From Phoenix dactylifera (taxonomy: Eukaryota; Streptophyta; Magnoliopsida; Arecales; Arecaceae): a DNA stretch of 64,000 nucleotides. Location: NCBI RefSeq assembly GCF_009389715.1, contig NC_052399.1, forward strand, positions 20,326,545 to 20,390,544. Reading direction: 5' to 3'. Numbering within the stretch: position 1 is the first letter of the stretch; every line of letters begins with the position of its first letter. A program made the position numbers and the translations under genes. Under the pieces are notes generated by a model. It was given only the letters and a program-made list of their open reading frames with translations. It was not told the DNA's origin and searched no databases. Below are positions 1 to 64,000 of this stretch, piece by piece.

Positions 1-79
1 AAAAGGATGAGTTTTTTTTTTATCATTTTTTTGCTGTTTCTTCTCATTTCATTTGAAAACTTGTGTCCATTGTTTTCAG

Positions 80-2425
80 GTGATGGCTGATCGAATCATT
101 GGAATGTGAAAGGCACTTAGGGAAAAACCTTGAGAAGTTTGGTTCACTGCTATCCTGGGAACATATAACTAATCAGGTGAACTTGCAACTACAGGTTTTA
201 CGTGTGATTGCATTGGCATGCATACTCTCATACGCTGTGTCTGTCTCTACAAGACAGGCTGTTTGGCTATGACTTATTATGTTGATTTATATAAAAAATA
301 TAGGTAAGGTTAACAATAGAGTTGTGAAACCCATTACTAGATGACCTATATCAGAACTGGGAGCATGTGAAGATTGATTGGAGGACACATAAATTGGAAA
401 AGAAGATACTTGATGGCAAGTGAAGAAAATAGTTAGGATAAGGAAAAGAATCATAATCAATTAGTCAAAGAGGCAGGCCTTATTTCGAAGAGAAACAATA
501 ACTAGTGCTCTAAAGAAGATAAAGTAGATTTACTATTTTTCCTTCGTGACGGGTGATGCTGAGAACTTGAACTACATTAAAAAGTGGAGATTGACTGGAG
601 GGAGAATGGACTGAGAATTCATAATATTTTATCTTGCCAAGTATCTTTCTGAATATTGGCAATATCTATCTGAATCGAAGAGGCAGAGAAGTGACTCTTG
701 GTTGCCTTTCGGTGTCATTCTTGATTGCTAAAAGATTTGCTATGTACCAAAGTGACTTCATCGAGAATGGGGAAGATGTTATTAGAATATCTCCCTATAA
801 ATTGGGAAGCCATGTTAGGACTATTCAGACCATTGAGTTAGGGATAACTAATCTTTGCAGGCATGAGTTGATTATCCTGTTGTCCAATATCGTGGCTCAG
901 AGTATGCATTCTTCTGAGAAATGCAAAGATAAATGTGCGATGCAGATATAAATGTAATTCTGGAGGTATCTCTAAATTCAAGAAAAAAGTTCTGGAGAAT
1001 TGCACTCCTTTGGCAAATGTGATGATACATATTCTGGTTTGACTTTTGGAACAGAGTCTCAAGAGTCTTATTTCCCTAGACTCTGGAGGGTGGCTACACT
1101 TCTGGCATGGCTAATGGTAACTTCATTTGGAATACAGATGTTCAGTAGAGGCCTTTTCTAGTTGGAAGAAGTGTATATCTTTCTAATATTTTATGGTTTG
1201 AATTTGTCCAAAATATATTTTTTACCCAAGATGTATCCATCATCTTCGGTGGCCAATTTAAATGATGAGTGCCAAAATGGTGTCCTTGTTTCACCGTTTG
1301 GAATATGATTGAAGGATCCTTTTTTTTTGACGAAGGATGATCTCAGGATCTTAATAATTTCATTTACTTTTTTCTATATCCTACCTAGTGGCAGATACAT
1401 AAAGCATTTCCTTTTTGTTACCTGTGTGGATGGCAATTTTCCAAGTTGAAAAATGTCAGGTTAGTACAATAGAGACCACCGCCACTACTTGTGATAATGT
1501 TGATGCAATATATTACTCTTTTCAAGCAACTACCTTTTAAATATTATTTTTATGACGAAGAAAACATAACTTTATAGCTCTACTTTGGTAAAAACTCACT
1601 TGGATCAATCAACCTTAATGAGATGAATTACTGAAACCTTTTTACATAGTGTAGGACCAAACATGTCCTAAAACAAAATATGTGGACCTTATAATATGTT
1701 TTAGGATGTATGTGTCTCGTCATGGATGGAAGACATGCGAGTGTGTTCTGGTGGATTCACTTGTGAATATTTCTTTGGCATGGTATTTGTGATTACACAG
1801 GAAGCCTATAATGATCGGAGCGGCTTGGCTCCCCTAGAAGAAATTGACATGTTACCATCAATAAAGGTGTGAAACACCTCAAACTTGTGTGCATATGAGA
1901 AGTAATCAGTGTTAAAGCATTAGTTTGCAGACATGCTTGTGCATCAAATTTGTTGGTTACTCTGAAGATCAATCTCTGCAACAAAAATATCAGAAAGAAT
2001 CTTACTAGATTTGTAGCTATATTGTTTCCTTCTGTTACTACAACAAGGGATCCATTTCTCTGTGATAAGAATGTATCTATTCTGGGGGAACTGTAGCTCA
2101 AGGTTTCCTTTCAACTCTTATATTCAGGGAATAATAATTATTGCACCAAGCAATCGTATAATCAACACTTAGATTAGAAAAGTATCTCTGCCATCAAAGA
2201 CATATTTAGACATCTATGTTTTCCCTTTTTCACAACCTCTGTATTATCATGTGCAGCTGCCTTTAATTAATTGCATATATAACCTTAATTTGCTTCTGAA
2301 GAATGGTTCTCTTGAATGTTTACCAGATTGGCATGTTTTGCTACATACAGCGGAATGACCCCTGAACAGGTTGATTGCTTGACAAATGAGTTCCATATCT
2401 ACATGGCTTGTAACGGCAGAATCAG
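80..2425 (+). pseudogene. Aspartate aminotransferase pseudogene, 3' exons
   Basis: Two exons match the C-terminal part of plant aspartate aminotransferase, a PLP enzyme that interconverts aspartate/2-oxoglutarate and oxaloacetate/glutamate. Exon A (80-176, after a TTTTCAG acceptor) reads VMADRIIGM, then a TGA where the family has Arg, then KALRE, then a one-base A insertion, then NLEKFGSLLSWEHITNQ. After a 2.15 kb intron (177-2326), exon B (2327-2425) reads IGMFCY, a 4-bp insertion (ATAC), then SGMTPEQVDCLTNEF and HIYMACNGRI, ending at a GT donor. The expected last exon (starting SMAG) was not found downstream. The CGA-to-TGA change fits CpG decay. Upstream exons would lie left of the window. 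The family match is from memory but is dense in both exons and the exon junction is where expected. One stop and two frameshifts make a working product very unlikely. The intron holds only short chance ORFs. Confidence 0.82.
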
Positions 2426-3650
2426 GTATTAATTGAGTTGCAATGCTTTTCCATGTCCTTTAATTGTGCATGTTCTTCCCTTGCTTGTAAAAATGTATCT
2501 TGTATAACTGATGAACATTTGCCGTGAAAGTTCAGTGGTGTTACATACTTTGGAACCAAGCAGGCAATTATATTTTGAGGCTGACATTGAGCACGAAACT
2601 TAGCAACTAATTTAACCAAAACAGGGAAAAGTAAAAAGAAATTCCAACAGAAGAAAAGAAAAGAAGGAAAATGCTTAAAAAAGTAAAACTAGGATTTGTT
2701 TTGGCAGAACAAAAGGTGCGGATATAATTCTACCGTGCTCGTGGAGAAATGCTTGTTAAGAGTTTTAAAGATTTTTAAGGGAGTAGCATTATTTGGCTTT
2801 TTTATTATGTTCGCGACTGCTTGCGGTGGAGAGTGCTGATTATCGTACTATACGCGGGACCACAGCGGGAGCCCGCCTTTTCTCCAATATGAGCGACGTG
2901 GCGACTATCTCACCATGCATCTCTGCCGTGCAAAACGTGCACCGGTTTCACATTCGTTTCGTTCACCTCTTCCCGGTTTCCTCTTACCAGTCGTCCAAAC
3001 AACAATGCCATGAGCAGCGAGACTCCTGGGATCCGCTTGTACTTGCGGACCGCCAGTTCTCGGCTTTTGATTGGACGTCATAGGATTCAAACCCACTCGC
3101 TCAATCTGCCATGCTTGTTGGGTGTTCCATCACTGCAGGACCAATCCTGCAATCAAAAACATGTTTATCGACTTGGTCAGCTAAACAGGAATTTATTATC
3201 TGCCTGGACGTCTTATGCCCCCCACCCTATGAACCAGGTAGCTGTACCTCCACTTCAACTCTACGTACGAAATACATGTAACATACCTGACATCTGACGA
3301 GCGAATTTTCAATAATGGCAACTCCGGTAAGATTTTATACTTCAACCGGGCGCTGTTGTCTCATGCAAACCGGACAATCCCTTATCAACGCAAATGCAGG
3401 GAAGAAATTCGATAAGCAAGATGCAACCCCCCACCATCATGCAACGGAACAAACAGCTTAGATTTTCCATGGGGTTAGAACTAGCGACACCCGAAAATCT
3501 ATTTCCAGCTTCGCAGAGCACTCCTGCCGAGCGACAACATTTACGCGAACCATCAAAGCTTCAAGAGTGTCCAACTTAGACTACTAGATACTAACATACC
3601 ATCAGAAAGAACAAGAAAGAACAAAGCGAAGACTCGGCCTACATCTGCTT
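2426..3650. other. Intergenic, no gene recognised
   Basis: This is the gap between the aminotransferase remnant and the 3' end of the kinase gene. A GC-richer block at about 2800-3300 has short overlapping ORFs on both strands. None shows a domain or a plausible start and splice context. It may be old transposon debris. Confidence 0.5.
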
Positions 3651-3904
3651 CTAACACAAAGTCGAAACCCGCCACCACTTTCTGGCCCTTTGCTGAACAC
3701 TCAGCATCAGCATCTCCTTACAATCATTTTTAATCCCAACAATCAGGCAATATACAAGGCTGCAATATTGGTAGGATTAAGACATGAACCACTTAATAAA
3801 CCAGCAGCTCACTAGTTCAGCATCCATCATTTTCCGTTCAAACCCTGAAGGCCTCCGTGCTTCTGATCGCAATTCATCAAAAAGTGTCCTGCCTAGTTAC
3901 CGTC

Positions 3905-6900
3905 TCACGTCCCACCTGGAAGCGGGAAAGTGAGACCATATTGTCGCCTCGCATGCTCGGGCACCAGCTTGTTGATGAGCTCTGGCGAAGCACATGCTGC
4001 CTGCAAACGGAAAAAAAAAAAAAGAAGCAGCAGCAAATGCATCAAATTATGAATATCACATCCACATGATAGGTTTCAATATTGCTGTCTAAAGAGCATG
4101 GTAGCCCAGAAATTGGTTTCCCACATCCAGATAAGTTTCAGGGGAAACTGAATCCAGAAACAGATTCAATGCATGGGAGAGGCTTCAAGGAATGACTCCA
4201 AAGAGTCTCTTTGAAAACATGGATTTTTGGTCCTTGGGAACTAAAATTGGGACTTTTAGAGAGGATGTATTAAATGAGAACTAGATCTCCTATGGGCAGT
4301 GGATGAGGAGTTAAATTAGTTTCATTAATGTACTTGATATAATAACCCTCCTATGAATTTCTTAATATATACAGGAAGTAAAAAATAGCAAATACTCAAC
4401 AAGAGGGGTTTCTACATATTAAATGGACCTTATGAAGATCAGTCCCTAAAATCTTTCATATATGCGTATTAATTTCTCTCTTTTCTGTTACATTTTAATC
4501 AGTGAAATCTTGTAACTTAATACTTGTGTCCACCTGGTTACCTAGATAATAACGGAATTCTCCTAACAGTGTCAAGTTCATATTTTTCTCGACTTTGTTG
4601 CCTTTCACCCTTGCACTTTACCAACCCTTGAGCCATGCCCCTCCATCATTGGTCCCTAGCCAAGCCTCGAGTAAGAGAAGGGTGAAACGAGCAATGAGAG
4701 GGAGTCCTGAGCTTTATTAAGCGAAGAGCATTTTTTGTCCTTCTGCAACCATGGTTAACCTTAAGTAGGGTTTAGACAATGAAAACTAGCAGAAGGACCA
4801 GTTTGCACAAATAGAAAACTTTACAAGGACTTTTATATAAATATGAAAAGATCGGAATTGGTTATTCAAATATGGAAAAGCTCAGGGACTAATTTGCAGA
4901 AAAAACATGTTAAGTTTCCGGTTAGTGTTAAATCATCCATGCATGACAAACTAATGGGAATACAACAAAACTAGTTCTTCCTAGAAAACTAACAGATATT
5001 TTCCATGTAAATAACCTTTAAATATTTTTTTTGCTTGTTTTAGGAAAATCTTTCTCGCTTCCCGAATTAGGTGGTTCTCTTCACCATTTGTTTCCTGATG
5101 CTCTGTTAATGCTTCCCGCATTAGCTTACCCCTTATGGCAATTATGTTACGAACTCTGAACATCCATAGTATAAGCAGATGCTTTCAAGAACTGAAATTA
5201 GCTAGGTTGCAGTTCCCTGTAGCTCCCAAACAGCAATGAAAGAACATGACATCCAGGACTGCATGACCATGCATATTAAACATCAAGTTCTGTTCCAATG
5301 CAATTGGGTTACTAAAGTTTACACAGGCATGCTTTGTTCCTCACAAATACCACAAGGGAAAATGCTTCATAAATGTAACCAGTTTGATAAAAAAATCAGA
5401 TGCAATTGCCCATCTGTTAAGCCAGGATACATCATCCTGACAATAGCTAGCGTAAAAATATCTCACCACTTGCATGGAACTTGGATATGTTTATCATTAT
5501 CTAAGCCTACTCTAACGTTTTGTAAATAAGTTTTCTAAGGTTTTAAAAGTCCACAAATATATCATATCTAATTTTCCATGCAGATGCTGGAGTTTAAACA
5601 TCACAGAGAGCATCAGATGATGGTAATGGATGCTTCATGTGGTAAAAAAACATGCTTCTGATGAGATAATCAGAAGCATCCAATTGTCTAGTCAGACTAG
5701 CGAAGAATTGCAACTGTACAAACATCTTGTATTAATTTTAATTAATAAGATAAGAAATAGACCCAACGACTCTTTTACCACCTAACTTGTCAGAATACAA
5801 GCACTTAACTAATGAAAGTAAAGCTGGAGTTATTTCAAACAGGTATAGTGACTTCTATTTTGTTAAACATATACAAGTTGCAGCAGTTCTCCAGGACTAA
5901 ATTACATGCATGTAAGAATGATTCCTGCCTGTTGATAAGAGATTCTTTGAGAAGATCATGTATGGCAGTTATACAATTCATCTACAAAGTTAAATAATTG
6001 ATTTCTAGCAGATACATATTGGACTCCTTATTGGTACTTTATTTTATTCTAACATTAAAACTTTAAGGATTAATAAAAAACATGACATCACAGATAAAAG
6101 AATTTACTAAAGAATTAGTTGATGGGATTCAAAAGGAGATGAAGAAAGGAGATAAAAGAATGGACTGGTGAGGCTGCCTGCAACAGGCAAGACAAGATGC
6201 ACTGCAGGTGAGATGAGCTGCATGTGGCAGTAAGTTCGAGGCTGTAAAGAAGGCCACAAGGTGGATTAAATGATCCAACATTGGAGGTCCTGCCTATCAC
6301 GCTGGCTACTAATGTCCATTTTATATGGTGGAACACAAGTTTAAGACCATACAACAGAAATGTGCTGCTAATTAGCATTTTTCAAAGCTATTTGTGGTGA
6401 TATTCTTCCTGATGGCATATTATGTCATAAAAAGAAAGCTCGATTAATCTCACCCTACAGTCGACTGAACTTTAGTCAACCTAATAGATAAGTGGCATGC
6501 ACATTATTAATTCAAGTAGAACATCAGTTTAATAAACAAATTATGTACCCAGAAAGTTCGGTTGTACTGATCTTATAAAACATTGGACCTTAGCTAACTT
6601 GGTAAATATGGAGCAAAGACATTTAACTAAATTTGTTTCAGATTCTTGATGGTCCATGCAAATTTTAGCAAGAAATATAAGCCAGTGATATTGAATGAAG
6701 GACATCAATATAGAGACCGATTAACTTCCAAAAAAGAGAAACTATATTTCTTTAAGAACATAAAATTACTAATGAAATTGATGACAAGAAAGAGCTGAAA
6801 TATCATCAGCTAGCTTGCCTACTGCACAAGGAGCATGTGTACTACACTGTTGACTATCCGTATGAGAAAGAAATGAAAAGAACAAATACTCAGATATACT

Positions 6901-9900
6901 GGCTCAAGAAATGATTGCATTCAGAAAGCACGGTAAGAAAGATGTCTCTGAATAGTATTTCCACATTTTGCACAATTTAGCCACACAAGGAGCAGAAGAT
7001 TAACACAGTATATCAAACTCGGATTTCTCAAGCATGTGCAAAGCAGTAATATTATAGTCCTGTTTAAGGACAACCAAATCATTTTGGAATTTGAAGGAGT
7101 TTGAAAACTTACTTCTTGTTTGAAGTTGAAGAGATGAGGAAAAGGGCGACCATTTGGCAACCGTGCATTGGGCTCTCGTAGCTCATCAAAAAAAGGATGG
7201 GCACAAGCTTCAAGCTGCAACAAAAATAATTTGACATTGCACACATAAGAAATTCAGAAATTAATTTTCCTGGATCAGTTCACATAATTATGCATGTAAT
7301 TTTTTTAGAAAATAAATATAGTCCAATAGAGACAGAAAACAGCACTCCTACCTGTGGTAACAACCAGATAAATCCACCTAAATCCACCAGTCAATAGTTT
7401 GACTTGGGGGAGAAGTGGTCACTCTAAAGTGCCCATGATTAAAAATAGGACCTATGAAAGTTGATTGTATTCAAACAATTAAAATTATTAAGTCCTGGGT
7501 TCAGATGACCACTCAACCTTGTCCATCAATAGAAAATCGGCTTGTGGCATTGATGAGATTTCTGGTCCAAACATTATCATATTGAACAGACACAAGTTGT
7601 TAAGCTACAATCTGTTGGTGCTTCAAATTAATCATGTTATCTGTAGCTTTTAAGTCTAAAAAAGTAATAAACCTCATATTTGTTTTTTTCCCCATTTCAA
7701 TGATCAGCGAAAAAAATCACAAACTGGCAAGGAAGAATAGAACTTGCAACAAAGCAAAAATGGTACTAGATTAACAGGCATCAAAAATACTTATGGCAAA
7801 TGTGTGAGAGTGGTTTGAAAAGCAAGCTGCATTTATCAAATAGAAAAGAATAGTTGATATCAACACGATAACTGCTAATTGACAAATACAAGTTATTGAC
7901 AGAGAATTATCTAGAGGTCCACAAATAAAGTCACTGCATGCAAATTTTGAAAATATATAACAAGGAAGTGGAGAGAATGAAGTATTCTGATTTAAAAATG
8001 TACGATGGAATAACAGAAGATGACTCCTTAGCACAACTTAAGAGTATCTAGATTTCATTGCAGTTAAAATTATAAGATGCACAACCCAAGGGAGAACTCA
8101 CTGCAGTGCAACGAAGGCTTGGTGAATATTGAAGAAGACGGGATGCAAGATCTATAGCTTCTGGAGGCATTCGCTTGTGGAAAACCTGATGAATAAAACT
8201 CAACATAACTCATAGGCACAAATACCAGAAATAATGCACATGCTAGTAAATTAGGTGAGTGCAAAATGGCAGCGAGAGTTCTGAAAAAACAAATGCTAAC
8301 TAATCTCAGTTTCCACTTAGTAGCTACTGCATAGGAGGGCATAAGGATAAGCTCTTCCCAAAGATCAATAAATCAGTTAATGAGCAGGCCACAGTCTGCA
8401 ATGACTTAACTGCTTATTATGGGGCTGGTGAGCTTCCTTCTCAATAGCTGCCTTCCCTTCTTTATCTAAAGTAATAACAACTTCTCTGCTAATTATACTA
8501 TGTTGCAATGGTTCGCGATGGCTGATGTCTGACTTTTGAAGAGGGGGAAAGATAAGTACCTTTTTTGTTTCATTTTAACTGTGCAACAACCGTATTAGCT
8601 GCACTATCGTAGTGCAACCTGGGCCAAGTTGACCAAAAGCAAACCCAAGTTTTTGGTAGGGGCTCTACCCAAATCATGTTTAGGTTGTGCTGGAGTCAAG
8701 AGCTTACCCAAATGAAACTCAAGCGGACTAAACAACTAAACAACTGAATCATGTACAAGATAACCATTAAACAAATTTACCCTAATCCATAAACATAACG
8801 ATTAAACCATGTTCCACCTACTAGGTGCATGCTGTCTGAATCCTCATTTCCCCATTGTTCACCTCTAAGGCCAAGATGCTAACCTCAATGAAACCAACCA
8901 TAATCAAAACTCGAAATGACAAAGCGCAACCCTTTAACAAAGACCAATACAATCCCAAATCCTAGTTGATCTAAAATGGTGGCAATGCATATATTAATGG
9001 CACAGTATATACTTGTAGTAATATATGCAACTATGTATGCCAGAATTAGTGCACCTTGCTATTAAATTTGATCTAAGGTGTAATCTTGTTATCAGATAAT
9101 TCATAGTTGTATGCTACTCAAGTCTCCAACAAAAATGATTCTCCACTGCAATCTAACTTGGCCCATTTCAAACTATTTTTGTCCTTGTTGATAGCCGTGT
9201 ATAGTGGCACTTGGATTAGGCAAGATTGTTAATAAGCTGGACTCGAGTCAGACGACCCTAATCCCAAGCCTTCACCGAAGCGTATAAACACTTTGGATCA
9301 GGCTTGATCTGAATAATAACATCAAGGCTGGAGCCTAAACCTAGCCCAATTTAAAGTACACTTGCCAGATATTCTAAAACTCAAGTTCAAATCATTTACC
9401 ATCACAACAGCATTTTAAGGAAATTGGCAAAAGTCTGCTGAAAAAGAAACGCTTCCTGCATAATTGTGTACAAGAGAGGTAAATATGGATAAGCAAAAGT
9501 CATGCATAAAGGAGACGACCAAGATTTAGGTCGGATTTAGTGATTTTGAGAGGTTGCAAAAGAATTAGGGCCTTTTATCTCACCAAATAGGCAGGCCAAA
9601 TTATATTTTACAAACTTAAAGTATCTGCGAATGCATGAGTGCATCTGCAGGCTATATACAATAAACGATTTCAGTTTAGACAGGTTTGAGCAATGTCAAC
9701 TGATACCTGTTACAGATCAATTTCAAGCTTAAAAACCAGAGCTCGACATGTCTTGGGCTGAGACAGGCCAATCATCCCAACCAGGATTATGCGGTCATGT
9801 TAGGTAAGATTGGTTTTTTGATACTTAACTAGTTAGACCAGACCTGACTGACCCAAATTGCACCTTCCTACAATGTGAAGCAAAGCTTTTGTAGAGTCAT

Positions 9901-12900
9901 CACCTTGAAGCTAATATAACACTCAGTCTCTAAATCATCTTACTGATGGATTGGCTGCATCAAATACCAATACTTCAACATAAGCAATAATCTTATCAAC
10001 CAGCTAAGCTATAAATCCAAGCTTCAACAGATATAATATATATATTTATATAATCAACAATGCAGACAGTTGGGTACCTAGCAAGCCACAAAGTAGACCA
10101 CAACAATACTTGCTGGAATGCATTTTGTGAAGGATAAAAAACTTGTTTTAAGAATTAGTCAAAGAGGTCCAAGACATCTGCATGTTGCAAAGGGACGTGG
10201 GCAATATCTTAGAGTACCAGCTAACAGCAATTATTTCTTGGATTTCAAGCACCGCACAAGAGTTTGAGAAGCATTAAATAGGACATGAAGAAGTGAGCAA
10301 TCAATGTAGCACTCCAAGGTTATGGAAAGATATCCAGGAAACAGGCCTTAGCATTCAAAACAAGTGAGTTGTTGGTAGCCTAAAAGCATTATAATCTTGT
10401 AAGGTAAGACAATCAAGAAGGGGTAAAAACCAAAAAAAAAAAAAAAATGAAATGGTGCTAAAGAATGTATGTGAAGTCTACCTTGTGCCAAGGATGAGCT
10501 TTTATCTGAGGAAATCTAAATTCTGTATAGTTAGGATTCATGCATCGAATTTCTTCTCGAGTCGGAGTACCAAGAACCTGAAAGAAAACACCTCATACAT
10601 AATCAAACCCTGCTACAGAAACAAGAATTTTTTAACAGATGAGGACTTATTTTATACCTTGATTATCTCAACAAGCTGATCAACAGCACTTTCTCCAGGA
10701 AATAATGGCTAATGAAATTGTAAAGAAAAGGAATAAGTAAATGATTAATGCTTTTTTATGTGGCTGAAAGGATATTACTATGACAGAAGACTTATAAAGT
10801 GAATAAGGAAATGAAAGAGCAAATACTCACCTGGCCAAGAAGCAACTCAGCAAGTACACATCCTGCTGACCATATATCAATTGATGTTGAATATTCTGTT
10901 GCACCAAATATAAGCTCTGGAGCACGGTAATAGCGAGAGCAAATGTATGATATGTTTGCTTCACCCTTAACCTGATGTGAAAAATAGAGATGTAAGAAGC
11001 AACCATATAAAATAGGTACTCCAAGCAAAGGTCAAGATCATAAAGATCTAGGAGGCGTGAGGCATGCCACTTATCAAACTATATCCAAAAGAAATATTTT
11101 CACTACCTGTATCTGAAAACAAACTATGGTGGATAGATAAACAAAATATTTTCCAGGAAAGATCAAAAATTGCATCTTGATATGTATATTTAACAAAAGA
11201 ACACTCATTTAGTTACCATAACAGAATAAAATTATTAGGATATAAGGTAAGATAAGCTAACTATATCTCTTTCAATATGTCATATGCATGAGATGGAACA
11301 TATTCTAGAATGACCACTCAAAAGAGAACCACCACAGCATGCTTGAGCCCAACTGGATATGGACCACACTGATTGTTCCTTGCTCAGCTGACATGGAGAA
11401 TTTCAACATGAGGACATATTGAGAATACCAACATGCAAGTTTTACACCCAAACCACGTCAGTACTGAAGTTCTAATAGGATCTTATGCTCTGATCACGTA
11501 TTATCCTGGCTTATTGTATATTCAAGCATGCAAGGAAGGAAAAAAATCTTCAACCATATCCCTTCCTGTTATGATTCTCACATGATCTAAGGACCTCAAT
11601 ACCTTACAAAGTTTCATAAACTTATTTCCACTCTATTTGTCCTCGATATACCATCAATACTTATAACCTACTAACCATGTGTTCCGAAAAAACAAAAGCA
11701 AAATAAAAGGTACAAGTTTTCTATCTAACTTAGCACCCTTTCTGCAAAATACACATTTGGCAGGCTAGTAAAAATATCCTGTAATTACATCTGATTAAGA
11801 AGTGGATACCTTCTTTGATGCTTGCTTGATTCATGTGATCACTATCAACTAACCCAAATGAGAATGGAAGATGGCTATCAGCCTAAATGAATCATCAAGC
11901 CCTCCAATGACTACAAAGCAGTCACCTACATGAAATAGTTCACTTCCAACTGACAAGCATGCTATGGATAAACTGATTAAAATTGATTGGCTATCTAGGA
12001 AAAAAATGAATTGACCACTAAATCAACAAGGTGTTTCATTTCCATCTACAAAGTTTGCTAAATTTGTAATGCAAGACCAGGACTACTCATGCTTATAGAC
12101 TTCATTAGTGTTCACTGCTCAGAATCAAAAAACTCATTTCTACTCAAGCTGCGTTCGAAGACACAAGTACTAAATCAAAAAATTTCATGCGATAAAGATT
12201 ATTATGTGGTTTTCTCATGTCCCGAATGAACACATCCATCTGAAATTACACAAGCAACTAGTCTTTGTCATTCTTCAATTTGACACTTGCTGATGTATAT
12301 TTATACATGTGCTTCTGGTTATCCTTAAAAAACTGTTTACTTCGGTTGCTCCATATAATATAAAATAATAATCATCTGAATATACATTGTATTTGTCCTT
12401 TGACATAATATATTTCAGGCATCCTCTTCATCCTTGTATCAATCTAACGTCAGCAAGGCAAGTGTCCATATCCATATATTTTCGGGAAGAAGAATTGGTT
12501 AATACCAAACATATCACCACAAAAGCATTGATATGCCACTGTGCTTGTTGACCAAAAGGTCGGGAACATCAGATGGTGCCTTAGTTCTCCAACCCAATAA
12601 CCAAAAAGCTAATACGTATAAGGGAAAATCTGTCAAGAAGGAAACATTCAATTAAACAACTGTTGTGGATACAGGTTCTCTCTTGGTAAAGATAAATCCA
12701 AAGAATATGCTCGTTGAGGAATTATCAGAGGAAAGCTTTCACTTTATAGGAAAACATCAAAAGACCAAAACATAGTGCAGAATTCAAAATAAATTATGAC
12801 ACGATAATTATCAACAGATTTGAATGCAACATATATTGTGAAAATATCACATAAGTCTTTAGATACAAAATGAGTTGGATGATTTACATGAAATCACAGT

Positions 12901-15518
12901 AATTTTCATATGCATCCATGATACACCACCAGATGTGAAGATACATCAGACAGGCTAGAGTGAGAATCCATGCATGCCAGAAATCTATAGTGATTTAAAC
13001 CTGTTTCAGGTAAAAACCTGGTTCCGTGCAAGGATTACATTTTCTCATATTTTTCTATAAGGCTAGCAAATAAGTACTTTAGAGGTGCCACAGCAAAAGC
13101 TACATATATATGTCATGACATTCATTAAATCTAAAATTGTACACATACATGACCTATCTCATTTAAAAATGTTGAAATTCAGAACTAGTAACTTACCAGA
13201 ATTTTGGCACTTCCAAAGTCACAAAGCTTGACTTGATGAGTAAGAGGATCGACCTACATGATGCCCATTGACAATAAGAGAAGAATCAAATAACTAGGAT
13301 ATGCAATCTTGGTACCGGGCATTATACCAATACGATAGCAGTTTAGTATGGTACAGACAGTATTGTATGGTACACACCCTGTATCAAGACAGCTCCCTAC
13401 CCCTCTTTTTCTCTTTTTTATCATGGCACCACCCGAAACCAAGCGGTACGTGCCAGTACGATATGGCAAGCACCTTAATTTCAAGCAATACCGAGTAGTA
13501 TGGGATGGTTCCACTTGGTTCAAACCGGTTCAACTCATATACACAACCGAAGCTGCTTAGTATTACACCAGTACCTTACCAATATGGCACAGCATGGTTG
13601 GTATGGGTCAATACGGTAAACCTTGCAAATAACCATTCTCCAAAAATACTAACAAGTTTACCCATTTATATATGCATAACAAGCATACCAGGATATTCTG
13701 TGGCTTCACATCTCTATGACAAACTCCTGGAACAGCATGAATGTATGCTAACCCTCTAAATACCTGCATCAAAATGTCAAAGTAATCAATTCAGGCCAAT
13801 TTCCATTGTACACCTAAAGGAAATAAAAGAAATGAAAGATACCTGATACATATAAAGTTTCACATAGATAAGCGGCATCCTCTGCTTTACATTGCTGTAA
13901 TGCTTCAGGACACGGAATACAGTTTCAGGGACATATTCCATGACCAGGTTGAGAAACAGTTCATCTCTGTTAGTGGTGGAGAAGAAACAGTGCTTCAGAG
14001 AAATCACATTTGGATGATCCATCGAACGCATCAGTTGTAGCTCACGGTTTTTGTATCGCCTGTCCTGCAAGACCTTTTTTATAGCAACAGTCTCCCCAGT
14101 TTCCAAGCATTTAGCCTGCATGGGAGTAACCAACATAAAAACCAATTACTAAACCTCTGACGTAGATAAAATTAGACACACAAAACTTATAATTATACCT
14201 GAAAGACAATTCCAAATGACCCAGTACCCACAACACGCTCTGCCATGTAACTAATGGTCTGAAAGACATGAGAAACAGAGCCCAAGTTAAAAATGACATT
14301 ATTTTGTGGCTCACCTAATTTTAGGTTATACAGTAATTTCATGAAATCTTACCCGTTTGGCTTCGCCATTCTTGCCTCCAATGGTAGTAGAGATAATGTG
14401 ACCAGTTACTGGACCATTCCCCTCAACAACAGACGCTTCCTGGTGACATTTTCACTCAAAAGTATAGAAACAGAACGGCAGGGAAATATGAATCAAGAAG
14501 AAAGACGTTAAGTACTCAAAGAAATCAGAACCAGCGGAAATCAAGATCAATATACCAACCATTGGAAATAATGACTTTCCAAAGATCCTAAGGAAGCGCT
14601 CAAGGAGAGGAAGAAACGGCAGTAGAATTGAAAGAAATGCTACCACGAAAAGGAAGAAAACGCAAAAGAGAACGCAAACAGCCCATAAACTCCCACGAAA
14701 GCAACAAACACCTCAAAACTTGCGCATCGCAACCATGGAACCCGTTAGCAGTAGAGATCGTTTAAAGAGAATAAGGCGTAACCATCCAGCAATGTGTAAA
14801 AGATTGAACCGCAAGCAACAAGAAAATTTTATGATGACGCAAAGAACCAGATGTCCAAGGAACGGTAATCCGGAAAATACAAAGAAAAAGACAAAACTAG
14901 AGTTCAGGTAAAGCATCCAACCTAAACACTACAATGTGTCGAGGATCCCATGGCGACCGACGCTTCGAAAACTCTAGATAACGACCACGGGTGGGGATCT
15001 AAGAAACTTAGCAAAATCGGAAGAGAAGCACATTTAGGGGGGGCAAAAAATCAAAGCTAGCTCAGCGTTAACACAGGATCGTCATGGGAGAATAAACTTG
15101 GTTTTGCCAAAACTGGAAAGAGAACTCAGTAGCCCAATCAAAGGAATTTAGAAAAGCATAAAAAGAAAATACAAAATACTCGGATCTATTAGCCGATTCA
15201 ATCAAGAAGCCAGAACAAGAATCTTAAAACTACAGAATAAATCGGGGAAAACAAATGCCGCAGGATCTTTAAAAAAAGGGAAAAAAGAAACATATTTCAA
15301 GAATCGAAAAGAAAGAGACTAAGTAGTTTGCAAGCCGCGTTTGATCTCCCTCCAAAGACCAAGAAGAGCGGTCAAAGGATCAAAAACAGAAAAACCTCCG
15401 CCGATCGATCGGAGGAAGAGATACTACAACGAATCCAAACCGCGGAAACGCCAGAATCCGGCCGCAAGCCGCCGGGAAAGCTACAGAGTTCGCCGGAAAA
15501 TACCTTGTCTTCGGCCAT
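3905..15518 (-). CDS. SHAGGY/GSK3-like protein kinase, BIN2 clade
   Basis: A serine/threonine kinase of the plant GSK3 family. Clade II members (BIN2 and relatives) act in brassinosteroid signalling in cytoplasm and nucleus by phosphorylating BZR-type transcription factors. The twelve coding exons, 5' to 3', are 15518-15504, 14439-14353, 14258-14199, 14115-13843, 13763-13689, 13253-13197, 10971-10831, 10708-10658, 10577-10482, 8185-8102, 7214-7113 and 4000-3905. All have GT-AG borders and join in phase to 378 codons; BIN2 has 380. Visible landmarks are GTGSFG, VAIKK (Lys67), HRDVKPQN (Asp163), DFG (Asp182), the activation-loop Tyr198 in SYICSRYY, and TREE (259-262), the motif altered in dominant bin2 alleles. 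The N-terminus (MAEDKEASV, then [16 protein letters not shown]) and the missing long leader place it in clade II. The first exon encodes only five residues, so the start could be missed by automated callers. No lesion is seen. The last intron is 3.1 kb. Confidence 0.95.
4001..7112 (-). other. Kinase intron 11, 3.1 kb
   Basis: AT-rich intronic DNA between the exon ending FNFKQE and the terminal exon. Short ORFs at 4981-5163, 5236-5529, 5812-5997 and 6115-6378 have no recognisable content. A duplicated GATGCTT-type stretch around 5610-5690 is the only local structure noticed. Confidence 0.6.
8186..10481 (-). other. Kinase intron 9, 2.3 kb
   Basis: Intronic DNA with no recognisable coding exon. 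The stretch at 9190-9870 has many short CCAA/CCCAA-type words and may be an old transposon remnant. No ends or duplications were found. Confidence 0.55.
10972..13196 (-). other. Kinase intron 6, 2.2 kb
   Basis: AT-rich intron between the DFG exon and the activation-loop exon. No additional exon is needed, because the reading frame joins exactly across it. Nothing else was recognised. Confidence 0.6.
13295..13625. repeat. GGTAC/GTAC-rich degenerate repeat in kinase intron 5
   Basis: Within the 435-bp intron between exons ending QNIL and starting VDPLT, repeated words such as TGGTACA, GGTATGG, CCAGTAC and CAATACG occur on both strands. The 98-bp block at 19952-20049 has the same GGTAC/GGTATCGG word style. 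This looks like an old copy of a short palindromic MITE-type repeat. No clear ends or target duplication were found. Confidence 0.4.
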
Positions 15519-16048
15519 CTCCGGCCGGCGAGGACCGGTTCTCGTCGCCTCTGGCTCGGGGGGATGATGAGGCCCCAGCGGCAGCGAACCCATGTGGAAC
15601 AGCACCACCTCCTCGGTCCCTCCCTTTCCCCCCTTTCTCCCGCAGTCCCATTCCCAAAATATCCACAATCTTAACCATTAAACTTTGTTAATTACCAAAT
15701 TAACGATACAAGCCCCACCATTTAATTTTTTTGAACTTTTTAATTCAAGCTCCTCTGCGCCGGAGAGATGGAAATAACCGCCTCGACGTTTGGGGATACT
15801 ACGGGGCTGCCCCTGGAGGGGCGCGGTGGCAAACGTGGCAGGCGAAAGGGATATTCCCAGAATGCCCCTGGAGCTGGCGGTCTCCGACAAGGAGCCTGAC
15901 GAATAAAAAAAAAAGGGCCCCGCCTCGACCAGATCACATGGGGAAGGGTGGACTTGCCCGCCCTCTCATGCATCCCACCTGCACCACGACCGTTATTTTT
16001 AGCTTGACCACCGGGGTATTTTCGGAACGGCTCGTCCCAAAATGGCCC
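15519..16048 (-). promoter_or_regulatory. Kinase 5' leader and proximal promoter
   Basis: This 530-bp stretch between the kinase ATG and the target duplication of the MULE is all that remains of the promoter next to the gene. It is GC-rich near the ATG and purine/pyrimidine-skewed. A CCTCCTCGG-type pyrimidine stretch at 15605-15650 is typical of plant leaders. No certain TATA box was identified. The MULE insertion has moved any more distal promoter sequence to beyond 23014. Confidence 0.5.
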
Positions 16049-16057
16049 CAAACTTTC
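16049..16057. repeat. 9-bp target-site duplication of the MULE, left copy
   Basis: CAAACTTTC directly precedes the left tip, and an identical copy at 23006-23014 directly follows the right tip. The exact match fixes both element boundaries. Confidence 0.95.
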
Positions 16058-16200
16058 GGGTAGTTCTAAATACACCCCCCCCCGATTGCTCAGGACACCC
16101 CCCCCAAAAATTAAAAAAAAATTAAATACTCTCTACACCCCCCCCATTTGCTAAGGACACCCCTAAAAAATTAAAAAATCCTAAATTACCCTTCACCCTC
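16058..16200 (+). repeat. MULE left terminal inverted repeat and C-run region
   Basis: The first 20 bases match the reverse complement of the right end perfectly. A C-run, GATTGCTCAGGACACC and an A-rich stretch follow and also mirror the right end. A second, diverged copy of the block (CTACACCCCCC, then TTTGCTAAGGACACCCC) lies at about 16132-16165, so the terminal motif is internally duplicated on this side. Confidence 0.88.
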
Positions 16201-16556
16201 CCCACCCCCTCACCTAAATTGCTCTCTACACCCCCCAAACCCCCCCCCCAACCCCGCTCTTCCCCTCCAAAACTCCACTCCAGCCGGCTTCTCCCTTCCG
16301 CCCAAAAAACTTCGCCTCAAGAACCTCAAGCACCTCGCCGGCGGCCAAACCCCCTCCGTCTCCCCCTTCTCCCTCGCCCAAAACCCCCCCGTTCCCCCTT
16401 CTCCCTCTCGTCGCCGGCATTCTCCCCTTCTCCCTCTCGTCGCCGGCATTCTCCCGGAACCACCTCCCCGGCCATCTCCCGAGCAACGAGCACCTCGCCG
16501 GCGCCTCCACGACCACGTCGAGGTAGCTCCCCGCCCCCCCGCCCCCCCGCCTCCAG

Positions 16557-16860
16557 TGCTCTGTTCGGCACTGGATCGCCGAACAGAAGGGTTCTGTTCG
16601 GCTGAACAGTGCCGAACAGAAGCCCTCTGTTCGGCAACACTCAACCGAACAGAAGCCTTCTATTCGGCTGCACGGTGCCGAACAGAAGCCTTCTGTTCGG
16701 CTGCACAATGCCGAACAGAATGGTTCTGTCCGGCTCTGAGCAGCCGAACAGAAGCCTTCTGTTCGGCTCTGTGCAGCCGAACAGAAGCCTTCTGTTCGGC
16801 ACTGTGCAGCCGAACAGAAGGCTTCTGGTGCGTGCCGTGCTGAATTTTGTGCCGAACATT
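16557..16860. repeat. Left subterminal array of GCCGAACAGAAG palindromes
   Basis: About eight units built on a near-perfect palindrome (GCCGAACAGAAG paired with CTTCTGTTCGGC) alternate with short spacers such as TGCACAGTG, at roughly 33-36 bp spacing. Both edges match the right array as an inverted repeat: the outer edge has GGCACTGGATCGCCGAA and the inner edge has GTGCCGTGCTGAATTTTGTG. Open frames across it on both strands (runs of SAEQKASVRL-like residues) are a product of the repeat. It lies just upstream of the PMD start codon, probably in its 5' leader or first intron. Confidence 0.9.
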
Positions 16861-16923
16861 TATGTATGCAATTGAATTATTTTCTTTGATATAGCCTAAC
16901 ATTGAATTTCTATATTTTCAGAC

Positions 16924-18838
16924 ATGGATCCCCGTCCCGCCAGAGTTAGACCTACGGCGTCAGCTAGGAGACGTCGTGCTAGGATTGCTTCTCCCGAGCC
17001 TGCTCATATGCCATCGGACTCTCCTGAGTCAGAGCATGATGATATGCCCGCTAGGGGCGAAGACGATGAGTCCGTTGGACCATGTCCAGGAGGTCCAGAG
17101 GATGAGTCCGTCCTGATCAGTTTCAGGACGCATATAGCAGCTTCCATCTGGAGGCAACAGGTATTGTTTATTTGTTATAGCATTATATTTTGTTTATTGA
17201 TGTTTTATAAAGTAGTAGTAATTATATATTTATATTACAGGAACGAGCTCCACTAAAGTGCATGAACCATACTGCCAAGGTTGGTGAATGGAAGTGGTGG
17301 TCTTCAAACCAACCAAATACCAGGTTCAGAGCACTATTGAGGCAGTCGGGCCTCGTAGAGTTAGTACAGTGCTCTTATCGATTCATCGATAAGATTCTGA
17401 TTTCGGGCTTCGTAGAGAGATGGCAGCCCGAGACGAACACCTTCCATATACCATTTGGCGAGATCACTATCACGTTGGATGATGTATCCGCCATTTTAGG
17501 GATTCCTGTCGCAGGTTCCTCAGTATCAGTTTCTCCTGAGAGGATGAGTGATCGGGATGCTGAGGAGCTACTTGTGGAGTTGTTGGGGGTGTCAGCTGGA
17601 GACGCGCGTCAGGAGGTACTGTCATCGCGCGGTCAGTCTGTGAGGATGGAGTGGCTGAGGACTCAGTTTCACTCTGTATCTGATAGAGACAGGCAGCAGA
17701 GGATAGAGTGTGCAGCACGAGCCTATTTGTTATTTTTGTTAGGCTGCACACTCTTTGCTGATAAGAGTGGGACCAGGGTGCCTATAGCGTATCTGTGTTT
17801 ACTGCGGGATCTGGATAGGGTGAGCACATATGCCTGGGGTACAGCTGCCTTAGCATATTTGTATCGGCAGTTGGGGATTGCGTCGAGGTCATCAGTGAGA
17901 CAGATCAGTGGTTATATGACGCTTCTGCAGGCATGGATTTATGAGCATTTTCCAGCACTCAGTCCTCACCCGTCGCTCGAGTATACTGATGCCAGTCCCC
18001 GCGTGCACCGCTGGATGCCCGGTACTCCATCCCGTACCACGATGGACCATTTAGTGGTTCTACGTGAGTCATTGGACCTTTTGAGCATCGATGAGGTACG
18101 TATCATATTACCATTTGCTTGTGTTTGTCAGTACATTTAATATGCGATATAGTATAAAACTGAAATGGACCTTTTGTTTTACAGGTTATTTGGGATCCCC
18201 ATCATCGGCTTCGAGGAGATCGCCCATATATACCCGTCGCATTTTTTAGTGGCTCCATCAAGTGCCTTGATATCGTAGAACCCTATCATCCAGAAAGGGT
18301 TCTTAGACAGTTTGGTCGTATTCAGACCATCCCTCGAGCGCCACTAGCCCCTACGCGAGCCAACAGAGGTTCCACAGCAGGCTCGTACCGGATACATTAC
18401 TCCTATATGGATCAGCTTTGGGAGCGGTGGGAGGACCACGTGCTGAGCCAGGCGAGCAGGAGCCACCCAGTTACCCGGCCATCAGACAGCGTACCGGGAT
18501 ACATGGAGTGGTATCTCCGTATCACGCACGTTGCAGTTCAGCCTCCTCATCTGCGCTCGAGTACTCATTCTGGAGCTAGGGGAGGTCATGATGATGCTGA
18601 CATGCACCGGCGGCGTAATGCAGCTGCACTCGGTATCAGTACCGACATTGTACGGATGGGTCCCTCAGAGGCTACGTCACTAGGTGCCGGGCACCTATAT
18701 GATACTATTTCTCAGATGCATCAGGTACTTCTGGGTGATGAGCCTGGCCCGAGTACAGCACCCTCTCATTTGGATCCAGGACCCTCTCATTCGGACGTAC
18801 AGCAGTACACGCGTCGACGATGGCGTCATAGGGATTGA
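16924..18838 (+). CDS. Plant mobile domain (PMD) protein, MAIN/MAIL1-like, MULE-borne
   Basis: Three exons (16924-17160, 17241-18095, 18185-18838) with GT-AG borders join in phase to 581 codons. A TTTTCAG acceptor two bases before the ATG implies an upstream leader intron. Residues 1-79 are basic and acidic low-complexity sequence. The PMD follows, with family words such as FVERWQPETNTFHIPFGE, ITLDDVSAILGIPV, YLLFLLGCTLFADKS and YAWGTAALAYLYRQLG, then WIYEHFP. The C-terminal 200 residues include a basic end (RRRWRHRD). PMD proteins occur as host genes (MAIN, MAIL1, needed in Arabidopsis for transposon silencing and genome stability) and as transposon genes. Frames are intact over all exons, so the gene could still be expressed. 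It diverges from the kinase gene and converges with the transposase gene. Its function in the element is unknown. Confidence 0.88.
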
Positions 18839-19068
18839 TGATGGAGCCTTTGTAATCTTTGTAAAGCCTTTGATATTAATGAAAAATATATATTTTTGGT
18901 ACATTTACGTGTAATCTTTGTAAATCCTGGCCCGTTCTATTTTACATAAATATAACAGTGCACATAACAATCAATCTAACAATGCGAAGACAGATATTTT
19001 TTGATTTATATTGATGATGGAGTTTCAAAAATTGTACATATATAAACAATCAACTTAACTCTACTGTC
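18839..19068. other. PMD gene 3' flank
   Basis: AT-rich sequence after the PMD stop codon contains AATGAAAAATATATA-type polyadenylation-like signals near 18870-18900. It ends in a 55-bp stretch (about 19013-19067) that is repeated at 19493-19597, on the other side of the captured fragments. Confidence 0.5.
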
Positions 19069-19092
19069 TTGCCTCCACCTCCCCCTGAGGAG

Positions 19093-19296
19093 ATGGAGTC
19101 CCGTGGGGGGTTTGACCCTGAATCTGATACGACTGATGTTCTGCCTCCACCTCCCCCTGAGGTACCTCCAAATGTTGTTCCAATCAAAGCTGACCCTGGA
19201 CAAAGTTCCCCTCCAAAAAAGGCAGCAAAGCCTAAGAGGGTGCCAATGGCAAGACCTGGCCTTGCAAGGAGAGGCCAGCCGATTAACCTCTTAACC
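19093..19296 (+). pseudogene. Captured fragment of an AGO4-clade ARGONAUTE 5' coding region
   Basis: From ATG 19093 the + strand reads MESRGGFDPESDTTDVLPPP, then PPEVPPNVVPIKAD, KKAAKPKRVPMARPG, LARRGQPINLLT. This is the layout of the N-terminus of plant AGO4-clade proteins (AGO4/6/16 type): an acidic start, a proline run followed by PPNVVPIK, a lysine stretch, then the PMARPG and RRGQPI words that precede the ARGONAUTE N domain. The frame is open throughout, but homology stops at LLT; the expected NHFKV continuation is absent. Host AGO4 binds 24-nt siRNAs and guides DNA methylation. The proline-coding word CCTCCACCTCCCCCTGAGG occurs twice, at about 19072-19090 and 19141-19160, the first copy lying before the ATG. 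Only about 68 codons were taken, so no functional domain is encoded. Assignment is from remembered family sequence. Confidence 0.72.
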
Positions 19297-19325
19297 AAGA
19301 ACATCACAGAGCCCTCTTTTCCAAC

Positions 19326-19550
19326 AAATGTGTTAATCATCTGCTCAAGCTTGTCACCGTTAAGTTCTTGTACATCAGAAAGGTCTATTAGTTCCCCTGT
19401 TTGATTTGTTTGCTCCCACCAGCTCTTAAGTATGTTTCTGTTTACATCTGAAATCTCAACGGAAACAACAGTCGTCATATGTATTCCCAGCTGATGATGG
19501 AGTTTCACAGTACATGACTCTAAGAGCCCCAAAAAATTTACAACTTTCAA
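19326..19550 (-). pseudogene. Captured fragment of a DRM-type DNA methyltransferase
   Basis: The - strand reads KVVNFLGLLE, then LHHQLGIHMTTVVSVEISDV, NRNILKSWWEQTNQTGELID, LSDVQELNGDKLEQMINTF. It follows the methyltransferase domain of plant DRM proteins closely, between the AdoMet-binding FSGIGG motif and the FDLVIGGSPCNN motif. The segment that should hold FSGIGG is degraded and shortened, and homology stops before GGSPCNN, so neither catalytic motif is present. Host DRM2 is the de novo cytosine methyltransferase of RNA-directed DNA methylation. The fragment is tail-to-tail with the AGO4-like piece, separated by about 29 bp. It lies sense to the transposase transcript, just past its stop codon, so read-through would make sense-DRM and antisense-AGO RNA. 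Confidence 0.82.
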
Positions 19551-19571
19551 AAATTGTACATATATAAATAA

Positions 19572-22214
19572 TCAATCTAACTCTACTGTCTCGCTAATTA
19601 TAACATTAGGTGAGATGCTCTCTTTGAACTGTTGAATCCGTGCTTCATATGAATTTTCCCATCCGGTAGCACAAGGAAGATGATATTTTCGCCAGTTGGT
19701 CGCTACTGGCGGAACGGGATGTCCCGGCAACAAGAACACCTTCAAAATTAGAAATAAGAAAATATTAATAGCTACAAAATTATAAATAAGCAAGATTAAA
19801 TAAGCAAAATTAAATATTCGCAAGTGTTGTGAACGTAGTACCTCAACAAAATGATTTCCATTTACGAATCCGATAGCGATATCTTTGCGGGATAGAAGAG
19901 GTACTGGCACAGAACGGAGAGGTAGGAAGGTCAGACATTGTTGCAACGAGAGGTATCGGCACATCTCGGCACGGCACGTCCCGACATGTCCCGTATCGGC
20001 ACATGACATACCGGCACGGCACGGACCGTCCCGTAGACGTTGTGATACCTATTGTAAGGAAATAAATATTTGGTACTTACCTTTTGCTTGGGCCGTCTCT
20101 TTTGAATCTGAGTAGATGGATTGCGGATGGTAACTTTCTCAACACCAGGTGAATAACTATCCTGTCCAGATAGAACCAACTCAAACGCAGACGGGTCACG
20201 TCGAGTAGACGTATCAACCTTCAGTGAAGCGCGCCCACGTGAACCGGTCTTCCGTTTTGCAGGCTCTAAAAGAGGTGTACTATCTGGACTTGCAATCTCT
20301 CGTAACTTCTTGATCATCTGCAATTGAGAAGCCCCATCTAACTTCTTGAATCGTAGCGCAATCAAATCTAACTCTGCATCACAACTCAACTGAATTGGCT
20401 GCACGGGGGGGGTAGGCAGAATATCAAGTTTCCTCCAATGAGGATCTATGCAGTCGAGAGGAATGGGCCGACCTTCCACCCTGTACCGCGCAATCTGGTG
20501 AGCACATGGTATACCATGTGTGCGTCGAATAGCGCACCCACAATTTGAATCATCAAACCCAACTGAATTGGCTCGTATCGATTGGGCGAGGACATGATTT
20601 AACGCACTTATAGATATGAAACCTCGCAACTCTTTGAATTCAGCTGGCTTGAAGTTGTGCTGCACTACCAATAAACTCTTCTCCAATGAGGCTTTAACGG
20701 AGCTGTGCTGCAACTCAATCAATCCATGTATTCTAGTCCAAGATGACTCGAAACTTCCTTGGCTTGATCCAAGCTGCTTTTTGAGCTTTGCATGTGCACT
20801 CTCGACCCTAGTAAACAAATGAAAGTTAGATATAAGAATTGAGGCAAATTAAATTTAAATGAGTCTTTATTTGTGATACCTATTTGTCGTCACATTTCCG
20901 TAGTGCCTGCATGTATCAGTCCACGCCGCAACAAATCTTTCCTTGTATTTGCTCAGCCAAGTATCTGACACATACTGTAGTGCATCTGGATAGGTACCGA
21001 ACTCTCTCTGCAGTGCACTCCAGCGATCATTATACTCGTCTTCCGTGGAGGACAGCACTAGTACATTCCAACTCATAATAAATTTATCCCATTTCTCCTT
21101 CAATTCGAAAAATTTTTTGCACTTGGCCAAAACATTCCTACTAATATGCCATCTACATAATAAATGTCTAGCAGTAGGAAATACTCTATGAATTGCATTC
21201 ATCAAAGCCAAGTCTCTATCTGTAACAATCAACTCAGGCAAAACATCATCAGCTATGACACTGCGCAATCTCTCTAATGCCCAAGTATAGCTTTCTTCCC
21301 CCTCAGAATTTAAGTATACAAAAGCAACTGAAAATGTCATGTCAGTAGATGTCACCCCCACAATCTCTAAGAGCGGAAGACGATACCTATTCGTCTTGTA
21401 CGTGCAATCCATTATCAACACACGGAGAAATGCACGGAACAAATCAATGCTGCCAGGGTGTGCCCAAAATAAGTCATGCACAACATCCGTATTAGTACAA
21501 TTCCTATGCCACTCAATATATTTAGCCTCTGATAATTTACCTAATAGATGTTGCATTTCAGACCTCCCGGCTTTCTCTGCAACCTTAAACCGTTGACGTA
21601 CATTGTAGATAGTCTTGATAGTCGTAACATTAAGGGCATCTCTTTCCTTCAATGTGGATAATATGTCCTTTGGACGAACCAAACTCTTCGACATATCCAC
21701 TAACAATTCCGTCTCCTGCTCAGATAATCTCCCTGCATATGAGTGCCCCTCCAGATTCTCTGCAGCGGGATGATTGTGCACTCCACATACGACCAGTAAT
21801 ATCCAATCATCCGCAGTATCCAATTTCTTTCCTCTTAATGCAAAAGGGCATCCACACTTCTTTGTCCCACAGGCAGTCTTTATTCGCTTTTCTTTTTTGG
21901 TTCGGTACGTCCCACCCCTCTCACAACCTAACGTAATTCTGGGTTTCTTAGAAATGGTACCTGCATCGGATGATTTGATTACAACAACAAAACCATTTCG
22001 CCTCCCAGCTTCACGACACCAATTACACAAGTCCTCTCTACTCTTGAAGATCTATACATTAAACAATTTATGTAAGTACACAGTTGTAAAAATAGCTCGC
22101 TAAACTAATACAAAATTGCACAATATATTATAATACCTCGTAAGTTGTAAATTCGCTTGTGTAATCCAGTACAAATTCTGATCCAATTATACTCGATTCG
22201 GTTGTAGCATAGCC
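19572..22214 (-). CDS. MULE transposase (FAR1-like N-term, MULE domain, SWIM finger, partial OTU)
   Basis: Exons recognised 5' to 3' are 22214-22137, 22051-20880, 20807-20081, about 19952-19842 and 19739-19572; the 5' end beyond 22214 is not resolved. The N-terminal part has a FAR1/WRKY-GCM1-type zinc region (CNWCREAGRRNGF, KKCGCPF, CGVHNHP). The DDE transposase core shows IMDCTYKTNRY and VTDRDLALM, followed by RHLLCRWHI. A SWIM zinc finger follows (CGCAIRRTHGIPCAHQIARY). The last two exons encode the C-terminal half of an OTU-like cysteine peptidase domain found on many plant MULE transposases (QQCLTFLPLRSVP, then NGNHFVEVFLLPGHPVPP, with the probable catalytic His). The OTU half that should carry the catalytic Cys is missing; a 98-bp palindromic insert sits exactly there. 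The core frame is uninterrupted, so the DNA-cutting domain could still be made. Confidence 0.85.
19952..20049. mobile_element. 98-bp palindromic MITE-like insert in the transposase gene
   Basis: The block begins GGTATCGGCAC and ends GTGATACC, and is full of CGGCACGGCACG and CGTCCCG words that pair with one another. It lies immediately before the first recognisable OTU codons (LSLQQC) and 32 bp after the previous exon's donor site, where the first half of the OTU domain should be encoded. The word style matches the GTAC-rich repeat in the kinase intron at 13295-13625. Confidence 0.6.
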
Positions 22215-22258
22215 CTACATATAAAATAATTTATCACCAAGAATTAATGAATCAGAGG

Positions 22259-22605
22259 ATCTGTTCGGCACAAAATTCAGCACGGCACGCGATTTGGCAC
22301 GAGAAGGCTTCTGTTCGGCTGCAGAGTGCCGAACAGAAGGCTTCTGTTCGGCTGCAGTGTGCCGGACAGAAGGCTTCTGTTCGGCTGCAGTGTGCCGGAC
22401 AGAAGCCTTATGTTCGGCACTGTGCCGGACAGAAGCCTTATGTTCGGCACTGTGCAGCAGAGCCGGACAGAAGCCTTATGTTCGGCACTGTGCAGCCGAA
22501 CAGAAGCCTTCTGTTCGGTAGAGCGTTGCCGAACAGAAGGCTTCTGTTCGGCACTATGCAGCCGAACAGAAGCCTTTTGTTCGGCGATCCAGTGCCGAAC
22601 GGAGC
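22259..22605. repeat. Right subterminal array of GCCGAACAGAAG palindromes
   Basis: About nine palindromic units like those on the left, with variants CCGGACAG and CTTATGTTCGG. Its edges are the reverse complement of the left array's edges (GCACAAAATTCAGCACGGCAC inside, TTCGGCGATCCAGTGCCGAAC outside). The two arrays therefore form one long imperfect subterminal inverted repeat. It lies upstream of the first recognised transposase exon. Confidence 0.9.
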
Positions 22606-22933
22606 ACGAACCGTGAAAAAAAAAAACTTTCGAAACAAGGTGGAACACGTACCTTTGCGGCCGATTCTTCGTCCTAAATCACTAGTTGCTTGTCCATGCT
22701 TCGAATGGGGCTTAAATCTCCTTCAAAGATCGCCTAAACGATGTAAATGGATCGAGGGGTTTAAGGGGGGTTTGAGGGGTGGTTTTTTTTTTCCTTTTCA
22801 AAACGAAACGGAGGAGGAGATGGAGGAGGAGGAAGGGGGGTGTACTGAGAAAATTTCAAGGGCAATATGGTAATTACACTAAAGGTTAGTTTGGGTTTTT
22901 TTTTTTTGGTTTTTGGGGGGTGTCCTGAGCAAT

Positions 22934-22982
<49 letters not shown>

Positions 22983-23005
22983 GGGGGGTGTATTTAGAAC
23001 TACCC
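22606..23005 (-). repeat. MULE right end: putative transposase leader, G48 run, terminal repeat
   Basis: A possible leader exon ends at a donor near 22652 (CGGCCGCAAAG followed by GTACGT on the - strand). An A/G-rich stretch, a run of 48 G (22934-22981) and the terminal repeat ending at 23005 follow. The matching run on the left is only about 10 C, so the tract length is either unstable or an assembly artefact. Confidence 0.65.
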
Positions 23006-23014
23006 CAAACTTTC
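23006..23014. repeat. 9-bp target-site duplication of the MULE, right copy
   Basis: CAAACTTTC, identical to the left copy at 16049-16057. Confidence 0.95.
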
Positions 23015-23716
23015 CCCCCTCCATGATGGCCCGGAAAACGACCAAAATAGCCCTTTATAAAATGATTAGGGGGCAGGGTCGGCTTCGAATGGTGATTTGG
23101 AGGGCGGGAATCCGGGGGTATTTTGGGATTCCGGGAACGGCCCGATCTTGGGGCATTGTGGTAATTGAGAAGGAGTCAAGACTCAAGAGGGGCAGAGCAG
23201 TCAAACACGCGGATCGAAGCGAGGGGCGGGAGGTACGTTTTCTTTTCTCTCGTCACGGAATTCTCCGGTTTTTCCGGCAGAAATCAATGCTATGCTGTGT
23301 GGGATTGCGGGGCCCGCAAAAAGGGTGCAAGGTGGGGCCCGTGGCTGGAGGGAGCCTGGCGGTACCGTAGACTTGGATCTTTTTCGCATTCAAAAAACTT
23401 GAAGGGTTGATCCGCTGTTTCGTGCCGAACAACGATTTGTTTGCTGTTTGGAAGGGAGGCGCTCCAATCATAGAGGAACGTGATCGAACAGCAACACGTC
23501 TTTGCATTTTGTATGGTGTTGTGTACAGCCTACTGCGTACATCTGTACCGCGGCTGGTCCTCAAAATGTCCGGGTGAGGTAGGGCAAATAAGCCAAAGCA
23601 AAAGCTACATGCTCCGAAGCCGAGCCAGTTACCATTACCAAACTACTTCGCCATACGAGCCGGCATGAGGGGACTTGGCTTGATCCATGGGAAGTCGGTG
23701 CGACCATGAGAAGAGG
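23015..23716. other. Displaced upstream flank of the kinase gene
   Basis: Before the MULE inserted, this sequence joined directly to 16048 and so was the more distal promoter of the GSK3 gene. It is GC-rich to about 23400 and has no recognisable gene. Short ORFs at 22867-23370 and 23253-23564 are not credible. Confidence 0.5.
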
Positions 23717-25732
23717 CTGTTGGTGCCAAAATTCTGACCGACTATAAAAATTTAAAAAATATTGATGGAGGAAATACTGGATACTCTGATCTCGAGCTAA
23801 ATTGATCTATTTGTCATCAAACGTAAACCAACGCAAACGACTTCGGATCGGCGAATGATTTCGACTCCGACCGAGAAGTCGCTAACCGTAGAGAACAATC
23901 GATATGTGTCAACAAAGACTGACAGCCCCAACAACCGACAATCATGGCAATCCGCAGTCACGGTGGCTTCACATTCTGCACTCTACTAGCGCACTCTATC
24001 GCCAATGTGGATTGCCACTTACACCGCGGTCGTACCACTGGCCGCTGCCTAGCCATCATTGCACGCCATTTCGGCTCAGGTAACAACAAAATGGCTTTCC
24101 TATATAAGGGGAGTAATTTGAGGGACCTCAGGTATGCAATATACATGCAATACGCTATCCTCCTCACAAAATCTTCACTCTGTTGAAATCTCTTCCTTTC
24201 ATATTGTTGCTTCGTTGTTGTGACTTAGGCATCGGAGGGTCTCTGCCGAAAATTCTCCGACAAGTGGACTTCTTGCAGGCCATCCAGTAGAGGAATTTGA
24301 CGCCCAACGCTTCAACCAACCTGCTCAGCCTGTCTCTAATCGACCTCAGGGTCATCCGAGCTGCACTCCTACCTCGGTCAGAATGCAGCGGCACTAAATT
24401 GGCACTCAAGGAAGGGCCCTGTCCCCAGCTACATCAACATCAATCGAAAGGAGAGACAACCAGCAAGAAGTCGCAAAGTACCTACAACGCATCGCATGTT
24501 TCGCAACCTTCCAAGGGTCATTGGAGAGCTTTGAACCTGCTCCACCAAAGCATTCCACCGTGTCTGTAAACAATGATCAGTTCAACCTGCTCACTCAACA
24601 GTCCAGGGCCTACAGCAGACAATAGTGCGGTTAGCCCAACCGGAACCCGACTAGCAGAGTCCCCATTCTCAGTCACCGGCACACCATGTGCCCCAGGACA
24701 GTCACCGCTCTTAGGACCAAAATCCTAAGCGGTCGCATCAGAGTCGGCACACCCGATGGAGCGACCCCACCCGGAATAGGAGACAACGCCCCATTCCGAC
24801 GGGGACTCCATCAAGAGCCTCTTATCTGTTCGTTCGCTGCAACCCTTCACAAGGCGGCTCAATTCTGGTTCTTCAGGCTTCGGCTCGAGTCTATCCACTC
24901 CTTCGGGCAGCTCACCTTCCTCTTCGCAACGCACTTCATCTCCAACCAAAAACGACGACGCGACTCAGACACGCTACTCAACATCAAGTAGAGGGAGAGA
25001 AAATCCTTTGGAGAATATATTAGCTGCTTTAATACGGTAATGCTGGAGGTTTGCGATCTGAATCAGTCAGTCGTGATATCTACAATAAAGAGCGGCTTAT
25101 GGCCATCGAGCTTTCTTTTTTCCTGGGAGAAGCATTTCTCCATCGGCTTCTCCGAAATGTTGGCACGAGCCAACAAATAAGTCAACGCTGAGGAAACCAT
25201 GGCCTCTTGCCACGCATCTGCTAATGGGAGAGTCCCCAAATGAACCAAGAGGGGACGCAAGGAGCGAAGAGAGCCTAGGAATGTCTCGTCTTGGCGCGAG
25301 AGAGGCCTGCGATGGCTCAAGAACCCTCCTCGAAAGTTCGAGAGGTACACCCCTTTCACCACCTTGAGCACCTAAGTCCTAATGAAAATTGAAGGTCGAG
25401 GCTACCTACATCCCCCTCATCGGATGAAGGCTACAACATTCAACAGGGACAAGAAGAAGTACTACCATTGCCACTAAGACCACGGCCACGACACCGAAGT
25501 GTCTCCAGCTCAGAGACGAGATTGAGGCGTTCATCCGATGCGGGCGGTTGGGTCAGTACATCCATACTTGGCATGACTGAGAAGTGCTTGCTTCCTCCTC
25601 TAGTCCGCCACCCTGGAGTCGATCGACAATCATCCGACAGCATGCATCATCAACACCATCACAGGCGGGCTTGCCGAGGCCCCCAAGTGCCTTAGATAGC
25701 TGAACTCCTAAAAAAAGATGACCATAGAGCCG

Positions 25733-26190
25733 AACTCCCAAAGATCAAACCCACTCAGATTTTCTTTAGTAGCCAACCCTTAGAGATGCCTCGAGAAGTA
25801 TACTCCCGAGATGAGAAAACCGAATCCACTTGATTTTCCTCCGATAGCCAAACCTAGAGATGTCTCCGAAAGCATACTTTAGAGACGAACGGAGGTGTCG
25901 ACTTCCCAAAGGCCAAGCCCACTCAGATTTCTTTGGTAGCCAAACCCAGAGATGCCTTCGGAAGCATACTTCGGAGACGAACGAAGGTGCCGACCTCCTA
26001 AAGATTGAGCCCATTTAGATTTTTTCTGATAGCCAAACACAGAGATGCCTTCGGAAGCATACTTCGGAGACGAATGGAGGCGCCGACCTTCCAAAGACCG
26101 AGCCCACTCATCTTTCTTCTGGTAGCCAACCTCAAAGATACCTCGAGGAGCATATTCTCGAGATAGGAGAATCGGCCGCCGTGCTAAAGA
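25733..26190. repeat. Tandem repeat, about 92 bp unit, five copies
   Basis: Five imperfect copies share AGCCCACTCAGATTT, GGTAGCCAAACCCAGAGATG, CTTCGGAAGCATACTTCGGAG and ACGAACGGAGG-type words. Copies start near 25733, 25818, 25905, 25997 and 26099. The first and last are the most diverged. Such blocks are common near the 3' end of gypsy elements. Confidence 0.8.
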
Positions 26191-26252
26191 CTCGACGAGT
26201 CAAGCGACCTTTTCAGGTCCATAATGACCCTTGAGTATAATCAAATCTCTCT

Positions 26253-26255
<3 letters not shown>

Positions 26256-26288
<33 letters not shown>
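26256..26288. repeat. (TA)n microsatellite
   Basis: About 16 uninterrupted AT units directly after the tandem-repeat region. Confidence 0.9.
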
Positions 26289-26289
<1 letters not shown>

Positions 26290-26515
26290 ACTGGTTTATT
26301 GGAAGAAGCTATTGCTCTCCTTCTACTTCCTATCCGCCCAAACCAGCCAGCTCGGAGCCTAGCACTAGGTAAACCGAGCAAGTATTTGCATGATTGGAGC
26401 TTAATATAGTTAGGAGTTGAAGCAAGGATCGATGATCTGTGGAATCAAACCCTCACTCCTTGTTTAGAGCGGCAGTGGCTCGAACCATCCGAATTAAAGT
26501 TCGGTAGCTAACAAT

Positions 26516-28754
26516 AATTTTTATTATTTTTAATTATCCTTTTTAACTTTCTGTTCTAATCATACAAACAATTGCCAGCGCCTATGGGATTACTGTCATG
26601 AAATAAAACTTGGAACCAAACCGTGATAAACAAATTCAGTAATTTGGTTGAAGTTCGAGTTCTACATGAAAGTGCTGCCAAATGTTGACGTGCAGAACTA
26701 ATAAAACTTTCCAAGAAAATGGACCACTGTTCCCTCGACCTTGATGGGAGGACTCAAATGGGTATAAAATTTTGTTGATGTGGGTCGTTGTACGGGCCTT
26801 TACAGTCTTTGCGTGCTGTAACCATGCATTTGTGGCCTGAAAAGGCTGATCACCGGGCACATGCCTTCACTAGCAGTTCAGTCAAATCACGCCAAGGCGA
26901 TAGAGAAGAGGCCCTCGCTACGCTTACCATTTGCAAGCGACGACCAAGAGAGAAGAAAAGGAGAGAAGATATGATATCGTAGAACTAAACTGTACTATGT
27001 GAATGCCAATATATGCCATGTCGGAAGCATTCAAGATCTGTCAAGGTCTAGCTTCTGGGTGACTTTTTAACGTGATTGACCCTCTGGAAGAAAAAGAGCT
27101 TCCAACGCAAACTGTTGAAAGGAAAAAGAAGGTTATGACACCGTAGAATTGTAATATCTAAGTGCCAATGCGTGGCCGATGGAAGCATCTAAGTTGTATC
27201 AAATAGTAGCTACCTGTACTTTTTAACACCATAAACATAGCTTGCTCGCCTGGAAGCAGATCCTCCAACGCAAGCTGGTGCTTGCGAGCTGAGACTAATG
27301 GCTTGTTGGGCTGGCCCAAGTTCTGTGCAGGTGAGCTCTCCTTGAGCTAGACTTGGGTAGGGAATTGACATGGTTGTAGCCTTGGTGGAACTCCAAATTT
27401 AACTCAACTCCTGGATCAGTATTTGGGACAGGCCTGAGAAAGATTATACCCTATACCGCATGCACTAATATGGCCGTGCGTCATGCCAATCATCGCATCT
27501 CTTTATATATATATATATATATATATATAGGCTTCATTCGCTCGTCTGAGTAATTAGCCCACAGGAACGAGATGTGGTGATTGGGATGATTTTTCGCCCA
27601 GCCCAGCCCACGGGAACGAGACGGGCGACACGCTTAAGCTCAAGGTAAAACCTGGAAACATCGTTATACGCCTACTTCTACTCTGCAGAGTCAAACATTA
27701 TTCAAAGATACTCCTCCGAGCCACCAATATCCTGCTTCTACTCAGCTCTTTCTTCTCCTTGTTCTTTTTTTTTGTTTGTTTGTTTCCCTTGAGTTTAAAT
27801 ATATCAGATTCCGAACTGCAATCCCTGAAACGCTCGGTTGTCACGGATCTTTCTCACGCTAGCTGAAACGTTGCCAACCAAACCTCAGTTTCAGAGTCCC
27901 AGCGCTGCTGACGAAGGTTTAAGAAATCGATCGACGATTGACTTGCAAAATAGTCAATTGGATGGGCGTTCTGTAGGAGCCACTCTTGCTGGAGCCCTGC
28001 TGATCCTACCGACTGTTAAAACGTTTCCTTTAGCAATTGTTAATTGATCAGTCAAATTTTTACGAATCTTCCGTGCACCGAGTGAAGCCTACAACGATCT
28101 TTCATCAACTGCCAAAACTTTGTTACCATAATCACTGCAGTAGCTACAACAACACTGCAGTAAGTACAACAAAAGATGCATTTCAAGCAAAGATAGATTT
28201 GGTTTGTTATCACGGATCAGTGAATGGAAAGAAGGAAGAAGGCAGTTTCGGTGCATGTTATATCAACCAAAGAGAAGGTGTCTTGGATAAATGGTCCTCA
28301 TTGAATGGTGGGCTGGTTGTAATTTCACTTGCAATTGCAGATCTACCCCCTCATCAATAACCCTGAGCAAGTAGATCCAGACCTGATCATGGACAAGTTT
28401 TATAGGTAGTGGTTATTGGGACTATCCTAGCAGTCAGTGGAAGGAAGTGGAAACGACAGAGATCTTCTTGTCTTCTTAAAAGTCAACAGTCAGTTTCTAC
28501 GTCAACTACTTGCGTCTTCATCGACCATGGCGGGAAGCAATGGCCCTGGCCATCGGTGGGAAGCCAAGGATGAGCGCATGTTCTTCCATGACTGCTCTGT
28601 AAACGTGCGCCACTTCTATATTTTTTTTCCTGATCTTAAAAAGAAGCTGCTAAATGGGTACCTAACCAGCTTCATTCATATTGGCGACTGATGTTCTCGC
28701 TAAATTGCTTAGGTAGGTTGGGGCTCTAAGGCTCATTAATTGAAGGATTGGTAC
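26516..28754. other. Intergenic, no gene recognised
   Basis: Contains a (TA)n tract at about 27503-27529. Two nearby copies of a CCCACRGGAACGAGA word lie at about 27560 and 27608. Short ORFs at 27838-28047, 28037-28360 and 28437-28691 show no recognisable domain. The last ones may belong to the upstream part of the LINE remnant that follows. Confidence 0.45.
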
Positions 28755-30420
28755 CAACCAAGATTTCTCTGGTATCAGATATCTTCTTTTTACTGATGAT
28801 ATACTTCTCTCTTGTGCTGGCAAATCTGAAAGTATTGCGGCCGCCGAGCAATTTTGCTTGCATTTGAAGGTGCTTCGGAGCTGAGAATCAACTTTCACAA
28901 AAGCTCCTTAATCTGCATGAACATTGATGAGGGAGAAGCTACCAGGTTTTTATCCATGATGAATTGCAAGAAAGATTCTCTATTATTCACATACTTGGGT
29001 CTTCCGCTTTGTGACAACAAGAAGGTACCAAACAATGTTGGATGCTCTTGCTTGAAAAGATTAACTTAAAATTGGCAACTTGGAGAAGCAAGCTGCCCTC
29101 TCCTCACTCTAATTAACTCAGTACTTACTACTTTACCTTCTTATTTTATGTTAGTATTTAAGCTTCCAAAATGGACGTTGAATAGAATTGATCAGATGCG
29201 ATGGGCATTCTTATGGAAAGAAAGGGACAAAGTGTGCAAGGAGGAGTGGGCATCAAGAGCATTGACCCGATGAATCTTGCCTTGCTTGCCAAATGGGCTT
29301 GGAAGTATACGCTCAAGTTTGAGACCTCCATGGAAGCAAATTAGAAGTGCCTATTACCTAAGGAGAAGGCTTGGGATAAGAACTGAAAAATGCTATTGGA
29401 AGTTCTCTCCTATTTGGAAAGATGTTAGTAAGCATCTTGGTACCTTTTGGAATTGTTTATCCTTCAAATTGGGGAATAGATATAATATCTACTTCTTGGA
29501 GGACACCTGGGTTGGTCAAGTGCCACTTGCTTCTCTCTTTGGTGATCTTTTCTCCAAAGCCTCGAAGCCAAAATGTTTAGTAATCTCTCGGTGGTCCTGG
29601 AGGTTCATCAATTGGACTATTAAACTAAGAAGCCCATTGTTTAGGGTGCAAGTAGAGCAGTTGGATGCCCTTCTGGACATTCTTTCCCATGTCAGGCCAT
29701 TGAGGGTTGCTGATGTTCCAATCCGGAAGCTCACTCAAAATGGTGTCTTTTAAGTTGATTCCAACTAAGTTCATTAATAATGGCAGTCTCATTAGGAAGC
29801 TGTTATCCCAAAAAAGGTCAAGGTATTTCTTTAGCTTGCCTTGCGTAACAAACTCCACAAAGGGAAATGGTCAAGAAAGGTTGGCAAGTCAAAGTTGTGT
29901 CCTTTGTGGCTAAGGGAGAAGTCTTTTTCTTATTTATTTATCAAATGCTCCTTTGCCTGTAGTTTGTGGAATGCCATCAAAATTCAAATAAGAATAATAT
30001 GGTGGCCTTCAAACATGCATGATCTTAGGACTGGTTAGAGGCGAAAAAAATTTCAGTCTTCCATGCTGAAAGCGAGAGCCCAACATTGTGCAGCTCTACA
30101 TTTAAAAATTTGGAAGAAAAAAATGCAAGAATCTTCACCAAGAAGACCTCCTCTCTTCACGCAACTCTTCAAAAAACATTGCATACTTTCCACAATTGGC
30201 AGCACTTGTGTTCTAAGAAGAAAATAAATTATCATGAGAGGCCATGGAACAACCTTACAACCTCGACGCACAACCCGGTAGGCTGAAGTTGCAAGCGTCT
30301 TCTTGTAGCTTCTTTCTTTCGTATATAACCATCTTCTTTACATAACCTCTTCTATTATTAATAAATAGAGGGAAGCTTCTTCCTTTCTCCACTTTCTTTT
30401 CGAAAGAAAAAAACTTAGTT
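28755..30420 (+). mobile_element. LINE (non-LTR retrotransposon) reverse transcriptase remnant
   Basis: Frame-shifted + strand pieces follow the C-terminal half of a plant L1-type ORF2. GIRYLLFTDDILLSCAGKS is the reverse transcriptase active-site region (family form ADD, here TDD). ELRINFHKSSLI, then LLFTYLGLPLCDNKK, LTLINSVLTTLPSYF, FKLPKW and IDQMRWAFLWKERDK follow, in the usual order. WKDVSKHLGTFWNC and LGNRYNIYFLEDTW (the connection domain) and a relic of the zf-RVT segment (CPLWLREK, then CSFACSLWN) come later. Stops and shifts occur throughout. The 5' half (endonuclease) is missing, which is typical of 5'-truncated LINE insertion. No clear poly-A tail was fixed. Confidence 0.8.
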
Positions 30421-31681
30421 TAGTTGGCTCTTTTTATTTTTGAAAAATCTTTAAGACACATCTAATATTTAGTGCCTGCAAAATTTCTTTTTCTTTCTTC
30501 GCCGTTCTACATTGCTTTTGTACATTATGGGATCCTGAAGTTACATTATTTTGATGGTTATATAAATATCAGAAGTTATATATCATCATGATTTGGGGAT
30601 TAGTAGAGTATTACAGGGAGCTCATTTCATGCACACGCAAAAGTTTCTTTTCCATTTGATAGAAGGGGATTGCTATATAGCTTGAGAGAGTTGATGCCAA
30701 CACCGTGCTTTAGTATTGAACTGTTAAATGAACGTTAATAGGTCCAAGGAACTTACAATATGTACTTAATAGATGACCCAAAACATTTTGTTAAGGGAAC
30801 GACAGAGCTATAATCTCTCTCCTGCATTTCTGAGATACATATCTAAATGCAAATGGATCTAATTTGATAGAAGTTTTCCTCACGAATGGCCTATATTTCA
30901 AGTCGAAGGCTAGCAGGTGAGCTTGCAGCTGATAGCGTGCTTCATTTTCTCCTCTCTCTACATTTTTCCTAGGAAACTACTCCTTTTTTGCAACCAGGGA
31001 GGAAGAAAAAACTTCCATATTGTAACCAAACTTGAAATCATTGATCCCTTTAGTGGTGCACAACTGTTCGTGCAAGTAATTATATGGGCTGCTAGAATTA
31101 AATTGTTGGTGCAGCTTTATTTTATTGTGATGCAGAGGGTTATGTAACTCTTTCCCAATTTGTTCTATACCTGGATCTCATTAAAAAAATGGCAAATTGG
31201 GCTTAAAATGGCACACTACATAGTTCTTACAAACAGATACGAACTCTATCTACGAAGAATGTCCACAACGTATCCGTTCATGCTGCATTCCTCTCAGATT
31301 TCCACTTGTGAGAGGAATCAAGCATCCATTGAGAGAAACCCATAATTTCTAACCGAAGCAGAATGCTTTACCGGATTATTACAAATGATCGGATAATCCA
31401 CGGAACAGAGTTGAGACAATCTATAACTAGCTCAAGGTTAAGATGGAGCTCCCAATGCTCTCCGAAACAAGATTTTCATACCAGTATATAACAACTGAAG
31501 GAACTACAATTAAATGCCTGATTATCTACAGAACATGTATAATATCACAGTATTCGTTTCATCTTTTTCCTGCTAACTTCCCCTTACCCAAAGGTATAAA
31601 TGAAAGAATTTCTTTTTTTTTTTTTGAATGAACTTAACCGACAGCGACAGCCATGCAACAAAGGAAAACTAAAGCTTCAGG
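30421..31681. other. Intergenic, includes U-box gene 3' flank
   Basis: AT-rich sequence with no recognisable gene. The T-run at 31612-31625 lies just past the stop codon of the U-box gene and falls in its 3' flank. Confidence 0.5.
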
Positions 31682-33886
31682 CTATATCGCGTGTACCGAA
31701 ATGGGCACTGGCACTGAGACTGAAACCTCTCCACTACCAAAACTCGAACTCCGCCTCAATGAGTCGTTGGTCATCGCAGATGTGCGATCGATAGCCCATC
31801 CACTTCCCAGGGCCATCGCTGCTGGTGACGCGCACCTTTGGCAAATCTTTGCGAGCAGGGCCGCTTTTCTTCTCGCCCTCTTCGTCCCCGTGAACAAGAT
31901 GGTGTGAAGCAACGCACCCAACGATGGCATCCTCGCCACCCTCTGAGTCAAGACGAAGCCACCGCGCTGGCACAGCTCCTGCAGTGCCGCAACCGCATTC
32001 TCCTTCCCCTTTGCAGTTCCCATCCTCATCAGCCCCAGTAGGCTATTGATCGCAGCCTCTTCGCTCCCGACCACCTCTGCTACAATTGGCTGCTTCAGGA
32101 GCAAGGCCAGTGCACCTGCTGCCTCCTCAGCCACCCCTTCATCTTCCACTGCTCCCACCAATGCTGAGACTGCCCCCATATCCATCATCCGGACCCAGCT
32201 TTCCGGGTGAGTCGAGAGATTGAACAGCGCCATCACAGCATCCTTCCTCCCTCTCGGTCTCCCATCGGTCAGCATGCGCGCCAATGCCTCCACTGCACCT
32301 GGCTCGTCCAGGATTGTTTTCTTGTGTTCGTGCACCGCGGACAGGCTGAACAACGTGGCTGCTGCATTCTCCCTCGCCTCCGTAGTCCACCCTTGTCTCA
32401 AGACGCTAACAATCAACCTCAAACACCCTTCTTCGTCCATAATTCGGCTCTTGTTAACGTCATGAATCGATAAGTTCAATATGGCAGTCACTGCATTCTC
32501 CTGAGCAACTGGATTCCACGTACAGAGAAGCTTGGAGAGGAGCGGGATCGCCCCTGTCTCCGCGATGAAAGCCCGGTTCTCCCTCCCAGTCTTCGCCAGC
32601 AACCGAAGCTCGCGGACGGAGACGGTCCTCTCATCCTCCGACCCAGTCGACAGCTGCCGAACCAAAATTGTAGCCGTCGCCCGGTTGGCTTCCACCGCGG
32701 CCTTGCTGGAACACGCGGTGGCGATGCTCTCGGCGGAAGCTTCGGCGCTCTCCGGAGTGTCATAAGGTATTCCATGAGCACTACACCACTGAGAAATTAG
32801 GGTTCGAAGGGCGCGATTGGGCACGAGAAGGTTGTGGGCGAGCATCAGGCCAGAATTAGGGCAGGTGTAGTGGCCTTCATCGATCCATTGCGTGATCGAG
32901 GCACGGTCATATGTCTGACCGGTGGAGGTGATCACCGGGTCCCTCATCAAATCAAGTGAAATCGGGCAGCAGAAGTCCTTGGGAATGGTGAAAGAGGAAT
33001 CCAAACTCCCCTGGCTGGGCAATCCCTTGCTCAATTTCCTTGCTTGATTGCTGCATCTCTCGACGTCAATCTCTTGAAATCCAAAGAGCAAGAACCTACA
33101 ATACCTAGTGAGGGCCACGACCCCGCCGAGAATGGCGAAATCGGCATCTTCCTCCTGGTTATAAATCTGTTCTTCCAAGAATTCAATCTCGGTCCGGCAA
33201 TCCGTGGCATCTCGAATTCCCAACTGATCGACAAAAGCCGCCCGCAGCTCCTCCGCGTCCGGAGCCTCGCCCTGCTCGAATTCATTGAGGAAAGAGAAGA
33301 GCTTGCGGCGGAGATCCTCGTCCTGCGGATGGACATAGAGCTTGGACCTCCTGGTCTGCCTCTGGAGCAGCTCGATCTGCTCCCGGACGTCGGCGGAGAG
33401 ATGGAGAGCATCGAGGGGGAGGACGTCGAGGAGCGTGGCCATTTCTTGGTTGAGGTCATGAAAATTGCCGGAGATCTGGGGGTTTCTGAGAAGGAGCCAG
33501 AGCCGGCTGGACTGCGAGCAATACTCGAGGAGGAGCTTGGCCCGAAAGACCAGGATGTAGAGCTCTCTAAAGCAAAGGATAGCGGAGCGAGGGAAAGGAG
33601 GAGGACGACGAGGAGGGGAGGAAGAAGAGGATAGCGAATCTTTCAGGAATTCGAAGAGGCAAAGGAGGATCTTGACCTTCCGGACGAGGGATCTGGAGTT
33701 CCGTCGCTGGAATTGGGCATGGGGGCTGTAATGGGAGGTGACAAGTTCGCGGGCGAGGCTGGCGAGGATGTGGATGAGAGCGAGGTCGGAGAAGTCCGCC
33801 GGCGCGAAGAACGCCCCTGCGACCGGCAATCTCCTCCGCCGGATGGAGAGGAAGGCGAGCGCGGAGGACATCTCGTCGACCGCCAT
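31682..33886 (-). CDS. U-box/ARM E3 ubiquitin ligase, PUB17/ACRE276-like
   Basis: Intronless gene of 734 codons, close to the length of Arabidopsis PUB17. The start at 33886 is chosen because MAVDEMSSALAFLSIRRRRL, then FFAPADFSDLAL, matches the PUB17-type N-terminus; the frame stays open a further 210 codons upstream but that part lacks family sequence. Residues 1-280 form the UND region. The U-box is at about 301-374 (IPKDFCCPISLDLMRDPVIT, then TYDRASITQWI and CPNSG). Armadillo repeats fill about 400-690 (LLAKTGRENRAFIAETGAIP, AVTAILNLSIHD, ENAAATLFSLS). The U-box recruits E2 enzymes and the ARM repeats bind targets. PUB17 and tobacco ACRE276 promote hypersensitive cell death in immunity. 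A clade-level call is firm; the exact orthologue is inferred. No lesion is seen. Confidence 0.93.
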   Translation of the reverse strand: MAVDEMSSALAFLSIRRRRLPVAGAFFAPADFSDLALIHILASLARELVTSHYSPHAQFQRRNSRSLVRKVKILLCLFEFLKDSLSSSSSPPRRPPPFPRSAILCFRELYILVFRAKLLLEYCSQSSRLWLLLRNPQISGNFHDLNQEMATLLDVLPLDALHLSADVREQIELLQRQTRRSKLYVHPQDEDLRRKLFSFLNEFEQGEAPDAEELRAAFVDQLGIRDATDCRTEIEFLEEQIYNQEEDADFAILGGVVALTRYCRFLLFGFQEIDVERCSNQARKLSKGLPSQGSLDSSFTIPKDFCCPISLDLMRDPVITSTGQTYDRASITQWIDEGHYTCPNSGLMLAHNLLVPNRALRTLISQWCSAHGIPYDTPESAEASAESIATACSSKAAVEANRATATILVRQLSTGSEDERTVSVRELRLLAKTGRENRAFIAETGAIPLLSKLLCTWNPVAQENAVTAILNLSIHDVNKSRIMDEEGCLRLIVSVLRQGWTTEARENAAATLFSLSAVHEHKKTILDEPGAVEALARMLTDGRPRGRKDAVMALFNLSTHPESWVRMMDMGAVSALVGAVEDEGVAEEAAGALALLLKQPIVAEVVGSEEAAINSLLGLMRMGTAKGKENAVAALQELCQRGGFVLTQRVARMPSLGALLHTILFTGTKRARRKAALLAKICQRCASPAAMALGSGWAIDRTSAMTNDSLRRSSSFGSGEVSVSVPVPISVHAI

Positions 33887-34986
33887 AGGGTTTCGCCTTT
33901 GCTCCAAAATCGAAACCCCAGAATCAAAATCAAAATATCCCCCTCTTCCTATTCTTCTTGATTTAAGGGAATGGAATGGGATTGCAGTGCGGGGATTGAC
34001 TTGGTTCTTCACAAAACGTGACGGGGGACAGGGAGGATGCCGGCAAGGAGATTCTAAATCGAGGAAGGTGATCCTCTGGACTGCGGGATTATTAGATTCG
34101 GCAGATGGAGACGAGGATTGATTTGAGAAGTTACAGGGACGTAGTTGGATGGCTCTTAAAATCGCGGAAGGGGGGGGGTTTCCGCGTTCGTTGAGTGGAA
34201 ATTTCGGACGCCTGCCTGCCTTTAGAAGCAAAAGCCGACACCGGTTTTGACGCCCACAACCAGGCGGCCACGGGCCCCACCACCACGGAAAGGGTAGAGT
34301 GGGAAACAAGCGTGTTCTTTTCCCGGAATGACTCAGCGTACTGCAGTGCCAGCTGGCATTAGCTGGGGGTATTCTGCTCATTTCATCTCCATTGGTCGGC
34401 GTACAGCGAGAGGTGGGGAGAGGCGTGGGAACGGGCAATTGGGCCAAAGTCAACGTTGGCGTTTCAGACACGACAGGAGAAAAAAAAAAAAGGAACTCTC
34501 TGGCGTGCCGTTCCAAATAAAAATTTACTCCTATTTATTAGTGGCCTAATGGATTCGGTGAACGTACCATCCCACGGCGGTGAAAGAGGACGGAAAGGTG
34601 AGCGATTACTTACCGCAGTCAAAAGTGAAAACAAAAAAAAAAGAAGAAAAAAATGAAATGGTTTTTGTTTTATTTTTTTCGTAAAAATAACACGCATGGC
34701 AATGCTCGCGACAGCGACCTTACTTGTTTGACGGAAGAACGAAACACTGGATGGAATGATCACGGTCAGAGAAGAAAAGGCGCCAAGATTGGAAAAACCA
34801 AGCATGGGTTCAAGAAAGAGGCAAGAAGCCTCCCTGGCTCCCTCACTGCCACGGAACCGCCAAAGAAATTTACCGGACTACAACTCTTTTTTTTATTTTT
34901 TTTTCTCCGCGCATGTAGGCTACAGTAAAAATGAAAAATAATAATAATAATAAAAAAGCTGTTGAAGGGCATCATTTTATTTCCCA
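33887..34986 (-). promoter_or_regulatory. Upstream region of the PUB17-like gene
   Basis: About 1.1 kb between the start codon and the hAT-type element at 34995. It is GC-rich close to the gene and A/T-tract-rich beyond 34460. No TATA box was fixed with confidence. The proximal 630 bp lack in-frame stops on the - strand, which lengthens the apparent reading frame. Confidence 0.45.
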
Positions 34987-34994
34987 CTCATCTA

Positions 34995-35957
34995 TAAGGC
35001 TGCAAATGGGTCGGGTCGACCCGTGACCCGACCCGACCCGACCCGCGTAGACCCGACCCGACCCGAATTTTAGGACCCGCGGGTCCGGGTCGGGTCCTAA
35101 AATTGGACCCGAATCATTTTCTGGGTCGGGTCTGGGTTTACCAAACGGACCCGACCCGACCCGAATGGACCCGAAGAGAGAGAGAGGAAAAGCAAAAGAA
35201 AGTCTTTTCTTTTTCTTTTTCTTTTTCTTTTTTTTTTGGCGTGGGTTGTGGTACTGTTGGTCAGTGTGGGAGGATAGCAAGTTAGCAACAAGCATAGGTT
35301 CACAGAATCCAAAGGAACGTCGGCCCGTCAGGATTCTCTCTCGATCTATTACACTGTTGAGACCTCTGGTGTGTAGCTGCCTTTTTTTTTTTTTTTCCTT
35401 CTGTTTTTTGGTTTTTGTTTCTTTTAACTTTTGAAGGGAGAAAGTGAGGGAACACTGCAACTGAATATGGGTCATGTGCCAGTTTTCTGTAATGGAATTG
35501 GATTTTGGAAGAAGGTCTGGGATTTTTTTTTGTCCTCGTGAGAGGGGAGCTGGGAGACACCGAGTTCCGTCCAATCAGTCATATAGATAAAAAATAGTGT
35601 GATATGAAATTTGGCTTGTAGACCGACTTAGTTAGTGAGTCATGGGTCATCTGTTCTGACTGGAGCTCAATTGCAAAGTCTTTCAAGTCATGGGTCACCC
35701 AGCACCTCATAATTATGGTATGACCAAATTAGATTTATCCAAATTTTTTCCCAAAAGCACAAAAAATTGGACCCGATCGGACCCGGACCCGACCCGAATC
35801 AGACCCGGACCCGACCCGAACCCGACTCGGACCCGACCCGACCCAACCCGATCTTCAACCGGGTCGGGTCCGGGTCCAAAATTGGGACCCGAACAAAAAA
35901 TCGGGTCGGATCGGGGTCACCTAGGACCCGACCCGACCCGACCCATTTGCACCCCTA
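34995..35957. mobile_element. hAT-type non-autonomous element with GACCC arrays
   Basis: The left end TAAGGCTGCAAATGGGTCGG and the right end (reverse complement TAGGGGTGCAAATGGGTCGG) are inverted repeats. The 8-bp duplication CTCATCTA flanks it exactly (34987-34994 and 35958-35965), as in hAT elements. Both arms (35005-35165 and 35768-35945) are dense arrays of GGGTC/GACCC that pair with each other. The centre has CTTTTT runs and no coding capacity. Long ORFs across the arms are repeat artefacts. Confidence 0.9.
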
Positions 35958-36557
35958 CTCATCTACACTGTATTGTACTGCTACCCAATTACCATACAGG
36001 ATGGGATAATAGTATACTTTAAAATTAACCATCATAATGGCTGCTGTAATAATTTTAGAAGCCTCCGGGAGAAATAGAATTTAAAGTGATAATTCTCATT
36101 CAGCTGTTGATCTATTCAAGGAGCGTAATTCAATGAAAATAGAGATCGCCATTTGACAATTGTTGTTGTAGTATTGTCAATTTCTATTTGTTATTCTCGG
36201 GGACAATGGCTATTATTAGAATAGTCTTTACTTATTTTCAGATTAATTCAATTAAGGGATAAATTCAGAAAAGAAGTTATTACTTTTATGATAAAAGAGA
36301 AAAAAACAGCTTTCAAGGGAATGATATTTGAGGATATCAATATAATTGGAACTTCACATGGGAAGAACGTACTCTGGCGAAAATAGGAAGGAGGAAATTG
36401 CATGAGGGGAAAAAAATCTAGAACGTATCAGTTAGTTAACTACTACTTACCCACTATGAAAAGTTATACTTATTTGAAATTTTATCACATTTATAGAATA
36501 TCTTTATTTGAAATGTATTATGATATTTCATATTTTCATAATTTTTTTAAAACTTTA

Positions 36558-36938
36558 AGGTACGTTTGACTAGGGTAGAGTGGGGCTTTGGAATAGAAAC
36601 AAAAATGAGTGATTCCCCATCTGGCTGGAGGGAGTCCTATTTCTGCCCCCATTTTCAAGAAGGGGAAAGAATGGGAATACTCTAATACCCCAAAATTCAA
36701 TCCCAGCTTTTCTCCCAAAATTTAATCTCATTCCGCTGGATTTACATAAAAAATAATTTTCTAAAAATACCTTTCTATTTAAGTAATTTTTTGAAAAATA
36801 CCTCAACCAGCTAATCTAATTATGATTTTAATTCCGATTCCAATTACAAACCAAACATGTCGAGAAATACTATTCTGATTCTGGTTCTAATCTATTTTGA
36901 TTCCGATTCTAAATCTGATCGTGAATCAAACGCATCCT
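36558..36938. mobile_element. Tourist/PIF-Harbinger-like MITE
   Basis: The left end AAGGTACGTTTGACTAGGG and the right end (reverse complement AAGGATGCGTTTGATTCACG) are imperfect inverted repeats. TTA/TAA trinucleotides adjoin both ends, as expected for PIF/Harbinger targets. The 380-bp body is rich in GATTCCGATTCT-type words and has no coding capacity. Confidence 0.65.
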
Positions 36939-37231
36939 TATTTTATTCTTTTTAATATTTTCAAAGCCTTCTTATTTAAAATATTAAAAATATTAATAAC
37001 ATCAACAATTCGTATATTTGTACATGATTTTTCTTATAAGCTCTTTTTAAAATAAAAAATTTTAATGCTTTTATATTATATATCTTATTTAATATATTTT
37101 TAATATAAATTTGATGAATTAGTGTACGAGATCCTTGGTGAAATCGATCTCCATCTTGATAGCATATTTTATTCCCATCCTTTGTGGTTGTATTGTTTAT
37201 ATTAGGTCTCATAATTAAACTCTACTCAAAA

Positions 37232-37235
<4 letters not shown>

Positions 37236-37314
<79 letters not shown>
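37236..37314. repeat. Long (TA)n microsatellite
   Basis: About 39 uninterrupted TA units. The flanks at 37320-37700 carry repeated ATATCCAATTTGTATCCAT and AAACAAATATGGATA words, which recur at 58803-59290. Confidence 0.92.
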
Positions 37315-37315
<1 letters not shown>

Positions 37316-38242
37316 CCACACACACATAACCCGGTAACATCAAACTAATATATTTGGGTAAAGAAAATATTAATATAATTAATATCCAATTTGTATCCAT
37401 GTCGATTTAAAACAAATATGGATATGCTTAATATCTGATATATATCTATATTCATTTAAAACAAATATAAATAGCAATTTTGATAACCATTGAATATTCA
37501 TTTTTGTGTTCACTCACATTAGACTAATGTATTTGGATAAAAAATATTAATATAATTAATATCCAACTTGTATCCATATCTATTTACAAAAATATGGATA
37601 CTAATTTTGATAACTATTTAATATTCATATTTGTGTTGCTGAAAAGATATAAATACAAACATGAATGTACCAATATCTTATTCATTTTCAAGCATGTTCA
37701 CAATTCTTGGTTTAATTAGTTGCAATTAAATAAGCAGGCTTTGGCTATTTTTCATGTACCTTTTACACTTGTATGTAATTGTAACCTACATTATAATACT
37801 TTATCACTAAACAATCTATTTAATTTATATTAACTACTATTATTCTATGCATTTTTAATTCTATTTTGTAAATAAAATTTAAAGAAAAAATTACAAAAAA
37901 ATTCATGATTAATACCTTTCCACAAGAAAAGGTATATCCGGCGACGTCATTTTTATTTATGTCCTCTCTATCTTGAAAGACAACAGAATTCGGGCAAAAG
38001 AAGGTAGTGCTCGCATGTAGACTCGTGTGATTCTAAATTTGGAAACGACTAGACTTATTCTCGGGCGAAAACCTCATGATATTTCATGGCAGCAACTCCC
38101 TTTTCTTCCTAACTAATCTCCACCACTGTCACTGCCTCCTCTGCTCCAACCTCTATCACCACCCGCCCATCCAAGAGTCTTCAGCTCCATCTCGACCCCT
38201 CTCCAACGAGTAGAGCCATCTCTAACCTTAAGCTTTTACTAA

Positions 38243-39782
38243 GGCCCCATCTAGAAGAGTTTTTGGAGGGCCAAAAAATACTTTCTCCCCCTCCCAAAGT
38301 ATTTTTGGATGAAAAAGAATGCTTGGTAAAAATTTCGAAAAACTGTTTCAACTTTTCTAGAAAGCTAAATAAATAAATATATTTTATTATAAATAATATA
38401 ATATAATATAATATAATATAATATAACATTTATAGTCTAATATAATAATAAATATATAAAAATATTATAATTATTAGTATAAATTAATTTTTCACCCTTC
38501 TAATGACCATTTATCTCTCAAACAAATTTTTAGCTTGATGATAAAATTAGTTAAATAATTACAAATATTTTTATTTATTTATTTATTTATTTATTTAGAT
38601 CAGATTATTTGCCACTACTCATCATTTTATTTATTAATTATTTTATTTCATTAAAATATTTTTATTTATTATTTATTTATTTATTTATTTATTCATTCAT
38701 TCATTCATTAATTTATATATTTATTTATGAATTTATTTTTTTATTTTCTTTTCTTTTTTTTCCTTTTTCGTTTTTTTTTTCTCTTTTTTTTTTCATTTTC
38801 TTCTTTTTCTTTCCCTTTTTTTCTTTTTTTTTCCTTTTCTTTTTTGTTCTCTTCTTCTTCTTCCTTCCTCTCTTCCCTTATTTATTTATTTTTCTTTTTC
38901 TTTTTTTTTGTTTTTTTTTTTTTCCTTTCCTTTTCCTTTTTTTTTCTCTTTTTTCTTTCCTTTTCTTCTTCTTTTTTTCTTTTCTTTTTCTTTTCTTTTT
39001 CCTTCTCTTATTCTCCTTCCTTCCTCTCTTTCGTTCTTCTCCTTTCTTATCCTCCCGCGAGGCCGGCGGCGCCGGAAAGGGGCCAGGCCACGGCGGCCAC
39101 GGGAGGGGGCCAGGCCGCGGCGGTTGCGGGAGGGGGCCCGGCCGTGGCCACGGCTCGCCATGGCCAGCGGCTGGCCGCGGCATAGTGAAGCCCCACGGTT
39201 GGCCGCCATGGGAGCTTCGCTGCCACTCGCCTCTCCGATCCTGCGGCTGGGATGCCGTGGTTCCGTAGTTGGGACGCCGTTGTCCCAGGGCTGGCAGAGG
39301 CCCGACCACCCCATAGCCGAGCCCGGCCGCTCCACTGGTCGGCCGCACGCCACAGGTGGCGTCGTGGCGACCTAAGGAGGGGTCGCCGGCCACGGGTGGT
39401 GGCCGGCGTGGTGGCTGCCACCATGGGCAGCCATGGGTTCAGCAAAAAAAAAAAAAAAAAAAAGGAGACGGGCGGCGGCGTTGAGAAGGAGATGGAGAGG
39501 GAGAGAGAGGGAATGGTGAGGGAGAGGAAAACGCATGGGATGGAGGGTTCTAGGAGAAAAAATGGACTTTTAAATAAGGGTATTTTGATAAAAAAAAAAA
39601 AAACTTTCCGATAAAATTGAAAATAGTTTTCTGGGGAGCTTCTCCCAGAAAGCTGTTTTCAGCTTTCTCAGAAGCTGTAATAGCTTTTCGAAATTTTTAC
39701 CAAACATTTTTTTTATCCAAAAGTACTTTTGGAGGGCGAGAAAAAGATTTTTGGCCCTCCAAAAGCTCCTTCAAACAGGGCG
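38243..39782. mobile_element. 1.5 kb terminal-inverted-repeat element with GC-rich core
   Basis: About 100 bp at the left (GGCCCCATCTAGAAGAG, then TTTTTGGAGGGCCAAAAA and GGTAAAAATTTCGAAAA) is inverted at the right end (reverse complement GCCCTGTTTGAAGGAGC, then TTTTGGAGGGCCAAAAA and GGTAAAAATTTCGAAAA). Inside, the left half is (TTTA)n and T/C-rich sequence (38580-39050). A sharply GC-rich block (39055-39420) of GGCCAGGCCACGGCGG-type repeats follows. No target duplication was found. ORFs crossing it are low-complexity or repeat-driven. Confidence 0.68.
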
Positions 39783-41511
39783 AAATCGGCATCGTTGTTG
39801 CCAGAGTAAAATAACATATGGATTCTCAAACTAACTTATTTATTAGCTCCTAAGTTCCAAGCTTCTTGCGTTGGCGACTTCAGTTTATATAGAGGTGTTA
39901 CTATTATTAGATGTCTGAAAAACTACTTACAGATCCTTTAATTGAATATTAAATTACTCATCATCCCCCATACCATAGTCCTTACAATGCCAAGTTCTTT
40001 TGGAATATGACGATTTTTTGTTGTGCGAGATGGGAGCATAGAATCCTGAAAACGAAGGTATTCGTGAGTCTGATGGTTCTGGTGTTCACCCTGCAACTCC
40101 CATAAGCAGGGCGATAGATTTGGGCAGGTGTTTTAAAGAAGAGAGCCACTCTCTATGTTTACTGCAAATTAACGATCGAAGGGACCATTTTGTATTCATA
40201 TCGAGTGATTTCAGTCGGATTCATGCAAGCCAAGCTTCTGTATGCATAGAAGGGATTAGGGAGGAGAAGAATTGAGGCACCAGTGGCTGCTAAGAGCACC
40301 TCAACAAACGAGATTGAGATAGATCTTGACACTCTTGAGACTTCCTTGTTTCTTCCACATTTTCCAGCAGTTGTACGTATGAAATCTTTGCGTCCACTTA
40401 TTAACACATCAGCCCTGTTATTATTGCCCAAGCAAGTGAAAAACCACCCTGGTGTTCAGAAAACGTACAAGAAAAGACGTTTCAAACAATATTTTCCGAC
40501 AATCATTATCTCCAAGAAAAGATGCTACGAGGTGTTGGATTCGGTGAAATCGAATGCCCGAAGGTGGTGACTGATGGAGGTGAGAACCAAAATCTCCTCA
40601 CTCTACTAGGATTAGTGGACACAACAAATTGGTCATTTGCCCATTCAAGGAGTTCCTTACTTTACACTGCAGAGGTTTATGTAACGGTGACTAAATGGAA
40701 AGTCTATCAACAGAAAAGTGTGCCATCAGTGACTTTTCTTCATAAACATTAGTGATGCATATGGTTCTCACCAATCAGACTCATTACACAAGAACACATC
40801 TATATCGCCTAGAATCGCAGAAACATATAGCCCAATTTAGGCATAGAAATGGAGAACCTACATGGCCAACCACGCCAGCAGCATGGTGTGAGCAGAAGAT
40901 GAAAAGCTGCCTCGGGAGCTTCATGATGTTCTCTTTTCCGTCTTCATTGGATGTATCCATATACATGTTGTATGAATTATCCGTCTTAGTTATAAAAAAA
41001 AAAGAAAAAAAAAAAGATGACACTTATTGACATTGAGATTTGAGGCTTCAAATGTGGCTTGTCCTCTTTCACATAGGCAATGAGAGGAAGTCTAAATAAC
41101 ATGTGAAATAGTATGCTATATGATTAACTTTTGGTTCGTGGTCTGACAAATAGTTTATCTAATGCACATAATTGGGGCAATATGTCCAACAGATTCATGA
41201 GCAAATGGATTGGTCTATCAGAGAGTTCCCAGAAAATATGGGAATCCAAAAACTACAAAATACAAGTGCTACACATCATTTCATAGAACCTCTTCAAACT
41301 ACCAGTTCAACCAACAGTATCCTTATGGAAGGAGGAGAAAAAGAAAACATCGAAAAAGATAAAAGCATATAGTCATGAGCATTAATCTGAGTACTCCATG
41401 GCCATGACATCTCTGAACTGCACTGGATATACCCACTGTATATTAACCAAGAGAACAGTAAGCAAGACAAGTAATTGCAGGATACCAGTGACATGCTTAT
41501 AATTACATCAT
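39783..41511. other. Intergenic, NHL gene 3' flank
   Basis: No recognisable gene. Short ORFs (40159-40431, 40283-40570, 40752-41030) lack domains. An A-rich tract lies at about 40997-41014. Confidence 0.5.
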
Positions 41512-44500
41512 TCAGTAGCGGTAGGCGTTGTCTGAACCATACTTGCCCCTGATGTTGTAATGATCAAACTTGGGCTCGCCGTAGTCCACCGGCTTCATCT
41601 CAACTGATTTTGGCTCTGGCCCCACAGCTCCGAAAACCTCCCCAGTCTTATCACGGTGACGGTGCCGGACCCGATCTTTTTGGCTTTTTGAGCTAAGTTG
41701 AGGAGACTCTCCTGAACCATAGAATTCTGCGAAGTCTTGCCTCTTTGAGGACCTATGCTTGCCAGAGGGATCCTTGAATTTTGGTGGTTTGCTGCTCTTC
41801 TGGGGCTTCGGTGGTGAATCGCCAATAACGTTCGGGGCATGCAGTGTCTCCGACATAGGTGAAGGGTTCTTTTGCTTCTGCACCAGGGGTGGCTCTGCTT
41901 TGTCCTCAGGCATTACAAGACTCTCTTTGAGGCGAGTGCGGCCTACCTTGGCTCTGCCATGTCTGAAACTGAGCGGAATGAGGTTGAGAAGCAAATTACC
42001 GATTCCTTCAATACCAAATTTAAATAGGTCAGAAATAAGCCTTCCAAAGGATGGCCATCCAGCAACAGGATCCTCTTTTAAGCTTTCTACAATCAGAGCA
42101 GGCTTCTCTGCAATGCTGCTATCTTGCTGTTCGCACTGATTTGAGGCTTGCTTCTGGATAATCACATCACCAGATTGATTGTCAAGTGAAGAAAATAGCA
42201 ATTCACAAGAAAAAAAATATAGAGAATTCAAAATAGCTTAGGAATTTGTCTAGCTGGTTCCAAGTATCTGGTTACTGCATGACAGGAACAGATTGGAAAT
42301 AATCTCCTTAACTGAAGGCTGAATGGGGGCAATGGAAAGATAATAAGCATTCTTGTTCGAGAAAAGCACTTTACTATATTAGGTTAAATGGAGAGGTGTG
42401 TGACATACTACCTTCTGGAAGATAGGACCAAATCCATGCTGCAGCAAGCATGAAACATATCCTGCCAACACTGCACCAATGACCATGGCGATATCTGCCA
42501 AAAAGGACACAGGCAACATATAAATTAGGTTGCAGAAATAAGTTTCAGAGAATTTTGGACCAGGGTTGAAAAATGTAACAAAGGTTATATCCTTCTAGGT
42601 CCAGAACCTGATGTTTTAAAGGTAGCCCCTATCATTTGACACACAAAAGGTCTTTATCTGATTGCATATTAAATTAATTACGTACTGATGAACCTAATAA
42701 ACTTTCAAAATTCACTGGGAAGCATCAGGCACATTTCAGTAGGCATTCATGTCAGTAACTTTACGCCTCTTTAATTGAAATAACAGATTTTTACTGGATG
42801 CATTTTGGGATCATTGTTCTAAAAACTGTAAAAAAACAATATAGAACTTGGGCTTCTTGGTTCACACCAGAAACCATGAATTAGCTAGTAGTAGTATGTT
42901 TCTGTTGCCTGTTGATGGAATATGATTAAATCTCCTGTAAGGGGCCAGCGCAGGGTTATTGAACTTTGCAAAAATTTACTTTCCACCAAAGTCAGATACA
43001 CTTCCATATTGCATCTCATAAGACGAAAACTTGGTTACATAAAGCTTGATGATGGTAAAACAAGCCAAATGGAATATTAGAAAATTGCAGCCATTTTTCA
43101 TTACATTTGAATGTCCTATGAACCGGATTTGGACATAATACAAAAATAAGCAGCTCCAGTTAATGTACCAGACAAATTGCATACAGAGATTGGACAGGAG
43201 TAAAAATAAAATTCTTGTCTGCGTCAAACTTAAGTGGAAAATTTTCATAAGTTGTGGCATATTGATAGTAGAAGATATAGCAGAACTGTGCTTTATAGGT
43301 TATGCTGAAAACTTCGAGCTCTTTTCCATGGCGAGTAACACTGCATTGTATAGGTTAAGGTGAAAATATTGTGTTCCTTACTTTTCAACAGCAAGTACAC
43401 TCATGGTATCAATTTAAGCATGAAAATACAAGTGGCATTAAAGCAACTCATTTATGGTAGCAAAATTAATATCGAAACATGTGATTATATTAAATTCATC
43501 TGCCCACTAAAAGTTCATACAGAAAGAAACCATCTACCAGTAAAGCTAATACAGACTACATATCTACAGAAGCATGAATAAGCATGCAACAACTTTGCAA
43601 CATGGATGCTGTAAAAGAAGTTAATGGGGTAACATATACTCTCCCTCTCTAAGATGAATTCTCTCTATCTCTTTCTGAGATGAAGTTGCTCATTTATAAA
43701 ATTCAATAAGTATTAAATGTCTTAACCAGACCAAAGCATGTTAAACAATGAACGCATCCTCACAAATACTCAACTTTCTATGATGATCTAAACAAATGAA
43801 TGATGCAAACAGAAGCAGTGCTTTTCTTTTTTCTCTTTTCTTAACACAGGAAGAAGTTCATTACTGCTCAGTATAAATGCTCCATATTTCAAATTAGGTA
43901 ATAAGAGAAACATCTGAACAGGTACTTGTTTTTGCAAATAATTAGAAAAGGAAATCCCTTGAAGACTCAAATTACTCAGGGACTAGAAAGAAGAAAAGAC
44001 TTCATATTGCTCAGGCATGGATGGAGGGAAACTGAGACACGCTTACAAAAAGGCAAACAGAAGGCAAATGGTTTCTTCTATTTCTTTCTAAAGTTGTTCA
44101 TTTCACTGGTTTCTCTGCACCATTGGGCATGAATCTTGTTGGTTCCAATCATGATATGTTTTTCTCAAAAATTTCTGATATGTTTCTCTAGGTGTTTTGC
44201 AAGGTAAGGGTACCTAGATGAGCAGGGAATGCGGCGTAGACAGTTACCTGATTGTTTTCTTGTTAGAGGCATGAGACTGAGTAACAGGTGGACATGCACT
44301 GCTAATTGCCATTATGACAGCTTGAGGGCTCTGGATAAATAGCAGAACTCAAGGGGCTAGGAACATAGCGCTGGGCATGGACTGTAAGGACAGAAAAGAT
44401 ATGGTTCAGCCCAAAAGCTAGTAGAAAACTCCTGAATCATGACCATCCAAGCCCAAACCAAGCCCGAACACTCATAAGCCAACCCACTAGCTAACAGCAC

Positions 44501-47500
44501 CCTTACGTGCCATAACCATTACTAAATTAAGCCTAACCTGCTCCTAAACCGTACAATTGTTCCAGAACCAAATCTAACCTGCTGAACCATGCTCTAAATG
44601 CGAACATGCAAATTACTCATACTAAACCCAGCATGCACCCCAGAATTTTGAATGAGGAATCTCTTTGCACTAGATGCAGGGTGTCAACCACTTGTTAGCT
44701 CGCAAAGCATGTTATCCTTGTACAGAAATCATTTTCCTTCATAAGAGTTGCATTTTCCATAGTAAAGACCAGTAGATGGATTCTTATTTTCTCATATTAG
44801 TAGAAACTCCAGGACTCTCATTTGTGGGCTTGTCCAACTCGGGCTGAACAACGCATATCCTTTTGTCTTTCTCTACTGGATATTCCCAGTTCGACTCATT
44901 CATTCTTAGTAAGTTTGAATATAAGGACACATCTTGCGCATGCCTTCCTTCAGAATTCTATTGTCCAACTAGCATATGACCTAATCATGCACCCTTTTCG
45001 GAGGGTACATAATAATATCATCAATCATAGAATAAATAGATCATAACAACCTTACCAAAACATAACTATAAACAGAAAACTTTTATCTAACTATTTGAGA
45101 TTGGCTCTAGAAATCCTTATTCATCAGCCATTCCTGTTAGGGTGTCATCAGTGTTAAACAGTTGATCCAATTGTTTCTTATGACCTCCACTTGTGCTAGC
45201 TTAGCCTTTCCTGACCTTTTCCTAGGCCCTTGTACTGAACATAGACTATGATTGGGAAGTAAAAGAACATGGCAGACTGAATGTGATTACTGATCAATGT
45301 GTGGCACATCCATATAAATTGAATGGGTGTGGTTCGAAACTAACATGCTTCAAAGTAAAAATAAATAAATAAATAATTCTTGCCAAACTCTGCTCAGACT
45401 TGTTGTTCCTTGATCTTGGCTCTGGCTGGATTAACTCAGCTTTAGGATATCTTAGTTCGATTGAAAAATGATTCTAGTATTATGCTATCATGGGCAGAAC
45501 GATGGATGCCCATGCTATGTGTTGTTTCATTTCCAACAACCCAACTAATTCTCATACTGTTTCACCAATCTTATGTTTCCTTGGCTTTCCCTTCTCTACT
45601 GGCTCCTTCCTGATCTTTTCCCACAAAAAAAAAAAGACAAAAGCAAGAATGAGAAGAACATATAAGAGACAAAAATGACAATTCAAAGGCATGTTCCAAC
45701 ATTTAAAGACAAAAAAACCAAAGGCATTAGTCCAGGAAAAACTTGCAAAACACTAAAAATAATAAACTCCTCTCGCCCGCCCCCACCCAGGAAAAAGAGT
45801 GACCAGCATCACCACTAGAGGACGATAGCTTAGGAGACTGATGGAGCAAGCATGTACACTTTATGGAGCCTGTGTTGCCCAACCAACGAATATCTTGTCA
45901 TTGAAAGCAGCTACTATGGTGGGAAAGAGACTCCAAAGAAATGAAGACACACATTTCAAAAGTGAAAGTGCAAAATATTGAGCTTATCTATGCCGTTAAT
46001 TTAACATGTTAACAACCAACCAAGCAACAAGCCTCATTCCATTTAAATGGGATTCATGAAGATATAATCCAGTAAACAGTAGGAACATTCTCCAGTAGGC
46101 ATTTATCCTAGTAACAAATTTCTACAATTTGCAAATGACAACCCACCGCACAAGAGAAGCATGACATAAAAGGCAGAAATCTTAGAATTCCCTATAAATA
46201 GAATTATTTTACACCTCTGAGAAAATGTTAGTAATAATCTGGCTCATTGAACAGATAGTAAACATTTGTCAAAAGAGAAAGGGGGTAACACTAATATATT
46301 GACCATCCAAACTTTACTGAAAGGTGGCACTTATCCCAGTGAATGTATACGAAAATGAGTGCAAGTGAAACAATTGAGGAAAGAGATGACATTTTAGGTA
46401 GAATACAGTGAATCCAGGTCAAACCTGAAGGTGAAATGGAGCTATACTGGTAATCACAGTCTTCCTGCTGAAGAGAAATTTGGCGAAGAGCAGCGTTGCC
46501 TCTGTCGACAACCAATAGAGAACAGGTCTTTCCAACATAAACCACATCAAAATCAGTAGAGAACTTAGCATCCTCGCTAGGTCCATCTCTATATCCTGCC
46601 ACATTTGATTTCCCTCCAGCAATAGTTGTCACTCCTGCAAGGAAATATATCCAATCAATAACACCCCACGACACGCCAGGGCCAGCATCACCAAATTTTA
46701 TGAAGTGCCAAGGGACACACCTCCTTCCCCTATCTTTCGAACAGCCAAATTAGAGGTATCAGCAACATACACATTTCCCTTGCCATCCATAGTGACACCT
46801 TTTGGATGATTAAAACGAGCATCGCTCGGTTTCCCATCTACATGCCCTGAGTATCCCTGAAATGACCCAGCAACCAGTCTTGCCCCGCTATCTGTGTAAT
46901 GCTCTTCCGTCAGCCCTCACTATCAAATCCAAACGGCGCATACTAAATAATATATAGCAGCATCGCATTAAAAAAGGATACGAACAACTCGGTCGCGTAT
47001 TATATTAGCTCAAGCAGTCATATTTGCTAGAAGAACCCCCGAATTAAATATAAAATGCCTCAAAGAACTCACGGCCAATGATCCAAAAAAGAAAGAAAAA
47101 ATGGTTCGCAGAATCCAGGAAAGAACAAGAGTTTGTAGGCGTACATTGGGACAGCGGCGGGGTGATCCGGACGATCTTATTATTGATGGAGTCCACAGCG
47201 AAGAGCTCCCCTTCCGGCGAGACCCGAATGGTGTGCGGCACCACCCCAAGCTTGTCCCCGTCCACCACAGTCTCCACGAAGTACCCGCTCTCGAAGGCCA
47301 GAATATCCCCATCAGCTGCAAGATCAAATGTGGCATCACAACACTCAGTGATCACAGGCACCCCTCAAACATAACCTAAAATTGATCTCAACTGACCGTT
47401 TTGGGGGGTTTTGGGAGAAGCCCTCGTCCATCTAAGAACGGAAGACAAGTGCTTCACGATAGCTCCTGCTGGAAAATAACAAGCCAGAAAAGGATTTTAG

Positions 47501-47666
47501 GTTTACTTAGAAATAAAACAGGGGAAGAAAAAGAATGGGCGGGGATGCAAAAAGGAGAGAGAAAGTGGGTTCATTTTTTTTTAGGATTACCTGTAGGAGA
47601 AGCTTGAGCTATGAATGGGAGAGGGGTGGTGGCGAGAAAGAGGAGGAGGAGAAGGGATCTTTTCAT
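41512..47666 (-). CDS. NHL-repeat protein with signal peptide and one membrane segment
   Basis: Seven exons (47666-47591, 47468-47397, 47315-47145, 46891-46721, 46634-46425, 42494-42412, 42153-41512) with GT-AG borders join in phase to 474 codons. Residues 1-22 are a signal peptide (MKRSLLLLLFLATTPLPFIA). NHL beta-propeller repeats run from about 55 to 225, with words such as VVPHTIRVSPEGELFAVDS, FNHPKGVTMDGKGNVYVADT, TTIAGGKSNVAGYRDGPSED and LLVVDRGNAALRQIS. A hydrophobic segment (IAMVIGAVLAGYVSCLL, 235-251) follows. The rest is a basic, Pro/Ser-rich tail ending DNAYRY. The layout predicts a propeller in the lumen or outside the cell and a cytosolic tail. Plant members are little studied; the propeller is a likely protein-binding surface. 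A 3.9 kb intron separates the propeller from the membrane segment. The acceptor of exon 2 is CAGCAG, so one residue may be optional. Confidence 0.9.
42495..46424 (-). other. NHL gene intron 5, 3.9 kb
   Basis: AT-rich intronic DNA with no recognised exon; the flanking exons join in phase. An A-run is at about 45627-45636 and an (AATA)n stretch at about 45356-45376. The stretch at 44440-44600 is rich in CCCAAACC/AAGCCC words and may be an old repeat. Confidence 0.6.
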
Positions 47667-48867
47667 GGCGCTTTCTTCTTTCTTCTCTGGCAGAAGAAAG
47701 GGCTTCCGGGAGAGTGATCCCTTTCCTTTCTATTATATAGCTGTAAAGAGGGTTTTAGCGCGGAGTGATGCGGCGAAGATGAGCGAGTCGCTGGCAAAGC
47801 GAGGTTCGGCTCTTTGATAAACACCCCGCTGTTGGGTTGCCGGGGTAGGAGAAGCGCCGAGAATGGACAAACGGACGGTGGAGGATGCACCAGAAGTGGC
47901 CTCTACAGTCTCGAGAGCTCTTGGTCTTTTTTTTTTTTTTCCTCTCTCTCTCCTCTCTGTGAAAAAAATAAAAAAACAAAAACAAAAAAGGATAAAGTGG
48001 TAAAATTTTTAGTATTACAGAACTCGAGGCCGAACCCAGCCCAAGACAGTAGGGCCTGCCCTAACCCGTTTCCATATTTAAAAAAAAAAAAAAAAAAAAA
48101 CTGCTGAGATTTTTTTTTTATCTTCTCGTATGATTCTGGCCGACCTACCCCATAAAAATTTCTATAAATTATGTGAATATGGACTTGGCCTAACTTTAAT
48201 CCTGTGAATCTTGTTGGATCCTTTATGATTATCCAAACGGTCTCAAACTTCTCATATAAAAAAATACTGATTGGTTTGCCTCTTGACAAACATGGTTTGG
48301 CAGAACGAAGCTGAGAAATGACTTGGAACAGACAATGTTTGATTACGAGATGATGGTTGAGGGCATGTTGGCAGAAATATGGTTTTTATTCATTCAATCT
48401 ATAATTGTAGTAAAATTTCCTTCTAACTATATTTTAGAATAGTTCAGTTTATAGGCAACGGTTATGAAGCCCTTTAGGGTTGCTCTTAACTTTGCTTCCA
48501 GCATTGTGGGAGTATAGAAGATTTTTTGTCCTTGCATTGATACGGTGCCTGGTCAATAATTCCTCCTGATGAATCCCTTGTCATCCTTCCGTGATGCATC
48601 AAGATTCATCTTCACGATCACAGGATAGGGTGCCTAGGAGATGGAGATGGAAGAAAATGTGGATGAGATTCCTTTATCCATGTGTGGTGCCATTGGTGAT
48701 GGATGACAAGATATCAAAGAATTTGGTTGTCAAACAACTTGCCCAATGATAAGCACAAGCAGGGTCATAATGGTTATTAATAGACGGCAATAGGCATCCA
48801 ATATAGTTTAGTTTTATCGTTGCTGGAATATGAGGATCAAATAGATAGGCAAGTATAGATTGCGGTA
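47667..48867. other. NHL gene upstream region and intergenic DNA
   Basis: The first 200 bp upstream of the NHL start contain a possible TATA (TATTATATAG at about 47730). T-runs and A-runs follow at 47928-47940 and 48078-48100. No gene was recognised. Confidence 0.45.
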
Positions 48868-49307
48868 TGACAACCCAAGACCTCGCATAAAAAAATCGGT
48901 CATAAAGTATTATTTTGATTTCTTAATCCTGCGTAAGTACCCAAAATTTATCTAGTGCATAGCCAATGTAGACCTAAATATATGCTCGCACGGATCATCG
49001 CATGCTCTTCTCATTTAAGCCCTGGCATTCCCGCCAAGCTAAGAGTCCAAATTTATTTAAATCTAATCACAACCACTATGATCGAATATGGTCAACATCA
49101 ATGGATTTGTGCTGCAGTGTCTCCTAATCCACAAAGACTGTAAGCCGGATCCGACTTGATACAATTTGTAAGTACTCACAATTTCACCCACAAAGACTAA
49201 CCGGAAGGTATTATTTGGGTCCCTTGATCTAGTAAAAGTATTCAAAATTTATGCAGTGCATAGCCAATATGGGACTAAATATATGTCCGCATAGAAGCTT
49301 CCATGCA
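48868..49307 (-). mobile_element. Diverged TRIM retroelement, minus orientation
   Basis: Two LTR-like copies (48868-49002 and 49167-49307) share CAAAATTTAT, AGTGCATAGCCAATRT and GACTAAATATATG words. Both resemble the reverse complement of the LTRs at 57970-58714. Next to the right copy, at 49151-49164, CGACTTGATACAA is a decayed reverse complement of the TGGTATCAGAGC primer-binding site, in the expected place. The body between LTRs is about 165 bp, as in the other copy, and non-coding. Confidence 0.72.
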
Positions 49308-50743
49308 TTATGTCAATCGTTGGAAGGTTAGGATTGTTGACCCTCTTTTCATTCCAAACATCTACAGCAAAGTTGTAATTTATTAGCATACATTGGAGAT
49401 CTGTCTCAGAACATGGACAAAGTTTGCAGTTGATAGTATTTCCTGTAGGAAACCTTCCTAAGAAATTTCTCCGAGGATTTCTTCCCCATGCAATTTCCCT
49501 CCAATAGATTCTGACCCCAGGCCCTGCCGCGAGTCTCCAAATCCAAGAAAATTGCAGCTTGTGTCTGAATGGGCCTTATTGTTGCAAAATGATCCTGTAA
49601 ACATCTCTCGCCCGTAGTCTCGTGAAGCTAGCTGCTTGCCGTACCAACGTATCAAAATATTGATGCTTAGAAGGATGGCGAAGTAAACCTCTATGCTAGT
49701 TCTAGAGAAAACAATTTATATGGCAGTTGCTGGTTCCAAGAGCCCTCATTGGCACTTGAGTTATGAGACATGCCAATCATTCTCATTTTGATCCGGATTG
49801 TTAGGGATTGGTAGTTGATTTATCGGTATGTTGAAAATCATGGATCCTACGAATCATCAATATGTTGGCCATCTTCTATCTACCCATTTTCCTTCTTTGT
49901 TGTTAAGATGGGATCACAAGTTAGCGATAAGATTGTGATAGATGCATGGGCGTGCTACTGACGTTGAATTAGCCGGAAATAGGGTGATCAGATGATTATG
50001 AAAACAACGTGGGTCAATGTACCTTGATTTTTAAGAACTTTTATTATCATCATACCGCTCATTCGAAAGAAGATGAATAAAATAGGATAAGATGGAGCTA
50101 GGGCTATAATCTAAGTAATCTACTGTTATTACTACTCCTAAAGATAGAGTTATACTGATGAACTACGACTCTACGAGCAAGACAAAGTAAAGATAAAATA
50201 AAAATAATTAAAAATAAACTAAATTTATTGATGCATCAAAAGATCTTCTTTTCAGCGTACATCCACCTATTTATATACATACAACAACTATAAAATAACC
50301 GTTTGTAATCGACCATATTATCATGATCTTTAGAGGTTTTTGAAATTCATCTCCACGATTCAACATTTTTCATATATATAATATAACCGCAAGTTGAATC
50401 TTTTTCAAAATAAAACTAACATCTTTTGGCCTATACATGGCCAAGTCATGATCCTTCAGCCCATGCTCCCAATACTTAGTTGCATTTTTATGGCTGGATT
50501 TTTTTCCTAAATCTAGCAAGAGTCACATGGCTCTCATTTGTTCCAATTCCTTTATCTCGTTCATGTATTGCTTGTTTATGGTCGCCTGCTAAATTATCGA
50601 GATGGGATGTACATTCTCCTGTTGAATAAACTTTCACAGATTTTGTATATAACCAATAGCTCCCCAAATTGGCAATGGTCCATTTTGAACTTGGAAGTTA
50701 TCTCAATTAGTGAAATTATACTTTGCTGACACCACTTGACTCC
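49308..50743. other. Intergenic, no gene recognised
   Basis: AT-rich sequence with only short ORFs and no recognisable element ends. Confidence 0.5.
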
Positions 50744-50759
50744 AAATGAACCGTACGTT

Positions 50760-51100
50760 GCCACCAAGGTAGTGGCCTGGTGGTAAGGGGGCGATAATTT
50801 CGCCCAAGTTATCCGGGTTCGAAACGCGCGGGCGTCGATTAAATTAGGGGACCGGATGCCCCACGCTCGGCTGGCTTGTTGGTTGTTATGCTTTCGTTCC
50901 ACTTGTACCAAGGTGGCGCTGGGGTGACGTACACGTGAGGCGGTGAACCCAGTGGGGTGAGCCCACGGGTCGGAAAAGGCACGCGAAACCTGCGACCTGT
51001 ATCGAACATTTTCTGGTGGAAGGGGGGCCCAGTAATGGAGCTGCTACGCGGGTGGGCTGGTCCCTCCCCCTCCCCTCCTATTTTTTCACCAAAAAAAAAA
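50760..51100 (+). mobile_element. tRNA-derived SINE
   Basis: The head has a box A-like TAGTGGCCTGGTGGTAAGGG (about 50770-50789) and a box B-like GGGTTCGAAACG (about 50816-50827) at pol III spacing. A GC-rich body and a terminal A-run (51091-51103) follow. It is flanked by a 16-bp duplication, AAATGAACCGTACGTT (50744-50759) and AAATGAACTGTACGTT (51101-51116), with one mismatch. It does not fold as a tRNA gene. Confidence 0.9.
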
Positions 51101-51116
51101 AAATGAACTGTACGTT

Positions 51117-52559
51117 CACAATTAATTGCCCAATTGCCTTTCTCATAAAAGCATCTCTTCGAATCTTTTGCTGCTGCAATCCCAATTCTTGCTTGTTTTT
51201 GGATATATAAATGCTTTCCTATGCTATCAAATACGACTTTCTCTGCCCAGTCTCATGATCCCATAGAAAGGCCTTAAAAGATTTTTAGTCTGATACAAAC
51301 AATATCTGCAACTGCACAATCAGAAAAGAAAGAAAGGAAAAAAAACAAAAATGCTTCCTTCAAGATGTTTGTTGACTCTATCAAAAAAAAAAGAAAAAAG
51401 AAAAAAAAAAGAGACTGAAATGAATGATCTTGATCTGAAAAGAGGAGAGAAAGAAGGGTTGGGGACCCTTAAGAGGAAAGGAAGATGGGTGTCTTATAGG
51501 GATTTGGGTTTGAAACTTTAGTCGAGTGGATTGGGCTTCGTGTAAAGAGCTCGTGTAAAGTGCGCGCATGCAGTCCTCTTGCCAAGTGGTATGCAAAAAA
51601 TTCGCAACACTCGTGAATTTGTTGTCAAGCATAGCACACGAGTTGATAATAGAGTAGAGTTGCCAAGTTAGCAATCACAGTCTTGAAGAATTTTCATGCG
51701 AGCTTCGTTTTTATATTTAAAATGAATCAAACCACTAGTCTATTCTCTCCCATGATATAAGTCGTTTGCTGATGAAACTCTAGAGGCAAAATAATCAAGT
51801 TTTAAACATGACCCCACTTTATTTGCTACCCAGGCAACAAGTGGTTGCAGGATGATTCCAAGCTCTGCGATATCAATGCCAACCTCATCCTTTTTCTAGA
51901 TGAATGAAACCTTTTGCAGGACTACACTGGATTAAATCAATATTAATTATGACGACGACGATGATTCCTCCGCCTCAAGCTTCCTAGCAATTCAGGTTTG
52001 TAGACTGGTTCGCTGGTAGACACAGTCGTTGATTTGGGTGGAAGCTTCAACCACTCAACCTAGTAGCTGATTTTCCGGGATAATGAACAAACCGGAGCCT
52101 GCTTTACTTCAACTCTTCAGCCCCATATCCAAATACCATCATTTCTTAACAAATAGGGCCACGCCATCTTGAGGATTAAGTCTTATTTGGATGGCTGAGT
52201 TAAAAATTTTATAAAATTCATTAGTTAAGCTAGCACAATCAGCAAAATTATAGGATCGTAGGTCGGACTAGGCTTATATCCATAAATATTCCGCAGTGGT
52301 TTTGAAGTAGATTGGCCGAAACTCATAAAGAGAGAGGAAAAAAAAAAAAACCTCAACTCAATCCACGAATATAGATTTAGCCCGCTTCAAAACTATTTCT
52401 CAATATCCCTAGGTATGGGACTAGTTTAATTTGTAATTCTATAATTTTGTTAATTGTACGGACTCTATTCACAAATCTTGAAGAATATTCAGCCGAACCA
52501 TCTAAGGAGCCTTTTTAACGGACTACGAGCTAGATTCAATTTTCTGGCTCCCCGTAGAA
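51117..52559. other. Intergenic, no gene recognised
   Basis: AT-rich sequence with A-runs (about 51380-51410 and 52340-52351). Nothing else was recognised. Confidence 0.5.
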
Positions 52560-53115
52560 TTATGGATAGAGTATTCATCAGCTAGGCTTGGGCCTCGTGC
52601 CGGCACCGGTTGTGGGTGGAGTTCCCTGTTTGGTCGCGCAGCCTCACCGAACCAAAAAAAAGCAAGGAAGCCCTCTCTTTCTTTTAGGCACCAGGCAGGA
52701 CGGCACGGCAGCTGCCGACCCACCCAAGGCGCGCGGGGCCCGTGGGCCCCCACGCTCCACGAGCCAGAGTACGATTGGACGGTAGCGTCGTCCGACGCTG
52801 CGGCGGTACAGCAAAAACGAAAAACGTCGAACAGGTGATCGATATTTTAAGGTGAAAAAGTACGCGCGGTGGGCTGCGACTCCGAGAAGGGCGGGCCCCA
52901 CCGGGCCTGCACGTGATGGAACAGTGCTACGGGGCATGGGCGCCGAGTCAGGCGCGGGTCCCGGGAATCTCGATCCGAGTGTGATGGCCGCTGGGCCTTG
53001 GGTTCGAATGCATTTTCGATTTGACGCTGGTGCGCTCGGTAAAGGCCGACGGATGGAGGCATGGGGCACAGTAGAGCGACTACCAGCCCGTCTGCAACCT
53101 TTCTGGGGAATCTGA
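52560..53115. other. GC-rich island without a recognised gene
   Basis: Base composition changes abruptly to GC-rich. Overlapping ORFs occur on both strands (for example 52644-53069 on -), but their residues are dominated by Pro, Arg, Ala and Gly and show no domain. It may be an old CpG-rich promoter or first-exon remnant. Confidence 0.35.
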
Positions 53116-56100
53116 AAGCTAATGGCGTAGTCTGTGGGCTTTTAACGAAGCTCCAATCTGCGGCTTCCTATCCGCTTACGTGCTTATCATTCATGTAGCT
53201 CAGCTTTTTCAAAAGTTCCAAGGACGCTGCAATGATTTTATGCAGAAAAGCTTATACGAATGATGAATGTCTCTGATTATATTCTCTCTCTATGTCTCCT
53301 TATAGCTTTTTCCTGTATTATTATCATCTGTATTTGCGGTATATTGGATATTTAACTGGTTTAGTGCGAAATACAATTATGGTCCCACTCCCACGTAGTA
53401 CACGAAGAGAAAATTGCTTCAAAAAGGGGGGGGGGGGGGGGGGGGTGGGGAACTAGCCTGCATATCAAGAGCAATCCTTATTGCCGCATGTTACGAAGGA
53501 ATTGATGCTCTAAATCTCTATCATCACAATGTATCTCATAAAGCTATTTAATTATACAATTTTTCCCATGCTATATGGCATCTCATTTTTGGGGAATCAT
53601 GGTTGGGTCCTGTAGCATTACTAAGGAGCAATTTTTTATTTTTCATTGATTTGAATGCCATCAAATTCTAAAGCTACTCCTTAGATCTTGGCCAACCTGC
53701 TTTCACCTTAGTATCAGCCAACCTTAGCAGAGCTCAAGTAATAACCGACCTCAACTCAGATTCTAGCAACAACACCTTTAGCGGCAACGTGATACATGGC
53801 AAGCACATATAAAAACTGGAGAGATCAGGAGAAGTAGTTATAGCTCCACATAGTTCAAGGGTGCAGATAAGAGTAGATGGTTGTAGCCCGTCCACTAATC
53901 TCGAACCTAGAGCCTAATGGAATTGCACTCTCATTTCTATATAGATAGGGCTAGAAAACTCAGGCATACATCTTATTTCAACCTAATCTTATTACTCGTT
54001 TATTAACTTGTATTTTTCACTTTTCAAATCTTTTTATATTTTTTTTACCAAAGTTCTACCCAATTTAGGCATCGGAAGTGATGTTGCTAGAATCTAAGGT
54101 TTGTTAAGTTCGGCTAACTCTCAAGGTGAGATTGATGTTGGCTGCAATCTAAAGTGAAACACTTTATGATGATGGATGATGGAGATATTTGTGAAATGGT
54201 TAACTAGGCTTCCAAGATGTAAATCCAACCTGAAATTACAATTCTTTTGCTAGCAATTTTCTAGCAGGCGATCCTCCGAGGTTTAAGTTAGCCGAATTCG
54301 AAAAAAATAATAAAAGAAAGATAGAGTTTCTAGAGAGAGTGAAGTTCATAGAATGACTTACTTAAGAATCCTCTAGTTGCCTCTATATAGAGGATGAGAT
54401 TGGCGTTGGTTACTCAGATTAATAGAGCATGCAATAACTGCATGGTAATGACTCTTCACAACATTCAATAGTGAAAATATGTACACCGTGATAATTGCTT
54501 TAATTGTACAATTATGACTAAGCTAGGCATGACCATTTTCTTAATGGGCATTAACCACCTTCTGTAGGTCTTTAATGAGATAGATGGAGTTTTCCCATTA
54601 CTTAATTAAGCCGGAACAACACGTTGGCCAAAATCGAGGTAAAGTACTTGGGACCATATCGAGATTAAGAACTTCGGTCTGTCCGAGATCAGGTTGACAA
54701 ATATACTATCATATTAAGAGGGTTCTCAATCGGATCTGTTTCAACAACATTTGATCATCTTTTGGTCTACGGGTTACATTCCATGGTTATTGGACTATTT
54801 GACGGTCCGACTTCACATCGCCGAATCTACCGCATGCCTTCAAGATCAGTGTTTTGGTGATTAGAAAAAAAATAATTACTCTACCAAAAAGGGGCATCGG
54901 GTGTAAGAAAATCGAATGAGCGACGTGGCAAGTGGCAACGGACCTATCCGATAATTTTCAAATATAACCCGCACCCCACCTAGCGGAAAAAGATCACTCC
55001 ATTGACCGTAACAATTAGAATGCCCAGAACGCGCCTACCAAAAGTCCAAAATCATGGCAAGACCTTCCACCCCCCGGTCCTTTTTTTTTTTTTGAATAGA
55101 ATTCTCCCCTGCTGTTCACACGCAAACGGAGCATCTAGAGAAATCGGGATGAAAGATGTTCCCAGAATTTCAGGTTTTAAATTGGAGGGCATTTTCTGTA
55201 ATTAAGCGTGATAAACCCGACAAATAAGTGGACATAGGAGAAGTTCAGAGGGGTTTCTTTATTTCCGATGCCGCGTTTTCGAACGCGGCTGCGCTCCTTT
55301 TCTTCCCTTCCCGCGCGACTTTCTCGTCTTTTGCTACTTCCACCTCGCTCTCCGCCTCGCTTTCTCCGCCCTCGTCTTCGATGTTTTCTAGGCGATAAGC
55401 CCCCGATTACTAGAAAATAGAGGTAATTTTCTCCATTGACGAGCTTTGAGCGAAAAAGATTTCTCCTCCGCATACTACTTCTCTAACTAGTAAAATAGCT
55501 ATAGGCGTCCGATGTCTGACGATCGGATCGGAAGCGCAGGCTTCGTCGAAGAGGGATAGAAGGACCAAGGGGAGGAAGTGCGCACATAGCCCTTTTCCGA
55601 TCCAAGATTTCTGGTAAGTTTTCAAACCTCAGTGGTTGAAATATTTGTGGTTGAAATATTTGCGTTCGTTTTCTTCTTCCGATCCGAGTAACGAAAAACT
55701 CAGTTCAGTTAGATTGATTAATCGATCGCTGCAATCCGACAAAAATCGAAGATCAGAAAATAAAATTATAAGCCGTGCATGGCCAGGCCTTGCCGCTCGC
55801 CATTTTTTTTTTTTTTTGGTTTCGAATTTTTTTAATAAAAACTACAGTTTAATTAATTTTTCCTTAATTATGCTTTTTTTGTGGTTTTCTGTTTGCTAGC
55901 TCGATATTGAAAATATCAAGCGCCGGTTTATATTTTCACTCCCCGTTGTATGCATCGAGTGTCCGTACGAGTCGTGTTCGAATTTTTTTGAATTCGAATA
56001 TCAATAGTTACCGGTTATAGCCGGTTAAATGGGGCTACGCATTCAAAAAGCGCTGGGCCGGGGTAGCAATATAAAACCGCTATTATTCTCCTTACAAAGT

Positions 56101-57969
56101 CCTGCCCATGTCGAGCCACGCTTTGAATCTGGAAGTGCTTTTTGGGCGCGTTATCGTGATGGTCCACGTGAGCATTTTAGCAGTGGGTGGGTCCGCTTCG
56201 GGAATATTTGTCCTGTGCGAGTCATATTATACAACTAGGAACCCACCAGATTCCGTGTTAGAATAAAACAAAAGAATTCCATTTTTTTTACTAACGAATT
56301 AGAAAATGCAACGTGATCAATAGACATAAACAAAGAAGTCTAACTCTACTTTGCGTTGGATTTTACGTAAAAGTTATTTTGGTCTCCATTATGTTCCTCC
56401 TATTTCGCCATTGGCTCCCGTTTAGGAGGACTGTAGTCGGCAAGGTTATGGTTTATTGTGTCATCAGGCTAACCAAATAAACTAATCAACTTATTCTGGG
56501 CCTGGCTAGTTTTAGACTACCAGTAATCGTTAGGTTCTCCTTGGTCTGTGTTAGCCTAACCTAACCACATCCACAATCCAACATATTAACCACGGATACC
56601 ACATTGATGTATGAAGATCTTTGTATTTTTTAATTCCTTGTGCTGGCTATTGGCAGATGCATTATATTCATAACTTGATAACAGTATAGGAAATTGTTGG
56701 TTGAGCTGTAATTGTCAATAATAATTCTTATGACTCTAAAGCGATTTTAGATTCTATCCTTCACACAAAAGATTTTTTTTTTTTTCGAGAAGTGTATTGT
56801 TGGATCGCGCAATAGTATCTATAACATCTGTGCTGATAGATGAAAGAGAGTTTGAAATGCTTTAAGAGATTTGTAAGGTTGATCCAATGGTTGATGTTGC
56901 AAAGAAAAAAAAGAAAAAACAAATATTATTTCGGGCCAAAGATGCAATCCGAACCCTCTAAAGTGTTCGTTTGCCAATGTCAACGTTCGGTAGGTTCGCT
57001 AGAACTCGATGAATTCTACAATTAATTCTCCAACGGATGGAACTTAATCGTACCCCTGGTTTGGTGTCCTGACGCGGTCCATTTATACCCCTGGACTAAA
57101 TGGCTATCTAAGACCCGACTTTTCCAAAGGATCTTTCTAGAACTTCAGGACTTCTGCCCATCTGCCGTTCAATATTTTTTGCACCGGGTCTTAGATTTGC
57201 GCACTTGGAAATATTCAAATTACCAATATTATTTTTCATTTGAAAGTAATCATGCAGACTACCTTTCTAAAACTTTGTGTGAATGTAAGCATAGGATCCT
57301 ACCGTTTCTACATGATTGTATTTTCCATATTTGACTCGATTTTTGTTTTCTTTCTTAATAGATCATGTTACATGTATCTACCTAAATATGGTATCCTTGT
57401 CTGGGAGTTCCAGGCGTTGCATACCGGCATGTTTCATCCGATAAAAGCTTGCTTATAGCTATTAAAAGTTCACGCCTATCTCATTGTCTAGAGGGGGTCT
57501 ACATAATAAAGAGTGACCTATAGAGAGGGTAAATATATTAATAATACTCCATCCATTCTTAACACTAACTTGGGGTTCGGGAGTTTATAAGGGTGATCCA
57601 AATCTGATAAAAATATCGAGAATTGAGCATGTTTAGGTAGCTGCTATAAATTTGCTATTTGTAGCTGACGTGGGAGATCGACCAATAGCTACCATGAAGC
57701 TTTTGACTAACCAAACAAAGCTTGCCACATGATCGATCCAGAGACACGTGGAGAGTCTTTTAAATTTTAAAATCTCCTCTAGTTGGCAACATCTGGACCA
57801 TGTTGTGAACGCAAGTGAAACATCCGCACATAATTTTGGGATGTGCGATTGGTTACCAGAAACGATCAATTCGTACTTTTAAATTCTTTGGCGATGGGCA
57901 TCGATCCTTGTATGCATAAATCATTTCTCGAAGATCCTATAGGTAAATATTTTTGAACTCTTTTATGTC
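53116..57969. other. Intergenic with a G20 run and possible LTR debris
   Basis: A 20-bp G run lies at 53426-53445. The part from about 53640 to 54850 has gypsy-LTR-like words (TTTAGGCATCGGAAGTGATG at about 54065, compare TTAGGCATCGGAGGGTC at 24228) and may be a decayed solo LTR. A GC-rich patch at 55265-55380 and short ORFs (55177-55473, 55636-55899, 56029-56238) show no recognisable content. Confidence 0.4.
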
Positions 57970-58714
57970 TGTGAGGACTCATATGGGCATGTGTTTAGTT
58001 CCACATCGGTTATTCGTTGGGTAAAATTTTGGTACTTATACAGGATCAAGGAATCCAAATAATAAAAACTTCCGGCTAGCCATTTTGGGTGAGAACCTAG
58101 GTTGTTACAAATGGTATCAGAGCGGATTCGACCCATAATCTATGTGGACTAGAGGATACTGCACCACGCATCCATTGGGGCGGACCACGAGCTGATCATG
58201 GTATTTATGATTAGATTTGAATGGATTTGAATCCTTAGCCTGATGAGGACGTTAGGGCTTGAATGAGTGGAGTATGTGAAGATTCGTGCGGGCATGTGTT
58301 TAGTTCCACATCGATTATTTGCTGGTAGATCTTGGATACTTATACAGGATCGAGGAACTCAAATAATACCTTCCGGCTAGCCATTTTGGGTGAGGTCCTA
58401 GGTTGTTATAAATGGTATCTGAGCGGACCCGTTCCATAACCTATGTGCACTAGGGATACTAAAGCACGAATCCATTGGGGCTGACCACGGGCTGATCGTG
58501 AAATTTGTGATTAGATTTGAATAGATTTAAACCCTTAGCCTAACGAGGACATCAGGGCTTAAATGGAGGGAGTATATGAGAATTCATACGGACGTGTGTT
58601 TAGTCCTACATCGGTTATTCGCTGAGTAGATCTTGGGTACTTATACAGGATCAAGGAATCCAAATAATAAAAACTTTCAGCTAGCTATTTTGGGTGAGAT
58701 CTTGAATTGTTACA
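57970..58714 (+). mobile_element. Tandem TRIM retroelement with three LTRs
   Basis: Three LTR copies (57970-58109, 58275-58410, 58575-58714), each about 140 bp, start TGTGARGAYTC or a variant, contain TTTAGTTCCACATCGRTTATT and ACTTATACAGGATC, and end GTTGTTACA or a variant. The first two are each followed by a primer-binding site for initiator Met tRNA, TGGTATCAGAGC (58112) and TGGTATCTGAGC (58413). The two 165-bp internal parts are similar and non-coding, and end in a purine-rich tract before the next LTR. The flanks ATGTC and ATATC could be a 5-bp target duplication with one change. Confidence 0.88.
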
Positions 58715-58802
58715 ATATCTTTGTGCCGCCATTGTACCGCTCTCACAACATCTCTACTGTTTCATGAGAATTCGTTTGACTTAGGCATCAAAAGATTCAT
58801 TC

Positions 58803-59290
58803 TAGGGGTGAAAATGGATGAGATAATATTCGTCCAGATCTATTTTCATATTCGAATTTATTCGAATATATAAAAAAATGTAAGCATTCTACTAATATCC
58901 ATATTTTGTATCCATATTTGTCAAAAAATAAATAAATATGGATATATAGATAGACAACTATCCAATCAGTATTCGAATATTTGATTCTATTTGTAATTTT
59001 ATTTAATTTTAGATGATATTCATAAAAATTTTTAAAAAATAAATAACCACATTAACATTCTATTAACTTGATTTCTTATTTACTTAGTAATATTTTTGAT
59101 TTTGTGATCATAAAGTTTAATTATCATTTGTATCTATATTTTTTATATCCAATTTGTATCCATATTTATTTAAAATAAATATGAATATAAGTTTTTATAT
59201 CTGACTAATATTCGTATCTGCATCTATATTTGTCAAACAAAACAAATATAGACATGGATATACTAGTATTCAATCCGATTTCAACTTTAA
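58803..59290. repeat. AT-rich MITE-like repeat
   Basis: The left edge GGGGTGAAAATGGATGAGAT and the right edge (reverse complement AGGGATTAAAGTTGAAATCG) are weakly inverted. The body is dense in ATCCATATTTGT and AAACAAATATRGA words that also occur at 37320-37700. No target duplication was found. Confidence 0.45.
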
Positions 59291-60114
59291 TCCCTTACGA
59301 AACACTCTCTAGCAAAAGGATTTTTTTGTTTTTGTTGTTTCAGATAGGATCTGGTGCTGGAGTAGAGGTCCAAGCATGATCTCTTCTTTCCACTACCACT
59401 TTGGGAGCGACCAACGTTGAAACCATCGCTATCCGAGCAAAACATCCATTAAATCTCCACCTCGAAGACATATCACTATCTTCAGCTAATCCTTATGGTT
59501 TGAGCAGCTGATCATTCGAGCACTCTAGTAGCTTGATCAGCTCGACGACTTGATCAGGCCGATACCTAGCGGCAATCGTCACCATTGACATATTCTAGAT
59601 TTGTTCCCTCAAAATAACATATTCTCGGTTTTTTTGTCTACATCATATATGTAGATTTTTTTAATGTTGCAATGCAGGAATTTCCCCATCATGGCCCATA
59701 TGAGAATATCATGTCTTGCAGAAAATATTTTAAATGAATAATTCATACTTTTGATTAATGCCGTACACACTAGCTCGTTCTTGCCTTTCACTTTGTCCTT
59801 TTTTATTTTTAGATGAGAAACTCTTTGCCCTCTTTAAAATCTCCTTTGCCGGTTCTTTTCCATTTTTAAAGTAGAATAAACCCTTAAAAAAGACCACCTC
59901 TAAGTTCTAACGGAACATTTCCTCTAAGAAAGCAGGGACCGCAGCCGTCGGATTGCTTCTCTCAGTGCCGTTGGATTTGTTCTCCGCGCGGGACGCCTCA
60001 GCTCCGTTTGTTCCTCTTCATCTATCCTCTCACCAGCTACTTCTATTTCTCTCGCCCTACCGTCTCTTCTGTCTTGGTTACAATACGGGTTTCCCCTTCG
60101 GAAGAAAGCAATAG
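59291..60114 (+). promoter_or_regulatory. Upstream region and leader of the DUF641 gene
   Basis: AT-rich to about 59900, then more GC-rich toward the start codon. A TTTAAAAT/TTTTTAAAGT stretch at about 59838-59872 is a weak TATA-like candidate. No specific site is certain. Confidence 0.4.
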
Positions 60115-61560
60115 ATGGAGACCGCCAGGCCGGCGCCATCTAACTTTGGGTCACTGGCCAAGACCGTTACAAAGATCCTCCGCCTCCGGCGGGCCGCCAC
60201 CGGCTCCGGCGGAGGCGGCGGCGTTGGTGTCGCCTCTGACAAATATAAGCCAATCATGGAGAAGCTCAAGCTCTCAGGAAACCTCACAGAGTACTCCACC
60301 ATGCTCTCCGAGCCTCACAAAGACGAGGATGGGAAGCAGCAGCAGGAGCACTCGCAGAAGCTCTCCTCCAAGGATAAAGAGGCCATGGAGTCCCTTCTTG
60401 CGAACCTCTTCGCCAGCATCTCCGCCATCAAGGCGGCCTACGCTCAGCTCCAGGTGGCCCAGTCACCCTACGACCCCGACTCCATCCAGTCCGCCGACAA
60501 GTCCGTGGTCTCCGAGCTCAAGCACCTCTCCGTCCTCAAGCAGTGCTACCTCAAGAACCAGCTCCAATCCCACGCTCCCCCGGCCTCCCAGTCGGCCCTG
60601 GAGGCCCAAATCCAGGAGCATCGTAGCCTCCTCAGGACATACCAGATCACCACCAAGAAGCTCGAAGCCGAGATTCAGCTCAAGGACTCCGAGATTCTCT
60701 CCCTCCAAGCCGAGCTCCTGTCCTCCGAGAAGCAGAACCGAGCCCTCGACGCGAGGCTCCACCCGGGCCGCTCCCTCGCCGCCCTTGATGATCTCCACCT
60801 CTCCGGCTTGAACCCCACCCATTTCCTCACCGCGCTGCGGTACGCCGTGAAATCGATCCGGTCCTTTGTCCAGCTGATGGTCAGGGAGATGGAATCGGCC
60901 GGGTGGGACCTCGACGCCGCGGCCGGGTCCATCCAGCCTGACGTGCTCCGCCGGAAGCCTCGCCACCGGATCTTCGCCTTCGAATCCTTCGTCTGCCAGA
61001 AGATGTTCTCCGACTTCCACCGCCGTGACTTCAATCTTAGCTCCTCGGCAGACCGGTCCGCCTGGGACCAGCGCCGGTTCTTTAAAGAGTTCACCGACCT
61101 CCAATTTGTGAGTTTAAAACAGGCTTTCGATGGGAAAGGCCAGAAGTCGGCGTTGGGAAAGTTCTTGAGGGCCAAGTATTTGGCCCTGGTCCACCCGAAG
61201 ATGGAGGCGTCCTTCTTTGGTGATCTAGATCAGAGGGCGCTGGTGAGCTCGGGGCGGGGGTTCCCGGAGTCGGCTTTCTTTGCCGGCTTCGCGGAGATGG
61301 CGAGGCGCGTGTGGCTCCTACACTGCCTCTTCTTCTCGTTCGGGCCGGAGGAGGAGGGGTCCATCTTCCAGGCCCGCCGTGGTACCCGGTTTTCGGAGGT
61401 GTACATGGAGAGCATCGCGGAGGACGACGACGACGACGACGACACGGCCGGTGTGAGGCCCCCCGCCGTGGGGTTCACGGTGGTCCCCGGGTTCCGGGTG
61501 GGGAAGACGCTGATACAGTGCAAGGTCTATCTCTCGTCTAGGGTGGGCGGGCGGTCATGA
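60115..61560 (+). CDS. DUF641 protein, GIL1/IRKI family
   Basis: Intronless gene of 481 codons. The start at 60115 gives METARPAPSNFGSLAKTVTK, the usual family N-terminus. DUF641 follows at about residues 45-160 (KYKPIMEKLKLSGNL, LSSKDKEAMESLLANLFASI, SAIKAAYAQLQVAQSPYD). A predicted coiled coil runs at about 160-220 (EAQIQEHRSLLRTYQITTKK, then LEAEIQLKDSEIL). The C-terminal conserved half includes FVQLMVREMESAGWDLDAAA, HRIFAFESFVCQKMF and VGFTVVPGFRVGKTLIQCKV. A run of seven Asp lies at about 437-443. GIL1 is needed for light-induced loss of gravitropic growth in Arabidopsis, and related proteins have been linked to receptor kinases; the role of this member is unknown. Strong GC3 bias fits monocot intronless genes. 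No lesion is seen. Confidence 0.92.
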   Translation: METARPAPSNFGSLAKTVTKILRLRRAATGSGGGGGVGVASDKYKPIMEKLKLSGNLTEYSTMLSEPHKDEDGKQQQEHSQKLSSKDKEAMESLLANLFASISAIKAAYAQLQVAQSPYDPDSIQSADKSVVSELKHLSVLKQCYLKNQLQSHAPPASQSALEAQIQEHRSLLRTYQITTKKLEAEIQLKDSEILSLQAELLSSEKQNRALDARLHPGRSLAALDDLHLSGLNPTHFLTALRYAVKSIRSFVQLMVREMESAGWDLDAAAGSIQPDVLRRKPRHRIFAFESFVCQKMFSDFHRRDFNLSSSADRSAWDQRRFFKEFTDLQFVSLKQAFDGKGQKSALGKFLRAKYLALVHPKMEASFFGDLDQRALVSSGRGFPESAFFAGFAEMARRVWLLHCLFFSFGPEEEGSIFQARRGTRFSEVYMESIAEDDDDDDDTAGVRPPAVGFTVVPGFRVGKTLIQCKVYLSSRVGGRS

Positions 61561-61938
61561 TTCTTCTCTGAGATATCCATCGGACGGCGGTGGAGGTATC
61601 CAAGCCTAGTCTGGACTCTAAGGTCGTGATGTCATCAGGAGTTTTGCCATTTGGGCCCCGCGGTCCTTTTGTCCTGTTGAGGAGCGTGGGGCGGTAACGC
61701 GTGAGGGTGGTAAGGTGGCTGACAGATCTGATGGGAAGTGGCGCAGGGGTTCTTTAAACGTCCATGTATATATATGGTAGTGTTTATTGTTTTTCAGAAT
61801 TTTAAATGAGTATTTATTAGAGATATCTGGAAGGTAGATAGCGTCAGATGGTATACTGATTTACGTTATGTTGTGGTAATATGCTCAGTGAGTATGAAAC
61901 TTGGGGGGTGTTTGTCTTGTGGGGGGATTAATTAGAAG

Positions 61939-62950
61939 CAGGGCCGGCCCGAGCCTTAGGCGACTGAGGCGGTCGCCTAAGGCCCCGGGCCAAAGGAAGG
62001 CCCCCGGAAGGTGAAGAGAGAGAGAGAGAGGGAGGAAGGGAGGGAGGGACCGTGACCAAAAGGAAGCAAAGGCCCCATATAAAACGGGATGAGCTGGCTA
62101 CGAGTCTTCCCCCTTGATGGAAGGGAGGTGGAGAGTTTCTTGGCCTGCAGAGGGGAAATTTAGGAAGTTGGGAACGGTAGTTTTGTTTTGGATGGAGAGA
62201 GAGAGAGAGAGAGAGGAGGGATTTGGTTGGCTTGATACACGCCTGAAGCCACTCTTACCTTTCATCCCTTCTCTTGTTTGGTTTTGGTCTTGGTTTTCCT
62301 TCCCTCACATTACTCCTGATCCAGCTGGGCCATCAGGAAGAAAGGGGGATTGGAAATGGACTTCTTGGAGGGTGGAGATTCTTTTAATTTTCTCCTCTCG
62401 GTTTCTTCTCCCCTCTTGGGTGGTAGAGAGAGAAGGAGGGAGGGGGTTGAATGGCTGCTGTGCTGTGATGTTGCGGTTGCTGCTTGGGTACTCACTTGAA
62501 GGGGAGATGGAGGGATGGGACTTTTATTAATTAGATGGAGTCAATTTTCCATAATGCCCCTACTTTCTCTTATAGAGAAGCTCCTGGAGAAATTCTTTTC
62601 TTTACCATGACCATGAAGTGCCATGGGATGACCTTTTCCTATTCCGCTCTTGCTTGACATGATAAACAAAATTGCCAAGCATTATCTCAGTTATTTAATC
62701 AGTTTTATGGCCCTTCTTTTAGGATAATTACTTTTCTGCATTTCCATTCAAAAATAATATTAAATTAAAAAGATTTCTGGCCTATCTTTGTTAGATTCAT
62801 GTACCTTTGTTGAAATAGTGTACTTGATAGCTATCCATTTTCATATCATTTTTTTAATATTTTATATTTATTAAAAAAATTTATTATTAAAAAAAAAGGC
62901 CTCATTCATTGGATTCGCCTTAGGCCCCCAAATGTATTGGGCCGCCCCTG
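61939..62950. mobile_element. hAT-type non-autonomous element, 1.0 kb
   Basis: The left end CAGGGCCGGCCCGAGCCTTA and the right end (reverse complement CAGGGGCGGCCCAATACATT) are imperfect inverted repeats; CGCCTAAGGC words lie just inside both. The 8-bp duplication ATTAGAAG flanks it exactly (61931-61938 and 62951-62958). The body holds (GA)n tracts (about 62015-62035 and 62194-62214) and an AT-rich right part. No transposase is encoded; the open frame at 62114-62530 has no domain. It lies 380 bp after the DUF641 stop codon. Confidence 0.9.
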
Positions 62951-62958
62951 ATTAGAAG

Positions 62959-64000
62959 AATAATAATGGAGGTTGGTCTTGGGGGGTGATTAGAATAGAA
63001 TTATTTGGTGGGAGGTGGAACGAATGGGCGCCAAAGAAAATGGGATTCTCTGGATGTCGACATCCTAGAATGGTTGGTTTTTTGCTGCCTTTTTTATGCT
63101 CCGTGGCTGTCCCGGAGGAGACCGTTTTGTTGTCGTTGTGTCCCGGTTGGGCTGATGCGTTCTCTATTGTTAATTTTGGTTATTGGTCTTGAGATAGACG
63201 GAGTTTATTTCACCGCTACAATGGCTGGATTGTGCTGAGGATGAATGCAGGACAACCCGGCTCTGTAGTTCAAGACTCCAACCCCATGGTTCCAGTTAAA
63301 TTTATTATTTATTACTAGCACGCTGGACCTGGTTAGCTTACGTGACTGCGTTCCGAATTGATCCACAGAAGAATGCTGGGTTTTTTCACCCAAATCAGGG
63401 TACTCAAATCAAATTGGTGATTAATGGTGGTAAGAGCTTTCTGTATTAGCCTTTTTCCTATGAACTCTCTACTACTCTGTTGATGCTTTCCGTTGCTTAC
63501 GTACTTGTGTGGTGTTGATTTTCCGTTTACAGCACCAACTTCTCTCATCGGCTATTACAAATTCATGTAAAACAAGTCCTTGTGTCTCAGATCTGTGCTT
63601 GACGGCGACCTGTCTCAGATATCAGACCAGGCTTCTCTTTATAGTTTTGATTCTCCGGTGGTGGTAGCGCGTCCACGTCTTAACCAAACAAGCTAGTTTA
63701 TTGGAGATGATAGCTTTGTTTTACCGAGTTAAACTTTTAAAATAGATGATGAACTCGAGTTAGCTTTTCAGCTTAGAATTGATGGAAAGAAGAAAATATT
63801 TGGAAAGTTTTAATTGATTTCTTCCCATGGAACAGGTCACTTTCATTTGTGTTGTACGACTCTTAAGGGGAGAGACAATTGTTCTGGCATGGGCTTGACA
63901 CGTGAATCAAGGTGCTTGTAACGAGCTAGTGTTCCCCAAAGCATGACAGGCCTGAAAGCAACGTCAATGAAAAAGATAGCAAGCAACCATGTCCAAAGCC
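62959..64000. other. Intergenic to window end
   Basis: No recognisable gene, element end or RNA gene was seen. Confidence 0.5.

Follow-up and report, generated by a model that had tools for sequence, protein, structure and literature searches.

Can a transposon turn small-RNA silencing against its own machinery? This question is raised by a Mutator-like element (MULE) at positions 16058-23005 of a stretch of 64 kb of date palm DNA, hereafter the window. The original prediction, made from the letters of the window, was that three kinds of silencing-related sequence lie here between perfect Mutator ends, namely a PMD gene and fragments of an AGO4-clade argonaute and of a DRM methyltransferase, gathered either by selection or by chance. 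Both ends of the element are present. A 9-bp target-site duplication (CAAACTTTC, 16049-16057) recurs with 9/9 identical letters at 23006-23014, and the 23-bp tip of the left terminal inverted repeat (16058-16080, plus strand) is identical to the inverted right tip (22983-23005, minus strand). The ends are thus perfect in the target-site duplication and in these 23 bp, but imperfect further in. Together with a MULE transposase domain, the terminal inverted repeats and the 9-bp duplication identify the element as a MULE. Arrays of 33-bp tandem repeats, a feature of VANDAL elements, lie in non-coding DNA by both ends; the left one (16560-16827) holds about eight units and the right one (22302-22585) contains a 147-nt inverted match to it of 90% identity. 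Three more open reading frames of at least 150 amino acids were found in the terminal regions of the element, and a search of the window against Rfam gave no match.

The transposase gene region occupies 19572-22030 on the minus strand and includes FAR1 (E=1.3e-6), MULE (PF10551, E=5.8e-27) and SWIM-like parts. The first two were identified by Pfam; nothing above threshold was returned there for the SWIM and OTU parts, which are named from their motifs. The window copy is atypical, since the OTU-like part of the transposase is missing after about 19952: an alignment block of 547 columns, corresponding to up to 546 letters in a single copy, is absent when compared with 20 other copies (see below). 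The window copy has an open stretch with FAR1/MULE, as do 19 of these 20 copies (one of the 19 in shortened form); a further open stretch, SWIM-like and/or OTU-like, is present in each of the 19. Open stretches were counted from stop to stop with introns included and are not equivalent to a spliced gene. The PMD gene lies antisense to the transposase on the plus strand. It was modelled with three exons (16924-17160, 17241-18095 and 18185-18838) that give 581 codons with no internal stop, and the open reading frame 17262-18140 matches PF10536 with E=6.7e-58 in Pfam; the spliced frame is also open in 13 of the 20 other copies. This arrangement, with PF10536 on the plus and the transposase on the minus strand, is that of PMD-bearing monocot MULEs. 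A PMD gene, often antisense to the transposase, has been described for several plant MULE groups, a monocot one among them, in the majority of their members (PMC6446971), and an anti-silencing role of MULE-borne PMD genes has been speculated upon earlier (PMC5418596). A PMD part of this kind is nothing unusual in monocot MULEs, and it was therefore rejected as another silencing gene captured alongside the two fragments; of the three kinds of sequence originally predicted, the two host gene fragments stand as captured pieces.

The first of these fragments (19088-19298, plus strand) comes from AGO4B and holds 68 codons of its first coding exon, preceded by the 5 nt upstream of the start codon. 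Its donor was located in the window's own genome (contig C1, 27.57 Mb) with 208/211 identical letters. Two changes are private to the window copy when compared with the other 20, for which an identity of 210/211 to the donor is inferred. The best protein match of the AGO4 peptide was an argonaute 4B-like protein of Phoenix dactylifera (97% identity over 90% of 81 residues, E=9.3e-37), further top matches included argonaute 4B of Cocos and a second argonaute 4B-like protein of Phoenix, and 113 protein-match rows carried Pfam accessions that we take to be argonaute domains. The AGO4 piece showed nothing significant against PDB. The second fragment (19321-19496, 176 bp) lies in reversed orientation, on the minus strand, and was taken from a methyltransferase exon of DRM2 (LGIHM to EQMINTF), the donor being found at 6.49 Mb on C1 with 173/176 identical letters. 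A DRM peptide of 62 residues matches the DRM structure PDB 4onq/4onj (E=1.3e-19), presumably from tobacco, and 57/59 residues agree with the DRM2-like protein of date palm. Both predicted host fragments are thereby confirmed, with donors traced by own-genome DNA searches in which the best 40 candidates were scored. The pieces are short, 68 codons from the AGO4 N-terminus and about 58 from the methyltransferase domain of DRM, and have no domain activity of their own; Pfam recognised no domain in either. Since the donors are 21 Mb apart on a single chromosome, joint capture as neighbouring genes was rejected.

The PMD and transposase genes converge, and the insert sits between their 3' ends and interrupts neither, so that it could be tolerated. 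A stretch from the middle of the element itself is present twice, once on either side of the insert. The left copy (19012-19069) has a 42-bp internal deletion, the full duplicate being kept in three other copies, and the right one (19492-19598) includes the transposase stop codon with its 3' flank. The left duplicate is followed by a short extra copy of AGO4B (19070-19090, plus strand, 20/21 letters), after which the sequence switches back about 70 bp upstream within AGO4B at a 3-nt AGG overlap. AGO4B and DRM2 are linked by a 35-nt piece (19294-19328), here termed sequence X, which is common to DRM2-only copies and overlaps each neighbour by a few letters: ACCAA is shared where AGO4B (TTAACCAA) meets X (CTGACCAAGAACATC), and the four letters CAAA where X (TTCCAACAAAAG) meets DRM2 (CACCAAATGTG), a place at which 281 bp have been lost compared with copy L045. 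At the right end DRM2 and the element have TGATG in common. The observed overlaps are 3-5 nt long; such short shared letters at the junctions suggest a mosaic origin by template switching. Measured along the element, the insert sits at 0.40-0.45 of its length in the window copy; of 18 other copies for which both ends could be placed, 17 agree. Repair proceeding from two ends would meet there.

A pattern search with whole counts found the AGO4B|DRM2 junction at 53 places in the genome and at none in the control. We read 27 of these, 21 in full (the window and L009-L028) and six as short stretches (L039-L041, L045, L046 and L049). In each of the 20 further copies retrieved in full, both fragments are preserved with all 428 insert columns; 15 of these copies have perfect 9/9 target-site duplications that are all mutually different, and the median core identity is 99.6%. 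The chimera has thus been mobilised many times. Two findings had been named in advance as speaking against the prediction, namely a lack of similarity to AGO4-clade and DRM genes or a restriction of the insert to one copy; neither occurred, the similarity being strong and the insert present at 53 places. A single-copy oddity or assembly artefact was rejected on the same count and on a separate 5,217-base record: its protein (P0134, 142 amino acids) is encoded exactly by 15 of the 21 copies. Two further types of close relative exist together with the double copies and the donors in this genome. DRM2 without AGO4 occurs at about 23 other places, estimated by eye from rows covering at least 74 of 96 residues minus the donor and two rows at junction places, five of the 23 having been read. 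Empty-site siblings number about 82: pattern searches with whole counts gave 170 flank-bearing copies and 95 uninterrupted sites, and from these 95 sites 13 adjoining a DRM2 place were subtracted by eye, and the three empty copies checked all have perfect target-site duplications. Collections of genome contigs and of viral contigs gave no confirmed match to the chimera or the transposase.

We consider it probable (roughly 0.7 for this reading as a whole) that the insert owes its origin in the middle of the element to template-switching repair and was afterwards carried along as a passenger by a young, high-copy PMD-bearing MULE family that was recently very active. The junction sequences suggest a stepwise capture, in which DRM2 would have come first and AGO4B later, between two siblings. 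Initially, gap repair in an element may have strayed into DRM2 and copied an exon with its 3' flank, sequence X being part of that insert. One DRM2 capture fits the change 19422 A>G relative to the donor, which is common to all DRM2 types covering the site. The type-A DRM2 piece has only 94-96% identity to the donor; however, its shared 146-base core has six or seven differences, five of which form one patch (19401-19409), and together with the shared 19422 change this led us to reject an older capture on the grounds of low identity alone. An NCBI-annotated DRM1A-like protein (P0135) with a DRM2 part and an X-encoded tail fits a DRM2-only sibling. In a later repair, synthesis would have set out in the left part of a sibling, entered AGO4B at its first coding exon, slipped back there, crossed to a DRM2-carrying sibling and ended on the right side of the latter. 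The left duplicate has the variant GAGGCC and the right one GAGCCC in the three copies that keep the duplicate in full, and among the 95 uninterrupted sites these variants occur 32 and 63 times, respectively. Finally, a deletion between 4-nt CAAA repeats would have cut out about 280 bp, leaving a shorter DRM2 part, and the 42-bp deletion would have trimmed the left duplicate in most copies. Effects on AGO4B or DRM2, if any, would be incidental.

Between the two explanations offered originally, selection or chance, the junction anatomy, the empty siblings and the lack of visible constraint favour chance capture followed by hitch-hiking. No constraint or selection is visible in the insert, and filled copies do not outnumber empty ones, which makes hitch-hiking the best explanation. 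Divergence between insert and empty copies is 0.49% versus 0.35% within insert copies (16 of the 21, L009, L012, L023 and L028 having been left out beforehand and L021 dropped for want of a match); the 0.22% among empty copies is biased low, these six being the best matches to the family query. Without copy L009, diversity was 0.0016-0.0026 in the insert versus 0.0031 in the PMD exons, where 45 of 47 polymorphisms are singletons and 43 changes alter an amino acid or introduce a stop versus 12 silent ones (sites 1325:418). Among copies so young, insert diversity is uninformative on selection. Two core RdDM genes at one site are improbable a priori: if the pathway is taken to have 30 of 27,000 genes (both figures assumed), a second capture within the set has p of about 0.001, and about 3e-4 such pairs would be expected among 264 two-parent MULE genes, the figure given for rice japonica in table 2 of PMC4858842. 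This argument against chance is post hoc and weak, but it retains some weight. Moreover, a benefit acting in trans would help empty siblings too, and a function would hence be compatible with the amplification of empty copies.

Sequence identity, in the form of shared 21-mers, is sufficient to allow small RNAs matching the donors to arise from the insert. Of the 20 other copies, 17 have 170 21-mers identical to the AGO4B locus and 17 have 110 identical to the DRM2 locus (window: 128 and 110), compared with none in one shuffled insert. It is conceivable, though rather improbable, that host silencing of the roughly 53 copies produces 24-nt siRNAs which spill over to both donor genes, at the DRM2 exon and at AGO4B's first coding exon, and cause methylation there with no gain to the element. 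The same donor identity (208/211, 173/176 and the 21-mers) and the position of the AGO4B piece across the start-codon region agree with this, and epigenetic conflict after capture has been proposed for other captures (PMC11986588); however, AGO4B-like and DRM2-like proteins of date palm are present in the protein collection, so that the genes are at least annotated. Slightly less probable, and in our view unlikely, is a selected effect in which read-through of the PMD and transposase genes yields double-stranded RNA over the insert, whose small RNAs lower AGO4B and DRM2, weaken RdDM and favour the family in trans. The placement between convergent genes of opposite orientation, the high activity of the family at or after capture and the proposal that a captured fragment and its donor gene share small RNAs (PMC11986588) would suit such an effect, but the empty copies are at least as numerous, the insert shows no constraint, and other AGO4-like and DRM genes might be spared. 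An AGO4-like gene on C83 has about 80% protein identity, measured over the following exons, and a DRM gene on C3 46%, both outside the captured stretch. A self-limiting feedback, acquired in two steps, can be imagined with equal reserve: siRNAs from silenced, near-identical copies would target AGO4B and DRM2, and stronger RdDM would thus lower its own machinery. A dominant-negative peptide, made either from the 68-residue AGO4 N-terminus or from the minus frame that continues past the transposase stop with DRM2 sense and AGO4B antisense to a second copy of the TVEL codons (19050-19550), is very improbable: that frame runs for 173 or more residues with no stop in the window copy and 19 of the 20 other copies, its product is near-identical to P0134, encoded letter for letter in 15 of 21 copies, and P0135 has been annotated by NCBI, but about half of the frame is antisense AGO4B, it follows a stop codon with no ATG near its start, the window-type DRM2 part of about 58 residues has no FSGIGG motif and the AGO4 part has no PAZ, MID or PIWI.

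The locus offers a natural and very recent test case for the question posed at the outset. Since donor, empty, DRM2-only and double types coexist, data on small RNAs, methylation and expression could separate the hypotheses directly. In open-licence PMC literature we found no description of a transposon with pieces of AGO4 and DRM2, and the word "argonaute" is absent from the text of PMC6446971. Among known systems, the PMD-bearing MULE groups resemble the palm element in their transposase with antisense PMD gene, 9-bp target-site duplication and terminal repeats, but no AGO or DRM fragment was found in the parts of PMC6446971 and PMC5418596 considered. VANDAL elements with VANC are likewise MULEs with non-coding tandem-repeat arrays and a possible anti-silencing strategy, but VANC is an element-encoded DNA-binding protein, whereas the candidate agent in the palm would be RNA homologous to host genes (PMC5735166). 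A sharing of small RNAs between captured fragments and their donors has also been proposed for Brassica Helitrons (PMC11986588); in the palm, in contrast, the donors would be components of RdDM, and a feedback loop would thereby be closed. Rice Pack-MULEs and MULE-derived chimeric genes have MULE ends around partly exonic host pieces, sometimes from two or more parents (PMC4858842), and the palm element similarly carries host gene fragments. Unlike these non-autonomous elements, the palm family has its own predicted transposase as well as a PMD gene and would therefore not count as non-autonomous, its capture lies in a gene-free gap, and both parents come from one silencing pathway. Gene capture in PMC4858842 is described in non-autonomous MULEs; the palm family suggests that capture by mosaic template switching also takes place inside transposase-bearing elements that are still amplifying.

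Our analysis confirmed a Mutator-like transposon (MULE) carrying a PMD gene between its ends. The element occupies 16058-23005 of the window with both ends present, is flanked by an exact 9 bp target-site duplication, and its outermost 23 bp are identical inverted copies. Its plus strand encodes the PMD gene (PF10536, E=6.7e-58; three-exon model of 581 stop-free codons) and its minus strand the transposase gene (PF10551, E=5.8e-27; FAR1, E=1.3e-6). Both genes are convergent, and two captured fragments sit between their 3' ends at 19070-19496. Compared with 20 further copies fetched in full, the window copy is missing a 547-column alignment block within the OTU-like part of the transposase. On the minus strand (19050-19550), the frame after the transposase stop runs on uninterrupted across DRM2 and antisense AGO4B as far as a second copy of the codons that end the transposase, because the duplicates are spaced 480 bp (3 x 160) apart. 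Arrays of a 33 bp unit lie inside the element's ends (16560-16827 and 22302-22585) and match each other in inverted orientation over 147 nt at 90%. Their units contain a self-complementary core, CCGAACAGAAGCCTTCTGTTCGG or near variants, so that hairpins could form in each array; possible roles are candidate transposase binding sites or a silencing trigger. The window also holds a probable host gene for a U-box/ARM plant protein (31682-34516, minus strand; PF04564, PF25368) and a GIL1/IRKI-type host gene (60115-61560, plus strand; PF04859, PF24994).

The original prediction of AGO4-clade and DRM fragments was borne out by the host genome, in which the window lies at C8:20326545 and both donor genes were located: AGO4B near C1:27.57 Mb (208/211 identical) and DRM2 at C1:6.49 Mb (173/176). 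The best match of the AGO-like peptide among 113 proteins was Phoenix dactylifera argonaute 4B-like (97% identical), while the DRM-like peptide matched a DRM-type methyltransferase in PDB (E=1.3e-19) and Phoenix DRM2-like in 57/59 residues. In its donor context the AGO4B piece begins 5 nt upstream of the start codon and stops within the first coding exon. Two of its changes are private to the window and absent from 20/20 other fetched copies, so the common state is presumably 210/211 identical to the donor; a few of the 20 copies have one more private change within this piece.

The original observation is correct and was understated. The AGO4/DRM2 junction (34-mer, up to two mismatches) was found at 53 places in the genome and the reversed control at 0, and all 20 further copies kept the whole insert. 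Their core pairwise identity had a median of 99.64% and a minimum of 83.9%, which we attribute to one copy, L009, with its PMD region aligning at only 65%. In L009 (C1770:1500-9500) the left part over PMD is 65% identical to the family and the insert and transposase 99.5%; it is possibly a rearranged or recombinant copy. Target-site duplications were perfect (9/9) in 15/20 copies, no two being the same, and with the ends as placed were imperfect in L011 (8/9), L010 (7/9) and L020 (3/9); the left end was not recognisable in L009 and L023. The PMD frame was open across 581 codons in 13/20 other copies, and the FAR1/MULE, SWIM-like and OTU-like open stretches were all full-length in 7/20. Most polymorphisms were singletons (45/47 in PMD exons, 46/55 in transposase exons), which is the pattern of a burst. 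The divergence of insert copies (0.35%) corresponds to 0.1-0.7 million years for substitution rates of 1.3e-8 to 2.6e-9.

The family also has siblings without the insert. The left flank alone occurred at 170 places, the joined flanks at 40 insert-free places with 97-99% identity (the best 40 of 231 candidates scored), and a 120-mer of the uninterrupted site at 95 places with up to three mismatches (control 0). Thirteen of these 95 adjoin a DRM2 place, and the two type-A DRM2 copies read have a one-side duplicate of the site still intact; subtracting the 13 gives an estimate of about 82 empty copies. In 3/3 empty copies with ends fetched the tips matched and the target-site duplications were perfect, and empty (n=6) and filled (n=16) copies differed by 0.49%. 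On C14 (22990600-22991700; empty sites at 22987299 and 22994177) two copies lie head to tail, the right tip of one being separated from the left tip of the next by just one 9 bp target-site sequence, CAAGCTGAG.

A further kind of sibling carries DRM2 only. With P0135, a DRM1A-like protein of 96 aa annotated by NCBI for Phoenix dactylifera, as query we obtained 79 rows; leaving aside the donor and places of the window type, 23 places had a longer DRM2 stretch and no AGO4 junction. All five of those read (L042-L044, L047, L048) had the longer DRM2 at the same site of the same element, interrupted by all or part of an extra stretch, X. X (about 163 nt; L042-L045, L048) matched nothing in the stretches of the AGO4B and DRM2 donor loci compared with it, and may represent a third capture. 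L045 combines the AGO4B piece with part of X and a long DRM2 piece and is thereby intermediate between the types, and L046 and L049 are shortened relatives. In P0135 the DRM2 part terminates in GLEG, and in-frame X encodes the tail IIISFVGKEGSVMFLVR followed by a stop, which fits a DRM2-only copy. This database DNA methyltransferase appears to be a fragment within such a MULE, likely a misannotation, or else a predicted fusion transcript. Three members, one empty, one DRM2-bearing and one AGO4B+DRM2-bearing, occur within about 12 kb at C5:8719918-8731670, a cluster that would favour exchange between types.

The junctions give an indication of how the chimera arose. AGO4B and X have ACCAA in common, X and DRM2 have CAAA (with 281 bp lost in the window type relative to L045), within AGO4B, AGG connects the main copy to a short one that precedes it, and DRM2 joins the element at TGATG; these overlaps are short (3-5 letters) and have no chance control behind them. 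Duplicated element sequence brackets the insert, and in L039-L041, the three copies whose left duplicate is complete, this duplicate has GAGGCC and the right one GAGCCC, variants which separate the 95 uninterrupted sites into groups of 32 and 63. The simplest reading of these sequences is that repair synthesis would have passed from one sibling to AGO4B and from there to a sibling bearing DRM2. DRM2 itself was probably captured once, since A>G at 19422 relative to the donor is common to all DRM2 types covering that site, in a comparison where L046 and L049 cover just 48/146 core sites. Measured along the element, the insert site is at 0.40-0.45 of the length in the window and in 17/18 other copies whose two ends could be placed, and at 0.36 in L028, which has a large deletion. 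The best explanation is that chimeras made during repair hitch-hiked.

Selection for interference with silencing is possible but unsupported, and nothing in our results shows a function of the insert. Insert diversity (0.0016-0.0026) was similar to that of PMD exons (0.0031), and PMD changes among copies (amino-acid/stop to silent 43:12 versus 1325:418 sites) had no silent bias, as expected for copies so young. Empty copies were amplified too, which is not decisive because a trans-acting effect would also help them. RNA effects on the donors would be permitted by sequence identity: in the commonest state (17/20 copies for each gene) a copy shares 170 identical 21-mers with the AGO4B locus and 110 with the DRM2 locus, whereas the window copy shares 128 and 110, respectively, and a single shuffled insert 0. 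With the two pieces oppositely oriented and the flanking genes converging on them, read-through transcription from each side would yield RNA that is sense to one donor and antisense to the other. Further AGO4-like genes, on C83 and (more distant) at C1:23.24 Mb, may be spared, as may a second DRM, on C3. Chance assembly of an AGO4+DRM2 pair has an expectation of 3e-4 to 1.3e-3 in one genome (30-60 pathway genes), or up to 0.03 if 20 pathways were equally striking to a reader, gene numbers being assumed; it is unlikely for one genome, yet there are many genomes and many possible coincidences.

In the literature searched we found neither an element with both AGO4 and DRM2 pieces nor a family with dozens of copies of such a chimera. 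Published work describes PMD in MULEs, often antisense (PMC6446971), PMD-bearing MULEs with speculation on anti-silencing (PMC5418596), VANC-type anti-silencing that relies on tandem motifs and a DNA-binding protein encoded by the element (PMC5735166), and a proposed small-RNA crosstalk of captured fragments with their donors (PMC11986588). In rice, chimeric captures are common and their parents lie preferentially in hypomethylated, recombining regions; in japonica, for instance, 264 genes derived from MULEs have at least two parents (PMC4858842).
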